Shown: piece after piece, positions 1 through 64,000 of the stretch | Layout: each line of letters opens with the position of its first letter | How positions within the stretch are numbered: the first letter of the stretch is position 1 | Assembly: GCA_013823855.1 (NCBI GenBank) | Contig: PNMW01000044.1 | Coordinates: 1 to 64,000, forward strand | Source: Lysobacteraceae bacterium | GTDB lineage: Bacteria > Pseudomonadota > Gammaproteobacteria > Nevskiales > Nevskiaceae | DNA length: 64,000 nucleotides | Direction: 5' to 3' | The notes under the pieces: generated by a model | The model's database searches: none | Told to the model about the DNA's origin: nothing | The model's input: the letters and a program-made list of their open reading frames with translations, nothing else | Program-made: the position numbers and the translations under genes

Positions 1-807
1 GGCGTGCTGATGACGATGCCGATCGGCGGCGCCGACATGCCGGTGGTGATCTCGCTGTACAACGCCTTCACCGGCCTGGCGGTCGGCTTCGAGGGCTTCG
101 TGCTGCAGAACCCGGCGCTGATGATCGCCGGCATGGTGGTCGGCTCGGCGGGTACGCTGCTGACCCTGCTGATGGCCAAGGCGATGAACCGTTCGGTGTC
201 GAACGTGATCTTCTCGAACTTCGGCGCGGTGGCCGGCGAGGAGCAGGGCGAGATCAAGGGCTCGATGAAGCCGATCGACGCCGGCGATGCCGGCATCAAC
301 ATGCGCTATGCCAGCAAGGTGATCATCGCCCCGGGCTACGGCCTCGCGGTGGCACAGGCCCAGCACAAGCTCTACGAGTTCGTGAAGCTCTGCCAGGACG
401 CCGGCGTGGAAGTGAAGTTCGCGATCCATCCGGTCGCCGGCCGCATGCCCGGCCACATGAACGTGCTGCTCGCCGAAGCCGGCGTGCCGTACGACATCAT
501 CTACGACATGGAAGACATCAACGGCGAATTCAAGGAAGCCGATGTCGCCATCGTCATCGGCGCCAATGACACCGTGAATCCGGCCGCCCGCACCAACAAG
601 TCCAGCCCGATCTACGGCATGCCGATCCTCAACGTCGACCAGGCCAAGCAGGTCTACGTGGTCAAGCGCGGCCAGGGCAAGGGCTACTCGGGTGTCGAAA
701 ACGAACTGTTCTTCGCCGACAACGCCAACATGGTCTACGGCGACGCCCAGAAGGTGCTGGTGCAGATGATCCAGGCGGTGAAGTCGCTGGATGGCGGCGG
801 TCACTGA
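1..807 (+). CDS. pntB: NAD(P) transhydrogenase subunit beta, 3' part
   Basis: C-terminal part of the membrane subunit of proton-translocating transhydrogenase, which moves hydride between NADH and NADP+ using the proton gradient at the inner membrane. The window opens inside the gene; the frame is open from base 1. The visible part starts in the last membrane helices (MIAGMVVGSAGTLLTLLMAK) and continues into the cytosolic NADP(H)-binding domain III, with the nucleotide-binding stretch GYGLAVAQAQ, the HPVAGRMPGHMN segment and GANDTVNPAA. The end is the normal family C-terminus. pntA would be expected upstream, outside the window. A strong terminator follows the stop codon. Confidence 0.97.
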   Translation, partial: GVLMTMPIGGADMPVVISLYNAFTGLAVGFEGFVLQNPALMIAGMVVGSAGTLLTLLMAKAMNRSVSNVIFSNFGAVAGEEQGEIKGSMKPIDAGDAGINMRYASKVIIAPGYGLAVAQAQHKLYEFVKLCQDAGVEVKFAIHPVAGRMPGHMNVLLAEAGVPYDIIYDMEDINGEFKEADVAIVIGANDTVNPAARTNKSSPIYGMPILNVDQAKQVYVVKRGQGKGYSGVENELFFADNANMVYGDAQKVLVQMIQAVKSLDGGGH

Positions 808-828
808 AACCGTCGCTGCAAACGAACA

Positions 829-850
829 GGCCACCTTCGGGTGGCCTTTT
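829..850 (+). terminator. Rho-independent terminator after pntB
   Basis: A perfect 7-bp stem GGCCACC / GGTGGCC around a TTCG tetraloop is followed by TTTT, 22 nt after the pntB stop. It ends the pnt transcript before the convergent gene that follows. Confidence 0.9.
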
Positions 851-882
851 CGTTACTGCCCGACGACCATGATCCGCGGCGA

Positions 883-1875
883 TCAGCCCTGCCTGGGCGG
901 CAACGGTGCGGCGGGTGGTGGCGAGCCGCCCGCCGTGGCCGGCGGCTCGCGGCGGACGACCCGCCGGAACGCCAGCAGCTTGGTCAGCAGATCAAACCAG
1001 AACGGCGCGCCGAGCGTGGTCGCCAGCGCGGTGAGCAGGAAGCCGGCCAGCTTGCCGAGCACCGGGATGATCCAGGCTTGCAGGCCCTCGCCCTGTCGGC
1101 AGTCGCCGCAGACCCGGCCATTCGGGCCTTCCCAGCCGAGCGGCAGCCCGAGCGAGCCGACCAGCGACAGCTGCTCGCCGAGGCGATCGGCGAGCGCCTG
1201 CTCGCACTCGGCGGTTTCGCGCCCGCCTGCGGCGCAGGCCGGAATCTCGGCCGGTTGCTTGCGCGCCAGATCGACGGCGGTCAGCACCACCTTCTCGCGG
1301 ACCTCGGGCGACTGCGACAGGACCTTGAGCAGCTGCAGCGTGTCGGCGTTCAGCGCCACCGCGAACAGCAGGCCGAGCGTGAACAGGATCTTCTGGACGT
1401 GGCGCCGGTACCAGCCGGTGACCCGTTCCATCGATTCGTTGAAATAGGTGGCGATGACCTGCTCGACCTTGGCCCGCGGACTGTCCAGCGACAGCCCGGC
1501 GACCTTCAGCATCCGCTCGATCGAGGCCTTGAACTGCGGGTTTTCGCTGGCCAGCGCCAGCACCGCGCCTGCGAACCGGGTCGGCGGAATCGCCGAAGGC
1601 AGCAGCGCCCCGCCCGGCTGGTAGTCGCCCTCGTACAGCGAGCTGATGTACGGGCTCGAATAGAACGCCTCGACCAGGGTCGAGGTGGCCGCCGCGTCGC
1701 CTTCCCGGGCCGTGCCGAGAGTCTTGGCGAAGATCTCGGCGATGCCCCGTTCGAGCAGCCGGCCGCGTCGCCGCAGCCAGATCTCGGCGAAATCGACCGC
1801 TGTCGAGGCCGCTGTCGCGAACACCAGGTAGACCACGGTCAGGCCGATCAGCACGTCGACGAGTTGCAGCAGCAT
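883..1875 (-). CDS. Hypothetical inner-membrane protein
   Basis: A 330-residue protein I cannot assign to a named family. An N-terminal hydrophobic helix starts at residue 1 (MLLQLVDVLIGLTVVYLVFA). A soluble, mostly helical region of about 150 residues follows, then a helix around KILFTLGLLFAVALNADTLQ, a cysteine-containing loop (EIPACAAGGRETAECE and VCGDCRQGEG), and a last hydrophobic segment near AGFLLTALATTLGAPFWFDL. The tail is Pro/Ala-rich. The paired cysteines in a loop between membrane segments could form periplasmic disulfides. The start at 1875 has a clear GGAGG about 6 nt upstream; the much longer open frame upstream lacks coding character. Confidence 0.7.
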   Translation of the reverse strand: MLLQLVDVLIGLTVVYLVFATAASTAVDFAEIWLRRRGRLLERGIAEIFAKTLGTAREGDAAATSTLVEAFYSSPYISSLYEGDYQPGGALLPSAIPPTRFAGAVLALASENPQFKASIERMLKVAGLSLDSPRAKVEQVIATYFNESMERVTGWYRRHVQKILFTLGLLFAVALNADTLQLLKVLSQSPEVREKVVLTAVDLARKQPAEIPACAAGGRETAECEQALADRLGEQLSLVGSLGLPLGWEGPNGRVCGDCRQGEGLQAWIIPVLGKLAGFLLTALATTLGAPFWFDLLTKLLAFRRVVRREPPATAGGSPPPAAPLPPRQG

Positions 1876-2085
1876 GGCGGCCCTCCGGAACGGCAGCGAT
1901 GCACGAGCATAGGCCGGCGAGCGGGGCCGCCGCGAGTGCTGGCGTCGCCATGCGCCAGCGCACAAAACGCCAGCGCCGGAACCCGGACCTTGCCTTGAGC
2001 TTGTCGCGACAGGCGACATACCATGCCGTGCGGATCGCGACGCGAATCCGATCACTCGACAACAATGACTACTAGGAGAAGAGTT

Positions 2086-2562
2086 ATGAAGAATCTGCTC
2101 ATCGGCGCAGCGCTGCTGGCCTCGTCGTCGGTCGCCTTCGCCGACGCCCCCGGCGGCCCGAACTGCGGCTGGGGCAACATGCTGTTCGAAGGCCAGTCCG
2201 GCATCGGCCCGCACTTCCTCGCCACCACCACCAACGGTACCTCGGGCAATGCCACCTTCGGCATGACCTCGGGCACCAACGGCTGCTCGGTTGACGGCAA
2301 GCTGACCTACGGCGGCAAGAAGATGGTGTCGGCGCTGTTCGACGAGTTCTCCGCCGATGTCGCCGCCGGCGACGGCCAGGCGCTGAACGCGGTCGCCGTC
2401 GCCTACGGCGTGCCGAAGCAAGACCGCGCGGCGTTCGCCTCGCTGGCCCACCGCAACTTCTCGGTGCTGTTCCCGAGCGAGAACGTCACCGCCGACGACG
2501 TCGCCTCGAAGCTGGAAGCGCTGATGAAGTCGGACGCCCGGTTCGCCCAGTACGTGATCTGA
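2086..2562 (+). CDS. DUF3015 family exported protein
   Basis: A 158-residue protein with a signal peptide (about residues 1-20, cleavage after SSSVAFA). The mature part begins DAPGGPNCGWGNMLFEGQSG and contains the TNGTSGNATFGMTSGTNGC stretch, the conserved core of DUF3015 proteins of Xanthomonadales and pseudomonads. Two cysteines (in NCGWG and NGCSVD) may pair in the periplasm. Function is unknown. The start is set by TAGGAG about 8 nt upstream of ATG. The gene stands alone and ends in its own terminator. Confidence 0.88.
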   Translation: MKNLLIGAALLASSSVAFADAPGGPNCGWGNMLFEGQSGIGPHFLATTTNGTSGNATFGMTSGTNGCSVDGKLTYGGKKMVSALFDEFSADVAAGDGQALNAVAVAYGVPKQDRAAFASLAHRNFSVLFPSENVTADDVASKLEALMKSDARFAQYVI

Positions 2563-2608
2563 GGCAGCGCATGGTCGCCTGACGGCGACCACGCCCTGGT
2601 CCTTGCGG

Positions 2609-2643
2609 GCCCGGCATCAGCCTGATGCCGGGCCTCGTTGTTT
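2609..2643 (+). terminator. Rho-independent terminator after the DUF3015 gene
   Basis: A perfect 12-bp stem, GCCCGGCATCAG / CTGATGCCGGGC, with a minimal one-base loop, is followed by TCGTTGTTT. It lies 46 nt after the DUF3015 stop and just before the next start. Confidence 0.8.
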
Positions 2644-2665
2644 CAGCCTGATCCGCCTCGCCTCG

Positions 2666-4543
2666 ATGCTCGTCCTGCGCACGCTCGTCCCGATCCTGGC
2701 CGCCCTCTGGCTGCTGGCACCCGCCATCGCCCGACCGGCCGAGCCGGCGTGGTCGCAGGCGGAACAGAAGGCGCTGTGGCAACGCGGCGAATGGCTGCGG
2801 CTGCTGCACTACAAGCCCGGCCTGCATCCCGGCCGCTGGCACAGCCAGGCCGACGATCCCGAATTCTTCCTCGCCGGCGGCGGTGCCGACGATCCGCGCG
2901 CCGAACTCGAGGCCACGCTGGCCGCGCTGCGCGCACCGGCCGAGGCTGGCGACCGCCACGCGCAGTGCCGCTTCGTCGCCCGGCTGAGCTGGCTGCGCAG
3001 CGAACTGGATCTCGGCGAACTGCCGCAGCCCGACTGCAGCGCCTACCGGGAATTCCGCAGCCGGGTCCAGGGCCGGCGGGCGGTGCTGATCTTCCCGTCC
3101 TACTATCTCAACAGCCCGTCGTCGATGTTCGGCCACACGCTGCTGCGGCTCGATGCCGGCGACGACGGCGACGGCGCCGAATACCTGTCGTTCGCGGTCA
3201 ACTTCGGTGCCGTGGTCGACGCCCGCGACAACGGCCTGTTCTACGCCTTCAAGGGCCTGACCGGCGGCTATCCGGGCCAGTTCGAGGTCGACCACTATTA
3301 CAAGAAGATCCGCGAGTACAACCGCGACGAGAACCGCGACATCTGGGAGTACCCGCTGAATCTCGGCGCCGAGGAGACCGAGCGGCTGATCCAGCATCTG
3401 TGGGAACTGCGCAACATCCGCTTCGCCTACTACTTCTTCGACGAGAACTGCTCGTACCGGATACTCGAACTGCTCGAAGTCGCCCGTCCGGGGCTCGACC
3501 TGACCAGCGGCTTCCCGCTGACCGCGATCCCGATCGACACCGTCCGCGCCGTGCAGGGCGCCGGCCTGGTCCGCGGCAAGCAGTTCCGGCCCTCGCAGGG
3601 CACCGTGCTGCGCCAGCGCCTCGACGCCTTGCCGGCGGCGCTGCACGACACCGTGATCACGCTCGGCCAGGCGCCGGAACTCCTCGATTCGGCCGCCGTG
3701 CAGGCGCTGCCGGCAGCGACCCGGGCGCGGCTGATCGACGCCGCCTACAAGTACCTGCGCTTCCTGCAGACCGGCCCGGCGCGCGATCCGGCGGTCGCCG
3801 AACGCAGCTTCCGGCTGCTCCAGGCGCTGCAGGCCGAGGCCGACCAGCTGCCGGCCGCCGAACCCCAGCCCGATCCGGACACGGCGCCGGACGCCAGCCA
3901 CGGCAGCCGCCGGCTGGCGGTCGGCGGCTGGCACGAGAACGGCCGCGACTACCTGAGCCTCGGCCTGCGGCTATCGCTGCACAGCCTCGAGGAGAATCGC
4001 AACGGCTTTCCGGTCGGCGCCCAGATCAATCTCGGCAATTTCGATTTCCGGATCAGCGACCGCGGCCGGCCGGACATCAACCGGATCGACGTCGTCGACA
4101 TCCTGTCGCTGAGCCCGCGCGACCGCTTCTTCAAACCGCTGTCGTGGTCGGTGATGACCGGCGTCGAACGGCAGTGGACCGAAGGCCGCGAGCGCCGGGT
4201 GGCGCAGGTCAACGGCGGCGTCGGCCTGACCCAGGCGCTGTGGGGCAGCACCCGCCTCTACGGCCTGACCACCGGCCGGCTGGAATACAACACCGGCTTC
4301 CGTGACCCGGTGCAGCCCGCCGTCGGCCTGCGCGCCGGGCTGCTGGCCGGCAGCGGAGCGATCACGCTGAACTGGGATCTCGGCGCCGAAAAATTCGCCA
4401 ACGGCGATACCCGGCTGCGCGCGGCGCTGCGCCACAACCTGCAGCTGTCGCGCCAGCAGGCGCTGCATCTGGAACTGCTGTGGCGCGACCAGCAGCCGGA
4501 TGCGAAGCTCGCCGTCGGCCTGCGCTACCAGTACTACTACTGA
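2666..4543 (+). CDS. DUF4105 domain-containing exported protein
   Basis: A 625-residue protein with an N-terminal signal sequence (LVPILAALWLLAPAIARPAEP). The central region, about residues 130-290, carries the DUF4105 (Lnb N-terminal periplasmic domain) signature: FPSYYLNSPSSMFGHTLLRL, a His in an SxFGH context, FYAFKGLTGGYPGQFEV and DENCSYRILELLEVARP. This resembles a papain/NlpC-like cysteine-hydrolase arrangement with His and Cys. The C-terminal half is rich in alternating hydrophobic strands ending in an aromatic residue (LRYQYYY), which looks like an outer-membrane beta-barrel. A lipase or peptidoglycan-related role is possible but unproven. The ATG at 2666 starts the signal peptide; an upstream TTG extension overlaps the terminator and is rejected. 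The next gene follows after 4 nt. Confidence 0.85.
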   Translation: MLVLRTLVPILAALWLLAPAIARPAEPAWSQAEQKALWQRGEWLRLLHYKPGLHPGRWHSQADDPEFFLAGGGADDPRAELEATLAALRAPAEAGDRHAQCRFVARLSWLRSELDLGELPQPDCSAYREFRSRVQGRRAVLIFPSYYLNSPSSMFGHTLLRLDAGDDGDGAEYLSFAVNFGAVVDARDNGLFYAFKGLTGGYPGQFEVDHYYKKIREYNRDENRDIWEYPLNLGAEETERLIQHLWELRNIRFAYYFFDENCSYRILELLEVARPGLDLTSGFPLTAIPIDTVRAVQGAGLVRGKQFRPSQGTVLRQRLDALPAALHDTVITLGQAPELLDSAAVQALPAATRARLIDAAYKYLRFLQTGPARDPAVAERSFRLLQALQAEADQLPAAEPQPDPDTAPDASHGSRRLAVGGWHENGRDYLSLGLRLSLHSLEENRNGFPVGAQINLGNFDFRISDRGRPDINRIDVVDILSLSPRDRFFKPLSWSVMTGVERQWTEGRERRVAQVNGGVGLTQALWGSTRLYGLTTGRLEYNTGFRDPVQPAVGLRAGLLAGSGAITLNWDLGAEKFANGDTRLRAALRHNLQLSRQQALHLELLWRDQQPDAKLAVGLRYQYYY

Positions 4544-4547
4544 GCAC

Positions 4548-5414
4548 ATGGCCTGCCGCCCGCTGCTGCGCGCCGTCGCGCTGCTGCTGCTCTGCACGGC
4601 GCTGAGCAGTTGCACCTCGCTGTTCCTGCACCCGGATCACCAGGCGTATTTCCCCGGCCACGGCCCCGGCACGCCGGCCGAGGACGTCTGGATCGCCACC
4701 CCGGAGGGTCCGCGCCTGCACGCGCTGTTCCTGCCGGCAACCACGACGCCGCGGGCAACGCTGCTGTTCCTGCACGGCAACGCCGAGAACCTCAGCTCCC
4801 ACGTCCACGCGGTGACCTGGCTGCCGGCGCAGGGCTACAACGTGCTGGCGCTCGACTACCGCGGCTACGGGCGCTCCGAAGGCCGGGCCAGCGTCGATCG
4901 CGTGCACGAGGACGCGCGCCTCGCGCTGCGCTGGCTGCTGGCGCGCGACGGCGAGGACCCGCTGATCGTCTACGGCCAGAGCCTCGGCGCCAGCGTCGCG
5001 CTGAATCTGGTCGCTCGCAGCGATGCGCCGACACGGCAGCGGATCCGTGCGGTGATCGCCGACAGCGGCTTTGCCCGCTATCGCGGCATCGCCCGCGAGA
5101 AGCTCGATCAGTCATGGCTGACCTGGCCGCTGCAATGGCCGCTGTCGCTACTGATTTCCGACGCCTGGTCGCCGCTCGCGGTGGTCGACCGGATCAGCCC
5201 GATTCCGCTGCTGCTGATCCACGGCGAGCGCGATGCCGTGGTGCCGCCGCATCATTCGGAGGCGCTGTACCAGCGCGCCGGCGAGCCGAAGACGCTGTGG
5301 CGGATCCCGGGGGGCCGGCACATCGACGCGATCCGCCGCGACGATGTCCGTGCGCGCCTGCTCGATTTCCTGGCCCAGGCCAGCAGCCGCGCCTGCGCCG
5401 CGCCGCCACCCTGA
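4548..5414 (+). CDS. Lipoprotein alpha/beta hydrolase (BEM46-like)
   Basis: A 288-residue lipid-anchored hydrolase. The N-terminus is a lipoprotein signal with lipobox LSSC (Cys22). The alpha/beta hydrolase fold is shown by the oxyanion segment LLFLHGNAENLSSH (about 72-85), DYRGYGRSEG (103-112), the nucleophile elbow GQSLGAS (Ser145), the acid in GERDAVVP (Asp229) and the His in GGRHID (His258), so the triad is complete. This matches BEM46/ABHD13-type serine hydrolases; the substrate is unknown, probably an ester or lipid at the envelope. It begins 4 nt after the DUF4105 gene, so the two are very likely one transcript. Confidence 0.87.
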   Translation: MACRPLLRAVALLLLCTALSSCTSLFLHPDHQAYFPGHGPGTPAEDVWIATPEGPRLHALFLPATTTPRATLLFLHGNAENLSSHVHAVTWLPAQGYNVLALDYRGYGRSEGRASVDRVHEDARLALRWLLARDGEDPLIVYGQSLGASVALNLVARSDAPTRQRIRAVIADSGFARYRGIAREKLDQSWLTWPLQWPLSLLISDAWSPLAVVDRISPIPLLLIHGERDAVVPPHHSEALYQRAGEPKTLWRIPGGRHIDAIRRDDVRARLLDFLAQASSRACAAPPP

Positions 5415-5438
5415 AGCCTGTGCCGCACCGGGCCGGGA

Positions 5439-8249
5439 TCAGCCCGGCACCGGGCGGGCGGCGATCAGCGGCGCCAGCAGCGGATGGCTGTCGCGCAACT
5501 GCAGGCGCAGCGCGGCGATCACCGCATCGAGCTGCCGCTGGCCGCCGCCGCGGTCACCGCTTGCCAGCCGCCAGCGGGCCCGCGCGCCCTGCAGCGCCAG
5601 CCGCCGGGGGTCGTCTTCCGGCAGCGTTCCAGCGATCGCTTCACCGGCATCGAGCGCCGCGCCGGCGGCATCGAGGCGGCCGAGCTGCAGCAGGCTTTCG
5701 GCCTGCAGGCGGCGCAGGATCGTCGCCCGCAGCGGCGGCGCATCTTCCAGCGAGGCCAGGATGGCGAGACCGCGTTCGACCAGCGGCAGCGCCTCCGCCG
5801 GTCGCCCGAGCTGCAGGCGGGCGCTCGCGAGGTTCGACAGCGGCGCCGTGGCCTCGAAGGTCTGGCCGCTGCCGCGCTGGTCGTGGCGGGCGAGCAGATC
5901 GGCGAACACCGTTTCGGCCTCGGCGTGGCGGCCCTGCAGGTTGAGGAGGTAGCCCAATTCGTTCTGCACATACAGGCTGTCGGTTGCCATCGCGCCGAAG
6001 CGCGCCTCGATGCGCCGGGCCGCCTCGCGCACCGCCGCCACCGCCTCGTCGCGACGGCCCAGCGCATCGAGGCCGTGGGCGAGATTGACCTGCACCTTCA
6101 GCGTCGTCGGATGATCGGCGCCGTAGACCGCCCTGAGGTCGGCCCAGGCCCGGCGGGCATCGTCGACGCCGCGCTCGGGCCGGCCGGCGACCCGGTGGAT
6201 GACCGCGATCAGGCCGCCGGCCTCGCCGGCGATCCCGTTCGGCTCGCCGAGCCGGCGGTTGGCCTCGTCGCGCAGCGCCGCCAGCGGCGTCAGAAAGGCG
6301 GCATCGCTGCCTTGCCGGGACTGCGCCTCCAGCAGCCGCAGCCGCGTTTCCAGCGCCGCCACCGGCTGCGAGTGCTGATCGGCGAGCAGGCTTTCGAGCG
6401 CCGTCACCGCTTCGCCGTCGCGCTCGGCGGAAATCAGCACGGCGGCACGCTCCAGACGGGCCTTGTCGCGTTCGGCCGACGCCGCCGCCGACACTGCGCG
6501 CGCGATCGCCCGATCGAACAGGGCGATCGCGGCGTCGTAGTCGCCGAACTCGTGGCGCAGCACGCCGAGCGTGGTCAGCACCGATGCGGCGACGGCCGGC
6601 TGGTCGGCGAAGCGGCTGTCGACGGTCCGCGTGGCGGCATCGATCGCTGCCCGCACCGTCACTTCCGGCGCCCCCGGCGGGCGCTGCAGCGGATTGGCGG
6701 CGTTGAGCAGATCCTCGTTGACGAAGCGGTTGATCGCCTGCGCCTTGGCCGCTTCGAGTTCGGCGCGGCCGCGCGCCTGGCTGGCCTGCCAGGCCATGTA
6801 CGAGGTCGCGACAATGCCGACCAGCAGGGTTGCCGCCAGCGGAATCAGCCGGCGGCGCAGCGCGCCGAGCCGGGCCAGCCGCGCGTTCAGGCGTTCCGCT
6901 TCGGCCTTTTCGGCCGCCTGTTCGGCCAGCCGGGCAGCGCGCTGCGGCAGGCTGCGCAGCCGGCGCGCCAGTTCGGCGGCATCGCGCAGCCGTTCCTCGC
7001 CGCGCCCGGCCGCAGCGGCGGCGACGTCCTCGCGCAGCAGCGGATCGGCGATGTCGCCTTCCCAGCCGGCGGTCAGCGGCCGTTTCAGGTCGCCGACGAT
7101 CATCTGGTACAGCACCACGCCGAGCGCGTAGAGATCGGTCTGCACGGTCGGCTGCTGGCCGGCGAGCAGTTCCGGCGCGTAGTAGAACGGCGTGCCACTG
7201 CTGTCGCCGCCCGCCTGGTCGGCGTCGCCGGCGACCCGGGTGAAGCCCAGCCGGGTGATCTCCAGCCGTTCGAGGCGGGCCAGATCCATCAGCCGGCCGC
7301 TGCCGAAATCGCCGAGCCGGACCTGCGCCCGGCCGGCAGCATCGAAGCCGACCAGCAGATTGGCCGGCTTCAGGTCCTTGTGCAGCACGCCGGCGGCATG
7401 CGCGGCGGCCAGCGCTTCGGCGGCCTGCGCGACCAGCTCCAGACGCTCGACGAGCGGCACGCCGGCGAGGCCGCCACGGGTCTCCGCCCACTGCGGCAGC
7501 GCGCCACCGGCGGCGTACTCGGCCTCGATGAAGTACGGCGGCTCGTCGATGTTCCAGTCGAGCAGGCGGATCAGGTCCGGCCGCTCGCCGTAGGTGTCCT
7601 TGAGCACCCGGAACAGGGTGATCTCGCGTTTCAGCGCGGTCAGGCCGCTGGCATCGAGCGCGAACTTGAACACCCGCCGCTCGCCGGTCTTGCTGTGGAT
7701 GGCCAGCCAGACTTCGCCGAGCCCGCCGCTGCCGAGCTGTTCGCGGAGCTTCCAGTGCGGACGCAGCGGCAGGCTGTCGCCCGGCGACAGCTGCAGCTGC
7801 GGCGCACTGGCGGTCATCGGCGATGCCACCTCGACGGTGACCGGCGCCAGCAGCCGGTAGCCGTAGCCGTGAACGGTGCGGATGATCGTCTGCTGTTCGT
7901 CGCCGAGCGCCTGGCGCAACCGGGCCACCGCCTTGGTCAGCACCGATTCGGACAGGATGCGGCCCGGCCAGACGCCGTCCTGCAGCTCGTCCTTGGTGAC
8001 CACTTCGCCGGGGTGGCGGAGCAGGAACAGCAGCAGTTCGAGCGGCTTCGGCTCCAGCCGCGACAAGGCACCGCGCACGCTCAGCTCGAGCGAGCGGCTG
8101 TCGAGCTGGCAGTCGGCGAACCGGTAGATCAGGTCGCGGCGGCGGGCCGGAATCGGGGTTTCAGGCGCGGGCACGGGAGGGCGGACGGCGGCGGTGGCTT
8201 GCGGATATCGGGCAGGCCGGACCCTAGCACAGGCGTCCACGTCGCTCAT
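5439..8249 (-). CDS. Winged-helix / Ser-Thr kinase / TPR membrane sensor (copy 1)
   Basis: A 936-residue multidomain regulator. Residues ~40-135 are an OmpR/PhoB-type winged helix (FLLRHPGEVVTKDELQDGVW, then LTKAVARLRQALGD and GYGYRLLAP). Residues ~165-430 are a Hanks-type kinase with an intact glycine loop (LGSGGLGEVW), lysine in VFKFAL, HKDLKPAN (290-297, HRD Arg replaced by Lys), DFG (314-316) and APE (358-360). A membrane helix (~468-488, LIPLAATLLVGIVATSYMAW) leads into a long TPR-like C-terminal domain (~500-936). This is known architecture in Xanthomonadales: a DNA-binding head and kinase in the cytoplasm and a probable periplasmic TPR sensor. The start at 8249 is the first ATG before the winged helix; its ribosome site is weak. 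It is divergent from the delta-60/barrel gene, and the gap carries 11-bp repeats. A paralogue lies at 20652-23396. Confidence 0.9.
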   Translation of the reverse strand: MSDVDACARVRPARYPQATAAVRPPVPAPETPIPARRRDLIYRFADCQLDSRSLELSVRGALSRLEPKPLELLLFLLRHPGEVVTKDELQDGVWPGRILSESVLTKAVARLRQALGDEQQTIIRTVHGYGYRLLAPVTVEVASPMTASAPQLQLSPGDSLPLRPHWKLREQLGSGGLGEVWLAIHSKTGERRVFKFALDASGLTALKREITLFRVLKDTYGERPDLIRLLDWNIDEPPYFIEAEYAAGGALPQWAETRGGLAGVPLVERLELVAQAAEALAAAHAAGVLHKDLKPANLLVGFDAAGRAQVRLGDFGSGRLMDLARLERLEITRLGFTRVAGDADQAGGDSSGTPFYYAPELLAGQQPTVQTDLYALGVVLYQMIVGDLKRPLTAGWEGDIADPLLREDVAAAAAGRGEERLRDAAELARRLRSLPQRAARLAEQAAEKAEAERLNARLARLGALRRRLIPLAATLLVGIVATSYMAWQASQARGRAELEAAKAQAINRFVNEDLLNAANPLQRPPGAPEVTVRAAIDAATRTVDSRFADQPAVAASVLTTLGVLRHEFGDYDAAIALFDRAIARAVSAAASAERDKARLERAAVLISAERDGEAVTALESLLADQHSQPVAALETRLRLLEAQSRQGSDAAFLTPLAALRDEANRRLGEPNGIAGEAGGLIAVIHRVAGRPERGVDDARRAWADLRAVYGADHPTTLKVQVNLAHGLDALGRRDEAVAAVREAARRIEARFGAMATDSLYVQNELGYLLNLQGRHAEAETVFADLLARHDQRGSGQTFEATAPLSNLASARLQLGRPAEALPLVERGLAILASLEDAPPLRATILRRLQAESLLQLGRLDAAGAALDAGEAIAGTLPEDDPRRLALQGARARWRLASGDRGGGQRQLDAVIAALRLQLRDSHPLLAPLIAARPVPG

Positions 8250-8289
8250 CCTGAACCGGATGACAGCAAAAACTTCATCTCGATCAATC

Positions 8290-8333
8290 GTTTGCGAATC
8301 GTCGGAAATTGGTCGGAAGTTGGTCCGGACTCC
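8290..8333. promoter_or_regulatory. 11-bp-period direct repeats, putative winged-helix operator
   Basis: GTCGGAAATTG (8301-8311) is followed head-to-tail by GTCGGAAGTTG (8312-8322), then a partial copy GTCCGGA (8323-8329). A looser copy, GTTTGCGAATC, precedes at 8290-8300. The period is exactly 11 bp. PhoB/OmpR-type winged helices bind direct repeats at this spacing. The site lies 41 bp upstream of the sensor gene and about 110 bp upstream of the divergent gene. That this protein binds here is inferred. Confidence 0.5.
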
Positions 8334-8444
8334 TCGGCGGCCGGCGCCCAGGATCGCGGCGCTGTCGACCGGCCCGGTCCCTGCAGTCGCGCCACGGGCC
8401 CGGTACGTCGGCAATGCCTCGCTCACCGCCATCCGGGACCCGCC

Positions 8445-11354
8445 ATGAAATCCGCCACGATCGTCGCGCTGCTGAGCGCGCTGTCCGTCCTGTCCACGCA
8501 GGGCGCCTCCGACAACAAGGCGCGCCAGCCCGCAGCCCGCACGCCTGCCAGCCAGGCCGTCGCCAGCGACATCGGCCGCTGCATCGCCGGAGCGATCCCC
8601 GGCACCCTGGACATCGAATTCGGCACCGACGGCCGGCGCAGCCGCGCGATCGGCGCCGACAACAGCTTCAGGCCGACGCTGCTGCTCGGCGACGACGACC
8701 GCGTGCAGGTTGCCGCCGGCGGCAACTTCGTGCGCGTCCGCGCCGGCAGCCCGTTCCCGGTCAACGAGTCCGATCCGGCGCTGTTCCAGTTCACCGTCGC
8801 CGGGCTCGACGACAGCAGCTTTCCGGCCGGCGGCACCGGCAACGGCATCGCCGATGCCGACAGCCTCGACGGCCGCGACTTCGTCGGCGGCTACGCCGAC
8901 GCCGTGCGCCAGCCGGACGGCAAGCGGGTGCTGACCGCCAGGCTCGGCATCCAGGGCGGCTTCGCCAATGTCGACAGCGCCGTGCTGCGCCTGAACCCGG
9001 ATGGCAGCCGGGACGGCAGCTTCGGCAGCGATGGCGGCGTGACCCTGCCAAAGCCGCTGCCGGACAACGAGGTCGGCAGCCTGGTCGGGGTCGCGGTGCA
9101 GGCCGATGGCCGCATCGTCGGCATCGGCAGCATCAGCCAGACCACCGGCCAGTCGATCGGCTATTTCCTGGCCCGCTTCAATGCCGACGGCACGCTCGAC
9201 GACGGTTCGGCCCGCGACAGCACCCCCGGCGACAGCTTCGGCAACAACGATCCCGACGGCGTCGACGGCGTGGTGCTGAACCGCAGCGAAGCGGCGTTCG
9301 CGCTCAGCAGCACCGGCTACCGGGTGCGGGTGCAGGGCACGCGGATCGTGGTCATCGACACCACCGATGCGGTCAATGAAGTGCGCCTGTTCGGCCATGC
9401 CGCCGATGGCCGCCTCGATGCCGGCTTCGGCAGCGGCGGCGTGGTCCGCGACATTCGCGGCGACGGCTTCTGCATCCGCCCGGACCTGCTGGTGCAGCCG
9501 GACCGGAAGCTGCTGTTCACCGCCGAGTGCGTGATCGGCCGCCTGAACGCCGACGGCAGCCCGGATACCGGCTTCGGCGGCGACGGCTTGGTGTTCCGCG
9601 ACGCCAGCAATACCCGCGAGCTGACCAGCGGCCTAGCGCGGACGGCGACCAAATGGCTGGTGCTGCAGCCGGACGGCAAGTTCCTGACCGGCGGCAGCAC
9701 CAGCGACGAGATCACCGAAATCGCCCGCTTCCATGCCGACGGCCTGCCCGATACCGGCTTCGGCGACGACCGCGTCCAGATCCCGCTGGCCGGCTCGCTG
9801 ATCTTCGGTGGCCTGGCCGTCGACCGTCAGGGCGCGGTGCTGGTCGGCAATCTCGACAACCGGGTCAGCAGCGCCGCCAGCATCGAGCTGGCGCGGCTCT
9901 GCGGCGGCTTGAGCGTCGACACCCGGCCCGATCCGTTCTCGTTCGACGATCGCATCGACGTGCCGCTGAGCACCGAGCAGCGCTCCAACGTCTACACCGT
10001 CTCCGGGCTCGCCGACACCGTGCCGGCGCTGATCCGGGTCGAGAACGGCGAGTACTCGGCGGGCTGCGCCGGCGAAGGCGAGCCGCTGTTCGAGACCTCG
10101 ATGGAAAAGGTCTACAACGGCATGCGCATCTGCGTGCGCCACACCAGTGCCGCGACCCCGGGCACCGCAGTGACCACCACGCTGATCCTCAGCGCCGGGC
10201 CGGACGAGTTCCGCGAGGACTTCACCACCGTGACCGCCGGTGGTGCGCCGGCGAACCAGCTGCCGGTCGCCAGCGACGACAGCGCGACCACCGAAGCCGG
10301 CCGCGCCGTGCTGGTCGACGTGCTGGGCAACGACCGCGATGCCGATGGCGATCCGCTGACCATCGTCGAGATCGGCGCGCCGGCCAACGGCACGGCGGAA
10401 CTGCGCGACGGCCGCATCCGCTACACGCCGGCCGCCGGCTTCACCGGCACCGACCGTTTCATCTACCGGATCAGCGATGGCCGCGACGGCCCGCGCGAAA
10501 CGCTGCGCGCTGGCGGCCCGGTCAGCGGCAAGGTCGACAGCAGGGTGGCCGGCGCGGTCGACGGCGACAGCCGCGCGGCGACGGTCACCATCACCGTCAC
10601 CGCCGTGGCGCCGCCGGTCGATCCTGTCGATCCGGGCGATGGCCATGTCGGCGGCAACGCCCGGCGCGGCGGCGGCGCCTTCGGCGGCGCGCTGCTCGGC
10701 GGACTCGGCCTGGCGGCACTGCTGCGCCGTCGCCGCAAGACGCTGCTGGCGCTGGCCGGCGGCCTGCTGGCGCTGACCGCGAACGCCGACGACGCGCCGC
10801 CGCGCTGGTATCTCGGGGTCACCGACGGGCTGGTCTACAGCGGGGCTTCCGGCGACGGCAACCGGGCGATCGCCAACGGCGGCCACCGTGGCAGCGCCCG
10901 GCTTGACACCCGCGATTTCAGCTACGGCGTCTACGCCGGCCGCGAGCTGCTGCCCTGGCTGGCGCTGGAGGCGGGCTACGACAACATCGGCCGCTACGGC
11001 GCCACGTTCAGCGGCAGCAGCGACGACCCGGCGCGCTTCGCGGGCGACCTGCTGGCCGCGATGCCGGCCGGCGGCGATGCCTACTTCCTGCGCCTGCGGC
11101 TGAATCAGGCGATCGGCGCCGACTGGCAGGCCTTCGCCCGGGTCGGCGGCGCCTTCATCCACTCCGAATCGCGGATCACCGTCAACGGCACCACCTATCG
11201 CGGCAACGACGATCTCGGCGCGCTGCAGGCCGGGCTCGGCGTCCGCCATGCGCTCGATGCGCGCTGGGCGGTGACCGGCGACACCGGCGCCTACTGGCCG
11301 GCGCGCGGCCGCCATGCGCTGCGCTTCGGCGTGGCGCTGGAGTGCCGCTTCTGA
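8445..11354 (+). CDS. Delta-60 repeat / cadherin-like protein fused to an outer-membrane-type beta-barrel
   Basis: A 969-residue exported protein. The signal peptide (MKSATIVALLSALSVLSTQG) is followed by a region with at least five delta-60-type repeats (about residues 180-435; for example RLNPDGSRDGSFG, HAADGRLDAGFG, RLNADGSPDTGFG). A cadherin/Ig-like domain lies at about 600-680 (VDVLGNDRDADGDPLTIVE, FTGTDRFIYRISDG). A Gly-rich stretch, one hydrophobic helix and RRRRK at about 736-765 look like a GlyGly-CTERM sorting tail, normally the extreme C-terminus. Here the frame continues into a second hydrophobic, signal-like segment (LLALAGGLLALTANA) and a ~185-residue OmpA-like barrel ending in Phe (VALECRF). 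The barrel part has no ATG, GTG or TTG start of its own near the junction. It is either a true fusion or two genes joined by loss of a stop. It is divergent from kinase sensor copy 1, which may control it. Confidence 0.8.
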   Translation: MKSATIVALLSALSVLSTQGASDNKARQPAARTPASQAVASDIGRCIAGAIPGTLDIEFGTDGRRSRAIGADNSFRPTLLLGDDDRVQVAAGGNFVRVRAGSPFPVNESDPALFQFTVAGLDDSSFPAGGTGNGIADADSLDGRDFVGGYADAVRQPDGKRVLTARLGIQGGFANVDSAVLRLNPDGSRDGSFGSDGGVTLPKPLPDNEVGSLVGVAVQADGRIVGIGSISQTTGQSIGYFLARFNADGTLDDGSARDSTPGDSFGNNDPDGVDGVVLNRSEAAFALSSTGYRVRVQGTRIVVIDTTDAVNEVRLFGHAADGRLDAGFGSGGVVRDIRGDGFCIRPDLLVQPDRKLLFTAECVIGRLNADGSPDTGFGGDGLVFRDASNTRELTSGLARTATKWLVLQPDGKFLTGGSTSDEITEIARFHADGLPDTGFGDDRVQIPLAGSLIFGGLAVDRQGAVLVGNLDNRVSSAASIELARLCGGLSVDTRPDPFSFDDRIDVPLSTEQRSNVYTVSGLADTVPALIRVENGEYSAGCAGEGEPLFETSMEKVYNGMRICVRHTSAATPGTAVTTTLILSAGPDEFREDFTTVTAGGAPANQLPVASDDSATTEAGRAVLVDVLGNDRDADGDPLTIVEIGAPANGTAELRDGRIRYTPAAGFTGTDRFIYRISDGRDGPRETLRAGGPVSGKVDSRVAGAVDGDSRAATVTITVTAVAPPVDPVDPGDGHVGGNARRGGGAFGGALLGGLGLAALLRRRRKTLLALAGGLLALTANADDAPPRWYLGVTDGLVYSGASGDGNRAIANGGHRGSARLDTRDFSYGVYAGRELLPWLALEAGYDNIGRYGATFSGSSDDPARFAGDLLAAMPAGGDAYFLRLRLNQAIGADWQAFARVGGAFIHSESRITVNGTTYRGNDDLGALQAGLGVRHALDARWAVTGDTGAYWPARGRHALRFGVALECRF

Positions 11355-11420
11355 GCAACCGCTGTCCGCTCCCGCAGGGCGCGGGCGAACGGGCACCGGG
11401 CAGACCGGTACGATGGCGGC

Positions 11421-12968
11421 ATGCTCCAAGTCGTCTGGTTCAAGCGCGATCTGCGCATCCACGATCACGCGCCGCTGACCCAGGCGGCAGCGGCCGGGCC
11501 GGTGCTGCCGCTGTATCTCGTCGAGCCGGGTCTGTGGCAGCAGCCGGACGCTTCGGGCCGGCACTGGGCGTTCATCCGCGAATCGCTGGTCGAGCTGCGC
11601 GCGGCGCTGGCCGCACTCGGCCAGCCGCTGGTGATCCGCCGCGGCGAAGCGGTCGCGGTGTTCGAGGCGCTGCGCGGCCGGCGCGGCGGCTTCGCGCTGT
11701 GGAGCCACGAGGAAACCGGCAACGACTGGAGCTACGGCCGCGATCTCGCGGTCGGCGACTGGGCGCGCCAGCACGACATCCGCTGGACCGAGATCGCCCA
11801 GAACGGCGTGATCCGCCGGATGCGCAGCCGCGACGGCTGGGCACGGCGCTGGGACCAGCGGATGTCGGCCGCAATCGTGGCGCCGCCGCCAGCGCTGGCC
11901 CCGCTCGATGTCGAGCCCGGGCCGCTGCCGCCGGCGCAGCTTCCGTGGCTGGCCGCCGATCCCTGCCCCGGCCGCCAGCGCGGCGGCCGGGCGCAGGCGC
12001 AAGCGGCGCTGCACAGCTTTCTCACCGAGCGCGGCGGCCGCTACCACCGCGAGCTGTCGAGCCCGCTGACCGCCGTCGAATCCTGCTCGCGGCTGTCGCC
12101 GCACCTGGCCTTCGGCACGCTGTCGATCCGCGAGGCCGCGCAGGCGGCGGCGCTGCAGCTGCGGCGCCTCGACCGCCTGCCGCCCGCCGAGCAGGCGACC
12201 TGGAAACGCGCGCTGCGCGCCTTCATCGGCCGCCTGCACTGGCATTGCCACTTCATCCAGAAACTCGAGACCGAACCGCGGCTGGAGTTCGAGAACACCC
12301 ATCCGGCCTGCGACGGCCTGCGCGAAAGCGAGTTCGACGACGCGCGCTTCACCGCCTGGGCCGAAGGCCGCACCGGTCTGCCGTTCGTCGATGCCTGCAT
12401 GCGCAGCCTGATCGCGACCGGCTGGCTCAACTTCCGGATGCGGGCGATGCTGTGCGCGGTGTCCAGCTACCACCTGTGGCTGCACTGGCGGCGCCCCGCC
12501 CTGCATCTGGCCAGACTGTTCACCGACTACGAGCCCGGCATCCATTACCCGCAGATGCAGATGCAGAGCGGCGTCACCGGCATCAACACGATCCGCATCT
12601 ACAACCCGGTCAAGCAGGGCCTCGACCAGGACCCGGATGGCCTGTTCATGCGCCGCTGGCTGCCCGAGCTGGCGCAGCTGCCGACCGCGCTGCTGCACAC
12701 GCCGTGGAAGATGGACGACGCCGCCCAGCGCGCCGCCGGCATCCAGCTCGGTCGCGACTATCCGCTGCCGATCGTCGACCCGGTGGACGCGGCCCGGGTC
12801 GCCCGCGAGCGGATCTGGGCGGTGCGCCAGCGCGCCGATTTCGGCGCCACCGCCGATGCCATCCAGGCGCGCCACGGCAGCCGCAAGGCCGGCCTGCCGC
12901 CGACCACGCGACCGCGTCGCGCCGTGCCGGCCAGCGCGCAGCTGGGGCTGGATCTGGGTTCCGACTGA
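11421..12968 (+). CDS. Cryptochrome/photolyase family flavoprotein
   Basis: A 515-residue FAD protein. The N-terminal photolyase alpha/beta domain starts [19 protein letters not shown], the classic FxRDLRxxD motif, and contains [16 protein letters not shown]. The FAD-binding helical domain runs from about 200 on: [57 protein letters not shown] and [16 protein letters not shown]. The FAD core differs from E. coli PhrB, with [20 protein letters not shown] where CPD photolyases usually have a NGGWQW-type segment. It therefore belongs to the photolyase superfamily outside the classical class I enzymes, and repair versus signalling cannot be decided by reading. It follows the barrel gene after 66 nt and is distinct from the FeS-type photolyase at 56858-58420. 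Confidence 0.9.
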
Positions 12969-13269
12969 CGCGTGGACGGCCGCGCCGCCGCCGGCCCGGG
13001 CCGGACGCTTGCTGCCCCGGCAGGCGCTGACCCGTCCGCCGCACCGGTGAGTTCGCCCCTTGATGGGCGCGCGCATGGGGATGCCATGCAAGGAAGAAAG
13101 CGCAGCAATAGTGGTTCTATTGCGAGCATTTCTGACACCGCAGTGCGCCCAAGGCGCACGTCCAGCACGGGGTGGAATCTCATGGGTGCGGTGGACTAGG
13201 CTCGGCATTGCGCCAGCGCGATCGATGACAGGACACGCCCGCCTGTCTCAGGCGCGGCGGCAGGCGCGG
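12969..13269. other. Intergenic region before the TIR gene
   Basis: About 300 bp with no supportable gene. Base composition drops around 13095-13135 (GAAAGCGCAGCAATAGTGGT), consistent with a promoter patch for the TIR gene, but I cannot fix -35/-10 boxes. Confidence 0.4.
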
Positions 13270-15441
13270 ATGGCAACGGGGAACGGCGTGACCGCAGCGG
13301 GCTGCAAGTATCCGGGCTTCATCAGCTACAGCCATCGCGACCGCAAGGTGGCGGAGTGGCTGCATCGCGGGATCGAGCGCTACCGCGTGCCGGCCCGGCT
13401 GGTCGGCAGCCCGGGCGCGCACGGCCCGGTGCCGGCCCGGCTCTACCCGATCTTCCGCGATCGCGACGAACTGGCCGCCGGCCCGCTCGCCGGCCAGCTG
13501 GTCGAGGCGATCGGGCAGTCGCGCTGCTTCGTGCTGATCTGCTCGCCGGAGTCGGCGGCATCGCGCTGGGTCAACGATGAAGTCGCCGAGTTCCTGAAGC
13601 AGGGATCGCCGTCGCGCCTGCTCTGCCTGATCGCCGATGGCGAACCGAACGCGGCCGATCCGGCGCGCGAATGCCTGCCGCCGGTGCTGCGCGAACGCGG
13701 CATCGAGCCGATGGCCGCCGAGCTGCACGACGCCGCCGACGGCCGCGACCACGCACGGCTGAAGATCATCGCCGGCCTGCTCGGCGTCGGCTTCGAGGAA
13801 CTGCGCCGGCGCGATCTGGTGGCGCGCAATCGCCGGCTGATCGCGGTCGCCGGGCTGAGCCTGCTGGTGGCAAGCCTGACCGTGGTGCTGGCGCTGGCCG
13901 CGCTGCGCGCCCGCGACGAGGCCGAGCGCAGCCGCCAGCAGGCCGAGGAGCTGATCGGCTTCATGCTCGGCGAACTGCGCGGCCAGCTCGAGCCGCTCGG
14001 CAAGCTCGGCCTGCTCGATGCCGTCGGCGATCGCGCGATGGCCTATTTCGCCGGCCTCGACCGCGGCCGTGACCCGGGCCCGCGGGCGCTGGCGGCGCGC
14101 GCCAAAGCCTTGCGCCAGATCGGCGAGGTGCGCTTCGCCCAGGGCCGTCCCGACGAGGCGGTGGTGACGCTGACCGCAGCACGCGCGCTGCAGCGCGAAC
14201 TGGTGACCGGCGCGCCAGCCGACAACGCGCTGCTGTTCGAGCTGGGCCAGATCGAGTACTGGGTCGGCTTCGCGGCCTGGCGCGCCGGCGATTTCGACCG
14301 CGCCGAGACCAGCTTCCAGGCTTACCGGCAGATCGCCGAAACCCTGGTCGGCCGCGAGCCCGGCAACCGCGAATGGCGCACCGAGTTCGCCTACGCGCTG
14401 TGCAACCTCGGCGTGCTGGCCCACGAGCGCAAGCGCCACACCGAAGCGCTGCCGCTGTTCCAGCAGTCGATGGCGGTGGTCGAGACGCTGCTGCAGGAGG
14501 GCCCGCTGCCGACCGCGGTCACCGCCAGCCTGCTCAGCGCACTGAGCTGGGAAGGCTCGACCCGGGCCGCGCTCGGCCAGCGCAGCGAAGGCCTGGCGCT
14601 GCTCGGCGAGCACGCCCGCCGTCACCGCGCGCTGCTCGAGCAGGCACCGGACGACCACCGTCTGCTGGAAGCGTTCTGCAATGCCCTGTCGAGCTACGGC
14701 ATCGCGGCGATCGAGGCCGGCCAGCCGGCACTGGCGCTGACCATCGCCGAGGAAGGCCTGCAGCGGGTACAGCGGCTGATCGCCACCGACGGCGACAACC
14801 TCGACTACCAGGTCGACCGCGCCTACCTCACCCAGGTCGCAGCGTCGGCCCACTTCCAGCTGCAGCAATGGGACGCCGCCCGCGACGGCCTGAGCCGCGC
14901 CGATGCGGCACTGACCGACGTGCTGCAGCGCGACCCGGCGCGCAATCTCGCGCGGGTCTCGCTGATGTCGGTCTGGGACCTGATCCACGCGCTGGCCTGG
15001 CGGGACGCCGATCTGCCGCGCGCCCGCGGCATCGCCCGCAAGGCGGTGGCGATCGCCGACAGCACGCCGGCCGACAGCCTGTACAACCCGGTGATCCGCG
15101 CGACCGCGCACCTGATGGCGCTGGAACTGGCGCTGTACGTCGACCACGACGACATCGCCGCCGCCCGGCATCGCGACGCCGCCAGCGCCGCGCTGGCGGC
15201 GATCGACGAGAAGGCGCCGGAAATGGGCCGCCGCGGCAGCCGCCTGCAGACGCTGCTCGGCCTGATGAGCGGAATCGATCACATTGTCGATGCAGCGATG
15301 CCGGAGAACGCCGCGCCGTGGACCTACAGTGTCGTCAGCTTCATCGAGCGGCACTGCCAGACCATCGGCAGACCGGCGACGACGCCGCTCGACTGCCGCC
15401 ATCCGCAGCCGCTGGCGATCAGCACCCGCCGGATCGATTGA
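13270..15441 (+). CDS. TIR-domain, single-pass membrane TPR protein
   Basis: A 723-residue protein. Residues ~14-150 are a TIR domain: box FISYSHRD (17-24), FRDRDELAAG (62-71) and SPESAASRWVNDEV (92-105). In that last box the Glu at 104 is placed like the catalytic Glu of TIR NADases. One membrane helix (~189-210, LIAVAGLSLLVASLTVVLALA) separates it from a ~480-residue TPR-like C-terminal domain. The layout parallels the two kinase/TPR sensors nearby, with TIR replacing winged helix plus kinase. Such TIR-TM-TPR proteins are common in Proteobacteria with no settled role; no cyclase, SIR2 or STING partner is present. The start at 13270 is chosen because the TIR fold begins shortly after; in-frame ATG 13225 is an alternative. 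The downstream small gene may be cotranscribed. Confidence 0.87.
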   Translation: MATGNGVTAAGCKYPGFISYSHRDRKVAEWLHRGIERYRVPARLVGSPGAHGPVPARLYPIFRDRDELAAGPLAGQLVEAIGQSRCFVLICSPESAASRWVNDEVAEFLKQGSPSRLLCLIADGEPNAADPARECLPPVLRERGIEPMAAELHDAADGRDHARLKIIAGLLGVGFEELRRRDLVARNRRLIAVAGLSLLVASLTVVLALAALRARDEAERSRQQAEELIGFMLGELRGQLEPLGKLGLLDAVGDRAMAYFAGLDRGRDPGPRALAARAKALRQIGEVRFAQGRPDEAVVTLTAARALQRELVTGAPADNALLFELGQIEYWVGFAAWRAGDFDRAETSFQAYRQIAETLVGREPGNREWRTEFAYALCNLGVLAHERKRHTEALPLFQQSMAVVETLLQEGPLPTAVTASLLSALSWEGSTRAALGQRSEGLALLGEHARRHRALLEQAPDDHRLLEAFCNALSSYGIAAIEAGQPALALTIAEEGLQRVQRLIATDGDNLDYQVDRAYLTQVAASAHFQLQQWDAARDGLSRADAALTDVLQRDPARNLARVSLMSVWDLIHALAWRDADLPRARGIARKAVAIADSTPADSLYNPVIRATAHLMALELALYVDHDDIAAARHRDAASAALAAIDEKAPEMGRRGSRLQTLLGLMSGIDHIVDAAMPENAAPWTYSVVSFIERHCQTIGRPATTPLDCRHPQPLAISTRRID

Positions 15442-15500
15442 CGGCGCGACCCCTACCTCAACGGACCCCGACCGGTCCCAATGCCACGGACGTTCAGACG

Positions 15501-15920
15501 ATGACCCAGCCCGCCAGGGATTACGGACCGAAGAAGGAGGTGGCGATCCTGCTGACGCTCGACACCATCACCCGGAACCAGTGCCAGAACGTGCCGGAGA
15601 TCTCGCTGGTCTACGGCAAGGACCTGGGCCGCAGCGATGCCGCCACCTACGTGTTGAGCAGCGACGCCTCGGCGCTGTGGAAGTTCCGCTGGCCGAATCC
15701 GGTCAGCGCCAAGGACGAGGCCGGCCGCGCCAGCCTCGCGTTTATCGATGTCGCGGCCGTCAAGGGCAACGGCGCCATCGAACTGCGCCTGAAACCGGGC
15801 GCGGCGAAGTTCCAAGGCATCGAGCTGCTGCTGCACTTCGAACCGCGCGGCAAGAAGAATCCGGGCGCCAACCTGGTGCTCGATCCGGTGGTGAAGCCGG
15901 GCGGCGGGCCGCGCGTCTAG
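15501..15920 (+). CDS. Small hypothetical protein following the TIR gene
   Basis: A 139-residue soluble protein with no signal peptide or membrane segment, which I do not recognise. Alternating hydrophobic residues (KKEVAILLTLDTI, YVLSSDASALWKFRWPNP, AIELRLKPGAAKFQGIELLL) suggest a mostly beta fold. The C-terminus is Pro/Gly-rich. It begins 59 nt after the TIR gene on the same strand and may be cotranscribed, so it could be its partner. That is positional evidence only. ATG 15501 is the first Met in a frame with normal codon bias. Confidence 0.65.
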   Translation: MTQPARDYGPKKEVAILLTLDTITRNQCQNVPEISLVYGKDLGRSDAATYVLSSDASALWKFRWPNPVSAKDEAGRASLAFIDVAAVKGNGAIELRLKPGAAKFQGIELLLHFEPRGKKNPGANLVLDPVVKPGGGPRV

Positions 15921-15967
15921 CTAAGCTTTCCGCGCCGCATCGGGCGGCCGTCGATCGGGCTTCACGC

Positions 15968-16693
15968 GTGCGCAACTTCCGCTACTACGATTTCCTGATG
16001 GCCGGCACCGTCGCGGTGCTTTTGTGCTCGAACCTGATCGGCCCGGCCAAGGCCTGCGTGGCGACGCTGCCGGTGATCGGCCTGGTCACCTTCGGCGCCG
16101 GCAACCTGTTCTTTCCGATCAGCTACATCTTCGGCGACGTGATGACCGAGGTGTACGGCTTCGCCCGCGCCCGGCGCGCGATCTGGGCCGGCTTCGCGGC
16201 GATGGTCTTCGCCAGCACGATGAGCGCGATCGTGCTGGCGATGCCGGCCAGCCAGACCTCCGAGTACAACAAGGTCCTGCAGCCGGCGCTGGAAACGGTG
16301 TTCGGCAATACCTGGCGCGTGGTCGTCGCCAGCATGCTGGCGTTCTGGGTCGGCGACTTCGTCAACTCCTTCGTGATGGCGCGGATGAAGGTCTGGAGCC
16401 AGGGCCGGCACCTGTGGATGCGCACCATCGGCTCGACGATCTGCGGCCAGGCGATCGACAGCCTGCTGTTCTACCCGGTGGCCTTCTACGGCATCCTCGA
16501 CAACGTCACGCTGGCGTCGCTGATGGTGGTCAACGTGCTGTTCAAGATCGGCGTCGAAGTGCTGTTCACGCCGGTCACCTACTGGGTGGTCGACACGCTC
16601 AAGCGCGCCGAGGGGGTCGACACCTACGACACTCACACCTCGTTCTCGCCGTTCTCGCTGAAGGACGAGGGCGAAACCCGCAAGGTCGACTGA
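15968..16693 (+). CDS. yhhQ: Queuosine precursor transporter (VUT/YhhQ family)
   Basis: A 241-residue inner-membrane protein of the QPTR family (formerly DUF165/VUT), which imports queuosine precursors such as preQ0/preQ1 for tRNA modification. Family features: NLIGPAKACV, GNLFFPISYIFGDVMTEVYGF near residues 43-65, FWVGDFVNSFVMARMKV and RTIGSTICGQAIDSLLFYPV, in about six membrane helices. GTG at 15968 is the probable start (VRNFRYYDF), as no ATG lies before the first helix and the family starts just before this segment. No other queuosine gene is in the window, consistent with salvage by a stand-alone importer. Confidence 0.9.
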   Translation: MRNFRYYDFLMAGTVAVLLCSNLIGPAKACVATLPVIGLVTFGAGNLFFPISYIFGDVMTEVYGFARARRAIWAGFAAMVFASTMSAIVLAMPASQTSEYNKVLQPALETVFGNTWRVVVASMLAFWVGDFVNSFVMARMKVWSQGRHLWMRTIGSTICGQAIDSLLFYPVAFYGILDNVTLASLMVVNVLFKIGVEVLFTPVTYWVVDTLKRAEGVDTYDTHTSFSPFSLKDEGETRKVD

Positions 16694-16769
16694 GCGCGGC
16701 GTCCGTTCAGCTTCGGTTCGGTCAGCGCCTGCGATGGTCCACGGCCGCACGCCCCGCCGGAGCCGTCCC

Positions 16770-17489
16770 ATGCTGACCCGCCTGTACCTGTCGTTTCTCG
16801 TTGCCGTCGTCGCCTTGCTGGTGGTCGGCGCCGCGCAGGCCGGCGGCAGCGCCAGCATCGTCGCCGGCGACAACCTCGACGACCCTGGCGCCCAGTCGGT
16901 GCGCTCGCGCATCGAGTTCGACACGGCGACGCGGGTGCGCGTGCAGGCCGATCGCGGCGTCGACGGTTACCTGCTGGTGCGCGACGCCGCCGCCTACGCG
17001 GTTGCCAACGTCAATGGCCAGACCCTGGTCTTCGACTACGCGCAGACCATGGCCCAGTTCGGCGGCATGGCGCGCAGCCTGGCGCCGCGCGGCCTGGTCA
17101 CCGACGGCCGTTTCGTCAACCTGACCGGGCCGGGCCGGATCGAGACCATCGCCGGCTTCAGCGGCCGGGTCTGGCTGCTGACCACGGTCGACAAGGCCGG
17201 CCGCGAACGCCAGGACGAACTGGTGCTGACCCGCGATCCCCGGGTCCGCGAGTTGACCGACGCGCTGCTCGCCACCGGCCGCATCGTCGCCCGCGCGTTC
17301 CCGGAACTCGACGCCGAGGCCAACGAGCAGCTGGCGACGGAACTGCGCAATCGCGGCACCGGCCTGCTGCGCATCGGCAACAGCTTCCTGCTCGAACGGC
17401 TCGATCCGGCGACGCCGGCCGCCGCGCGCTTCATGCTGCCGAGCGAGCCGATGGTGCTGCCCGACCTCGGTGGCCTGCTCGGGCGCTGA
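16770..17489 (+). CDS. Hypothetical exported protein
   Basis: A 239-residue protein with a signal peptide (RLYLSFLVAVVALLVVGAAQA, about residues 4-24). The mature part is soluble, with no cysteine and no motif I recognise. It reads as strand-rich (RVRVQADRGVDGYLLVRDAA, NVNGQTLVFDY) followed by a helical part (ELDAEANEQLATELRNRG). It ends 11 nt before the convergent stop of the CmcJ-type gene. The ATG at 16770 directly precedes the signal peptide. Confidence 0.7.
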   Translation: MLTRLYLSFLVAVVALLVVGAAQAGGSASIVAGDNLDDPGAQSVRSRIEFDTATRVRVQADRGVDGYLLVRDAAAYAVANVNGQTLVFDYAQTMAQFGGMARSLAPRGLVTDGRFVNLTGPGRIETIAGFSGRVWLLTTVDKAGRERQDELVLTRDPRVRELTDALLATGRIVARAFPELDAEANEQLATELRNRGTGLLRIGNSFLLERLDPATPAAARFMLPSEPMVLPDLGGLLGR

Positions 17490-17500
17490 CGCGGACGGCG

Positions 17501-18319
17501 CTAGAAGAACGCCATCGTCCGCACCTCGATGCTTTCGCGCGGCACGGCATCGGGGCGGGTGTGCGGATGCTCGAAGGCGCTGTGGAACATGAAGCGGGCG
17601 CGGCCGTCGGTTTCGCTGTCGTAGGTCTTCAGCAGCAGCGCCTGGCTGGCATCCATGCCGGGGAAATAGACCCAGCGATGCGCGGGGTTCGGCCGCATCA
17701 CGTGGATCTCGCCGGTGCGCTCGCGGTACTTCAGATCCATCAGCAGCAGATCCTCCGGCACCTGGGTGCTGGCATCGCACATCGCCAGCGGCAGTTCCTC
17801 GACCCGCGCTCGCAGCGGCTTCCAGACGTTGTAGAACGCCACCCGCCGGGCGAGCAGCGCCTCGGCCTCGTCCGGCAGCAGGTCGCGCACCCGCTGCGGG
17901 CCGCTCCTGACCGTGTAGTCGCTGTGCACCAGCTGCACGGCCGGGCGCTGCACGGTGGTCTGCGCGCGCAGATCGTCGGGCATGCGCCGGCGGATCGTGT
18001 GATCGAAGACCAGCACCCGTCGCGCGCCGCTGTGGCGCTGCACGTGTTCGACGACCTGCGCGTAGTACGCGGCCTTCACCGCCGCCTCGTCGTCGAACGC
18101 CGTGAAGTCGGCCGGGAAGTCGTGGATCTCGAAGCCCTGGCGATCGGCCGAGAACTGCGCGGCCTGCGGCCAGCCGTCGTGGATCGCGACCGTTCGCGGC
18201 TCGCTGCCCGGCGGATTGCGATCGACCTCGCCGTCCGGCTCGTAGAACCAGGTGTTCAGGCGGCGGCCGTTGTCGGCGCTGTAGTTCAGGGTGGCGCGAA
18301 TCGGCGGCGTGGCGTTCAT
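17501..18319 (-). CDS. CmcJ/NvfI family oxidoreductase
   Basis: A 272-residue soluble protein of the family that includes the cephamycin-pathway protein CmcJ and fungal AsaB/NvfI-type enzymes. Features are the N-terminal ATLNYSADNGRRLNTWFYEP, VFDHTIRRR (about 103-111), VHSDYT, AFYNVWKPL and MDASQALLLKTYDS, and the end FHSAFEHPHTRPDAVPRESIEVRTMAFF. The conserved His/Asp pairs (FDHTIRR, HSDYT) suit an Fe(II)/2-oxoglutarate-type active site. There is no biosynthetic cluster around it, so it is an orphan tailoring-type enzyme with unknown substrate. It lies 97 nt downstream of ppk1 on the same strand and may be transcribed from it. Confidence 0.85.
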   Translation of the reverse strand: MNATPPIRATLNYSADNGRRLNTWFYEPDGEVDRNPPGSEPRTVAIHDGWPQAAQFSADRQGFEIHDFPADFTAFDDEAAVKAAYYAQVVEHVQRHSGARRVLVFDHTIRRRMPDDLRAQTTVQRPAVQLVHSDYTVRSGPQRVRDLLPDEAEALLARRVAFYNVWKPLRARVEELPLAMCDASTQVPEDLLLMDLKYRERTGEIHVMRPNPAHRWVYFPGMDASQALLLKTYDSETDGRARFMFHSAFEHPHTRPDAVPRESIEVRTMAFF

Positions 18320-18416
18320 CGGCAGCTCGTCCGGAAGTGTCCCGGATAGTTGCGGGCCGCCAGCGACGCTTCAAGGAGGAACCACCCTCGCCGGCCGCCG
18401 CCGGCCGGGCGCCTGC

Positions 18417-20561
18417 TCAGTTGGCCCTGCGCCGCGGCTTCGCCTTCGGGGTCAGCTTCAGCACCGGCTCGTCGCCGGCGCTCAGGCCCGGCATCGCGAC
18501 CACGCCGGCTTCGGCGAGCATGCGCGTCTGCGCGCTGATCGCATCGGCCGGCCCTTCGGCGCGGACATAGCGGCCGTCGGCCTGCAGCAGCCAGCTTTGC
18601 GCGGTGTCGGCGAGATAGGTTTCCAGATGCTCGCGAACCCGGGCACTGATTTCCGGATCGCGCAGCGGAAACGCGATCTCGACCCTGCGCAGCAGGTTGC
18701 GCTCCATCCAGTCGGCGCTCGACAGCCAGACCTGATCGTGGCCGCCATGGTGGAACCAGAAAGCCCGCTGGTGTTCGAGGAAGCGGCCGACCACCGAGCG
18801 CACCCGGATGTGGTCGGACAGCCCCGGCACGCCGGGACGCAGGGAACACATGCCCCGGACGATCAGGTCGATCTGCACGCCGGCCTGCGAGGCCTCGTAG
18901 AGCGCCTTGATGGTCTCCGGCTCGACCAGGCCATTCATCTTGGCGACGATCCGCGCCGGCCGGCCCTTCAGCGCCTGCTGGCGTTCGTCCTCGATGCGCT
19001 CGCGGATGCCGGTGGCGAGCGTGAACGGCGCCTGCAGCAGGCGCTTCAGCGCCGGCACCTTGCCGAGGCTGGTCAGCTGCAGGAACACGTTGTGGACGTC
19101 GCGGCAGATCTCGCTGTCGGCGGTCAGCAGGCCGTAGTCGGTATAGGCGCGTGCGGTCCGCGGATGGTAGTTGCCGGTGCCGAGATGCGCGTAGTGGCGC
19201 AGCCCGGTGTCTTCGCGCCGGACGATCAGCATCATCTTGGCGTGGGTCTTGTAGCCGACCACGCCGTAGACGACATGGGCGCCGGCATCCTGCAGGGCTT
19301 CGGCCAGGGAGATGTTGTCGGCCTCGTCGAAGCGGGCGCGCAGTTCGACGACCACCGTCACTTCCTTGCCGGCACGGGCCGCCTGGATCAGCGCTTCGGC
19401 GACCGCGCTCTTGGCGCCGGTGCGGTACAGCGTCTGCTTGATCGCCAGCACATTCGGGTCTTTTGCCGCCTGGCGCAGCAGTTCCAGCACCGGCGCGAAC
19501 GCGTCGTAGGGATGCTGCAGCAGCCGGTCCTTTTCGCGCATCGCCGCGAACAGGTCGCCGGCCAGCGGCTTCGGGACCCTGGGCGTGAACGGCGGGTCCT
19601 TGAGATCGGCGCGGTCGATCAGGTCCGGCACCGTCAGCAGCCGCATCAGGTTGACCGGGCCGTTGCACGGATAGATGTCGGCGTTCGACAGGTTCAGCTC
19701 TTCGGCCAGGTAGCGGATCAGCTCGTCAGGGCAGTTGTGCGCCACTTCCAGTCGCACGGTATCGCCCCACTGGCGCTGTTCGAGTTCGTCTTCGAGCGCT
19801 TCGAGCAGATCGGAGGCTTCGGCTTCATCGACCAGCAGATCGGAGTTGCGGGTGACCCGGAACTGGAAGCAGCCGCTCGGCTCCATGCCCGGGAACAGCT
19901 GGCCGACCTGGGCGTGGATGACGCTGGACAGGAACACGAAATCGTAGGGGCCGGTGCCGGGCACGCTGGTCGGCAGCTGGATCAGCCGCGGCAGCGCGCG
20001 CGGCGCCTGCACCACGGCGTAGCCGATGTTGCGGCCGAAGGCGTCGCGACCGTCGAGGCCGACGATGAAGTTCAGCGACTTGTTCATGATCCGCGGGAAC
20101 GGATGCGCCGGGTCGAGGCCGATCGGCGACAGCACCGGCATCACCTCGTTCTCGAAGTAGGCCTTGAGCCAGGTTTCCTGCTCGGCCGACCAGCTCGAAC
20201 GCCGGAGGAAACGGATCGACTCGGCTTCCAGCGCCGGGATCACCACCTCGTTCAGCACCCGGTACTGGTCATCGACCAGCGCATGGGCCGAACCGGCGAT
20301 GGCCGCCAGCAGCTCGGCCGGGGAATTGCCGTCCGGGCCGACCGTGGCAGCGCCGACCTTGACCATCTGCTTGAGCCCGGCGACCCGGATCTCGAAGAAC
20401 TCGTCGAGGTTCGAGCAGGAGATGCAGAGGAATTTCAGCCGCTCCAGCAGCGGTACCCGGATGTCCTCGGCCTGCGCCAGCACCCGGCGGTTGAACTCGA
20501 GCAGCGACAGCTCGCGGTTGATGAACGTGGGCAGCGGCGGCGACGGCGGCGCAGAGGTCAT
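18417..20561 (-). CDS. ppk: Polyphosphate kinase 1
   Basis: A 714-residue polyphosphate kinase, polymerising the gamma-phosphate of ATP into polyphosphate at the membrane face. The N-terminal domain begins FINRELSLLEFNRRVLAQA; SCSNLDEFFEIRVAGLKQ is the conserved early motif. The catalytic core includes IKQTLYRTG, VVELRARFDEADNI and GYKTHAKMMLIVRR, where His440 matches the phosphorylated His of E. coli PPK; YAHLGTGNYHPRTA follows. The Lys/Arg-rich C-terminus (KLTPKAKPRRRAN) is short. ATG 20561 was chosen over an upstream in-frame GTG at 20576. Neighbours suggest no stress operon; ppx is not in the window. Confidence 0.97.
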   Translation of the reverse strand: MTSAPPSPPLPTFINRELSLLEFNRRVLAQAEDIRVPLLERLKFLCISCSNLDEFFEIRVAGLKQMVKVGAATVGPDGNSPAELLAAIAGSAHALVDDQYRVLNEVVIPALEAESIRFLRRSSWSAEQETWLKAYFENEVMPVLSPIGLDPAHPFPRIMNKSLNFIVGLDGRDAFGRNIGYAVVQAPRALPRLIQLPTSVPGTGPYDFVFLSSVIHAQVGQLFPGMEPSGCFQFRVTRNSDLLVDEAEASDLLEALEDELEQRQWGDTVRLEVAHNCPDELIRYLAEELNLSNADIYPCNGPVNLMRLLTVPDLIDRADLKDPPFTPRVPKPLAGDLFAAMREKDRLLQHPYDAFAPVLELLRQAAKDPNVLAIKQTLYRTGAKSAVAEALIQAARAGKEVTVVVELRARFDEADNISLAEALQDAGAHVVYGVVGYKTHAKMMLIVRREDTGLRHYAHLGTGNYHPRTARAYTDYGLLTADSEICRDVHNVFLQLTSLGKVPALKRLLQAPFTLATGIRERIEDERQQALKGRPARIVAKMNGLVEPETIKALYEASQAGVQIDLIVRGMCSLRPGVPGLSDHIRVRSVVGRFLEHQRAFWFHHGGHDQVWLSSADWMERNLLRRVEIAFPLRDPEISARVREHLETYLADTAQSWLLQADGRYVRAEGPADAISAQTRMLAEAGVVAMPGLSAGDEPVLKLTPKAKPRRRAN

Positions 20562-20651
20562 GCGGAGCGATAACACGGTGACGAGGCTTGAGATCGTACT
20601 AGAAGGCGGATTTGTGAAGCTTTCATGACAGTGGACGTCCGGCGGCGGGAT

Positions 20652-23396
20652 TCAGCGGCCGGACGCGTTGAGCACCGTCTCGAACGGTTCGATGTCGCTG
20701 GCGGCGACACCGGCCGCGCGCATCGCGACGACCGACTCGGCCAGCGCCTGCCGGCTGGCGGCGCTGCGATCGCGCTGGTGGACGATGCGCGCCCTCAGCG
20801 CCGCCAGCAGCTCGGCCCGGCCGGGATCGCTGGTGGTGGCCTGCAGTGCCTTGGCGTCGATCGCCGCCAGCACCCGCAGCGCTTCGGCGTGATGGCCGGA
20901 TTCGGCAGCCAGGTCGGCCAGCCCGAAGCGCGCCGCCTGCACCAGCGAGGACTGGGCGCCTGAAGTCTTCACCAGCCCGGCTTCGGCGGCACGCAGGTTG
21001 TCGACTGCCGCGTCGCGCTGGCCCAGTTCGGACTCCAGGAAACCGAGATTCATCCGCTCGACCAGCGTGTACTGGTTGCCGGCCCCCCAGCGCCGCTGCG
21101 CGCGGGCCAGCACCTCGCGCTGGATCGCCAGCGCCGCCGCGCTGTCGCCGGCCAGCGACTGCATGCGGCCGAGGCTGGACAAGGCCGAGATGGTCCGCTG
21201 GCCGTCCTCGCCTTCCAGCTGCTCGAACGCCGTGACCGCCGCCTGCGCGTAGGGAATCGCTTCGCCGACGCGATCCTGGGCGCGCAGGGCATTGGCCAGA
21301 TTCAGGCGGGCGCTGGCCAGCGCCGCGCCGCCGGCATTGGCCTCGGTGTAGCGCTCGCCGGACAGCATTCCGCGGGCGATCAGCTCGGCTTCGCGCGGCC
21401 GCTGCAGGCGCAGCAGGCAGCCGGCGATGGTGCCTTCGATATGCGCGGCCGCTGCGGCATCGTCCGGGTGCAGCAGAAGGTTCAGCCGCTCGGCATGGCG
21501 GTAGCGGGCCAGTGCCGCTTCCGGCTCGACCTTCTGGTAGTGCCAGGTGCCGTGGGCCAGCTGGGCCTTCAGCGCGATCTCGCTGGCCGCCTGCAGCCGG
21601 GCGCCGGCGGCGGCATCGCTGCGCGCCAGCTGCGCCCTGGCGTCGTCGAAGCGCGACAGGAAGCTCAAGGTCAGCGCCCGCTCGTAGCCGGTCAGCACGG
21701 CCTCGTCCGACAGCGGGCCGAGCACCGCGTCGAACAGGGTCAGCGCCCGCGCCAGCTGCGGCTCGGCGAGGTCGTAGCTGGCCAGCGCCCGGTAGGCGCG
21801 GCCCAATGTGCGGCGCAGCCCGGCCTCGACCAGCGGCGCGCCATCGAAGCGATCGCCGAGGCGTTCGGCGGCGCGGTCGATCACTTCGCGCAGCGGCGGA
21901 TTGCGCTGGTACCAGCCGGTCGCGGCACCGCCGGCACCGGCGGCGCCGAGCAGGTCGTCGGTGAGAAAGCGATTGGCGGCTTCGGCGAGCGCGGCCTGCT
22001 GGCGCGCGGTATCGCGGGCCAGCCCGGCCTGGTGCGCCTGCCACAGGCTGGCGCCGAGGCCGAGCAGCATCAGCACGCCAGCCGCCAGCATCCACGGCCG
22101 CCTCGCCTGGCTGCGTTCGATGCGCCGCTCGGCCGCCGTGGCGCGGGCTTCGGCATCGAGCAGGCGCCGCGCCGCCTCGCGACGTCGGCCCCGGTCACGC
22201 AGCCGCTGCAGCAGCGCGGCCACCGTTTCCAGCCGCTGCTGCGGCTGGCCGGCGGTGGCGGCGGCGATGTCGGCGCGCACCTCGGCGTCGGCGATGTCCT
22301 GCTCCCAGCCGGTCGCCATCGGCCGTTTCAGATCGCCGACCAGCAGCTGGTAGAGGATCAGCCCGAGCGCGTAGACATCGCTCTGCACGCTCGGCGCCTG
22401 GCCGGCGATCAGCTCCGGTGCCAGATACAGCGGCGTGCCGTCGGCGGCCCGCGCGGCATCGGCGACGGTGAAGCCGAGCCGGGTGATGCCGAGCGCGTCG
22501 AGCCGCTCCGGCTCCAGCAGCCGGCTGCTGCCGAAGTCGCCGAGCTTCGGCTGCCAGGGCAGCGTTTCGCCGGCTGCCGCGCGCGGCGCGACCAGCACAT
22601 TGGCCGGCTTCAGGTCCTTGTGCAGCACGCCGACCGAATGCGCCGCCGCCACGGCGTCGGCGATCGCCAGGAACAGGGCGATGCGCGCTTCGCCGTCGAG
22701 CGCCGCCAGATGGCCCTGTGCCGCCCAGGCCGCCAGATCGACGCCGCCGTCCTCGGATTCGAGGAAGAACGGCGGCGCCTCGAAGTTCCAGTCGAGCACC
22801 CGCACCAGGTCGTCGCGCGGCCCCAGCGCCTCGCGGAGCAACCGCGACATGGTGGCCTCGCGTTTGAGTGCCGCCAGGCTTTCGCCATCGCTGCCGAACT
22901 TGTAGATGCGCGCCTCGCCAGTCTTCGTGTGGCGGGCGCGCCAGACCTCGCTGCCATCGTGGGCACCGAGCAGGGATTCGAGCCGGAAGGCCTCGCGGCC
23001 CGGCACCGGCGTGTCGACCGCCAGCGCCAGCCCGGTGTGCAGCCGGCGGCCGACGGCGATCCGCTCGACCGGCCCGGCCAGCCGGTAGCCGATCCGCGGC
23101 AAGGTGCTGATCCGCGCGCTTTCCCGCTCGCCGAGCGCCTTGCGCAGCTTGGTCACGGCATTGGCCAGCACGTTGTCGACGGTCGGCCGCCCGGCCCAGA
23201 CCGCCTCCAGCAGTTCCTCGCGGCTCACCACCTCGTCCGGGTGGCGCAGCAGTTCGGCGAGCACCTGCAGCGGCCGCTGCTCCAGTTCGACCGGCTGGCC
23301 GTCGACGCTCAGCGACTGGCGCGACGCGTCGTACTCCGCCGCGCCGAAACGGTAGCGGTACAGCGGTGCGTCGCGGCGCGGCTCCCTGCGTTCCAT
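20652..23396 (-). CDS. Winged-helix / Ser-Thr kinase / TPR membrane sensor (copy 2)
   Basis: A 914-residue paralogue of the sensor at 5439-8249 with the same domain order: winged helix (~15-110, LLRHPDEVVSREELLEAVWA, RIGYRLAGP), kinase (~138-400), membrane helix (~434-453) and TPR-like region to the end. The catalytic loop HKDLKPAN (259-266), DFG (287-289) and APE (326-328) are intact, and the ATP lysine is in RIYKFG. The glycine loop is degenerate (LGAHDGSEVW instead of GxGxxG), so activity may be reduced or altered. In both copies the HRD Arg is Lys. It is divergent from a lipoprotein gene, with an 11-bp-period repeat in the gap, and 90 bp downstream of the ppk start. ATG 23396 opens just before the winged helix. 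Confidence 0.9.
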   Translation of the reverse strand: MERREPRRDAPLYRYRFGAAEYDASRQSLSVDGQPVELEQRPLQVLAELLRHPDEVVSREELLEAVWAGRPTVDNVLANAVTKLRKALGERESARISTLPRIGYRLAGPVERIAVGRRLHTGLALAVDTPVPGREAFRLESLLGAHDGSEVWRARHTKTGEARIYKFGSDGESLAALKREATMSRLLREALGPRDDLVRVLDWNFEAPPFFLESEDGGVDLAAWAAQGHLAALDGEARIALFLAIADAVAAAHSVGVLHKDLKPANVLVAPRAAAGETLPWQPKLGDFGSSRLLEPERLDALGITRLGFTVADAARAADGTPLYLAPELIAGQAPSVQSDVYALGLILYQLLVGDLKRPMATGWEQDIADAEVRADIAAATAGQPQQRLETVAALLQRLRDRGRRREAARRLLDAEARATAAERRIERSQARRPWMLAAGVLMLLGLGASLWQAHQAGLARDTARQQAALAEAANRFLTDDLLGAAGAGGAATGWYQRNPPLREVIDRAAERLGDRFDGAPLVEAGLRRTLGRAYRALASYDLAEPQLARALTLFDAVLGPLSDEAVLTGYERALTLSFLSRFDDARAQLARSDAAAGARLQAASEIALKAQLAHGTWHYQKVEPEAALARYRHAERLNLLLHPDDAAAAAHIEGTIAGCLLRLQRPREAELIARGMLSGERYTEANAGGAALASARLNLANALRAQDRVGEAIPYAQAAVTAFEQLEGEDGQRTISALSSLGRMQSLAGDSAAALAIQREVLARAQRRWGAGNQYTLVERMNLGFLESELGQRDAAVDNLRAAEAGLVKTSGAQSSLVQAARFGLADLAAESGHHAEALRVLAAIDAKALQATTSDPGRAELLAALRARIVHQRDRSAASRQALAESVVAMRAAGVAASDIEPFETVLNASGR

Positions 23397-23528
23397 CGGT
23401 GATTTCCAGAAAAAGTGCCGAGGCGTTCGCGCGGTTATCGCGTGCAGGCCCGATGCGGTCAACCGGCGCGGCACCGGACCTGCCACCGGCTTGTCCCGCA
23501 AGCCGCTGAACGAAATAGGAAATTCCAG

Positions 23529-23548
23529 CCGTTAGGGTTCCGTTAGGG
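23529..23548. promoter_or_regulatory. 11-bp-period direct repeat, putative winged-helix operator
   Basis: CCGTTAGGG occurs twice (23529-23537 and 23540-23548), joined by TT, so the period is 11 bp. It lies in the 236-bp divergent gap between kinase sensor copy 2 and the lipoprotein operon, 85 bp upstream of the lipoprotein start. The spacing matches the repeats beside sensor copy 1, though the half-site sequence differs. Binding by sensor copy 2 is inferred. Confidence 0.45.
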
Positions 23549-23632
23549 CGGCGTGATGGCGTTGTCCCGGGGGCTGCGGCTGACTGCGGCCCATCGCTGA
23601 ACCGCCCACCGCTGTCGACAGGACCGCCCGCC

Positions 23633-24610
23633 ATGACCGATGCCCGACCCTCTCCGCCGCGCCCTGATCGCCGCGCCGCCGCGCTGGCCGTCGCCGCGCT
23701 GGCCGTCGCCGCGCTGCTCGCCGCCTGCGGCAACGGTGGCGACAGCGCGCCGGCCACCGGTGCCGCGCCAGCCGTTGCATCCGCCGCCGCGAAAGCCGGA
23801 GCGGCCGGCAGCGGTGACGACGACCTGCGTTGCCCGGCGAAGATCAGGACCCGGGTCGAAGGGCCGGACATCGCCGGCCTGCGCCTCGGCCTGAGCCGCG
23901 ACGAGGCGCTCAACCTGGCGCGCTGCGCGCAGCCGGAGGCCGTGGTCGCCGACGAGAACCGCTTCCTGTCCGGCCTGAACACCGGCGCGATGAAGCTCGG
24001 CCCGCAGCAGTTCACCGTGCAGTCCGGCGACACCGCCGACTGCAAGTTCAGCAGCCTCAGCGACGCCCAGGCCTGCGGCCTCGGCCAGCGGGTCTGGAAG
24101 CACGTCGCCGAATCGGTGACCGTGGCGACACCCGGCGTGCCCGGCCGCGAGACTGCCGTCGCCATCTGGCGTACCCAGAACTACCGGCCCGGCGAGCAGC
24201 CGGCCGCGACCACGGTGCAGCAGGCGCTGATCGACAAGTACGGCCCGCCGCAGCGCACCCAGAAGTACGACGGCAACCGGCCGTGGGTGCAGATCTGGTG
24301 GCTGCGCGATCCCGGCGGCCAGCCGCTGTCCGAGCAGAACCCGCTGGCCGGTCGCTGCCCGACGATCCAGGCCCACGCCAACGTGTCGCAGTCCTGGAGC
24401 GAGGCCTGCGGCCTGACCATCGCCGCGATGCTGACCCTGGCGCCGGAAAATCCGCTGCTGGTCGCCGATCTCAGTGTCGGCATGGCCGATCAGGCCAGGC
24501 TCTACGCCTACGGCACGGCGATGCAGGAGGAAATCCTGGCGCTGGAAAAGCAGCGCCAGGAAGGCGAAGCCAAGGCCGCCGCCGAAGGTGCGGCGGCGCC
24601 GAAGCTGTGA
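23633..24610 (+). CDS. Hypothetical lipoprotein
   Basis: A 325-residue lipoprotein. The signal has a long Ala-rich hydrophobic core and lipobox LLAAC (Cys32). An Ala/Gly/Ser linker leads to a folded domain from about residue 65, including GLRLGLSRDEALNLARCAQPEAV, which resembles short 'recruitment by position' modules of other exported proteins, and RETAVAIWRTQNYRPGEQPAA. Five further cysteines suggest periplasmic disulfides. It ends in a charged helix (MQEEILALEKQRQEGEAKAA). Function unknown. It is first of four genes reading away from kinase sensor copy 2; the next starts 8 nt later. Confidence 0.75.
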   Translation: MTDARPSPPRPDRRAAALAVAALAVAALLAACGNGGDSAPATGAAPAVASAAAKAGAAGSGDDDLRCPAKIRTRVEGPDIAGLRLGLSRDEALNLARCAQPEAVVADENRFLSGLNTGAMKLGPQQFTVQSGDTADCKFSSLSDAQACGLGQRVWKHVAESVTVATPGVPGRETAVAIWRTQNYRPGEQPAATTVQQALIDKYGPPQRTQKYDGNRPWVQIWWLRDPGGQPLSEQNPLAGRCPTIQAHANVSQSWSEACGLTIAAMLTLAPENPLLVADLSVGMADQARLYAYGTAMQEEILALEKQRQEGEAKAAAEGAAAPKL

Positions 24611-24618
24611 GTGCCGCC

Positions 24619-25368
24619 ATGACCACCCGCCCTGCCCCGCTGCTGTCGCTGGCGGCATCGCTGCTGCTGACGGCCTGCGGCGGATCCTCGCAGGACCCGT
24701 CGCCGCCGCCGGCAGCCGTCTACGGCGCCGCGCCGGCGCCGTCCGTTGCGCCGACCGCCGAATCGGCGGGCCCGGTGCCGGCGATCGCATCGGCATCGGC
24801 GCCCGCCGTCGGCAGCGACAGCCTCGACTATCCCGACGACCTGCAGCTGCTGCTGCTCGGCTACCGGCTGGCCGGCCAGACGCCGCCGTTCGAGACCTGG
24901 GCGCAGGAGGCGCAAGCGGTGCGCAACGCCGACGAATTCTCGCGGGCCGGGGTCTTGAAGGCGGAAGTCGAGCGGCTGCAGGCAGTGGCGGCGTCGGTCG
25001 CCGGCGTCGGCTATGTCCGGGTCAAGACCCACTGCAATCTCAGCGAGTACGACGGCGGCCGCGGCGGCTACTACCTGCCGGCGTTCGAGCCGGGCGTGCG
25101 CTACAGCTTCGAGGCGTTCCGCGACAAGGTCGACCTGCAGATCGCCAACAGCGCCGACGCCTATCTCTGGCCGCTGACCCCGGACGCGGCCCGCGGCATC
25201 CTGCAGAAGACCGGCACCCGTGCCGTCGATGTCGACATGCACATCGCGATCACCCGGGCCGCGCGCCGCGCCAACGGCCTGCAGCTCGACGGCCGGGTGC
25301 AGGACTACCGGGTGATCAGCAGCCAGTACGGCAATCCGGCGGTGCTCGGCACCGTCCAGCTCAAGTGA
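24619..25368 (+). CDS. Hypothetical lipoprotein
   Basis: A 249-residue lipoprotein with lipobox LLTAC (Cys20), a Pro/Ala-rich linker to about residue 65, and a folded domain whose start is SDSLDYPDDLQLLLLGYRLA. The C-terminal part (YSFEAFRDKVDLQIANSADAYLWPLT, DMHIAITRAARRANG) mixes strands and helices. I do not recognise a family. It begins 8 nt after the previous lipoprotein gene, so they are one operon; both have similar linkers and may form an outer-membrane complex. Confidence 0.72.
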   Translation: MTTRPAPLLSLAASLLLTACGGSSQDPSPPPAAVYGAAPAPSVAPTAESAGPVPAIASASAPAVGSDSLDYPDDLQLLLLGYRLAGQTPPFETWAQEAQAVRNADEFSRAGVLKAEVERLQAVAASVAGVGYVRVKTHCNLSEYDGGRGGYYLPAFEPGVRYSFEAFRDKVDLQIANSADAYLWPLTPDAARGILQKTGTRAVDVDMHIAITRAARRANGLQLDGRVQDYRVISSQYGNPAVLGTVQLK

Positions 25369-25429
25369 GACAGGCGGTGATGACGCGGCCCGCCGTGTTC
25401 AGCCCCTGCGCCATCCGGGAGTCCTGTCC

Positions 25430-25732
25430 ATGAACGCGATCTGCACGACCCTGCTGCTGTGCTGCCTGCTGCTCGCCGGCTGTCGCGGCGGCGGCCTGAG
25501 CGGCGAGTACGGCCAGCGCAACGAGATCAGCGGCGACTGGAGCACCGTCTACACCTTCAAGGGCGACCGGGTGGAGATCGATCTGCTCGGCAACATCCAG
25601 GTCGGCAGCTTCACCGTCGAGGACCGCAAGGTCTACATCACCTTTGCCGGCCAGACCCAGGCGATGCGCATCGACGACGCCGGCTGCATCGACGGCGGCC
25701 TGCTGTTCGGCCGCGCCTGCAAGAAATCCTGA
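25430..25732 (+). CDS. Small hypothetical lipoprotein
   Basis: A 100-residue lipoprotein; lipobox LLAGC with Cys18. The mature part is a small beta-type domain: GEYGQRNEISGDWSTVYTFK, RVEIDLLGNIQVGSFTVED and KVYITFAGQTQAMRID, with a Cys pair (GCIDGG, GRACKK) near the end that may form a disulfide. The spacing of short strands resembles small lipocalin-like 'fold-change' domains used in envelope lipoproteins, without clear homology. It lies 61 nt after the preceding lipoprotein gene. Confidence 0.7.
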   Translation: MNAICTTLLLCCLLLAGCRGGGLSGEYGQRNEISGDWSTVYTFKGDRVEIDLLGNIQVGSFTVEDRKVYITFAGQTQAMRIDDAGCIDGGLLFGRACKKS

Positions 25733-25768
25733 CCGCCCCGCCCCACCCACCCACCCCGGAGACCCCTC

Positions 25769-26380
25769 ATGTCCGCCAGCCTGATTCGCACCGTCCACGT
25801 CGGCAGCAAAGCGATCGAGATCCACACCTTCAGCGGCGAAGTGCTGGAGTCGCAGAAGTGGACCACCACGCAGATTTCCGGCGGCGGTGGTGGTGGCTAC
25901 AGCCACAACGGCACCGGCTTCTCGTCGAGCGCGCCGGTCACCTCGCGCACCACCACGCATGACCAGATCTTCGTCCGCGCCCCCAGCGGCGAGGAGCGGG
26001 CGCTGGAGCTGTCCGATGTCCATCTGGCGGTCCGCAAGGGCCAGTGGCTGACCCTGGTGCTGGCGATCAAGGCCGGCAAGCAGCAGGGTCCGTACGTGGC
26101 GGTCTACAACCACAACACCGGCGCGCTGGACTGGGTCGCCAAGGCGGTCAACGACAGCTGCGGGCCGATGCTCTACAACCTGCTGATCGTGATCGGCGTG
26201 TTCGCAGGTGTCGGCGGCACGTTCGCGCTGCTCGGCGGGGAGTTCCTCTCCGGCCTGTTCTTCGGCGGACTCGGCATCGGCGGCATCCTGTGGATCGTCC
26301 GCCGCCGCAAGGCGTTCAAGGCCGAGATCAGCGGGCTGGCCGCGCAGTTCAAGGCCCAGCACGGGCCGGCGCAAGCCTGA
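25769..26380 (+). CDS. Hypothetical membrane protein with two C-terminal helices
   Basis: A 203-residue protein. The N-terminal half is soluble and strand-rich, with a Gly run (QISGGGGGGYSHNGTG) and a Ser/Thr-rich loop; it reads like a ligand-binding or regulatory domain. Two membrane helices follow at about residues 133-150 (LYNLLIVIGVFAGVGGTFAL) and 155-175 (FLSGLFFGGLGIGGILWIV), then a basic cytoplasmic tail (RRRKAFKAEISGL). There is no signal peptide, so the N-terminal domain is probably cytoplasmic. It is last of four genes running from 23633. Confidence 0.7.
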   Translation: MSASLIRTVHVGSKAIEIHTFSGEVLESQKWTTTQISGGGGGGYSHNGTGFSSSAPVTSRTTTHDQIFVRAPSGEERALELSDVHLAVRKGQWLTLVLAIKAGKQQGPYVAVYNHNTGALDWVAKAVNDSCGPMLYNLLIVIGVFAGVGGTFALLGGEFLSGLFFGGLGIGGILWIVRRRKAFKAEISGLAAQFKAQHGPAQA

Positions 26381-26398
26381 GCCGGGACCGGCGCCGGC

Positions 26399-27082
26399 TC
26401 AGCGCTGGACGATCGCCTGCGCGAACTTGACCACGTCGGCAGCCGGGACATCACCCGGCACCGCCAGTCCGCGCTGCACGGCAGGACGCTCGCGGATCGC
26501 GCTGCGCCAGCGGCTCAGGTTCGGCAGATCGTCGATCGCCACGCCGGCCCAGCCGTGGATGTTCGGCCAGGTGAAATTGATGATGTCGGCGATCGAATAC
26601 TCGCCGCGCCCGGGGCCGACCAGGAAATCACGGCCTTCCAGGCGCGCGTCGAGGACCTTGTACAGGCGCCGGGTCTCGTTCTGGTAACGGTCGATCGCCG
26701 GCTGGTACTTCTCGTGCCAGTAGCGGAAGAAGACATTGGCCTGGCCCTGCATCGGGCCGACGCCGCCCATCTGGAACATCACCCACTGCAGCGCCTCCGA
26801 ACGCAGGCGCAGGTCGGTCGGCAGCAGCTGGCCGTGTTTCTCGGCGAGATAGATCAGGATCGCGCCGGATTCGAACACCGGAAACGGCGCGCCGCCATCG
26901 GCCGGCGCGTGGTCGACGATCGCCGGAATCCGGCCGTTCGGATTGATCGCGAGGAACTCCGGCGTCTTCTGCGCGCCGCTGCCGAGATCGATGCGGTGCA
27001 CGGCGTACGGCACCCCCAGTTCCTCGAGCATGATCGAGACCTTGTGGCCATTCGGGGTCGGGGCGGTGAACAGGTCGATCAT
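26399..27082 (-). CDS. Glutathione S-transferase, YfcG/YghU-like
   Basis: A 227-residue GST of the nu-class type (YfcG/YghU-like), whose studied members act as disulfide-bond reductases or peroxidases with glutathione. Thioredoxin-fold domain (about 1-85): [20 protein letters not shown] with the conserved TxxxxN near the start, [12 protein letters not shown] with the cis-Pro, and [16 protein letters not shown]-terminal helical domain: [22 protein letters not shown] and [17 protein letters not shown]. It lies 119 nt downstream of the PF10118 gene on the same strand, which suggests joint expression and perhaps a shared reactive substrate. Confidence 0.92.
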
Positions 27083-27201
27083 CGAAGCGCTCGGATTCGG
27101 AGGGTGGCCGACGCTAGCGCGATCGCCCTCCAGCCGCCAGCGGCGACGAGAAAGGCCGGCGTTCCTGCGGAAGCGCCGGCCCGTTCAACGCCGCGAAACG
27201 G

Positions 27202-28053
27202 TCAGGCGGCGACGGCCACCGGTTCCAGCCTGCGTGCCGGCGCGGCGTACTGCACGGCCAGCGCGTCGATCTGGTCGAGCACCTGGCGGTTGTCGTGGTC
27301 CCACGGATGAAAGCCCGGCTTGAAGTAGTCGAGCCAGGGCAGCGCGATGCCGCGCAGCGCGCCGACCGGCCCCAGCATCAGCCAGCCGAACTTCGCCCAG
27401 TCGCGCATGCCGTGGCGGTGTTCGGCGTCGGCCTTGACCATCCGCGCCATCGTGGACGCGATCGCCGACAGGAACACGCCGGTGATCACCACCAGCGCCG
27501 AGGTGCGCAGCAGATAGGCCTTCAAGGTCTTGCCCATCACCGTGCTGTAGACGTCGTAGGCCACCGCCTTGTGCTCGGTTTCCTCGAGCGCGTGCCAGCG
27601 CCACATCGCGGTCATCGTCGGGTTCGAGCCTTCGATGATCTCCGGCTTGCGCAGCAGCAGGTCGCCGTAGATCGCGGTGAAATGCTCCAGCGCGATGGTG
27701 ATCGACAGCTGCACCTCGTGCGGCAGCTTCTTGGCCGCCTCGATGATCGCGAAGATCTCGCGGCCCAGCGTCGCGGCCGGCAGGCCCTGGGCTTCGAGCC
27801 GCGCGTTGTATTCCTCGTGTTCGCGGCCATGCATCGCTTCCTGGCCGATGAACGCGGTGACCTGCTTCTTCAGCTCCGGATCGGTGATCCGGTCGCGGTA
27901 ATGACGCAGCGAATGGATGAAGAAGCGCTCGCCGTCCGGAAAGAACAGCGACAGCGTGTTCATGTAGGCGCTCAGCAGCGGACCGTGGGCGTTCCAGCAC
28001 TTGAGGTCGACATCGGCGAGGTCGAACTTGAGATCACGGCGAATCGGCATCAT
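27202..28053 (-). CDS. PF10118 'metal-dependent hydrolase'
   Basis: A 283-residue helical protein of the PF10118 family (predicted metal-dependent hydrolase; biochemistry essentially unknown). It shows two QExxH/ExxH-type blocks, QEAMHGREH (71-79) and WHALEETEHK (153-162), plus EH at 123-124. This pattern resembles ferritin-like di-iron centres more than a hydrolase site. A hydrophobic stretch near LLRTSALVVITGVFLSA suggests membrane association. ATG 28053 has AGGAG about 9 nt upstream; an in-frame ATG further out would lie inside the operator palindrome. It is divergent from a MerR-type regulator and upstream of a GST. A paralogue is at 59157-60098. Confidence 0.87.
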   Translation of the reverse strand: MMPIRRDLKFDLADVDLKCWNAHGPLLSAYMNTLSLFFPDGERFFIHSLRHYRDRITDPELKKQVTAFIGQEAMHGREHEEYNARLEAQGLPAATLGREIFAIIEAAKKLPHEVQLSITIALEHFTAIYGDLLLRKPEIIEGSNPTMTAMWRWHALEETEHKAVAYDVYSTVMGKTLKAYLLRTSALVVITGVFLSAIASTMARMVKADAEHRHGMRDWAKFGWLMLGPVGALRGIALPWLDYFKPGFHPWDHDNRQVLDQIDALAVQYAAPARRLEPVAVAA

Positions 28054-28087
28054 GGCAACCGCTCCTGGAGAGAAAGATTCTGCGATT

Positions 28088-28113
28088 ACTGTGCCATTGA
28101 TTAATGTCACAGT
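28088..28113. promoter_or_regulatory. 26-bp near-perfect palindrome between PF10118 gene and MerR gene
   Basis: The outer arms are ACTGTG and CACAGT, and the inner arms CATT and AATG, in register; most positions are two-fold symmetric. It lies 35 bp upstream of the PF10118 start and 46 bp upstream of the MerR-type start. A long spaced palindrome between divergent genes is the usual place for a MerR-type operator. Binding by the adjacent regulator is inferred. Confidence 0.6.
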
Positions 28114-28158
28114 TCAAGCAGTCATCGTTGCGTGGATCGGCGTGCCGGTGTCGTAGGT

Positions 28159-29031
28159 ATGATTCGCGACATGAAAGGCATTCTTGATCGACTGTCCCCG
28201 TTCGCGCCGACCGGCGCCGCCCGCAGCGGCAGCACCGGGACGACTACGCCCGCCAGCCGCGAATACACGATCGACGAACTCGCACGCCAGGGCGGCACCA
28301 CGGTGCGCAATGTCCGCGCCTACCAGGATCGCGGCATCATCCCGCCGCCCGAACGGCGCGGCCGGGCCGGCGTCTACAACGCCGAACACCTGTCGCGGCT
28401 CCGGATCATCGGCCAGCTGCTGGCCCGCGGTTACACCTTGTCGTCGATCGGCGAGCTGATCGAAGCGCTCGATCAGGGCCAGAATCTGGCCCAGGTGATC
28501 GGCATCGAATCGGCGGTCGCCAGCCCCTGGACCGACGAGCAGCCGATGACCTACTCGCTGCCGGAACTGGTCAAGCTGTTCGACGGCAATTTCGATCCGC
28601 GGGTGCTGGCGATGGTCGTCGACCTCGGCATCCTGCAGCAGCAGGGCGGCAAGTTCGTCGCGCCCAGCCCGAAGATGATCATCGCCGCCGCGGAGCTGGT
28701 GAAGATCGGCATCCCGCTGGCCGACATGCTCGACGTGGTCAGCCAGCTGCGCGCCAATGTCGAGCGCGCCGCCGAAGCGATGGTCCAGCTGATCGACAAG
28801 CACCTGCTGGAAAAGTACGGCGACGGCCTACCGCCACCGGAAGAATCCGCCGAGATCGGCGACCTGATCTGGCGGCTGCGACCGCTGGTCGAGATGGCGG
28901 TGCACGCCGAGGTGTCCCGCGCCATGCAGCGCGCCGCGACCCAGCACCTCGGTGATCGTCTGAGCCACGTGCTGGAACAGTTCGAGCGGTCGCGCCTGCA
29001 AGGTGGCGCGAAGGTCGATCTCGACGCCTGA
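28159..29031 (+). CDS. MerR-family transcriptional regulator
   Basis: A 290-residue regulator. A disordered N-terminal part (1-33) is followed by a MerR winged helix-turn-helix (~35-85): EYTIDELARQGGTTVRNVRA, then YQDRGIIPPPERRG and YNAEHLSRLRIIGQLLARGY. A long C-terminal helical domain (about 100-290) without metal-binding cysteines suggests an organic effector. ATG 28159 gives the full length; ATG 28171 is an alternative and neither has a strong ribosome site. It is divergent from the PF10118 gene across a 26-bp palindrome, so that gene and perhaps the GST are likely targets. Confidence 0.88.
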   Translation: MIRDMKGILDRLSPFAPTGAARSGSTGTTTPASREYTIDELARQGGTTVRNVRAYQDRGIIPPPERRGRAGVYNAEHLSRLRIIGQLLARGYTLSSIGELIEALDQGQNLAQVIGIESAVASPWTDEQPMTYSLPELVKLFDGNFDPRVLAMVVDLGILQQQGGKFVAPSPKMIIAAAELVKIGIPLADMLDVVSQLRANVERAAEAMVQLIDKHLLEKYGDGLPPPEESAEIGDLIWRLRPLVEMAVHAEVSRAMQRAATQHLGDRLSHVLEQFERSRLQGGAKVDLDA

Positions 29032-29055
29032 GACGGCGCCCGCCAGGCACTGACC

Positions 29056-29760
29056 TCAGCCCAGCGCCAGCGCCCGATCCGGATGATCGGTGAACACACC
29101 ATCGACGCCCATGCCACGCAGCAGGCGCATCTCCGCCACTTCGTTGACGGTGTAGACATAGACCTTGATGCCATGGGCATGGGCATCGGCGATCAACCTC
29201 TGGTCGACGAACTCGGATGACAGGTTCAGCGTCGCCGCGCCCAGTTCCAGCGCGCAGCCGGCCCAGTCCAGCGGCACGCCGCACAGCAAGGCGCCGATCG
29301 GGATTTCCGGCGCCAGCTGCTTGAACTCCCAGAGTTCCGGCAGGTGGAATGACGAGACCAGGAATTTCTCGACCGGCCAGCCGGCTTCGACGTAGCTGCG
29401 GATCACGGCCGCCACCGCTTCGGCCGTGCCGCCCGCCGATTTCAGTTCGATGTTGACGCCGACCCGCTGGTCCACCAGATCCAGCACTTCTTCCAGTGTC
29501 GGGATGATCTGGCCACCTCCGGCATCGAGCGCACGCAGTGCCGCCAGCGGCTGATCCGCCAGGAAGCCACTGCCGTTGGTGGTGCGATCGAGGGTCAGGT
29601 CGTGGAACACCAGCAGCGCACCGGACGGATGCAGCTGCACGTCGAATTCCACCCACGGCGCGCCGAGCGCGATGCCGGTGTCGATCGCCAGCAAGGTGTT
29701 TTCCGGCGCATGGCCACGGGCGCCGCGATGGCCGATGACGGTGAACGCATTGGGGAACAT
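29056..29760 (-). CDS. ugpQ: Glycerophosphodiester phosphodiesterase
   Basis: A 234-residue cytoplasmic GDPD (no signal peptide), hydrolysing glycerophosphodiesters to glycerol-3-phosphate and the alcohol. The catalytic pattern is present: HRGARGHAPENTLLA with the His and Glu (about 11-22), WVEFDVQLHPSGALLVFHD with Glu, Asp and the second His, NIELKS, and the end DGVFTDHPDRAL. Length and features match UgpQ. It is convergent with the MerR-type gene; no phosphate or ugp transport genes are adjacent. Confidence 0.93.
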   Translation of the reverse strand: MFPNAFTVIGHRGARGHAPENTLLAIDTGIALGAPWVEFDVQLHPSGALLVFHDLTLDRTTNGSGFLADQPLAALRALDAGGGQIIPTLEEVLDLVDQRVGVNIELKSAGGTAEAVAAVIRSYVEAGWPVEKFLVSSFHLPELWEFKQLAPEIPIGALLCGVPLDWAGCALELGAATLNLSSEFVDQRLIADAHAHGIKVYVYTVNEVAEMRLLRGMGVDGVFTDHPDRALALG

Positions 29761-29898
29761 GACGTGCTCGTCTGCGGCAGGCGGACCCTTACTTTACGCT
29801 CGCCACAAGCCGGGCAGGCGGTGTCGATGGACGCTTGCCGCGTGGTTCCCGGCATCCAAGTCCATTCCGCCCGATCGGTCACAAAAGGACAACGCCAC

Positions 29899-31173
29899 AT
29901 GCTCAGAGCCTCGTCACGCCACGTCACCCGCAGGCGTCGGCTGCCGGCTGTCATCGCCCGCCTCACCCTCGCTGCGGTCGCCGCGCTGGGCACCGGTCCC
30001 CTGGCGGCGCAGATCCTGCCACCGGTCTGCGGCTGGTACGAGCCGGTGATCCCGCTCGCCTATCCGGAGACCCACGCGCGCTACTACCAGATCGATCTTC
30101 CGGCCCAGCCGCCGGCAGGGTCCAGGATCCGTGTCGAAGGCGAGTTCCTCGGCTCGCGCTATTTCTCGCTGCAGACCTACGACGCCCGCTTCGACCCGGT
30201 CGACCATCTGGCCGATTACCGTCTGCGCGCCGATACCGGCAACCGCTCGACCCTGCTGGGCCCGACCGCCAGCAACCCGGCGATCCCGCCAGGCGGTCGC
30301 TACACCGCCTACGTCCGCTACGGCGCCCCACCGGGCACCCGCCCGCGCAACACCCTGTACACCGGCACCGGCATCGACAACCCCGCCCGCGCCCGGCTGT
30401 GGCTGCGCGTCTACCTGCAGGAAGGCCCGGTGAAGCTGCCGGACGTGGTCCTGGAAACCCGCGACGGCGACCGGCCGCTGTTTCCCCCGAACAGCTGCCG
30501 CGAGCCGATCAAGCCGGCCACGGCCACCGACGATGCGTCGGCCGCGGCGGCGCCGGCCATGCCGGTGACCACAGCGGCCGGCAGCCGCAATCCGAGAATC
30601 CTGCCGTTCGCGGTGTTCCACGATATCGGCGACGACGGCGAAGCCAACAGCCAGTTCGGCCTGAACCAGGATGCCGCCTACATGGCGCTGGCCGTGCGCC
30701 GCAGCGACGACGTGGTGGTGGTCCAGGGCCGCGCGCCGAGCTTTCGCGAACGCTTCCAGGCGTTCCCGCTGCGCCCGGAGCTGCGCTACTGGTCGTTCTG
30801 CCAGAACGACGAGCAGCGGACCACGGCCATCGCCTGCGCCGCCGACCGCAACATTCCCGTCGATGCCGCGGGCCGTTACCACCTGGTGCTCGGTGACGCC
30901 CTGCCGGTGGCGATGCTGCGCCTGCGCGGCTTCGCGACGCTGCCGTTCGGTCTGGTGCGCGATGGACGCGGCCTGCTGATCTACCGGCAACTGATCGCGG
31001 CGACCGACTTCAGGGGCGCGATCCAGCGGGTCGGCGACGGTGCCGATGCCCGCACGGTGATCGGCGACTACGCGCCGCTGGCGGTGAGCTGCCCGCGCAG
31101 CCTGTTCGTCGCGCGGGTCCGCGCCGGCGACACGCCGGCCAGCATCGTCGCCAGCTGCGCCGCCGCGCCCTGA
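29899..31173 (+). CDS. Hypothetical exported protein
   Basis: A 424-residue protein with an Arg-rich N-terminus and signal peptide (AVIARLTLAAVAALGTGPLAA, about 17-37). The mature region reads as repeated beta sandwiches: GWYEPVIPLAYPETHARYYQ, RIRVEGEFLGSRYFSLQTYD and LWLRVYLQEG, then a second half with YMALAVRRSDDVVVVQGRAP and LPFGLVRDGRGLLIYRQL. I see no catalytic motif. Several cysteines (PPVCGW, NSCREP, SFCQND, IACAADR) may form disulfides. The start follows AAAAGGAC by about 9 nt. It is convergent with pyk. Confidence 0.72.
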   Translation: MLRASSRHVTRRRRLPAVIARLTLAAVAALGTGPLAAQILPPVCGWYEPVIPLAYPETHARYYQIDLPAQPPAGSRIRVEGEFLGSRYFSLQTYDARFDPVDHLADYRLRADTGNRSTLLGPTASNPAIPPGGRYTAYVRYGAPPGTRPRNTLYTGTGIDNPARARLWLRVYLQEGPVKLPDVVLETRDGDRPLFPPNSCREPIKPATATDDASAAAAPAMPVTTAAGSRNPRILPFAVFHDIGDDGEANSQFGLNQDAAYMALAVRRSDDVVVVQGRAPSFRERFQAFPLRPELRYWSFCQNDEQRTTAIACAADRNIPVDAAGRYHLVLGDALPVAMLRLRGFATLPFGLVRDGRGLLIYRQLIAATDFRGAIQRVGDGADARTVIGDYAPLAVSCPRSLFVARVRAGDTPASIVASCAAAP

Positions 31174-31203
31174 GGCCGGCGGCGGGCGGGCGCTGCCCGC
31201 CGA

Positions 31204-32631
31204 TCAGGCGATGGTGACGATCTTCATGGTGTTGGTGCCGCCGAGTTCGCCGGTGAGATCGCCGCGGGTCAGCAGCACGCGGTCGCCGGGCACGATGACC
31301 CGCCGGTACTTCAGGCAGGCGATCGCCTCGCGCTCCGCCTGCATGGCGTCGGCGGTCGACGGATCGAAACTCACCGGATAGACGCCGCGGCACATCGCCA
31401 TCTTGCGGCGCGTGGCCTCATGCCGGGTCAGCGCGTAGACCGGAATGTCGGTATCGGTGCGCGACACCATCAGCGCCGTGGAACCGGACTCGGTCAGGCT
31501 GACGATCGCCTTGGCGTGCATCTGCTGGGCGGTCCAGGTGGTGGCCATCGCCACCGCTTCATCGATGCGCGCGAAGTGGTTGCCCATGGTCCGCCGCGAG
31601 CGCTCGCGGCCCGGCATCGCCCGCTCGGCACCGACGCAGACGCGGGCCATCGCCTCGATGGTCTTGACCGGCCATTTGCCGGTCGCGGTTTCCGCCGACA
31701 GCATCACCGCGTCGGTGCCGTCCATCACCGCATTGGCGACATCGAGCACCTCGGCGCGGGTCGGGATCGGGTTGACGATCATCGACTCCATCATCTGTGT
31801 CGCGGTGATCACCATGCGGTTGGCTTCGCGCGACGCGGCGATGATCTTCTTCTGCCAGCCCGGCAGCTCGGCATCGCCGATCTCCACACCGAGATCGCCG
31901 CGCGCCACCATCACCGCATCGCTGGCCCTGATGATCTCGTCGAGATTCGGCAGCGCCTCGGCGCGCTCGATCTTGGCGACCAGCGCGGCGCGGCCACCGC
32001 CGGCATTCATCAGCGCCCGCGCCTCGTGCATGTCGGCCGCCGAACGCGGGAAGCTCACCGCGATGAAATCGGCGCCGATCGAGATCGCGTGCACCAGGTC
32101 CTCGCGGTCCTTGTCGGTCAGCGCCGCGGCCGACAGGCCGCCGCCCTGCTTGTTGATGCCCTTGCGGTTCGACAGCACGCCGCCGAGCACCACGACGGTG
32201 TCGATCCGGGTACCGGCGACGGCGGTGACGCGCAAGGTGATCGCACCGTCGTTGAGCAGCAGCACATCGCCGGCGCGGGTGTCGACCGGCAGTTCCTTGT
32301 AGGCACAGCCGACGGCATGGACGTCGCCGGCGTCGGCGGCCATCGCGGTGTCGAGCCGGAACGCTGCGCCCTCGACCAGTTCGACCGGGCCGGCGGCAAA
32401 GCTTTCGATGCGGATCTTCGGCCCCTGCAGGTCGGCGAGCACGCCGATGTCGTAGCCCATCTCGTGAGCGGCACTGCGCACCGCGGCGGCGCGACGGGCG
32501 TGATCCTCGGCCTTGCCATGCGAATAGTTGAGCCGGACCACGTCGACGCCGGCCATCAGCAGCCGCTTCAGCACGGCGGGATCGTCGGTGGCAGGGCCGA
32601 GCGTGGCGAGGATCTTGGTGCGACGGGTCAT
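31204..32631 (-). CDS. pyk: Pyruvate kinase
   Basis: A 475-residue glycolytic pyruvate kinase (phosphoenolpyruvate + ADP to pyruvate + ATP). The N-terminal barrel strand RTKILATLGPATDD, VVRLNYSHGKAEDH and ADLQGPKIRIES carry phosphate and K+/nucleotide residues. Domain B lies between. VMVARGDLGVEIG, ITATQMMESMIVNPIPTRAE and DAVMLSAETATGKWPVKT are the PEP/Mg2+ motifs. The C-terminal domain is of normal length and ends GTNTMKIVTIA. The start is the ATG two residues before the first strand; the longer upstream frame is not coding. Stand-alone gene. Confidence 0.97.
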   Translation of the reverse strand: MTRRTKILATLGPATDDPAVLKRLLMAGVDVVRLNYSHGKAEDHARRAAAVRSAAHEMGYDIGVLADLQGPKIRIESFAAGPVELVEGAAFRLDTAMAADAGDVHAVGCAYKELPVDTRAGDVLLLNDGAITLRVTAVAGTRIDTVVVLGGVLSNRKGINKQGGGLSAAALTDKDREDLVHAISIGADFIAVSFPRSAADMHEARALMNAGGGRAALVAKIERAEALPNLDEIIRASDAVMVARGDLGVEIGDAELPGWQKKIIAASREANRMVITATQMMESMIVNPIPTRAEVLDVANAVMDGTDAVMLSAETATGKWPVKTIEAMARVCVGAERAMPGRERSRRTMGNHFARIDEAVAMATTWTAQQMHAKAIVSLTESGSTALMVSRTDTDIPVYALTRHEATRRKMAMCRGVYPVSFDPSTADAMQAEREAIACLKYRRVIVPGDRVLLTRGDLTGELGGTNTMKIVTIA

Positions 32632-32808
32632 GGCGGCAGGTCGGCAGGCTGGGGCCGCGGCGAGCAGCCCGGTAACGCCGGCCGGAGGGTGCTTCCGGCT
32701 TCGGCAGGATCGCCTGGGCGGCGATTTCTCGGCGCTATTGCAACACATCGCCTGTCGCCACGCCGCAGCGCAGGCAGCACCCGCCTCACCTGCGGAACGA
32801 CCGGCGCC

Positions 32809-33078
32809 TTGCCGAAACTGCGCGACCGCCTGCGCAACAACCTTGCGGCGGTCAGCGACGGCGAGAGGCCGCAGGTCGAACCCGCCGCTTTCCGGGCGCG
32901 AACCACGCTGCGCCAGCGGCGTTGCCATCAGACACTGATCGACGATGCCGTCGCCCATGAGCAGGAGCGCCAGAAGTCCCTGGCCGCCGGCACCCCAGGG
33001 ATCATCGACAAGGTGATCGCCGCCCGTCGCAGCGGGCAGAATGGCGGCCCCAAGACTCCTGCCCCGAAACCGAAATGA
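32809..33078 (+). CDS. Possible small gene overlapping the purT start
   Basis: An open frame ends in TGA at 33076-33078, overlapping the purT ATG (ATGA), which is typical of translational coupling. Its last ~50 codons have the strong G/C third-position bias of the neighbours ([20 protein letters not shown], then a Lys/Pro-rich tail KTPAPKPK). No ATG start exists; TTG 32809 would give 89 residues. It is not recognised. It may be a real small coupled gene, or the 3' remnant of a longer gene whose front was lost in the pyk-purT gap. The rest of the 443-bp gap (32632-32808) shows nothing I can support. Confidence 0.35.
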
Positions 33079-34274
33079 CCGTCATCGGCACTCCGCTGTC
33101 CCCGACCGCCACCCGCGTGATGCTGCTCGGCAGCGGCGAGCTCGGCAAGGAAGTGGTGATCGAACTGCAGCGGCTGGGCGTGGAGACCATCGCCGTCGAT
33201 CGCTATGCCGACGCGCCGGCGATGCAGGTCGCCCACCGCAGCCACGTGATCAGGATGCTCGATGGCGACGAGCTGCGCCGGATCGTCGCGCTGGAGCAAC
33301 CGCATTTCATCGTTCCGGAGATCGAAGCGATCCACACGCCGACCCTGCAGGCGCTGGAAGCCGAAGGCGTGGCGACGGTGATCCCGACCGCCCGCGCCGC
33401 GCGGCTGACGATGGATCGCGAAGGCATCCGCCGGCTGGCCGCCGAGACGCTCGGCCTGCCGACCTCGCCGTACCGTTTCGCCGACAAGCTCGCCGACTAC
33501 GAGGCCGCCGTCGCCGCGATCGGCATCCCCTGCGTGGTCAAGCCGCTGATGTCGTCGTCCGGCAAGGGCCAGAGCACGATCAGGTCGCAGGCCGATATCC
33601 GCAAAGCCTGGGATTACGCCCAGGAAGGCGGCCGGGCCGGCGCCGGCCGGGTGATCGTCGAAGGCTTCATCCCGTTCGATTACGAGATCACCCTGCTGAC
33701 CGTGCGCCATGCTGACGGCAGCGGCGGCGACCAGACCTCGTTCTGCGCGCCGATCGGTCATCTGCAGATCGACGGCGACTATCGCGAATCCTGGCAGCCG
33801 CATCCGATGTCGCCGCTGGCGCTGCAGCGCGCGCAGGAGATCGCCGCCAGGATCACCGCCAACCTCGGTGGCCGCGGCCTGTTCGGCGTCGAGCTGTTCG
33901 TCAAGGGCGACGAGGTGATCTTCAGCGAAGTCTCGCCACGCCCGCACGACACCGGCCTGGTGACGCTGATCTCGCAGGACCTGCCGCAGTTCGCGCTGCA
34001 TGCCCGGGCGATTCTCGGCCTGCCGATTCCGAACATCCGGCAACGCGGCGCGGCCGCCTCGTGCGCGCTGCTGATCGAAGGCGAGCACATGGCGCCGAGG
34101 TTCACCGGCGTCGCCGAGGCACTGGCCGAACCGGACACCCAGCTGCGCCTGTTCGGCAAGCCGGCGCTGTCCGGTCGCCGGCGCATGGGCGTGACCCTGG
34201 CGCTGGCCGACAGCGTCGATGCAGCGCGCGCCAAGGCGCGCACGGCGGCGTCCAGGATCAGGGTCGCCGACTGA
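33075..34274 (+). CDS. purT: Formate-dependent phosphoribosylglycinamide formyltransferase
   Basis: A 399-residue ATP-grasp enzyme that makes formyl-GAR from GAR, formate and ATP in purine synthesis, as a folate-independent alternative to PurN. It starts with [27 protein letters not shown], the family's N-terminal nucleotide fold; the ATP-grasp core shows [15 protein letters not shown] (about 155-169), [40 protein letters not shown] and the C-terminal [20 protein letters not shown]. Length is typical. No other pur gene is nearby. Confidence 0.97.
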
Positions 34275-34297
34275 GCCGCCCCAGCCGACCGGACCGG

Positions 34298-34714
34298 TCA
34301 GACCTCGCCGCGGTTGCGGCGATCGATCACCAGGGTCAGCGAGCGGCGCAGGAAGCGCCGCGTGCGCAGCCGGGCGCGGAATAAGGTCAGCGCCGAATGC
34401 AGCGCCAGCCGCAGGCCGGCCAGCGGCGATCCCCAGCGAACCTCGCGAAACAGCAGCAGCCGGGGCTGCAGCGGCAGGCTGCCGCGGTCGCCGAGCTCCA
34501 GCACCATGCCGTCGGGGCCGGGGTACTGGAGCAGGGCGCCGCTGTCGACCAGTTCGGCGATCGACTGCGTCAGGTCGGCACGACGCAGGCCGCAATAGCG
34601 TTCCCAGGCACGCTCGAGCCGGTCGAACGCGATGCGATCGCGAACGCCACGCACACCCTGCCCCCGCAAGACCCGGTACAGGGCGGTATGGCGTGCGTGC
34701 TGCGTGACAAGCAT
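34298..34714 (-). CDS. Small hypothetical protein
   Basis: A 138-residue basic protein that I do not recognise. There is no signal peptide. It reads as helical at the start (HARHTALYRVLRGQG, DRLERAWERYCGLRRADL) with a DSGALLQYPGPDGMVLELGD beta hairpin in the middle, then a very Arg-rich C-terminus (FRARLRTRRFLRRSLTLVID). The start at 34714 is supported by GGAG about 7 nt upstream; a longer in-frame extension is unlikely. The Arg-rich tail suggests nucleic acid or membrane-phosphate binding. It lies about 200 bp downstream of the DUF429 gene. Confidence 0.62.
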   Translation of the reverse strand: MLVTQHARHTALYRVLRGQGVRGVRDRIAFDRLERAWERYCGLRRADLTQSIAELVDSGALLQYPGPDGMVLELGDRGSLPLQPRLLLFREVRWGSPLAGLRLALHSALTLFRARLRTRRFLRRSLTLVIDRRNRGEV

Positions 34715-34916
34715 CGAGGTCTCCAGGGCTGATCGGATGTCGACGAACCCCCGGGCGCGGTGGCGAGCGCGGCTGGCCCCGCTCCGTTCCAATCCGGTCC
34801 GCGCCGTTTTCGATCCGTGCGCTACGAGACACCGCTTCGGCACGCGACCCCGACGTCATCGCCGCGAAAGGCATCAGCCGGCCGATGGAAGGCAGGCCAT
34901 GCCCTGCCGCGGCCGC

Positions 34917-35759
34917 TCAGGCCGGCTTCGGCACGCCGAAGATCCAGCCTTCCGGCTGGCCGTCGCCCGCGACCCACAGCGCGGCGTCCCCGGCGCTGCC
35001 GCGCAGGCCGGCGGCGGTGACCAGGGCATCGCACTGGTGATCGTCGAAGCTGCCGTGCGCCAGCCCGATCGAGGCCAGCGCATTGAGCACGTGATTGACA
35101 TCGTCGCGGCTGCGCAGCTTGGCGTTGCCGAAGCCGGCCTGCCGGATGAACAGGCGCGGATAGATCTCGCAGACCACCGAGCGCCGATCGTGCCCGGCAG
35201 CCGCCTCGAACGGCCAGATCGCCACCTGGCCGGCGGCCCCGGCCTGCAGCCGATGCAAGAGCCGCATGCCGGCCAGCGCGCCCTTGCCGACCTGCTTGGC
35301 GCCGATCAGCTGGAACGGCGTCTGCGGGTTGCCGAGGCCGGCGTCGCGGCAGGCAAGCTCGGTTGCCCGAGGCACCGCGTTCCAGCCGGCCGGCTGCGGT
35401 CCTGCCGTCCAGAAGCGGGGGTCGCCAACCGCGTAGCGACTGCCGAGCAGATCGGCATCGGCGGCGCAACGCGCCTCGACCTCGGCCCACAGCGCGGCGA
35501 CCGGCCGGCCATCGCCGGGCAGCGCGAACGCGAAATCGAAGCCGATCAGCAGCCGTTGCGGCTTCGCCAGTTCCCGGCGCAGCCAGTCGAGCACCGCGCC
35601 GCGGGTCCAGCTCCGGCCGGGCGGCGGCACCAGGGCCGGCGCGCCTCGGCCGGCTGCGCAGCTGGCCACCGCCACGCCGGCATAGCCGGGCTGGGCGGCG
35701 CCGGACCAGTCGATGCCGATGTAGCGATCGAAGTCGGTATCGCGCGTGTCGCCCGCCAT
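34917..35759 (-). CDS. DUF429-like protein (RNase H-fold nuclease-like)
   Basis: A 280-residue cytoplasmic protein. It opens with YIGIDWSGAAQPGYAGVAVA, the DUF429-type first strand with Asp, then LLIGFDFAFALPGD with a second acidic motif and, near the end, DDHQCDALVTAAGL with a third Asp group. These three acidic sites fit an RNase H/Holliday-junction-resolvase-like fold, as proposed for DUF429. Activity is not established. The gene starts 2 nt after the pirin stop, so they are translated as one operon. Confidence 0.78.
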   Translation of the reverse strand: MAGDTRDTDFDRYIGIDWSGAAQPGYAGVAVASCAAGRGAPALVPPPGRSWTRGAVLDWLRRELAKPQRLLIGFDFAFALPGDGRPVAALWAEVEARCAADADLLGSRYAVGDPRFWTAGPQPAGWNAVPRATELACRDAGLGNPQTPFQLIGAKQVGKGALAGMRLLHRLQAGAAGQVAIWPFEAAAGHDRRSVVCEIYPRLFIRQAGFGNAKLRSRDDVNHVLNALASIGLAHGSFDDHQCDALVTAAGLRGSAGDAALWVAGDGQPEGWIFGVPKPA

Positions 35760-35761
35760 GC

Positions 35762-36664
35762 TCAGGCGCTGGGCAGCGGAATGAACTCGTGCTCGTCCGG
35801 CACCGGCGGAAACGCGCTGTCCGGGCTGCCGTAGCGCAGCCAGTCGGCCTTGGCCTGCTCGATGCGCGCGGCGCGCGTCGACACCAGGTTCCACCAGACG
35901 ATCCGCTCCTCCGGCAGCCTGGCGCCGCCGAGCAGCATCACCCGGCTGGCGCTGCGGGCGTTGACCGTCACCTCGGCGCCCGGCACCAGCACCGCCAGTT
36001 CGCCGGGCGGAATGGTCTCGCCGCCGATCTCGACCTCGCCGCCGACCACATAGACGCCGCGCTCCTCGTGCTCGCCGCAGACCGGCAGCGCCGCGCCGGC
36101 GTCGAGATCGGCCGCGACGTAGAGCGTCGGCGAACGCACCGCCACCGGCGACCGCGCGCCGTAGGCCGAGCCGGCGATCACGGCGAGGCGCGCGCCGGGA
36201 CGGCGCACCTGCGGCAGGGTCGCGGCCGGGTGGTGGACGAAGGCCGGCTCGATTTCCTCGTCGGCCGCCGGCAGCGCCACCCAGCTCTGGATGCCGTGGA
36301 TCGCGTAGCCGCGGGCCCGATCATCCGGATGGGTGCGCTCGGAATGGACGATGCCGCGCCCGGCGGTCATCCAGTTGACGTCACCCGGCGTGATGTCCTG
36401 CAGGCTGCCGAGACTGTCGCGGTGGCGGATGCGGCCCTCGAACAGATAGGTGACCGTGGCCAGCCCGATATGCGGATGCGGCCGCACGTCGATGCCGCCG
36501 CCGGGGGCGAACGTCGCCGGGCCCATCTCGTCGAAGAACACGAACGGACCGACCAGCTTGCGATGGGCGATCGGCAGCACCCGCTTCACCGAGAAGCCGC
36601 CGAGGTCGCGGCTGCGGCCGGCGATGCGGTCGAGGATGCAGCGGTTGCGCGGGAGGTCGGTCAT
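35762..36664 (-). CDS. Pirin family protein
   Basis: A 300-residue bicupin. The N-terminal pirin domain includes GGFSVKRVLPIAHRKLVGPF, FFDEMGPATFAPGGGIDVRP and the metal-binding set HPHIGLATVTYLFEG, HRDSLG and GIVHSERTHPD, so the Fe-binding His residues are present. The C-terminal cupin runs from about 175 (LYVAADLDAGAALPV, ERGVYVVGGEVEIGG). Bacterial pirins include quercetinase-like dioxygenases and redox-sensing proteins; which applies is unknown. It is cotranscribed with the DUF429 gene and divergent from the choice-of-anchor I gene. Confidence 0.92.
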   Translation of the reverse strand: MTDLPRNRCILDRIAGRSRDLGGFSVKRVLPIAHRKLVGPFVFFDEMGPATFAPGGGIDVRPHPHIGLATVTYLFEGRIRHRDSLGSLQDITPGDVNWMTAGRGIVHSERTHPDDRARGYAIHGIQSWVALPAADEEIEPAFVHHPAATLPQVRRPGARLAVIAGSAYGARSPVAVRSPTLYVAADLDAGAALPVCGEHEERGVYVVGGEVEIGGETIPPGELAVLVPGAEVTVNARSASRVMLLGGARLPEERIVWWNLVSTRAARIEQAKADWLRYGSPDSAFPPVPDEHEFIPLPSA

Positions 36665-36796
36665 CGGAACGTGGGGACAAGGCAGGCTGGTCGCGATGAT
36701 AGGCCGGGCCGGCGGCTCCGTGCGCCGCCGCGCTGTCACATGCCGACAACATGCGCTGTCTAGCCTGCGGGCTCTTTTGCTCAAGGGGACTCGACG

Positions 36797-38467
36797 ATGA
36801 TGGCGAAACACTGGATGGCCGCAGCCACGCTGGCCTTTGCAAGCGCAGCGCCGGTGCTGTCGGCCGATGCTGCCGGTCTGACGCTCGGCGCGCTGGGCCG
36901 CTACGACTCCGGCATCCGCGGCAATGGTGCGGCCGAGATCGTCGCCCATGATCCGCGTACCCAGAGCCTGTTCGTGATCAACGCCGCGGCGTCGAGCATC
37001 GATGTGCTCGACATCCGCGACCCGGCGCAGCCGAAGCTGCTGCGCACGCTGGGCGAAACCGGCGGCAACGCCAATTCGATCGCCGTCCGCGATGGCCTGG
37101 TGGCCGCCGTGTTCGCCGCCGACAACAAGACCGATCCCGGCAAGGTGGTGTTCTATGACGCCCGCAGCCTGGACAAGGTGCTCGAGTTCCCGGTCGGCGC
37201 GCTGCCCGACATGGTCACCTTCACGCCGGATGGCCGCGGCCTGCTGATCGCCAACGAAGGCGAGCCGAACAGCTACGGGCAGGCCGATTCGGTCGACCCG
37301 GAAGGCTCGATCACCGTCGTCGACCTGCGTCCGGCGCGCGACTGCTACAACCGGCAGCCGAGTCCGCGCAGCTTTGCCGCCGCACTGCAGTGCGTGAGCG
37401 ATTCAGGAATTTCGCTGGCCTCGCTGCGCCACACGGTCACCTTCCGCTCGCTGAACAGCCGTGCCGATGAACTGCGCGCCGCCGGCGTCCGCATCTACGG
37501 CCCGGGCGCCAGCGTCGCCCAGGACCTGGAACCGGAATACATCGCCGTGGCCCCGGACAGCAGGACCGCCTGGGTGACCCTGCAGGAAGCCAACGCCGCC
37601 GCCGTGCTCGACATCTCCGATCTGGCCCGGCCGCGCCTGAACACGCTGATCCCGTTCGGCAGCAAGGATCACGCGCTGCCCGGCAACGAACTCGATGCCA
37701 GCGACCGCGACAACGCGATCAACATCCGCAACTGGCCGGTCAAGGGCCTCTACCAGCCCGACGCGATCGCCAGCTACCGGGTCGGCGGCCAGACCTATTA
37801 CGTGACCGCCAACGAAGGCGACGACCGCAACGACTTCATCCCCGGCGAGGAAACCGTCCGGGTCCGCGCCCTCGGCGCCGACGCGCTCGACCCGGCCGTG
37901 TTCGGCGACATCGAAAGCTTGCGCGAGAACGTCAACCTCGGGCGCCTGACCGTGACCCCGGCCACCGCCCCGCGCAATGCCGCCGGCCAGTTCACCGAAC
38001 TGCAGGCGCTCGGCGGCCGCTCGTTCTCGATCTGGGCTGCCGACGGCCGTCAGGTATACGACTCCGGCTCCGACTTCGAGCGGATCACTGCGGCCCGCTA
38101 TCCGCTGACCTTCAACGCCTCGAACGACAACAACAACTTCGACGACCGCAGCGACAACAAGGGGCCGGAGCCGGAAGGCGTCACCCTCGGCGTGATCGAC
38201 GGCCGCACCTACGCGTTCATCGGCCTGGAGCGGATCGGCGGCGTGATGGTCTACGACGTCACCGTGCCGGCGTCGCCGAGCTTCGTCGACTACGTCAACA
38301 CCCGCGACTTCACGCGGGAGCCGACCGGCGCGGCGCCGACCGACAACGGCCCGGAAGGTCTGGCGTTCATCAGCGCCGCCAACAGCCCGACCGGCCAGCC
38401 GCTGCTGGTGGTCGGCAATGAGGTCAGCGGCACGACGACGATCTACGCGATCGCCCCGCTGCGCTGA
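36797..38467 (+). CDS. Choice-of-anchor I domain exported protein
   Basis: A 556-residue exported protein of the 'choice-of-anchor I' beta-propeller-like family, often misnamed alkaline phosphatase. Signal peptide at about 1-25 (MAAATLAFASAAPVLSADA). Core motifs are RGNGAAEIVAHDPRTQSLFV, the GETGGNANSIAVRDGLVAAV stretch, MVTFTPDGRGLLIANEGEPN, YYVTANEGDDRND, DNKGPEPEGVTLGVIDGRTY and the C-terminal NGPEGLAFISAANSPTGQPL. The usual C-terminal anchor (LPXTG, PEP-CTERM) is absent; the protein stops after the last strand, so it is probably free in the periplasm or secreted. AAGGGGA lies about 9 nt before ATG. A strong terminator follows. Confidence 0.9.
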   Translation: MMAKHWMAAATLAFASAAPVLSADAAGLTLGALGRYDSGIRGNGAAEIVAHDPRTQSLFVINAAASSIDVLDIRDPAQPKLLRTLGETGGNANSIAVRDGLVAAVFAADNKTDPGKVVFYDARSLDKVLEFPVGALPDMVTFTPDGRGLLIANEGEPNSYGQADSVDPEGSITVVDLRPARDCYNRQPSPRSFAAALQCVSDSGISLASLRHTVTFRSLNSRADELRAAGVRIYGPGASVAQDLEPEYIAVAPDSRTAWVTLQEANAAAVLDISDLARPRLNTLIPFGSKDHALPGNELDASDRDNAINIRNWPVKGLYQPDAIASYRVGGQTYYVTANEGDDRNDFIPGEETVRVRALGADALDPAVFGDIESLRENVNLGRLTVTPATAPRNAAGQFTELQALGGRSFSIWAADGRQVYDSGSDFERITAARYPLTFNASNDNNNFDDRSDNKGPEPEGVTLGVIDGRTYAFIGLERIGGVMVYDVTVPASPSFVDYVNTRDFTREPTGAAPTDNGPEGLAFISAANSPTGQPLLVVGNEVSGTTTIYAIAPLR

Positions 38468-38488
38468 GCCAGCGCCACCGGTCGCGAA

Positions 38489-38523
38489 AAAGCCCCGCCC
38501 GGCGTCTGTCCAGGCGGGGCTTT
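38489..38523. terminator. Bidirectional Rho-independent terminator
   Basis: An 11-bp stem AAAGCCCCGCC / GGCGGGGCTTT with a 13-nt loop is preceded by AAAA and followed by TTT. It sits between convergent genes and can serve both. Confidence 0.85.
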
Positions 38524-38544
38524 GGGGTGGCCGCGACACGGCGA

Positions 38545-38982
38545 TCAGGCAACCGGCGGATCATCCGGTGCTCCCGACCCGGGCGCGCCTTTCGGCTTCG
38601 GCGCCGGCGCCGAAGCCGGATCGAGCGCGGCCTCGAGCACCGCTGCGGACGGGAAGCTCCACTCGCCGATATCGAGACCGTCGCGCTTCATCTGCTCGCG
38701 CAGGCGGGCCAGCCGCAGCGGCGCGCCACAGGTCGACACGATGGCGGTGCCCCGCCGGGTCACCAGCACGTCGAGCCGTTGCAGCAGCAGCATGCGGTCG
38801 CGCAGGCGATTGCCGGACGGCGCGCGGCCATGGGCCCAGGAGGCCGCCGGCAGCCAGACATCGTGCGGCACGCAGAGCGCGCCTTCGCCGTCGAGCACCA
38901 CCAGCGCGAAGTCGCGGAATTTCCTGACCGAGCCATTGCCGAGCGCGGCTTCGAGCACGGTCTTGGGAACGTTCAGCGGCAT
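38545..38982 (-). CDS. Hypothetical protein
   Basis: A 145-residue soluble protein that I do not recognise. No signal peptide. It has a folded part of about 110 residues (VRKFRDFALVVLDGEGALCV, DVLVTRRGTAIVSTCGAPLR, LREQMKRDGLDIGEWSFP) and a disordered Pro/Ala/Lys tail (PASAPAPKPKGAPGSGAPDD). ATG 38982 is the first start in frame and has no strong ribosome site. It lies 33 nt downstream of the small glycine-zipper gene on the same strand. Confidence 0.62.
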   Translation of the reverse strand: MPLNVPKTVLEAALGNGSVRKFRDFALVVLDGEGALCVPHDVWLPAASWAHGRAPSGNRLRDRMLLLQRLDVLVTRRGTAIVSTCGAPLRLARLREQMKRDGLDIGEWSFPSAAVLEAALDPASAPAPKPKGAPGSGAPDDPPVA

Positions 38983-39015
38983 TCGTGCCGGCCGCCTGGC
39001 GATCCCGGCGCCCGC

Positions 39016-39351
39016 TCAGTGGTGGTGATGCTTGCGGCGCTTGCCATGGCCCTTGTGCTTGCCATTGTCGTGATGGTGGTCATGACCGTCACGGTAGCGC
39101 CGATCGTCGCGACGCGGCGCGCTGCGGCCGCCGTCGCTGCCGGCGTTGGCGCCGATCGCGGCACCGGCGGCGCCACCGATGGCGCCGCCAAGGATGGCGC
39201 CGTCGCGGCCACCGACCGAATCGCCGACCGCCGCGCCGGCACCGCCGCCGACGGCGCCGCCGATCACCGCACCTGCGGTATTGCCGGCGAACGCCGGGAT
39301 GGAAAGGGCAGACGCCAGCAGCAGCGCGGCGGACAGGGATCTGAGGGTCAT
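39016..39351 (-). CDS. Glycine-zipper protein with His-rich tail
   Basis: A 111-residue exported protein. The signal peptide ends SALSIPAFA (about residue 22). A glycine-zipper 2TM-like module follows (AGAVIGGAVGGGAGAAVGDS, GGRDGAILGGAIGGAAGAAI), then a charged, His-rich tail (DGHDHHHDNGKHKGHG, ending KHHHH). Glycine zippers pack helices in the outer membrane or periplasm; the tail could bind Ni, Zn or Cu. It is a close paralogue of the next gene upstream (39423-39812), with the shared block VGDSVGGRDGA, so they arose by tandem duplication. Confidence 0.8.
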   Translation of the reverse strand: MTLRSLSAALLLASALSIPAFAGNTAGAVIGGAVGGGAGAAVGDSVGGRDGAILGGAIGGAAGAAIGANAGSDGGRSAPRRDDRRYRDGHDHHHDNGKHKGHGKRRKHHHH

Positions 39352-39422
39352 GGTGTCATTCTCGGTGAACAGGAATTCGGAGCGGATCACGGCGCTGGCC
39401 GGTCCGGGGATCGACGGCGGAC

Positions 39423-39812
39423 TCAATCGCGGCAGTAGCGGTCATGGCGATGACCGTGGCCACGACCGCGACGGTCATCGGAGTAGCCGCGACGGTAGCC
39501 ACGGTCGTAACCGCGGTCGTAGCGGTAGTCGACATAGCGGTGCTGGTAGCGGCGACCGCGATCGTCGTAGCGGCGGTCGTAGCGGTCGTTGTCGCGATAG
39601 CGGTTCTGGCCGGCGATCGAGGCGCCGACCAGGCCGCCCAGCGCACCGCCGACCACCGCACCGTCGCGGCCGCCGACCGAGTCGCCAACGGCAGCACCGG
39701 CGGCCGCGCCGATCGCCGCACCCAGGATCTGGTCACCGCGGCTGCCGGCCATTGCCGGCACGCTGACCGCCGAGGCCAGCAGCACCGTGGCGGCAATGAT
39801 TGACTTGAACAT
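39423..39812 (-). CDS. Glycine-zipper protein with Arg/Tyr-rich tail
   Basis: A 129-residue exported paralogue of the gene at 39016-39351. Signal peptide (FKSIIAATVLLASAVSVPAMA), glycine-zipper 2TM-like module (ILGAAIGAAAGAAVGDSVGG, VVGGALGGLVGASIAG), then an unusual low-complexity tail of Arg, Tyr, Asp and Gly (RYDRRYDDRGRRYQHRY, YDRGYDRGYRRGYSDD). The tail differs completely from the His-rich tail of its neighbour, so only the zipper is conserved. Function unknown. Confidence 0.8.
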   Translation of the reverse strand: MFKSIIAATVLLASAVSVPAMAGSRGDQILGAAIGAAAGAAVGDSVGGRDGAVVGGALGGLVGASIAGQNRYRDNDRYDRRYDDRGRRYQHRYVDYRYDRGYDRGYRRGYSDDRRGRGHGHRHDRYCRD

Positions 39813-39935
39813 GGTGGTCTCTCGATGAAGGTATCGATGCACGTCGCATCGTGAGACCGAGCTTGCCCGGACTGGCCTGAATTGAGCCTGAACCGGATCC
39901 GGCACCGCCGATCCGGCTTCAGGCCGCCGCGCGGA

Positions 39936-41879
39936 TCACTCCGGGCGCGGCTTCTTCGGCTTCGGCTTGCCGCCGGCCGGCGCTTCGTACGGCGTCTTCG
40001 CCGGCGGCGCATTGAGCCGGCTGAGCTTCAGCTGCCGGCCGACCACCCAGACCTTCTGCAGATCGCGGAAGATTTCCTTCGGCATGCCGGCCGGCAGATC
40101 GACGAGGCTGTACTCGTTCTCGATCTCGATGCGGCCGATGAAGCTCGATTCGACACCCGCTTCGTTGGCGATCGCGCCGACGATGTTGCCGGGCTTCACG
40201 CCGTGGCTGTAGCCGACCTCGACGCGGAAGGTTTCCATCGGCACCGATTCCTCGCGCGGCGCGCGCTTCGGACGCGGCGCGTCATCGCCGCTGCGCGGCG
40301 CGCCGGCGGCGTCCGGACGCAGCGGATGCTCGGCGCGCACCGGCGGCTCGGAGCGGGTCGGCCGCGCCGCGCGCGGCGGACGGGCCGACGGATTGCCTGC
40401 GGCGGCCGCGGCAGCCCGGCGTTCGGCGTAGCTGGTCGGCGGCGGCGCGACGCGGTCGAAGTCGCGGCGCGGCACCGGCGCCGGGCGCGGTGACGGCGCG
40501 CTCGATTCGACGCTGTAGCTGCGCGGCGGCGGCGCCACCGGCTCCGGCACGTTGTCGAGCAGCAGGTCGGCATCGCCCTGCACCAGCTTGGCGAGGGCGG
40601 CGGCGATGTCGAGCATGTCCACGCCGCGCTCGGTCGCGAAGTCGGTGAGGATGGTCTTGAACGAATCGAGTTCGCCGCCGTCCAGCGAGTCGGCGATCTT
40701 CTGCGTGAAGCGGGCGATGCGCTGGGTGTTCACCGCTTCGATCGACGGCAGCTCCATCGGCGTGATCGGCTGGCGCGTGGCGCGCTCGATCAGCTTCAGC
40801 ATGTGCCGCTCGCGCGGGGCGACGAACAGGATCGCTTCGCCCGAACGTCCGGCGCGCCCCGTGCGGCCGATGCGGTGGACGTAGCTCTCGGTGTCGGTCG
40901 GGATGTCGTAGTTGAAGACGTGGCTGATCCGCTCGACGTCGAGGCCGCGGGCGGCGACGTCGGTGGCGACGACGATGTCGAGGCGGCCGTCCTTGAGCCG
41001 GTTGACGGTCAGCTCGCGGGCCCGCTGCTCCATGTCGCCATTGAGCGCGGCGACGTTGTAGCCGCGCGCTTCGAGCTTGTCGGCCAGTTCCTGGGTCGCG
41101 GCCTTGGTGCGGGCGAAGATGATCATGCCGTCGAAGCTTTCGGCTTCGAGGATGCGGGTCAGCGCGTCGAGCTTGTTGTAGCCGGACACCAGCCAGTAGC
41201 GCTGGCGGATGTTGGTCGCGGTCGAGGTCTTCGACTTGATGGTGACTTCGGCCGGGTCCTTCAGGTAGGTCTGGGCGATCCGCCGGATCACCGCCGGCAT
41301 GGTCGCCGAGAACAGCGCCACCTGCCGCTGCGGCGGGGTTTCCTTGAGCACGTACTCGACGTCCTCGATGAAGCCCATGCGCAGCATCTCGTCGGCTTCG
41401 TCGAGCACCAGGCACTTGATCTGCGACAGGTCCAGCGTGCCGCGCTTCATGTGATCGAGCACGCGGCCCGGCGTGCCGACCACGACGTGGACGCCGCGCT
41501 TCAGCGCCGACAGCTGCGGGCCGTAGCTCTGGCCGCCGTAGATCGGCAGCACGTGGAAGCCGGGAATCTTCGCAGCGTACTTCTGGAACGCCTCGGCGAC
41601 CTGGATCGCCAGCTCGCGGGTCGGCGCCAGCACCAGCGCCTGTGGCGGCCGCAGCGAAGCATCGAGCCTGGACAGGATCGGCAGCGCGAACGCGGCGGTC
41701 TTGCCGGTACCGGTCTGAGCCTGGCCGAGCACGTCGCGGCCTTCCAGCAGCTGCGGAATGGTGGCGGCCTGGATCGGCGAAGGGGATTCGTAACCGACGG
41801 CGTCGAGGGCGGCCAGCACCGCCTCCGACAGCGCGAGATCACGGAAAGTAACGGTGCCGTCGGCGACGGATTCGGACAT
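39936..41879 (-). CDS. deaD: DEAD-box ATP-dependent RNA helicase (DeaD/CsdA-like)
   Basis: A 647-residue RNA helicase for ribosome assembly and RNA turnover. All motifs are present: Q motif (PSPIQAATIP), Walker A (AQTGTGKT), PTRELA, GTPGR, DEAD, SAT, and HRIGRTGRAGR. The C-terminal half has a dimerisation-like region, then a Pro/Arg-rich linker (about 450-545) and a DbpA/CsdA-type RNA-binding domain (EVGYSHGVKPGNIVGAIANE, SSFIGRIEIENEYSLVDLP), ending in a basic tail. This order fits DeaD rather than RhlB or SrmB. The ATG at 41879 starts just before the Q-motif region. A hairpin and a plausible -10 lie upstream. Confidence 0.94.
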   Translation of the reverse strand: MSESVADGTVTFRDLALSEAVLAALDAVGYESPSPIQAATIPQLLEGRDVLGQAQTGTGKTAAFALPILSRLDASLRPPQALVLAPTRELAIQVAEAFQKYAAKIPGFHVLPIYGGQSYGPQLSALKRGVHVVVGTPGRVLDHMKRGTLDLSQIKCLVLDEADEMLRMGFIEDVEYVLKETPPQRQVALFSATMPAVIRRIAQTYLKDPAEVTIKSKTSTATNIRQRYWLVSGYNKLDALTRILEAESFDGMIIFARTKAATQELADKLEARGYNVAALNGDMEQRARELTVNRLKDGRLDIVVATDVAARGLDVERISHVFNYDIPTDTESYVHRIGRTGRAGRSGEAILFVAPRERHMLKLIERATRQPITPMELPSIEAVNTQRIARFTQKIADSLDGGELDSFKTILTDFATERGVDMLDIAAALAKLVQGDADLLLDNVPEPVAPPPRSYSVESSAPSPRPAPVPRRDFDRVAPPPTSYAERRAAAAAAGNPSARPPRAARPTRSEPPVRAEHPLRPDAAGAPRSGDDAPRPKRAPREESVPMETFRVEVGYSHGVKPGNIVGAIANEAGVESSFIGRIEIENEYSLVDLPAGMPKEIFRDLQKVWVVGRQLKLSRLNAPPAKTPYEAPAGGKPKPKKPRPE

Positions 41880-41928
41880 GTCGATACCTGGGTAGGACAC
41901 TCGTCGATGCGAGCGACCGGGGTGGGTG

Positions 41929-41981
41929 GGGCGTTACGAACGCCCGAAACACCGCGGCACTCGAAAGACATCGCGATTTTA
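41929..41981 (-). promoter_or_regulatory. Putative promoter and leader hairpin of the DEAD-box gene
   Basis: On the minus strand, TAAAAT (41981-41976) is a good -10 candidate; no convincing -35 is visible. It would give a leader of roughly 90 nt. Inside it a perfect 7-bp stem GGGCGTT / AACGCCC with a 3-nt loop lies at 41929-41945. Structured leaders are common on cold-shock helicase genes; the role here is inferred. Confidence 0.35.
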
Positions 41982-42093
41982 CCTGCTTGTGGCGCCCGCC
42001 ATTGCCGCACTGCGATACGGCCTGGCCCGCGAGACTCGCCGCCGGTCAGTCCGGCTGCCTAGAATCGGCCCGACCCACGCCGGAGCAAAGCCG

Positions 42094-42456
42094 ATGCAAA
42101 GCCAGGCCACGACCGTCAGCAACTACCTCGCCGAGCTCCCGGACGATCGCCGCAGCGCGCTCGATCGGCTGCGCGCCAGCTGTCTGGCCGCGTTGCCGGA
42201 TGCCGTCGAAAGCATGGACTACGGCATGCCGAGCTATCGGCGCCACGGCCAGATCGAGATCGCCTTCGCGAGCCAGAAGCAGTACATCGCGCTGTATCTG
42301 ATGAAGCCGGCAGTGCTGGCCGCGAACAAGGCGGCGCTGAAGGGCTTGAGCGTCGGCAAGGCCTGCGTCCGCTTCGCGAGCCCGGAGCGGATGGATTTCG
42401 CGCTGATCGAGCGGCTGCTCGCCGAATCGCGCGATTCGCCGGACCTGCCCTGCTAG
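42094..42456 (+). CDS. DUF1801 family protein
   Basis: A 120-residue cytoplasmic protein of the DUF1801 (YdhG-like) group. It shows VSNYLAELPDDRRSALDRLR, the core ESMDYGMPSYRRHGQIEIAF, QKQYIALYLMKPA, and GKACVRFASPERMD. These proteins have a frataxin-like fold and no settled function. The stop codon TAG shares its last base with the first base of the inverted-repeat element at 42456, so the C-terminus abuts an insertion and may have been altered. Confidence 0.87.
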   Translation: MQSQATTVSNYLAELPDDRRSALDRLRASCLAALPDAVESMDYGMPSYRRHGQIEIAFASQKQYIALYLMKPAVLAANKAALKGLSVGKACVRFASPERMDFALIERLLAESRDSPDLPC

Positions 42457-42792
42457 GGCCTGTTCACGCCAATGGGATCGCTGCGTTGCCGGTCAAAATG
42501 CCGCCGGGCAAGGCGCGAACCGCAGGCCATAGCCATCTATGGTCAAGGTTCGCAACGCGCAGAGCATGCTCTGCGCCGGCGACTTTGGGGCCGCAACCCT
42601 TCGGGGCGGGATCGTTTTTGCCCATTGCTGCCTCTCTCGTCGCGCCGATGAAACAACCATCGGGGCGACCAATTGGTCGCCCCGATCGAGTTGCACTGGG
42701 CAATGGTAGGTGTGTTGAGAGTGACTCAATGTCACTCTTCACTGCACCGGACGGACCTCCGCCGCAGCGATCCCATTAGCGTGAACAGGCCC
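42456..42792. mobile_element. MITE-like element with 30-bp terminal inverted repeats
   Basis: The ends are 30-bp inverted repeats (42456-42485 and 42763-42792) differing at one position; the left end begins GGGCCTGTTCACGC. The 337-bp interior has no gene but is rich in palindromes: GCGCAGAGCATGCTCTGCGC (42557-42576), a perfect 28-bp palindrome at 42659-42686, and a nested hairpin with arms GCGAACC/GGTTCGC (42515-42553). This fits a non-autonomous transposable element or hairpin-rich repeat; the end sequence recalls IS5-type ends, from memory. No clear target-site duplication is visible. It sits precisely between two convergent stop codons. Confidence 0.72.
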
Positions 42793-43306
42793 CAGTCACC
42801 CGGCCGAGCTTGCGCGCCATCAGCCACAGCCGGGTATCGAACTCGCGCTGGTGGTAGTCCGGCAGCATGTGCTCGCAGAGGTCGTAGAAGCGCTTGTCGT
42901 GATCGGCCTCGCGGATGTGCGCCAGTTCGTGCACGGCGATCATTTCGAGAAACTCCGGCGCGCCTTCGCGGAACACCGAGGCGATGCGGATTTCCCGCTT
43001 GGACTTGAGCTTCGCACCCTGCACCCGCGAGCTGCGCATGTGCAGGCCCAATGCGTTCTTGATCGCGTCCATGCCGTTCTCGTAGCGCACCCGGTGCAGC
43101 GGCGTGGCACTGCGCAGGTGCTCGCGCTTGAGTTCGCCGATGTAGTCGAGCAGTGCGGAATCCGATTGCACCGCGTGACGATCCGGGTACTTCTTCGCCA
43201 GATAGGCCTGCAATCGGTTTTCGGCGATCAGCCGGCGCACCTGATCCAGGGTGGCCGCCGGGTAGCCGGCCAGATACGGCAAGGCCTGCGGCAGCGCATC
43301 GCTCAC
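42776..43306 (-). CDS. YgjP-like M48-type metallopeptidase domain protein
   Basis: A 176-residue zinc-metallopeptidase-like protein. The active-site HELAH lies in EMIAVHELAHIREADHDKRF, with further His/Glu in LCEHMLPDYH, as in YgjP/DUF45 proteins. The upstream part has SKREIRIASVFREGAPEF. The start is GTG 43306, two nt after the DUF3224 stop, so translation is coupled. The last residues (ACSR and the TAA stop) are encoded by the inverted-repeat element at 42456-42792, so the native C-terminus has been replaced after about GRVTG; the catalytic part is untouched. Confidence 0.87.
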   Translation of the reverse strand: MSDALPQALPYLAGYPAATLDQVRRLIAENRLQAYLAKKYPDRHAVQSDSALLDYIGELKREHLRSATPLHRVRYENGMDAIKNALGLHMRSSRVQGAKLKSKREIRIASVFREGAPEFLEMIAVHELAHIREADHDKRFYDLCEHMLPDYHQREFDTRLWLMARKLGRVTGACSR

Positions 43307-43308
43307 GT

Positions 43309-43722
43309 TCAGGCGGCGTCCGGGACCGTCGCGTCGATCCGGTAGTCGTGCCGGCCAGCAGCGACGATCAGGGTCAGCGTCCCCTCGATGCCGGCCAGTT
43401 CGCCGGTGCCGGAGTCCGGCACGATGCTGACCAGCAGATCCGGCGCGCCGCGCGTCATCACGCCGCGGTGGACGACCAGGAAGCTGCCGCTGCGGCCGTC
43501 GAGGCTGCCGGTGATCCGTTCGATCGCGACATAGGCCGCCGAGCCGGCCACCGCGCCCATGCCGGTCAGCATCTCGCCGGCACCGGTGGCATCGAGGCCG
43601 CCGTGGAAGCGCTTGCTCAGGCGCATCCGGCCGCGGGCGGCATCGTCGGCCGGCGGGTCGAGGCTCAGCGGCGTCAGGGTGACCTCGAAGGCACCGGCGG
43701 CGGTCAGTCGGGGCATCGGCAT
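43309..43722 (-). CDS. DUF3224 family protein
   Basis: A 137-residue protein of the DUF3224 family (allene-oxide-cyclase-like small barrel). The conserved core is clear: RMRLSKRFHGGLDATGAGEM, GSAAYVAIERITGSLDGRSG, SFLVVHRGVM, and VPDSGTGELAGIEGTL. No signal peptide. Its role is unknown; members often serve as small stress-associated or antibiotic-resistance-associated proteins without proven activity. The metallopeptidase gene follows with 2 nt between. ATG 43722 or ATG 43716 could be the start. Confidence 0.9.
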   Translation of the reverse strand: MPMPRLTAAGAFEVTLTPLSLDPPADDAARGRMRLSKRFHGGLDATGAGEMLTGMGAVAGSAAYVAIERITGSLDGRSGSFLVVHRGVMTRGAPDLLVSIVPDSGTGELAGIEGTLTLIVAAGRHDYRIDATVPDAA

Positions 43723-43862
43723 GCGGCCTTGGCAGGGGTGGATGCGGGGAGCATAGGCAGCGGCGCCACGCCAGGCCAGCGACGCTGGCGGCTGCGCGCG
43801 GGCGTTGCCCGGGGCCGGTCCAGTAACATTCGACGCTGATCCGCCCCGTTGCCGATGATCCC

Positions 43863-45968
<2,106 letters not shown>

Positions 45969-45990
45969 GCACCGCCTGCGCGGCGGACCG

Positions 45991-47316
45991 TCAACGCAGC
46001 GCCTCGAGGTCGATGCAGTCGGCCATCGCCCGGTAGCCCTCGCCGTTCGGATGCAGATGGTCGCTGCTGTCGAAGGCCGGCAGCAGGTATTCCGGATTCC
46101 CCGGATCGGCGAGGCAGCGTTCGAAGTCGATCACCCCATCGGCGCCGCTGCCGCCACTGCGCATCCAGCCGTTGACTGCGGCGCGCAGTGCAGCGGCACG
46201 CGCGGTGCCGTGCTGCAGGCCAAGACCGGTCTGCGGCGTGCCGAGCGGCCCGGCCAGGGTGCCGCGTGCCGGCGTCAGCGTGCCGATCAGCACCCGGATC
46301 GCCGGATCGTGCGCCTTGATCCGCTGCACCAGCGTCGCCAGACCCGCCTGCAGTTCCACGGCGGCCGGTTCCGGCGGGAAACCGATGTCGTTGGTGCCTT
46401 CGAGAATGATCACCGCGCGCAGGCCGGGCACGGCCAGCACGTCGTGGTCCAGCCGTGACAGCGCGCTCGGCCCGAATTGCGGCAGCAGGCCGTCGCGCAG
46501 CACCCGGTTGCCGCTGATGCCGGCGTTGACCACGGCGTAGTCCGGTGCACCGGGGGTCGCCAGCAGCCGGCGTTGCAGCCAGTCCGGATAGCGGCGATCG
46601 CTGCCGGTCGAGCCGATATCCTCGATCAGCGGCACGCCGAGCATCGCCTCGAAGCCGTCGGTGATCGAGTCGCCGAAGGTCACCAACGCCGGCTTCGGCG
46701 GACGGTCGCCACGCACCTCGACCGCCTCGATCGCCAGCCAGTTGGTCAGCAGCGGCAGGTTCAGCGGCAGGAACCCGGCGCCGGACACTTCCGCCGCGTT
46801 GCCGATCAGCGCCGCATGAACGCGCTCGCGGGCGCTGAAATGCTCGCTGACATTGATCGTGGTCAACGGCACGTCGAGGCTGACCATCAGCCGCTCGAAC
46901 GGCTCGACGTCGAAGGCGATCGGATCGCTCAGCGCCGACTCGCCCGGCGCCAGCCGGACCGAGGTGGCGCCGCCGAATGTCAGCCGGCGGTTGCTGCCCG
47001 GAACCAGCGCCGCCACCCCCGGCATCTGTTCGCGCCCGATGTAGACCGCCGTGAACTCGGCGGGCAGCAGTCCGAGACGGTTGCCGAGGCGCAGCCGCAG
47101 TTCGCGGCCGGCCGCGTGCGGGGCAATCGGCATGCGCACGGTCTGCGCCAGCAGCGCCACCGGCACCGTGAAGCCATCGCTCGGGCTGGCATTCCACGCG
47201 GTACGCCAGCCCTCGGACACGGCCACCGGCGCGGTCAGCGGGTCGCTGCCGGAACAGGCCTGCAGCAGGCACAGCGATACCAGGACCGGCGCAACGCGAG
47301 ACCTTGATCGAAACAT
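45991..47316 (-). CDS. SGNH/GDSL hydrolase lipoprotein
   Basis: A 441-residue lipoprotein (lipobox LLQAC, Cys21). The N-terminal ~200 residues form a beta domain (RLTFGGATSVRLAPGESALS); the C-terminal part is an SGNH esterase with block I FGDSITDGF, block II Gly/Asn in NAGISGNRVLRDG, block III EGTNDIGFPPEP and block V DHLHPNGEGY. All catalytic positions (Ser, Gly, Asn, Asp/His) are present. The two-domain arrangement recalls bacterial carbohydrate or lipid esterases (SEST-like/EstA-like). ATG 47316 directly begins the signal peptide. It is convergent with the S9 peptidase, and the two are not an operon. Confidence 0.9.
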   Translation of the reverse strand: MFRSRSRVAPVLVSLCLLQACSGSDPLTAPVAVSEGWRTAWNASPSDGFTVPVALLAQTVRMPIAPHAAGRELRLRLGNRLGLLPAEFTAVYIGREQMPGVAALVPGSNRRLTFGGATSVRLAPGESALSDPIAFDVEPFERLMVSLDVPLTTINVSEHFSARERVHAALIGNAAEVSGAGFLPLNLPLLTNWLAIEAVEVRGDRPPKPALVTFGDSITDGFEAMLGVPLIEDIGSTGSDRRYPDWLQRRLLATPGAPDYAVVNAGISGNRVLRDGLLPQFGPSALSRLDHDVLAVPGLRAVIILEGTNDIGFPPEPAAVELQAGLATLVQRIKAHDPAIRVLIGTLTPARGTLAGPLGTPQTGLGLQHGTARAAALRAAVNGWMRSGGSGADGVIDFERCLADPGNPEYLLPAFDSSDHLHPNGEGYRAMADCIDLEALR

Positions 47317-47543
47317 GGCGGACAGTTCGGCAGATGGAGACAGGGGCAGCACCGGCGACGATGACATGCGGCGGCAGCGACAGCGAATGGGCGACGCTTC
47401 GCCGATCGCGGCCACGGACCGCGCGACGCTGCTTCGGCCGCCGACCGGAACGCCGGTCCCGCATATCAGGGCTGATCCCCGGTCCATGCGCCCTGCGTGC
47501 CCGGCTGCAATCATTCGCGTTCCTTCCCGCAGGCAGGCCGCCG

Positions 47544-48179
47544 ATGCGCAGACTCGACTGGTACTTCGATTTCATCTCGCCGTACGCGTACTTCGCGCTG
47601 CTGAAGCTCGACGAGCTGCTGCCGAGCGGTGTCGATATCCGCCTGCGGCCGCTGCTGTTCGCCGGCCTGCTGAACCATCACGGCCAGAAGGGGCCGGCGG
47701 AAATCGCCACCAAGCGGATCTGGACCTACCAGTCCTGCGCCTGGACGGCCGCGCAGGCCGGCATCCCGTTCCGGTTTCCGGCCGCGCACCCGTTCAACCC
47801 GGTTGCCTACCTGCGGCTGTGCCTCGCGGCCGGGGCGACCCGCGCGGCCACGCGCACGATCTTCGACGCCCTGTGGACCCGCGGCGCCGATCCGGCCGAT
47901 CCGGCGCTGGTCGCTGAGCTGGCCGAGCGTCTGGACCTGCCGCTGGCGGCGATCGGTGCGCCTGCAGTCAAGCAGCAGCTGCGCAGCAATGGCGACGACG
48001 CCATCAAGGCCGGGGTGTTCGGCGTGCCGACCCTGGTGATCGACGACCAGCTGTTCTGGGGCGTCGACGGCATGGCCTTCGCGGCCGCCTATCTGGCCGA
48101 CCCGACGCTGCTGGCCAGCGCCGAGATGCGCCGCCTGGCTTCGCTGCCGGCAGCGGCAACCCGGGTGCCGCCCGGCTGA
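47544..48179 (+). CDS. 2-hydroxychromene-2-carboxylate isomerase / DsbA-family protein
   Basis: A 211-residue cytoplasmic protein of the HCCA isomerase family (kappa-GST/DsbA fold, glutathione-dependent). It opens LDWYFDFISPYAYFALLKLD, where Ser12 replaces the DsbA Cys, as in true isomerases. RPLLFAGLLNHHGQKGPAE, FRFPAAHPFNPVAYLRLCLA and GVFGVPTLVIDDQLFWG (cis-Pro and GSH-binding region) are family landmarks. Such enzymes act in naphthalene-type degradation or as generic GST-like detoxifiers; no catabolic cluster is adjacent. Confidence 0.9.
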   Translation: MRRLDWYFDFISPYAYFALLKLDELLPSGVDIRLRPLLFAGLLNHHGQKGPAEIATKRIWTYQSCAWTAAQAGIPFRFPAAHPFNPVAYLRLCLAAGATRAATRTIFDALWTRGADPADPALVAELAERLDLPLAAIGAPAVKQQLRSNGDDAIKAGVFGVPTLVIDDQLFWGVDGMAFAAAYLADPTLLASAEMRRLASLPAAATRVPPG

Positions 48180-48231
48180 CCGGCGATGGCGCCGCCGGCG
48201 GCGTCGCCATGACGGCCGGACGGCCGGTGAC

Positions 48232-49131
48232 TCAAGCCCCGCCGCCGCCGCTCATCACCTGCACCAGCGCGTACAGGCTGCGGTTGGCCGGCGTCGGCAC
48301 CTGCAACCGTTCGCCGGTCCTGACGATGTAGCCGTTGAGATGCTCGATCTCGGTCGGCCGGCCGGCGGCGAGATCCTGGGCGGTCGACGAACGCTGGCCG
48401 GCCATCGTCTCGGCGATCGCGCGTATGGCGCGACCGGTGTCGCCATCGACCTCGATGCCGGCCGCCGCGGCCACCGCCAGACACTCGGCGGCGACCTCGG
48501 CCATCACCGCGCGCACCTGGGCGTTGCGCGCCAGTTCGCCGTAGGTCAGCTGGGTGATCGCCGACATCGCGTTGTACGCGCAGTTGACGATCAGCTTGCC
48601 CCACTGCGCCGCCAGCACGTCGGCGGAAACCGTGGTCGGCACGCCGGCCGCGCCGAGCAGCGCGGCGATCTCGGCGCTGCGCGGCGAGCGGCCGATCAGC
48701 AGATCGCCACGGCCGTGGTGACGGACATGGCCGGCGCCGGCCATCGCCACGGCGACATAGACCGCGGCCGGGATCACCGGCCGGCCCAGCGCCCGGGCCA
48801 GCCGGTCGGCATTGTCGACGCCGTTCTGCAGGCTCAGCACGCTGGCCGCCGCCGGCAGATGGCCGGCCAGGTCGCGGGCGGCCGCCTCGGTGTCGCCGGA
48901 CTTGACGCAGACCAGCACCAGCTCGGCATCGGCGGCAGCGGCGGCCGGCGAATCGGTGGCGGTGACCGGCAGGCGTTCGCAGCCGGCCGCCGTTTCCAGG
49001 ATCAGGCCGTCACGGCCGATCACCTCGACATGACGCCGCCGGCCGACCAGCGTCACCGGATGTCCGGCGCGCGCCAGCATCGCGCCGTAGTAGCAGCCCA
49101 CCGCACCCGCGCCCATCACCAGGATTCTCAT
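48232..49131 (-). CDS. panE: 2-dehydropantoate 2-reductase
   Basis: A 299-residue NADPH-dependent ketopantoate reductase (pantothenate/CoA pathway) or close relative. Rossmann motif MRILVMGAGAVGCYYGAML at residues 1-19; LVLVCVKSGDTEAAARDL; SLQNGVDNADRL; the C-terminal domain has WGKLIVNCAYNAMSAITQLT with catalytic Lys and Asn, and PTEIEHLNGYIVRTGERLQV with the substrate Glu/Asn. The position between MFS and HCCA-type genes gives no pathway hint; PanE homologues of other 2-keto acid specificity exist. Confidence 0.9.
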   Translation of the reverse strand: MRILVMGAGAVGCYYGAMLARAGHPVTLVGRRRHVEVIGRDGLILETAAGCERLPVTATDSPAAAAADAELVLVCVKSGDTEAAARDLAGHLPAAASVLSLQNGVDNADRLARALGRPVIPAAVYVAVAMAGAGHVRHHGRGDLLIGRSPRSAEIAALLGAAGVPTTVSADVLAAQWGKLIVNCAYNAMSAITQLTYGELARNAQVRAVMAEVAAECLAVAAAAGIEVDGDTGRAIRAIAETMAGQRSSTAQDLAAGRPTEIEHLNGYIVRTGERLQVPTPANRSLYALVQVMSGGGGA

Positions 49132-49269
49132 TGCCGATCCGCCCTGCCCTGTCTCGTCGCCGCACGGTCCGCCGTGTCGCCCATGCTGGCGCATTCCACG
49201 GCCGACGCGGACGAGCCGATCATCGGAGAGTCGGGAAACCGCTTGCGCCGGTGCTTGAAGCGCCCGCTT

Positions 49270-50649
49270 TCAGCGGCGCGGCCGGGTCTGCACGCCGCTG
49301 CACAGCGCGGCGGCCAGCACCGCCAGCGCGGCGTAGCAGTAGCACAGTCGACGGAAGGCTTCGAGATCGAGCGCTTCGGCACCGACCAGCACCACGGTCA
49401 GCGCCACGCCGAGCACGCTGCCGAACTGGCGCACCGCCTGGTTGACCGCGCTGCCGACACCGTACTGCGCCGGCCCGAGGCTGGCGACCGCTGCACCGGA
49501 CAGCGACGGCAGCGCCATGCCGACGCCGATGCCGGTCAGCAGCTGGCTCGGCAGCCAGTCGTGCAGGTAGTCCGGATCGAGCCCCGGCACCAGCGCCTGC
49601 CAGAGCCCGCCGCTGGCGATCAGCAGGCAGCCGGCGATCAGCAGCGGCCGGTGGCCGGCGCGGGTGGCGATGCGGCCGGCGATCATCGCCACCGGCACCA
49701 CCATCAGCGGCCCCGGCGTGATCGAAAGCCCGGCCAGCGGCAGGCTGTAGTGCCAGATGCCGGTCATGAAAAAGAAGAAGCCGAAGAACATCATCGAGAA
49801 CGCCATGCCGAACACCAGGGTCGCGAGATTCACCGCGCTGTAGCTGCGGTTGGCGAACAGGCGCAGGTCCAGCGCCGGTTCCGGCCGCCAGCGCGCCCAG
49901 TACACGAAGGCGGTCAGCAGGACGATCCCGGTGACGACGCCGCCGAGCACCTGCGGACTGGCGATCGCCTGCGCTTCGGTGCGCACCACCGCCCAGGTCA
50001 GCGCACCGACGCCGAACGCCAGCAGCAGCACGCCGACCACGTCGGGCCGGTGCCGGGTGACCGCCGGAGCGCTGTCCGGCAACCGGGTCCGCGCGCGCCA
50101 CAGCGACCACAGCGCCGGTGGCAGGTTGATGAAGAAGGCCCAGCGCCAGCCGGCGGCGTCGACGATCCACGACCCGAGGCTCGGCCCGACCGCCGCCGCC
50201 AGCCCGCCGACCGCCCCCCAGAGGCTGACCACGACCGCCCGCTTCTCGATCGGAAATGCCGCCAGCACGATCGCCAGCGAGGCCGGCGTCAGCAGTGCAG
50301 CGCCGACCGCCTGCAGCACCCGGGCGGCGACCAGGCTGCCCAGGTTCGGCGCCAGCCCGCAGGCCATCGACGCCGCCAGGAACAGGCTGACGCCGACCAT
50401 GAACACCCGTTTGCGGCCGTGGGTGTCGGCCAGCCGTCCGGCCGGCACCAGCAGCGCCGCATAGACCACGGTGTAGGCGTTGATCACCCAGGACACGTCG
50501 GACGCCGCCGAACCGGCGAAGCTGCCGCGCAGCTGCGAGAACGCCGCGAACAGCACGGTGGAATCGACCGAGACCAGGAATACCGCCACGCAGGCGGTGA
50601 AGAACACCGGCCACGGCGCTGCGGCAACGAGGGTGGCGGGAGCGGTCAC
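49270..50649 (-). CDS. MFS efflux transporter, DHA2-like
   Basis: A 459-residue multidrug-type transporter. The first helices carry VFFTACVAVFLVSVDSTVLF with the D1-like Asp, and the loop motif A is LADTHGRKRVFMVG. The family-C-like motif is GAVGGLAAAVGPSLGSWIV, then WRWAFFINLPPALW, both typical of the DHA2 (EmrB/QacA-like) group. It likely exports toxic hydrophobic or cationic compounds. The operator CTACC-N4-GGTAG upstream is the same sequence as the one before the adjacent tetR gene, so it is very probably repressed by that regulator. Confidence 0.92.
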   Translation of the reverse strand: MTAPATLVAAAPWPVFFTACVAVFLVSVDSTVLFAAFSQLRGSFAGSAASDVSWVINAYTVVYAALLVPAGRLADTHGRKRVFMVGVSLFLAASMACGLAPNLGSLVAARVLQAVGAALLTPASLAIVLAAFPIEKRAVVVSLWGAVGGLAAAVGPSLGSWIVDAAGWRWAFFINLPPALWSLWRARTRLPDSAPAVTRHRPDVVGVLLLAFGVGALTWAVVRTEAQAIASPQVLGGVVTGIVLLTAFVYWARWRPEPALDLRLFANRSYSAVNLATLVFGMAFSMMFFGFFFFMTGIWHYSLPLAGLSITPGPLMVVPVAMIAGRIATRAGHRPLLIAGCLLIASGGLWQALVPGLDPDYLHDWLPSQLLTGIGVGMALPSLSGAAVASLGPAQYGVGSAVNQAVRQFGSVLGVALTVVLVGAEALDLEAFRRLCYCYAALAVLAAALCSGVQTRPRR

Positions 50650-50716
50650 GATCAGTCTCGATGTTCAGGTGGTGTTCGGCGGCAGGCGGTGCTCCGGACC
50701 GGTTCCGGATTTCTAC

Positions 50717-50730
50717 CTACCAGTTGGTAG
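50717..50730. promoter_or_regulatory. TetR operator upstream of the MFS gene
   Basis: CTACC-AGTT-GGTAG, a perfect 5-bp inverted repeat with a 4-bp spacer, 68 bp before the MFS start. The same arms and spacing occur before the tetR gene at 51379-51396, which marks it as the shared operator. Binding is inferred. Confidence 0.75.
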
Positions 50731-50773
50731 TTCATCAACGGCACGACCAGCGGCGGCGCGCAGTGCCGGCCGC

Positions 50774-51373
50774 TCAGCGCGGCAAGCTCAGCGTGGCGAT
50801 CAGCGGCGCGACGGCGGCGTCGAATGCCGTCGGATCGGCGCGCAGGCGGGCGTTGATCAGCGCGCCCTGGCAGGCGGCATTGATCAGCGCTGCCCACTGC
50901 TCGGCCGCCGCCGCGTCACGCCCGGCGCCGTGGCCGCTGTCCGGCAGCTGGCGGACCACGCCGGCCAGCCAGTCGAGCTGGCTACGGTGGAAGCCGGCCA
51001 CCGCTGCCTGCAGCGCCGGCTCGATGCAATCCCATTCGCCGACGGTGGCGGCGATCGCGCAGACCCGGCTGCCGGCGCCGATCTGGTCGCGAAACATGCG
51101 CAGATAGGCCTGCAGCTGCCGAGCGGCCGGCTCGCTGCGCCGCTGCTCGCACCAGTGCCGGAAGCGCTGGTGGCTGTCCTCGACGACCGCCAGCCCCACC
51201 GCTCCCTTCGACGGGAAGTGGTGGTAGAGGCTGGCCTTGCGGATGCCGACCTGATCGGCGAGTTCCTGGAAGTTGAGACCCAGGTAGGAATGGGTCAGCA
51301 GCAGTTCGCGCGCCTTGCGCAAGATCAGCTGGCGGGTGTCGGTGAGGGTGTGGCGGGAGATCGAGGCGCTCAT
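50774..51373 (-). CDS. TetR/AcrR family transcriptional regulator (efflux repressor)
   Basis: A 199-residue regulator. The N-terminal HTH is clear: RQLILRKARELLLTHSYLGL then NFQELADQVGIRKASLYHHF, about residues 14-55, the standard TetR fold. The C-terminal ligand domain runs from about 65. It is upstream of the MFS gene on the same strand with 124 bp between. Two identical-arm operators (before itself and before the pump) indicate autoregulation and pump repression. ATG 51373 sits just before the HTH and 6 bp from its own operator. Confidence 0.92.
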   Translation of the reverse strand: MSASISRHTLTDTRQLILRKARELLLTHSYLGLNFQELADQVGIRKASLYHHFPSKGAVGLAVVEDSHQRFRHWCEQRRSEPAARQLQAYLRMFRDQIGAGSRVCAIAATVGEWDCIEPALQAAVAGFHRSQLDWLAGVVRQLPDSGHGAGRDAAAAEQWAALINAACQGALINARLRADPTAFDAAVAPLIATLSLPR

Positions 51374-51674
51374 GGCATGCCTACCATAAGGTAGGCTGAT
51401 CGCCGGGAGCAAGCCGTGCTGCGCCGATCGCCACCGGCCAGCGTGTTCACGGCTGCCGCGAAGGGATCGCCAGCGATGAGCCGCCGCGTCTTCCCATGCA
51501 CAATCCGGCGCAGCCGAGGACCGCCCGTCCGTGCGGGTCGGCATCGACGCGATACGCCTCGACAGGGCGATCTCGACCCATCGATGACGCCCGGCGCGGC
51601 AGCATGCGGACAGGACAGGGGCCCCTCAGATGGCCTCCGGGTTTGCAACAGCACCAGCGCGAGGAGACCGCAGC
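51374..51674. other. Divergent intergenic region, tetR / acyl-CoA ligase
   Basis: About 300 bp without a supportable gene. It holds the TetR operator at 51379-51396 next to the tetR start. The ligase start lies about 280 bp further; I see no clear promoter boxes there. Confidence 0.45.
51379..51396. promoter_or_regulatory. TetR operator before the regulator gene
   Basis: GCCTACC-ATAA-GGTAGGC, a perfect 7-bp inverted repeat with a 4-bp spacer. It begins 6 bp upstream of the tetR start. It shares CTACC-N4-GGTAG with the site before the MFS gene. Confidence 0.8.
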
Positions 51675-53351
51675 ATGAGCATCGACGTCGAACGGCTCTA
51701 CGACCGGCGCGCCGACAACCGCTGGGAACGGATCAGCGTCGGCGACATCTTCGAGCGGATGACCTGGAGCACGCCGGACAAGCTGGCACTGATCGCCGCA
51801 CCCTGCGCGGTCCGCGACCCGGCGTTCGCACGCCTGAGCTACCGGCAGGCCGACCAGGCGGCGAACCGCATTGCCAACGGCCTGATCGGCACCGGCCTGC
51901 AACGCGGCGACCGCATCGCGCTGTTCTGCGACAACTCGGCGGAAGCCTTCGTCAGCAAGATCGCCATCGCCAAGGCCGGGATGGTCGCGGTGCCGATCAA
52001 CACGATGATGGCTGCCGACATGGTCGAACACTCGCTGCGCCATGTCGGCGTCGCAGCAGCGGTGGTCGATGCCGAGTCCTGGCCGAAGTGCCGGCAGCCG
52101 TTCGAGGCGGCGGCGGTCAAGGTGATCGCCGCCATCGCCGGTCCGCACGGCGATCACGCCGGCCTGCCGTCGCTGCGCGGCTTCATCGACGGCCAGCCGG
52201 ACACCGAGCCGGCAGTGCGCATCCACGGCGACGACATCTGGCAGATCCTGATGACCTCGGGCACCACCTCGATGCCCAAGGCAGTGATGATCTCGCACAC
52301 CTACAGCTATCTGGCGGCGCTCAACCAGGCGCTCAGCTACTCGCGCGGCCTGCCGTTCGAATCCGACTACCGGATGTGCAGCTTCCTGCCGCTGATCTAT
52401 CACGTCGGCGACCAGATCTTCGGCCTGTCACCGCTGTTCACCGGCGGCAGCCTGGTGATCGGCCGCGGCTTCGATCCGCAGCGGCTCGCCGAGACGATCA
52501 CCCGGGAACGGCCGACCGCACTGTTCGGCGGCTCGCCGCAATTGACCGGCGAGCTGGTGCGCTGCGTCGAAGCCGCGCCCGGCCGCTACGACCTGCGCAG
52601 CCTCAAGGTGCTGACCTTCGGCTGGGCGTCGATGCCGCCAGCGCTCGCCGACCGCCTCGAACAGCTGTCGCCGGGCCTGCTGCTGATCGGCATCTTCGGC
52701 CAGACCGAGGCGATCGCCCTGCACCGCTTCTCGCCGCAGCGCTGGCCCGAGGTCTACCGGCAGACCGCGCCGGCGATCAATGTCGTCGGCCTGCCGTCGC
52801 CGCTGCTGGCGTCGACGGTGATGGATGCCGACGGTGTGTCGCTGCACGCGCAAGCCGGCGTGCCCGGCGAAGCGGTGTATCGCTCCCCGGTGATGACCGC
52901 CGGCTACTTCCGCGACGAGCGCGCGACCCGCGAAGCCTTCCGCGACGGCTGGTTCCACAGCGGCGACATGTGCGAATACCGCTCCGACGGCCTGCGGGTG
53001 ATGATCGACCGCTACAAGGACGTCGTGAAATCCGGTGGCGAGAATGTCTCCAGCCTGCGCGTCGAAGCCGTCGTGGCCCAGCACCCGTCGATCGCCCGGG
53101 TCGCCGTGGTCGGCCTGCCCGATCCGCGCTGGGGCGAAGCGGTCACCGCCGTAATCGTGCTGCGCGCCGGAGAGCACCACGACGAAACGGCACTGTCGGC
53201 GTTCTGTCGCGAACGGCTGGCCGGCTACGAGACGCCGAAGGCCTTCGTGGTGATGGACGACCTGCCGGCGACCGTCGGTGGCAAGGTGCTCAAGTACCGC
53301 CTGCGCGCCCTGCTGGCTGGCACGCGCAGCGACGCGTCGCCCACTCCGTAG
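51675..53351 (+). CDS. AMP-dependent acyl-CoA synthetase/ligase
   Basis: A 558-residue adenylate-forming enzyme activating a carboxylic acid (probably fatty acid) to its CoA thioester. P-loop-like A3 motif: MTSGTTSMPKAVMISH. Other core motifs are FGWASMPPALADRLEQ, IFGQTEAIAL (A5), FRDGWFHSGDMCEYRSDGLR (A7) and RYKDVVKSGGENVSSLRVEA (A8), and the C-terminal KVLKYRLRAL with the adenylating Lys. N-terminal ERLYDRRADNRWERISVGDI is typical of long-chain acyl-CoA ligases of Actinobacteria and Proteobacteria. GAGGAG lies about 9 nt before ATG. Divergent from tetR, no direct partner. Confidence 0.93.
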   Translation: MSIDVERLYDRRADNRWERISVGDIFERMTWSTPDKLALIAAPCAVRDPAFARLSYRQADQAANRIANGLIGTGLQRGDRIALFCDNSAEAFVSKIAIAKAGMVAVPINTMMAADMVEHSLRHVGVAAAVVDAESWPKCRQPFEAAAVKVIAAIAGPHGDHAGLPSLRGFIDGQPDTEPAVRIHGDDIWQILMTSGTTSMPKAVMISHTYSYLAALNQALSYSRGLPFESDYRMCSFLPLIYHVGDQIFGLSPLFTGGSLVIGRGFDPQRLAETITRERPTALFGGSPQLTGELVRCVEAAPGRYDLRSLKVLTFGWASMPPALADRLEQLSPGLLLIGIFGQTEAIALHRFSPQRWPEVYRQTAPAINVVGLPSPLLASTVMDADGVSLHAQAGVPGEAVYRSPVMTAGYFRDERATREAFRDGWFHSGDMCEYRSDGLRVMIDRYKDVVKSGGENVSSLRVEAVVAQHPSIARVAVVGLPDPRWGEAVTAVIVLRAGEHHDETALSAFCRERLAGYETPKAFVVMDDLPATVGGKVLKYRLRALLAGTRSDASPTP

Positions 53352-54248
53352 CATCGGCGCCGGATCGACGACCTCGGCGCTGGCCGTCGTATGCAGGCGT
53401 TGCAGCCCTGGCACGCTTGATCTACGCGACGATCGCAAGGCCAGCACCCCGAACCTGGCGCGGACCCGCTGGTCCGCGCCGCGATTCCACAGGCTCCGGA
53501 AACCAAAGGCCTGCTGCGGCGTCGGAGGACCGGGCGGACGGGTGGACTGGCGACTTTCTGCATGCCGGGCATTGCTCGCACGTCGCGCGGCGGTCCGCCC
53601 TTGCGCTCGCTTGAGGGAACCATCGAAGCCGATGCCTCCGTGCCGGCGCGGCAGCGCGTGACGGTGCACGAGGCGCCGACGGCATCCGGATCTGATGCGG
53701 TCACGATGCGCACACGTCACGGCATGTCATGACGCCTACCGCCTCGGCGGCGCCGTCAAGCCACCCCGACGGGCCATGGCAAAGGGTCCGCCAGTGCCGT
53801 GCGTCTCCTGTCCGCATCTCGGAAAGCCCCCGCACCGCCTGCGAAACAGTGCAGCGGGAGCCGCGCGTCATTGCCCATCCAAAGCAGGGGTGGTTTTGGA
53901 GGAGACACCTCTTGCATCGCAAGTTCGTCGACGGCAGCGAACCCGTATGCCCCGCTCGCCAGAGGCGCGGTGCGGCATCCCGGGGTTCTTCGATGCCACA
54001 TCGCTCGTCGGGCAAAACCACGACAAGCGCGACGAAGGTTTCCCGGGCGGCAACGGCGCGGGGCGGACCGACTGCCGTTGGAGCACGGATTGAACCCGCT
54101 TCAAGCGCTGGTTCGCAGGAATGTCGCCTGAACCGGGAAGTCGCAGACCTCGCGATCCCTGAACTGCCGCGCAACGGTCCTGGCGACGTGTTCCCCGATC
54201 GGCAGGGAGGCTGTCATGGCGCCCCTGTCACGGCTGGTCTCAGACAGC
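53352..54248. other. Region of about 900 bp with no supportable gene
   Basis: The open frames here are short, compete in several frames and lack the neighbours' codon bias. I see no recognisable product, transposase or clear terminal repeats. The region adjoins tRNA-Arg(CCG), a common integration target, so it may be eroded accessory DNA; this is inference. Confidence 0.5.
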
Positions 54249-54284
54249 AAAAAGCCCGCATCGGCGAGCGCCGAGGCAGGCTCT
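54249..54284 (-). terminator. Rho-independent terminator after tRNA-Arg
   Basis: On the minus strand, a GC-rich stem (AGCCTGCCTCGGCG with CGCCGATGCGGGCT, two mismatches) ends in TTTTT. It lies just after the tRNA 3' end. Confidence 0.75.
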
Positions 54285-54297
54285 AAGTCATTGATTT

Positions 54298-54374
54298 TGG
54301 TGCGCCCGAGAGGATTCGAACCTCTGACTTCTTCCTTCGGAGGGAAGCACTCTATCCAGCTGAGCTACGGGCGC
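54298..54374 (-). tRNA. tRNA-Arg (CCG)
   Basis: A full 77-nt cloverleaf on the minus strand: acceptor stem GCGCCCG / CGGGCGC, D arm GCTC-AGCTGGATA-GAGT, anticodon stem CTTCC / GGAAG around loop CTCCGAA with anticodon CCG, T arm with GGTTCGAATCC, discriminator A and an encoded CCA end. It decodes the CGG arginine codon, common in this GC-rich genome. A terminator follows at once. Confidence 0.97.
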
Positions 54375-54663
54375 GGCGGCATTAGGATACTACGGCGCGG
54401 ACCCGAGGGATGAGGTCAGACGCGATCCCGCCAAAAGACGCGGCCGATCCGGGAGGTGCTTCAGGCGGGCGTCTGGAAAGGCATGAACTGAGGCCTCCGC
54501 CACGACGAAAGATGACGTCGACAGCGGCGCAACCAGACGTGCGGAAGGCGAGCAATGGCCGCCGCCGCTATCCTTTGCGCCCTCGGCACCGATGGCGGCG
54601 ATGTCATCGCTGCCGCTGTGACTCGAACTGCCTGCCGACCGCCCCATCGATGGACTGCCCGCC

Positions 54664-56133
54664 ATGCCCGCCCTGACCCGCCTGACCCGCTACGAGCAGC
54701 AGATGGCGCAGGCCAGCAGCTTTGCAGAATGGCGCGAGGCCGCGCTGGCGCATGACCGGCACTCGGGCGCGGCGGGATGGCAGCAGCGCGATGCATCGGC
54801 GCGCTATGACTTCCGTTCGGTCCGGCAGCGGCTGAACACGCTGCGGAAACTGCGCGACGAGGGTGACAACGCCGGGCTGCTGTACAGCCTGAACGAAGGC
54901 GTCCACGGCAATCTCGACGGCATGGGCAACTCGGCGCTGTATCGCCGCGCGCGTTTTGGGGCCAAGCAGCTGATCAACGACTACGTCGCCGAAGTGATCA
55001 CCGCGCTGGAGCATCTGGCCAGCCCGGCCGCCGACGACCTTCCCTGGGCGGTCCGCCACGATTTCTTCGAGCGGGCCAGCGCCTGCTTCGGCCGGTCGGC
55101 GCTGATGCTGAGCGGCTCCGGCTCGCTGTTCTACTTCCATGTCGGCGTGGTCAAGGCGCTGTGGGAGCAAGGCCTGCTGCCGACCGTGATGTGCGGGGCG
55201 AGCGGCGGCGCACTGGTGGCATCGCTGGCCGGCACCCACACCGATGACGAACTCGGCCGGATCTTCGAACCCGGCTTCCTGCTGGCCGAGGTTCGTCGCG
55301 AAACCAGCCTGTGGCAGCGGGTGTCGGCGCTGCGGCCGAGCGCGATCTCGTCCGCCGGCGTGCGCGACATGGTCGAACGCCTGGTGCCGGACCTGAGCTT
55401 TCAGGAAGCCCAGGCGCGCACCGGCCGGCGGATCAATATCTCGATCGCACCGGCCGAGCGCCACCAGACCTCGCGGCTGCTGAACGCGATCGCCTCGCCA
55501 TCGGTGTGCCTGCGCGAAGCACTGCTGGCGACCATGGCGGTGCCCGGCATCCTGCCGTCGGTGATGCTGATGGCCAAGGGTCCGCACGGCGAACGGCTGC
55601 CGTATCTGGAGAACCGCCGCTGGGTCGATGGCTCGGTCAGCGACGATCTGCCGACCAAGCGCATCGCCCGGCTCTATGCGGTCAATCATTTCGTGGTCAG
55701 CCAAACCAACCCGCTGGTGCTGCCGTTCCTGCGCGCCGGCGGCGGCGGCAGCGGCGGCGCGCTCGGCCGCTATCGCAAGGCGCTGCGGCGGATCACGCTG
55801 GAAGTGGTCGATGCCAATCTCGCGGCCCTCGAAGGTCCGTCGCAACGCCATCCGACCCTGGAACGCTGGGTGACGATGACCCGCTCGGTGATCAACCAGC
55901 GCTATACCGGCGACATCAACATCTTCCCCGACTACCGCCTCGTCGATCCGCGCAAGCTGATGCGCCTGCGCACCGAGGCCGAAGTGCTCGCGCTGATCCG
56001 CCACGGCGAGCGCGCCACCTGGCAGAAAGTGGAAATGGTGCGCCTGCAGTCGGCGATCGGCCGGACGCTCGACGACATTCGCGCACGCCACTCGGGGCTG
56101 GGACAGGCGACCGCCGCCGCCGCGCTGGCCTGA
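54664..56133 (+). CDS. Patatin-like phospholipase with DUF3336
   Basis: A 489-residue lipase-like protein. The N-terminal ~140 residues are a DUF3336-type region found before patatin domains of TGL3/4/5-like enzymes (YEQQMAQASSFAEWREAALA, LYSLNEGVHGNLDGMGNSAL). The patatin domain shows the oxyanion/start segment LSGSGSLFYFHVGVVKALWE, the nucleophile GASGGALVASLAG (GxSxG) and the Asp in RWVDGSVSDDLP, so the Ser-Asp dyad is complete. It likely hydrolyses neutral lipids or phospholipids, perhaps storage lipid. About 290 bp before it, next to the tRNA, hold nothing else I can name. Confidence 0.93.
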   Translation: MPALTRLTRYEQQMAQASSFAEWREAALAHDRHSGAAGWQQRDASARYDFRSVRQRLNTLRKLRDEGDNAGLLYSLNEGVHGNLDGMGNSALYRRARFGAKQLINDYVAEVITALEHLASPAADDLPWAVRHDFFERASACFGRSALMLSGSGSLFYFHVGVVKALWEQGLLPTVMCGASGGALVASLAGTHTDDELGRIFEPGFLLAEVRRETSLWQRVSALRPSAISSAGVRDMVERLVPDLSFQEAQARTGRRINISIAPAERHQTSRLLNAIASPSVCLREALLATMAVPGILPSVMLMAKGPHGERLPYLENRRWVDGSVSDDLPTKRIARLYAVNHFVVSQTNPLVLPFLRAGGGGSGGALGRYRKALRRITLEVVDANLAALEGPSQRHPTLERWVTMTRSVINQRYTGDINIFPDYRLVDPRKLMRLRTEAEVLALIRHGERATWQKVEMVRLQSAIGRTLDDIRARHSGLGQATAAAALA

Positions 56134-56140
56134 CTGCCGT

Positions 56141-56572
56141 TCAGGCGCCGCGCAGCACGGAGTAGTCGCGAAACAGGCGGGCCGGCAACGGCACCGCGAG
56201 CGCCCAGACGATGCTCATCGGGCGATCGCCTTCCCAGGATTCGAGCCGCACCGGGCCGCAGGCGCGGTATGGATCGGCTGGCCGTTGGCGCACGAACAGC
56301 TGGTAGGACCAGCCATTCGATGCGCTTTCGATGTAGCGGCGGCCGACCCTGGTATCAGGCCCGGCGCTGTTCTGGCTTTGCCAGTGGAAGCGCTCGGGGC
56401 TGATCGCGTAGTCGCGATAGGCGATGCGGTCGTGATAGCCGTCGCTCTTGTCGAGGGTCACGAACAGCAGTTCGGTCTGTCGTGCCGGCAGCGCCAGCAG
56501 GCCGGCCTGGAAGGGCGTGCGGCGACTCGCAGTCAGCCAGCCGACCGGCAGCTCCGAGCCCCTCGGGGACCT
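56141..56572 (-). pseudogene. C-terminal remnant of a DUF3427 helicase
   Basis: About 140 codons that match only the C-terminal end of DUF3427-type superfamily II helicases: [60 protein letters not shown] and the end RDYSVLRGA. Helicase motifs and the phospholipase-D-like domain that normally precede are absent; upstream lies the DUF2256 gene in the opposite direction. The sequence itself is clean, with no stops, so the loss may be recent or the domain may survive alone. No convincing start or ribosome site exists. Confidence 0.75.
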
Positions 56573-56573
56573 C

Positions 56574-56831
56574 ATGCACAATCCGCCCCACACCCCACCC
56601 GCGCGTCCCGTGGCTCACCGCAAACCCCACTTGCCCGAGAAGACCTGCGTCGTCTGCCAGCGCCCGTTCGCCTGGCGGAAGAAGTGGGAGCAGGTCTGGG
56701 ACGAGGTGCGCTACTGCTCGGATGCCTGCCGCGGGCGCCGTGCTTCGGTGACGGCGGCCACCTCGTCCAGCGCCGTGTCGGCCTCGCCGACACCCGAGCC
56801 GCGGACCGGGCGGACCTCGCGCCGCGGCTGA
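56574..56831 (+). CDS. DUF2256 zinc-ribbon-like protein
   Basis: An 85-residue protein. The central block, about residues 20-52 ([20 protein letters not shown], then [12 protein letters not shown]), is a complete DUF2256 domain with four cysteines in CxxC...CxxxC spacing, likely a zinc or metal site. The C-terminus is a disordered Ser/Thr/Pro tail, unusual for this family. DUF2256 genes are often next to FeS photolyase-like genes, as here (26 nt upstream of one), suggesting a role in its cluster assembly or a common stress response. Confidence 0.88.
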
Positions 56832-56857
56832 ATTCCCCTTCCCCATGATCCTTTCCC

Positions 56858-58420
56858 ATGCGCAATCTCATCGTCGTCCTCGGCGACCAGCTGGACGAAC
56901 ACTCGGCGGCCTTTGACGATTTCGACCCGGCGCAGGACCGGGTCTGGATGTGTGAAGCAGCAGCCGAGGCGACCTACGTCTGGAGTCACAAGACCCGGAT
57001 CGCGATCTTCCTGGCGGCGATGCGGCATTTCCGGGCGGCGCTCGAAGCGCGTGGCTGGCCGGTCGACTACCACGCCACCGGCAGCCATCCGCACACCTCG
57101 CTGGCCGAAGCGCTGGCGGCCTCGATCGCCGCGCTGAAGCCGGCAGCGGTAGTGGTCGTCGAGCCGGGTGAATGGCGGCTGGCGCAGGACTTCGCGCGCG
57201 TCTGCAGCGCCGCCGGCGTGCCGCTGGAGCAGCGCATCGACCGCCACTTCATCACCACCGTCGCCGAGTTCCGCGCCTGGATGGGCGCACGCCGCCAGCC
57301 GCGCATGGAGCACTTCTACCGCGCGGTGCGGAGCCGCACCGGCGTGCTGATGGACGCCGACGGCCAGCCCGAAGGTGGCGAATGGAACTACGACCACGAC
57401 AATCGCGAAGCCTTCGGCAAGGCCGGGCCGGGCTTCGTGCCGAAGCCGCGCCGCTTCCTGCCCGATGCCATCACCGCCGAGGTGCTGGCGATGGTCGCCG
57501 AGCGCTACGCCCGGCATCCGGGCGCGCTGCAGCACTTCGACTGGCCGGTGACCCGCGCCGATGCCTTGCTGGCGCTCGATGATTTCATCGCCCATCGCCT
57601 GCCGGCGTTCGGGCCGTTCGAGGACGCGATCTGGGACAGCGAGCCGCTGCTCTACCACTCGCGCCTGTCGGCGGCGATGAACCTGAAGCTGCTGAACCCG
57701 CGCGAAGTGATCGACGCCGCGATCGCGGCCTACCGCGCCAAGCACGCGCCGATCGCCAGCGTCGAAGGCTTCGTGCGCCAGATCATCGGCTGGCGCGAGT
57801 ACGTGCGCGGCCTGTACTTCTGGCACATGCCGGCCTATCTCGACGACAACGCGCTCGGGGCCGATCAGCCGCTGCCGAGGCTGTACTGGACCGGCGACAC
57901 CGAGATGAACTGCCTGAAGCATGTCGTCCGCGACACGCTGGCCTACGGCTACGCTCATCACATTCAGCGGCTGATGATCACTGGCCTGTTCGCACTGCTG
58001 CTCGGCGTGCGGCCGCGCGCGGTGCACGAGTGGTATCTGGCGGTCTATGTCGATGCGGTGGAGTGGGTCGAGGTGCCGAACACCATCGGCATGAGCCAGT
58101 TCGCCGACGGCGGCCTGATGGGCTCCAAGCCGTACATCGCCAGCGGCAAGTACATCGACAAGATGAGCAACTACTGCCGCGGCTGCCGCTTCGATCCAGG
58201 CGTCAGCACCGGCGGATCAGCCTGCCCGTTCACGACGCTGTACTGGGACTTCCTCGATCGCCACCGCGAACGCTTCGCCGGCCATCCGCGGCTGGTGATG
58301 CAGCTGCGCAACCTGGATCGGCTGACACCGGCGGCATTGACCGCGCTGCGGACCCAGGCCAGCGAGTGGCGGATCCGTCTGGCCGCCGATGCTGCTCCGG
58401 TGTCGCCGGGCGGCAGCTGA
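56858..58420 (+). CDS. phrB: FeS bacterial cryptochrome/(6-4) photolyase
   Basis: A 520-residue member of the FeS-BCP group (Agrobacterium PhrB-like), which repairs (6-4) photoproducts with FAD, a lumazine antenna and a 4Fe-4S cluster. It starts RNLIVVLGDQLDEHSAAFDD, with MEHFYRAVR and WNYDHDNR in the N-terminal part. The four cluster cysteines are visible: C352 (EMNCLKH), C440 and C443 (NYCRGCRF), and C456 (SACPFTTLYWDF). FAD region: VEWVEVPNTIGMSQFADGGL and GSKPYIASGKYIDKMSNYCR. Length fits. It is coupled with DUF2256, and a TetR gene follows after 72 nt. Confidence 0.95.
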   Translation: MRNLIVVLGDQLDEHSAAFDDFDPAQDRVWMCEAAAEATYVWSHKTRIAIFLAAMRHFRAALEARGWPVDYHATGSHPHTSLAEALAASIAALKPAAVVVVEPGEWRLAQDFARVCSAAGVPLEQRIDRHFITTVAEFRAWMGARRQPRMEHFYRAVRSRTGVLMDADGQPEGGEWNYDHDNREAFGKAGPGFVPKPRRFLPDAITAEVLAMVAERYARHPGALQHFDWPVTRADALLALDDFIAHRLPAFGPFEDAIWDSEPLLYHSRLSAAMNLKLLNPREVIDAAIAAYRAKHAPIASVEGFVRQIIGWREYVRGLYFWHMPAYLDDNALGADQPLPRLYWTGDTEMNCLKHVVRDTLAYGYAHHIQRLMITGLFALLLGVRPRAVHEWYLAVYVDAVEWVEVPNTIGMSQFADGGLMGSKPYIASGKYIDKMSNYCRGCRFDPGVSTGGSACPFTTLYWDFLDRHRERFAGHPRLVMQLRNLDRLTPAALTALRTQASEWRIRLAADAAPVSPGGS

Positions 58421-58449
58421 CACCGAGGCCTCGGCGCGCCGCTCGCCCA

Positions 58450-58469
58450 GTAATTGTTGACACTGTTAC
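58450..58469. promoter_or_regulatory. Palindrome before the second tetR gene, putative operator
   Basis: GTAA-N2-GT-N4-AC-N2-TTAC, a 20-bp symmetric site, overlaps a TTGACA -35-like box (58457-58462). It lies 23 bp upstream of the tetR start, suggesting autorepression. The binding protein is inferred. Confidence 0.5.
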
Positions 58470-58492
58470 GTTAATGGCGCGATGCTTGCTCC

Positions 58493-59242
58493 ATGCCTCG
58501 CAAACCCCAATCCGACGACGCCCGCTCGAAGAAGCGCGACGACATCCTGGACAGCGCCATGGCGGTGTTCGAGAAGCACGGCGGCCTCGAAGCCCTGAGT
58601 TTCCGCCGCTTGGCGACCGAAATGGAGCTGAGCTACTCGGCGCCATACCGCTACTTCGCCAGCAAGGACGAGCTGGTCAACGCGCTGCGCGCGCGCGCCT
58701 TCCGCTGGATCGAGCAGGCGATGCGCGACGCCATCGCCGACATCGCCGAGCCGGAAGGGCAGCTCGAAGCGCTGGCCGCAGCCTATATCCGCAGCGGCAT
58801 CGAACGGCCGGACCGGTATGCGCTGATGTTCTTCAAGCTCGACGACACCGACATCGCCCGGCGTTCGCTCGAACTGAAGGCCGCGCGCCGCGACGCGCTG
58901 GATGTCTGCCGGCAGGTGATCGCCGCCGGCCAGACTCTGGGCCAGCTGCCGGACCGCGTCGACCCGCTGACCGCCGCCCACCTGTTCTGGATCGGCGCTC
59001 ATGGGCTCGTTTCGCTGCAGGTCGCCGGCCAGTTCGTCATGGGCCGCGAACTGCCGGTGCTGGTGCCGACACTGATCCGCTGCCTGCGGGCCGGCCTGGA
59101 ACATTTCGACGAGACGCCGGCATCACGGCGCGCAATGATCAACGAGGAGAACCACCATGTTTCAGCACGCCACGCAGCCGGCAGCGGACAGCCCGGTCAT
59201 CCTGCCGACGCCGAGACGCATCCCGTTCGAATTCCCCGATGA
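58493..59242 (+). CDS. TetR/AcrR family transcriptional regulator
   Basis: A 249-residue regulator. HTH at about residues 20-60: DDILDSAMAVFEKHGGLEAL, SFRRLATEMELSYSAPYRYF, ASKDELVNALRARAF. The C-terminal ligand domain matches the WHG/TetR_C_33 type (AYIRSGIERPDRYALMFFKL). The last ~29 residues, from about ENHHVSARH, overlap the next gene in another frame for 86 nt and look non-native, so the original stop seems to have been lost. A palindrome lies just upstream. Probably controls the PF10118/isomerase operon that follows. Confidence 0.9.
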   Translation: MPRKPQSDDARSKKRDDILDSAMAVFEKHGGLEALSFRRLATEMELSYSAPYRYFASKDELVNALRARAFRWIEQAMRDAIADIAEPEGQLEALAAAYIRSGIERPDRYALMFFKLDDTDIARRSLELKAARRDALDVCRQVIAAGQTLGQLPDRVDPLTAAHLFWIGAHGLVSLQVAGQFVMGRELPVLVPTLIRCLRAGLEHFDETPASRRAMINEENHHVSARHAAGSGQPGHPADAETHPVRIPR

Positions 59243-60098
59243 CCTGAGTCCGCAGTGGAAGCCGGACGATCCCGAATTCTCGGCGATGGTCAACGGCGCC
59301 TCGCTGGTGATGCCGTACCTGGAGCCGTTCCTGATCCGCACCATGCGCGAGGCGCTGCCGCAGGTGAGCGACGCCGCGGTCGCTGAAAGCGGGCGCGCGT
59401 TCAACACCCAGGAGCAGCACCACTACCAGGCGCATCGCCGCTACAACGAGCTGCTGAAGCGCAGCCGCTACCCGGAACTGGCCAACATCGAAGCCGACAT
59501 GACCGCGTCGTATGCACGGCTCGCCAAGCGCTCGCTGCGCACGCGGATGGCCTATACCGCCGGTTTCGAAGCGATGACGCTCGGCGTCACCCGCTGGCTG
59601 GTCGACTACCGGCAGACGCTGTTCGGTGGCGCCGACAGCCGGGTGGCCTCGTTCATCCTCTGGCATTTCGTCGAGGAAGCGGAACACAAGTGCGTGGCCC
59701 ACGACGTCTATCACGCGCTGTACGGCGGCGGCCCCGCGTCGTATCTGGCGCGCATGGTCGGCGTGCTGCACGGCTCGCTCGACGTCATGTGGTACTCGAT
59801 GCGCGGCTACCGCGCGATCCTCAAGCACGAAGGCCTGTGGTTCCGGCTGTCATCGCGCCTGCGCCTGGCGCGCCGGCTTGGCAGCTTCGTGCGCCACGTC
59901 AGCCCGTACCTGCTGCGCGCCATGCTGCCCGGCCACGACCCGCGCCAGGAACCGAACCCGCAGTGGGTCGACGACTGGCTCGCCGGTCATGCGGCCGCGC
60001 CGGACGCCGAGGTGCCGCTGCTCGACACCCGTCATCCCGATCTTCCGGTGCCGTTCGCGCACGCGCCTTCCGGTCCGGTCACAAGGATTGCCGCATGA
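59157..60098 (+). CDS. PF10118 'metal-dependent hydrolase' (paralogue)
   Basis: A 313-residue PF10118 protein, paralogous to 27202-28053. Its metal-type blocks are QEQHHYQAH (85-93), Glu138 in FEAMTLG, and WHFVEEAEHK (169-178), which match the QExxH and ExxEH pattern of the other copy and resemble di-iron helical-bundle sites. The N-terminus is longer (Pro-rich, to about 30) and the tail basic. AGGAG is about 8 nt before the ATG, which lies inside the 3' end of the tetR gene. Its stop overlaps the next start (ATGA), so translation is coupled. Confidence 0.88.
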   Translation: MFQHATQPAADSPVILPTPRRIPFEFPDDLSPQWKPDDPEFSAMVNGASLVMPYLEPFLIRTMREALPQVSDAAVAESGRAFNTQEQHHYQAHRRYNELLKRSRYPELANIEADMTASYARLAKRSLRTRMAYTAGFEAMTLGVTRWLVDYRQTLFGGADSRVASFILWHFVEEAEHKCVAHDVYHALYGGGPASYLARMVGVLHGSLDVMWYSMRGYRAILKHEGLWFRLSSRLRLARRLGSFVRHVSPYLLRAMLPGHDPRQEPNPQWVDDWLAGHAAAPDAEVPLLDTRHPDLPVPFAHAPSGPVTRIAA

Positions 60099-60583
60099 CC
60101 CCTGCCGACCGCCTCAAGCCCTTGCGCCGCCTGCTGATCGGCCACGGCGCGCTGCTGATCTTCACCGGCGGCGTGATCGGCTTCGGCTTCCTGTTCCACC
60201 TGATCGGGGCGATCACGCTGTGGCCGTTTCCCGGCGTGATCGAGTTCCGGATGCCCGGCAGCTACAAGGCCTGGCGGATGTCGCATCTGGAAGCGCTGAT
60301 GAACGGCTCGATCATCTGGCTGATCGCGGCACTTTTGCCGCATCTGCCGTTCACGATCACCGGGCTGCGGCGGATCACCTGGGGGATCATCGTCACCGGC
60401 TGGACCCTGGTTGCCGGTTCGATGTGCGACGCGCTGTTTCCGGACAGCCGCGGCCTCGCCGCCAGTGCCGTGCTGACCAACAACATCGCCTTCGGCCTGT
60501 TCTACGTCGGCATCCTGATCGTCATGGCGATCCTGGCGCTGATCGCCTGGCGCTCGCTGCGGCCGGAGCCACCGTCACCATGA
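60095..60583 (+). CDS. Styrene-oxide-isomerase-like membrane protein (copy 1)
   Basis: A 162-residue four-helix membrane protein. GHGALLIFTGGVIGFGFLFH matches the first helix of StyC-type epoxide isomerases, and WRMSHLEALMNGSIIWLIAA has His64 and Asn70 in the H-x5-N spacing of StyC (His58/Asn64, haem ligand and epoxide contact, from memory of the published structure). The third segment is divergent: GWTLVAGSMCDALF lacks the NRGLS pattern and the Tyr. It is translationally coupled to the PF10118 gene and to copy 2 (ATGA at each junction). Confidence 0.75.
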   Translation: MTPADRLKPLRRLLIGHGALLIFTGGVIGFGFLFHLIGAITLWPFPGVIEFRMPGSYKAWRMSHLEALMNGSIIWLIAALLPHLPFTITGLRRITWGIIVTGWTLVAGSMCDALFPDSRGLAASAVLTNNIAFGLFYVGILIVMAILALIAWRSLRPEPPSP

Positions 60584-61083
60584 GCAGCTCCTTGACTCCA
60601 GCCGAGCGCGGCCGGCTGATCCTGGTGACGCACGGAAGCGCGGTCGCGGTGATCGGGCTGGTCTCCGGGTTCGGGCTGGTGTTCGCGATCCTCGATGCCT
60701 GGCACGTCTGGCCGCTGACATTGGCCACGAACCTGCCGGTCCCCGGCAGCGAGCACGGCTGGCGGGTGGCCCACGTGGCCGGCGTGCTGAACGGCATGCT
60801 GATGATCCTCGCCGGCCTGGCGCTGGTGCCGGTCGCCGCCGGCCGGACGGCCCAGCGCTGGATCGTCGGCGGGCTAGTCTGGACCGGCTGGGGCAACACG
60901 CTGTTCTTTCACTGCGCGAACCTGTCGAGCAACCGCGGCCTGTCGGCCGGCAGCACGCGGCTCGGCGAAGCCGATCTGGCCGGCATCGTCGGCTATCTGG
61001 TCGGTGCCAGCACCATTCCCTTCACGATCATCGCGGTGACGCTGCTCGGGCTGGCCGCGGCGAGGCAGCTGAAAGCACGCTGA
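60580..61083 (+). CDS. Styrene-oxide-isomerase-like membrane protein (copy 2)
   Basis: A 167-residue four-helix membrane protein, the better StyC match of the pair. HGWRVAHVAGVLNGMLMILA carries His65 and Asn71 in H-x5-N spacing. GWGNTLFFHCANLSSNRGLS then STRLGEADLAG parallels the StyC segment with NRGLS and RLG, but Phe stands where StyC has a Tyr reported to polarise the epoxide. StyC turns styrene oxide into phenylacetaldehyde; the substrate here is unknown. It starts in the ATGA overlapping the stop of copy 1 and is last in the tetR operon. It converges with an epimerase gene. Confidence 0.82.
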   Translation: MSSSLTPAERGRLILVTHGSAVAVIGLVSGFGLVFAILDAWHVWPLTLATNLPVPGSEHGWRVAHVAGVLNGMLMILAGLALVPVAAGRTAQRWIVGGLVWTGWGNTLFFHCANLSSNRGLSAGSTRLGEADLAGIVGYLVGASTIPFTIIAVTLLGLAAARQLKAR

Positions 61084-61115
61084 GCCAGCGCAGGGTCCGC
61101 GTCAGGGCAGGTGGT

Positions 61116-62018
61116 TCAGGCGCCCAGCACGTCGCGCAGCGCGCCTTCCAATGTCGGGAAGCGGAACCGGAAGCCCTGATCGACGGCCGCCTGCGGAATC
61201 ACCCGCTGGCCGGTCAGCAGGATCTCGGCCATCTCGCCGACGATCATCTTCAGCGCAAAGCCGGGCATCGGCAGGAGCGCCGGGCGCTTCAGCACCCGGC
61301 CGAGGGTCCTGGCGAATTCGCTGTTGGTGACCGGCTCAGGCGCGGTGCCGTTGTACGGGCCGGAGGCCATGTCGCGCTCGATCAGGAAGCGGATCAGCGC
61401 CACCAGATCGGCGCGGTGGACCCAGCTCATCCACTGCCGGCCCGAACCCATCGGGCCACCGCCGCCGAGGCGGAACGCCGGCAGCATCTGCGCCAGCGCG
61501 CCGCCGCCGGCCGGGCCGTCCGGACCCAGCACGATGCCGGTGCGCAGGGTGCAGACCCGTACGCCGAGGGCCGCCGCCTTCTGCGCCTCGGCTTCCCAGT
61601 CACGGCACAGGGTGGCGGAAAAATCGCTGCCGGCCGCTGCGGTTTCGGTCAGCTTGTCGTCGCCCTGCGGGCCATACCAACCGATCGCCGAACCGGACAC
61701 CAGCACCTTGGGCCGCTGATCCAGACGGCTCATCCAGTCGACCAGCCGCCGTGTCGTGTCGATGCGCGAGCTGCGGAAGCCCATCTTGGTCACCGGGTTC
61801 CAGCGCGCGCCGCCGAGGCTGGCGCCGGCCAGATTGACCACCGCGTCGACGGCGTCGGCCCGGGCCAGGTCACGGATCGCCCTCGCGCCGCTCGGCACCC
61901 GGTTGCCGGCCGAGGTGATCTCGCGGGTCAGCACGGTCACCGCATGGCCATCGGCGAGCAGGCTGGACGCCAGTTCGCGGCCGATGAAACCGGTGCCGCC
62001 GGTGATCAGGACATGCAT
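61116..62018 (-). CDS. TIGR01777 family NAD-dependent epimerase
   Basis: A 300-residue SDR (YfcH/SulA-like, TIGR01777). Nucleotide-binding start MHVLITGGTGFIGRELASSL (TGxxGFIG). It contains VDAVVNLAGASLGGARWNPV, KVLVSGSAIGWYGPQGDDKL, SWVHRADLVALIRFLIE and GPYNGTAPEPVTNSEFARTL, with the C-terminal VIPQAAVDQGFRFRFPTLEG. The role of this family is unclear; in some bacteria it affects cell division. Its start overlaps the pdeM stop by 13 nt, so they are coupled. Confidence 0.92.
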   Translation of the reverse strand: MHVLITGGTGFIGRELASSLLADGHAVTVLTREITSAGNRVPSGARAIRDLARADAVDAVVNLAGASLGGARWNPVTKMGFRSSRIDTTRRLVDWMSRLDQRPKVLVSGSAIGWYGPQGDDKLTETAAAGSDFSATLCRDWEAEAQKAAALGVRVCTLRTGIVLGPDGPAGGGALAQMLPAFRLGGGGPMGSGRQWMSWVHRADLVALIRFLIERDMASGPYNGTAPEPVTNSEFARTLGRVLKRPALLPMPGFALKMIVGEMAEILLTGQRVIPQAAVDQGFRFRFPTLEGALRDVLGA

Positions 62019-62719
62019 GGCGCGGGCGTCTCGAAAAGTTTGCCGGACTGTATCGGAACCAGTCCGTCCGGCGTGACCGCGATCACCGCATCGGCCGCCG
62101 CCGGCTGCACCGGGTAGCCGCCGGTGAAGCTGCCGAACGACGGCAGCACGCCGATCCGTTCGGCGTGACGGAACCAGAACACCGGCAGCCGCGCCGAATC
62201 GCGCCGCGATTTCAGCTGCAGCACCGGGTGGAGGTGACCGGACAGCACGACGCCGCGCGGATCGGGCGCCGGCTCGTGGGCAAACACAAAAGGCGATTGA
62301 TGCAGGCAGCCGGCGATCCAGTCGATCCGCCATGCCGCCGGCAGGCGCTTGACCTGCCGATCGTGGTTGCCGCGAATCGCGGTGATTTGCAGTGCCGCGT
62401 GACGGGCGCGGAAGGCGTCGATCGCCGCCATCGCCGGCTCGTCCTGCGACAGCCGCGTGTGGAACAGATCGCCGAGCACCAGCAGGCGCTCGGGCGCGTG
62501 TCCGGCGAGCAGCGCGTCGAGTCGCGCGAGATCGGTGGCGGTCGCGCCACTCGGCACCGGCACGCCGGCACGCCGGAACGCCGCGCCCTTGCCGAGATGC
62601 AGGTCGGCGACGATCAGGCTGCGGGTGCGCGGCCAGAACAGCGCGCGATCGGGCAGTGCGATCAGCGCGTCGCCGGCGATGTCGATCACCGTGCCGGCGC
62701 CCGGGGAATGCAGGTTCAT
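62006..62719 (-). CDS. pdeM: Ligase-associated DNA damage response endonuclease PdeM
   Basis: A 237-residue calcineurin-like metallophosphoesterase of the PdeM type. Metal motifs are present: IVADLHLGKGAAFRR (DxH), LLVLGDLFHTRL (GD), IRGNHDRQVK (GNHD) and VLSGHLHPVLQ (GHxH), then FGSFTGGYPV. PdeM usually sits with a DNA ligase and LHR-type helicase; here only the epimerase gene follows, overlapping by 13 nt. The gene begins at the only well-placed ATG before the fold. Divergent from the porin. Confidence 0.87.
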   Translation of the reverse strand: MNLHSPGAGTVIDIAGDALIALPDRALFWPRTRSLIVADLHLGKGAAFRRAGVPVPSGATATDLARLDALLAGHAPERLLVLGDLFHTRLSQDEPAMAAIDAFRARHAALQITAIRGNHDRQVKRLPAAWRIDWIAGCLHQSPFVFAHEPAPDPRGVVLSGHLHPVLQLKSRRDSARLPVFWFRHAERIGVLPSFGSFTGGYPVQPAAADAVIAVTPDGLVPIQSGKLFETPAPCMS

Positions 62720-62929
62720 CGCACGATCATAAGGACTGCAGAACCGCTGCGGGTGCCATTGCAGAGGACCGCTCCCGATTGACCCGGACGCCGCCGACTC
62801 GCCACGCTTGGCCTGCGGCACCCGGCAGCAAGCCAACGACAACAACATGCGATGCGCCGTCCACCGCGGCACGAGGACGCCCCCGGCAGCGCGCTTCGTC
62901 GCTGCGGACGCGGTCAGGGAGAGAGACTG

Positions 62930-63658
62930 ATGAAACGAAGCGCCATGAACATGGCCGGGGTGGTGCTGGCCGCGATCGGCGGCCTCGGAGCCAGCAGCGG
63001 CAGCGCGCTGGCGGCGGTCAAGGGCGATGTCGGCGTGTTCAGCGAGTACGTCTTCCGCGGCGTCGCCGCGGAAGGGGGCGCCGCCGTGCAGGGCGGCATC
63101 GACTACAGCCACGACAGCGGCTTCCTCGGCGGCATCTGGGCCAGCAACACGGCGCTGTTCGGCGGCTCCGAACTCGATGTCTACGCCGGCTATCTGCATC
63201 ACTTCAGCGACACCGTGGCGCTCGATGTCTTCGCGCTCTACTACCTGCTGCCCGAGGATCAGGAGAATCCGCCGTTCCCGCCGGCGACCAAGGACCTCGA
63301 CACCGCCGAGTTCGGCACCACGCAGTTCGCCGGCCCGGTCAAGGCGCAGTTCTATTACTCGCCGGACTTCGTCGCCACCGGCAAGCCGAGCTTCTACTAC
63401 TCGGCAGCCTACAGCCATGCGATCACGCCGACCGTGTCGATCACCGCGCAGGCCGGCTATACCCACGGCGGCGGCGCCGAACTGGCCTTCGGCGATCGTT
63501 ACATCGACTACAGCCTGGCGATCACCAAGACCATTCGCGAAGGCCTGGTGTTTTCGCTGACCGCAGTCGACACCAATCTGAGCGGCGCGGATTTGCCGAG
63601 CGGGCGCGACGACGATCCGAAGGTCTATGTCGGCCTGAAGTACACGTTCGACTTCTGA
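62930..63658 (+). CDS. TorF family putative outer-membrane porin
   Basis: A 242-residue outer-membrane barrel. Signal peptide (MNMAGVVLAAIGGLGASSGSALA, about 6-28). The mature barrel starts VKGDVGVFSEYVFRGVAAEG, the TorF/Gcw-type start, then YSHDSGFLGGIWASNTALFG, LDVYAGYLHHFSDTVALDVF and KPSFYYSAAYSHAITPTVSI, with the C-terminal strand ending VYVGLKYTFDF, where the terminal Phe is the BAM signal. AGGGAGAGAG precedes the ATG. Transport specificity is unknown. Confidence 0.9.
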   Translation: MKRSAMNMAGVVLAAIGGLGASSGSALAAVKGDVGVFSEYVFRGVAAEGGAAVQGGIDYSHDSGFLGGIWASNTALFGGSELDVYAGYLHHFSDTVALDVFALYYLLPEDQENPPFPPATKDLDTAEFGTTQFAGPVKAQFYYSPDFVATGKPSFYYSAAYSHAITPTVSITAQAGYTHGGGAELAFGDRYIDYSLAITKTIREGLVFSLTAVDTNLSGADLPSGRDDDPKVYVGLKYTFDF

Positions 63659-63686
63659 CGCCGGCGACGCCGGACGCGGGCAGCAC

Positions 63687-63986
63687 TCAGACCGGGTCGA
63701 GGATCTCGGCGACGCCGACCGCCGCCAGCGCCTCGGCATCGGCGAGCTTGAGCCGCTTCATCGGCAGGCCGTCGCTCGGCGACAGCGGCGTGCGGCGCAG
63801 GTCGTCGAGGCCGAACATCGCGACATCGACGCCGATCTCGCCGGCTTCGAAACGGGCCAGCGGCACCGCTTCCTCGCGGCCGTCGGGATAGCGGTAGTCG
63901 CGCTCGTCCTGCTCGAACGGAATGCCTCGCTCGGCGAGGAACAGATCCAGGGTTTCCGGGCGGTCGGCAAAGCCGTGGATCTGCAC
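63687..63986 (-). CDS. Hypothetical protein, possibly cut by the window edge
   Basis: At least 99 residues in view. The first in-frame start is GTG 63986, but the frame is open to the window edge, so the gene may begin outside. It begins IHGFADRPETLDLFLAERGI and holds YRYPDGREEAVPLARFEA, which recalls glutaredoxin-like or GST-like N-terminal folds without a Cys. A later acidic-basic region ends VAEILDPV. I cannot name a family. Convergent with the porin gene, 28 nt apart. Confidence 0.6.
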   Translation of the reverse strand: MQIHGFADRPETLDLFLAERGIPFEQDERDYRYPDGREEAVPLARFEAGEIGVDVAMFGLDDLRRTPLSPSDGLPMKRLKLADAEALAAVGVAEILDPV

Positions 63987-64000
63987 CCGGTGCGCCGCCG

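Follow-up and report, generated by a model that had tools for sequence, protein, structure and literature searches.

Period-11 direct repeats as a probable operator of a membrane-attached winged-helix Ser/Thr kinase regulator

In a window of 64,000 nt, the whole stretch of DNA that was analysed, four head-to-tail units with an 11-bp period at positions 8290–8333 lie between a gene for a winged-helix (wHTH) protein kinase and a divergent gene for an exported protein. We consider it likely that these repeats are the operator of the adjoining membrane regulator, which would be a CadC/ToxR-like activator with an inserted kinase domain, and that each paralogue has an operator of its own. The support for this interpretation is comparative. 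The strongest evidence that the repeats are real is their conservation: across 12 sites that belong to regulators of the same recognition-helix class, the three units hold a mean column information of 1.38 bits, against 0.47 and 0.51 bits in the flanks.

The repeat site and its neighbouring genes

The site, read on the forward strand, is built on GTCGGAAATTG (8301–8311) and GTCGGAAGTTG (8312–8322), both supported by Tandem Repeats Finder (8301–8325, period 11, 92% matches, score 43) and by conservation beside orthologues. They are preceded by the loose upstream unit GTTTGCGAATC (8290–8300), of which two A columns are kept in the 12 class sites, and followed by the partial, target-proximal unit GTCCGGACTCC (8323–8333), which overlaps a −35-like element. 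The original prediction had described exactly such repeats with a partial third and a loose fourth unit, and this description is confirmed. The score of 43 is by itself not decisive, because many of the 91 Tandem Repeats Finder rows in the GC-rich window equal or exceed it. In a self-match scored +1/−1, the window has no other period-11 run of at least 15 than this site (one run of that strength exists at period 8), and 20 dinucleotide shuffles of the window yielded a mean of 0.0 such runs; the second-strongest period-11 run, with a score of 13, lies at about 42065–42103. The two-unit pattern, with up to three mismatches, has a single occurrence in the assembly of the source genome, G000 (3.87 Mb, 87 contigs, about 88% complete). 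Two other candidates found no support. One was an RNA feature, as Rfam at gathering thresholds gives only one tRNA in the window. The other was a large regulon in G000, where six matches at up to three mismatches were obtained, two inside the site and four elsewhere at three mismatches, with two for the reversed control pattern; the pattern TTCCGACNATTTCCGACNA has a 10-bp period and its matches were not counted.

The regulator gene (5439–8249, reverse strand; start at 8249, 8240 or 8174, judged by eye) encodes a winged helix, a protein kinase domain, one hydrophobic segment and a TPR part. A winged helix had been predicted at the N-terminus, and a Trans_reg_C domain was indeed found there (residues 64–133, 7851–8060; Pfam E 2.4e-16), with CadC as its best match among solved structures (5ju7, E 2.8e-14). 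The kinase domain (residues 167–455, 6885–7751; Pfam E 2.1e-26) contains the motifs VFKF, HKDLKPAN and DFGSG, which we take to be the catalytic Lys, HxD and DFG motifs of a Hanks-type kinase. The sole stretch with hydropathy above 1.5 (residues ~467–487, 6789–6851) is a likely membrane span, and the TPR part recognized by Pfam is C-terminal to it. The stretch TGCTAGGGT (8221–8229, reverse strand) may serve the regulator gene as an extended −10; similar stretches were seen by eye in G005 and G014, the latter in another reading frame.

The source genome has five matches to the wHTH–kinase(–TPR) architecture at E≤1e-100. Copy 2 of the regulator, with wHTH, kinase and TPR domain matches, lies in the same window (20652–23501, reverse strand). 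Beside it are 11-bp repeats, CCGTTAGGGTT CCGTTAGGGCG (23529–23550, forward strand; p 0.01), similar in G005 and G002; these differ from the units at 8290–8333 and face a divergent open reading frame (23633–24610, forward strand) whose product has, by eye, a lipoprotein-like N-terminus.

The gene divergent from the first regulator (8445–11354, forward strand) encodes, by domain matches, a 969-aa delta-60/Ig-like/OmpA-like barrel protein with an export-type N-terminus (by eye). A GlyGly-CTERM-like tail, consisting of a glycine run, a hydrophobic stretch and arginines, was noticed by eye in mid-protein (window ~10630–10740), and the OmpA-like barrel comes after it, as if two genes had been fused. 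The delta-60 gene is longer in G013 (L073 7057–12123) and G002 (G002:C6 327791–332470), where P0002 matches are split into pieces and a more distant delta-60 part stands in front.

Period-11 repeats in the family and promoter-like phasing

A scan of upstream regions in related genomes, proposed in the original prediction, was carried out on wHTH–Ser/Thr kinase–TPR genes by scoring the best local self-match at periods 7–19, with 200 dinucleotide shuffles as the reference. Of the 73 regions in the discovery set, which include G000:C10, a match to the wHTH alone, 18 passed p≤0.01 at period 11 (other periods, 0–5). Of the 46 held-out regions, 40 from newly searched genomes and six from genomes of the first search, 14 did so (other periods, 0–3). 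Pooled, period 11 passed in 32/119 regions and other periods in 0–7, with period 15 the highest; of the 87 regions that fail p≤0.01, some have weaker repeats by eye and others none. Six loci with a partial N-terminus or little upstream sequence were left out (G010:C549, G010:C221, G009:C249, G009:C265, G001:C459 and G031:C47). The enrichment persisted when one random member was drawn per wHTH cluster, with period 11 in a mean of 15.6 of 66 clusters at 80% identity (other periods, at most 3.8) and 6.9 of 31 at 70% identity (at most 2.7). Of 401 control segments drawn from the window and from eight of the larger loci, four passed. Among control kinases without a wHTH (33 loci, after two of 35 were dropped as too short), two passed at period 11, one of them in G000, and four at period 18; the Fisher p for wHTH kinases versus these is only 0.009. 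At G000:C29 near 18192 (L010), period-11 repeats, GCCCTGAAGTC, lie just upstream of the assumed start of a kinase without recognizable wHTH (p 0.005).

The repeats stand in a fixed phase to promoter-like elements that point to the divergent gene. Beside the delta-60 gene these are a predicted −35-like CGGACT (8326–8331, forward strand), overlapping the last repeat unit, and a predicted −10-like CAGGAT (8349–8354, forward strand) 17 bp after GGACT, both of them poor matches to consensus. Across the 46 sites with p≤0.055, 11 of the 20 occurrences of GGACT read towards the divergent gene fall within 12 bp of the target-proximal repeat end, and its reverse complement has none near that end. With GGA[CT][TG] or GGAGT at the target-proximal repeat end as anchor, present in 21 of these 46 sites, YANNNT follows at a spacing of 17 bp in 10 sites, of 18 bp in three and of any other value from 8 to 35 in at most two; the permutation P of 0.0002 is the floor of the test, for an anchor picked post hoc and with close relatives entered as separate sites. 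A looser anchor followed by.ANNNT at 16–18 bp fits 17 of the 19 class sites (proximal, distal and third sites together), 14 at 17 bp and three at 18 bp. The two that do not fit, as framed, are G079 and C_G010; G061 and G062 have their anchor shifted by exactly one 11-bp unit. By a crude rule for signal-peptide-like segments, repeats at p≤0.055 accompany 38 of the 77 divergent frames with such a segment, 8 of 40 other divergent frames and neither of two regions in which no frame was found. A circuit that controls the exported delta-60 protein, as originally proposed, is supported by comparison and can be refined: the promoter-like pair faces the exported gene, not the kinase gene.

Because the last unit and a weak −35 overlap, with a weak −10 lying beyond, the regulator would most likely activate the divergent exported gene. 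The same operator and protein could also work in the opposite sense, with the bound regulator repressing the exported gene and releasing it on a signal, and repeats that overlap a predicted −35 are in a workable position for a repressor. We regard repression as unlikely: the −35 and −10 are poor in the manner of activator-dependent promoters such as afsS, as described in the accessible part of a published account, and both CadC and AfsR are activators.

Recognition helices, orthologues and candidate targets

Repeat sequence is associated with the recognition helix of the adjoining regulator. The SVLTK[AC] helix class occurs with GTCGGAAATTG-like units in G000, G005, G013, G002, G010 and G036 (47% identity in G036), and within the held-out set the genes of G080, G062, G061 and G070 (49%, 46%, 58% and 42% identity) combine near-identical helices with the same kind of unit. 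Other classes go with other units on the target strand: ASLAKAV with TTTCAGGAATC, NVLANAV (which includes copy 2 of the window) with CCGTTAGGGTT, SENTLSNA with ATTCGTGAGAA and VDHVLATA with TTGAAGGTTTC; some helix classes are without any repeat. In the ASLAKAV copy of G014 the score chose another stretch, although the sequence does contain TTTCAGGATTT-like units. For held-out genes, of which one of the 46 had no parsed helix, we asked how well a motif borrowed from a discovery gene ranks. At a helix identity of at least 0.75 (22 of 45 genes, one of them uninformative with a motif of less than 22 bases) the mean rank fraction was 0.26, compared with an expectation of 0.5 (t-test p 7.6e-4). At 0.5–0.75 (21 genes) the motif was not predicted (mean rank fraction ~0.56), and below 0.5 two genes gave a mean of 0.09. 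This association may in part reflect common ancestry of the DNA; against descent alone, the units are conserved well above their flanks across the 12 class sites. A possible residue-to-base link, in which the SVLTKTM helix (G079, G068) goes with GTAGG instead of GTCGG, is based on two sites, and we do not claim it.

The association also bears on the rival reading that the repeats belong to a different regulator, such as a response regulator of the PhoB/OmpR type. PhoB/OmpR response regulators bind 11-bp direct repeats near the −35, so their fold would suit such a site, and regulators of this type are possibly present in these genomes. Repeats that vary by paralogue and track the recognition helix of that same paralogue are unexpected for an outside factor, and we hold this reading to be quite improbable.

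A search of 61 genomes found five same-genus orthologues of the regulator, at 75–91% identity. The original prediction had named a lack of repeats beside orthologues as evidence against itself. The outcome favoured the prediction, as the repeats are kept beside four of the five, in G005, G013, G002 and G010 (in G002 at about 400 bp upstream of the first codons that align, beyond the 300 bp used for the statistics). In the genome of the fifth, G014, no delta-60 homologue was found at E≤1e-20; there the kinase, 83% identical, adjoins a photolyase gene and the repeats are absent. Across the six orthologous loci, site and target are kept or lost together. The delta-60 target and its site (A) are found jointly in five of the seven genomes searched. 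A second site of the same type (B) precedes a gene whose product has, by eye, a lipoprotein-like N-terminus, in G013, G002, G010 and G014, 6 to 8.4 kb past the 3′ end of the kinase gene, and this target and site are found jointly in four of the seven. G014 has only B, and G000 and G005 have only A, where absence from G000 is no proof because that assembly is about 88% complete. G036 has neither target, but another exported gene there has a site next to it. At G002:C11:117886, G013:C69:3407 and G010:C73:22777 a third similar site precedes, by about 300 bp, a gene of exported type, with a product of 1133 residues in G002 and G010 and a relative of it in G013. A second exported gene thus carries the site in related species, and perhaps a third does so too. 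The original idea that the sensor binds its own intergenic region has comparative support; the site is not limited to that region. Named relatives in another collection are Nevskia, other gammaproteobacterial MAGs and Sinimarinibacterium flocculans. In the isolate S. flocculans DSM 104150 (locus L164, 49% identity) a site of this type is present, and TAGCGT follows its GGACC at 17 bp.

These comparisons weigh on a reading in which the repeats serve chiefly for autoregulation of the kinase gene. Repeats do lie upstream of the kinase in every significant region, which follows from the sampling design. Mainly autoregulatory repeats are a weakened explanation because G014 keeps the kinase without them; in addition, sites B and C (the third site) precede exported genes kilobases away and the promoter-like phasing is directed away from the kinase, so that we give this reading little credence. 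A site that serves both the exported gene and the kinase gene may nevertheless exist. An origin of the tandem repeats by chance, in DNA that is GC-rich, for which the 91 Tandem Repeats Finder rows of the window, many as high-scoring, might speak, is contradicted by the conservation and the period-11 enrichment and is hardly credible.

A proposed circuit and known regulators

The reading that we favour, an operator of the adjoining regulator, suggests the following mechanism. Copies of the N-terminal winged helix would sit in tandem along one face of the DNA, bound to the 11-bp units that run head to tail, with the last unit overlapping the weak −35 (NGGACT) and the weak −10 placed 17 bp on, and the regulator would, without leaving the membrane, activate the divergent exported gene. 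Gating of the regulator may fall to its TPR part, past the predicted membrane span, and to the kinase domain that separates the wHTH from the membrane. Among paralogues, recognition helix and operator would have diverged jointly, giving private sensor–operator–client sets. More speculatively, and with rather less confidence, each paralogue could be a complete transmembrane circuit in which the TPR part beyond the membrane reads the state or export of the client and the kinase, by phosphorylating the winged helix of the same chain, switches tandem binding to a private 11-bp operator. Duplications in which helix and operator changed to match each other might then have produced insulated sensor–operator–client lines in one lineage. 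With operators and clients predicted to the base, the function of a set of membrane Ser/Thr kinase regulators becomes directly testable, and the paired helix and operator changes offer a natural series for studying how new lines of regulation emerge free of cross-talk.

No description of a wHTH–Ser/Thr kinase–TPR fusion was found in the open-access literature, as covered by titles and the openings of abstracts, with most subscription papers outside this range; the accessible part of a survey of membrane transcription regulators names no Ser/Thr kinase fusion (PMC10269533). The regulator shares its family of DNA-binding fold with PhoB/OmpR response regulators, and a phospho-acceptor receiver domain is not among its Pfam matches. 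EmbR, according to the available part of one report, is a DNA-binding regulator of the OmpR type that a Ser/Thr kinase controls (PMC4601284). EmbR and its kinase are two proteins, whereas here both parts are in one chain, which may be phosphorylated. With CadC and ToxR the regulator has in common an N-terminal wHTH of the same family and one predicted membrane span, and the TPR part that follows the span may correspond to the C-terminal periplasmic sensor of such regulators. It is set apart from them by a Ser/Thr kinase domain that follows the wHTH ahead of the membrane span and by its TPR C-terminus; we know of no kinase insertion in CadC or ToxR. The direct repeats of ToxR are given as TNAAA-N5-TNAAA in the part of the source available (PMC8517210). 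SARP regulators such as AfsR (OmpR-type wHTH, NOD and TPR) combine wHTH and TPR in one chain, as here, and AfsR can serve as a model for the mechanism. The present regulator, unlike these, is without a BTA domain after the winged helix (none among its eight Pfam families at E≤0.001) and has a kinase domain and a membrane span. As far as the accessible text of one study goes, AfsR has two 11-bp direct repeats at a promoter with a poor −35 and a poor −10, and SARP repeats end 8 bp from the −10, compared with 15 bp to the predicted −10 at the present site (8333 to 8349) (PMC10936776).
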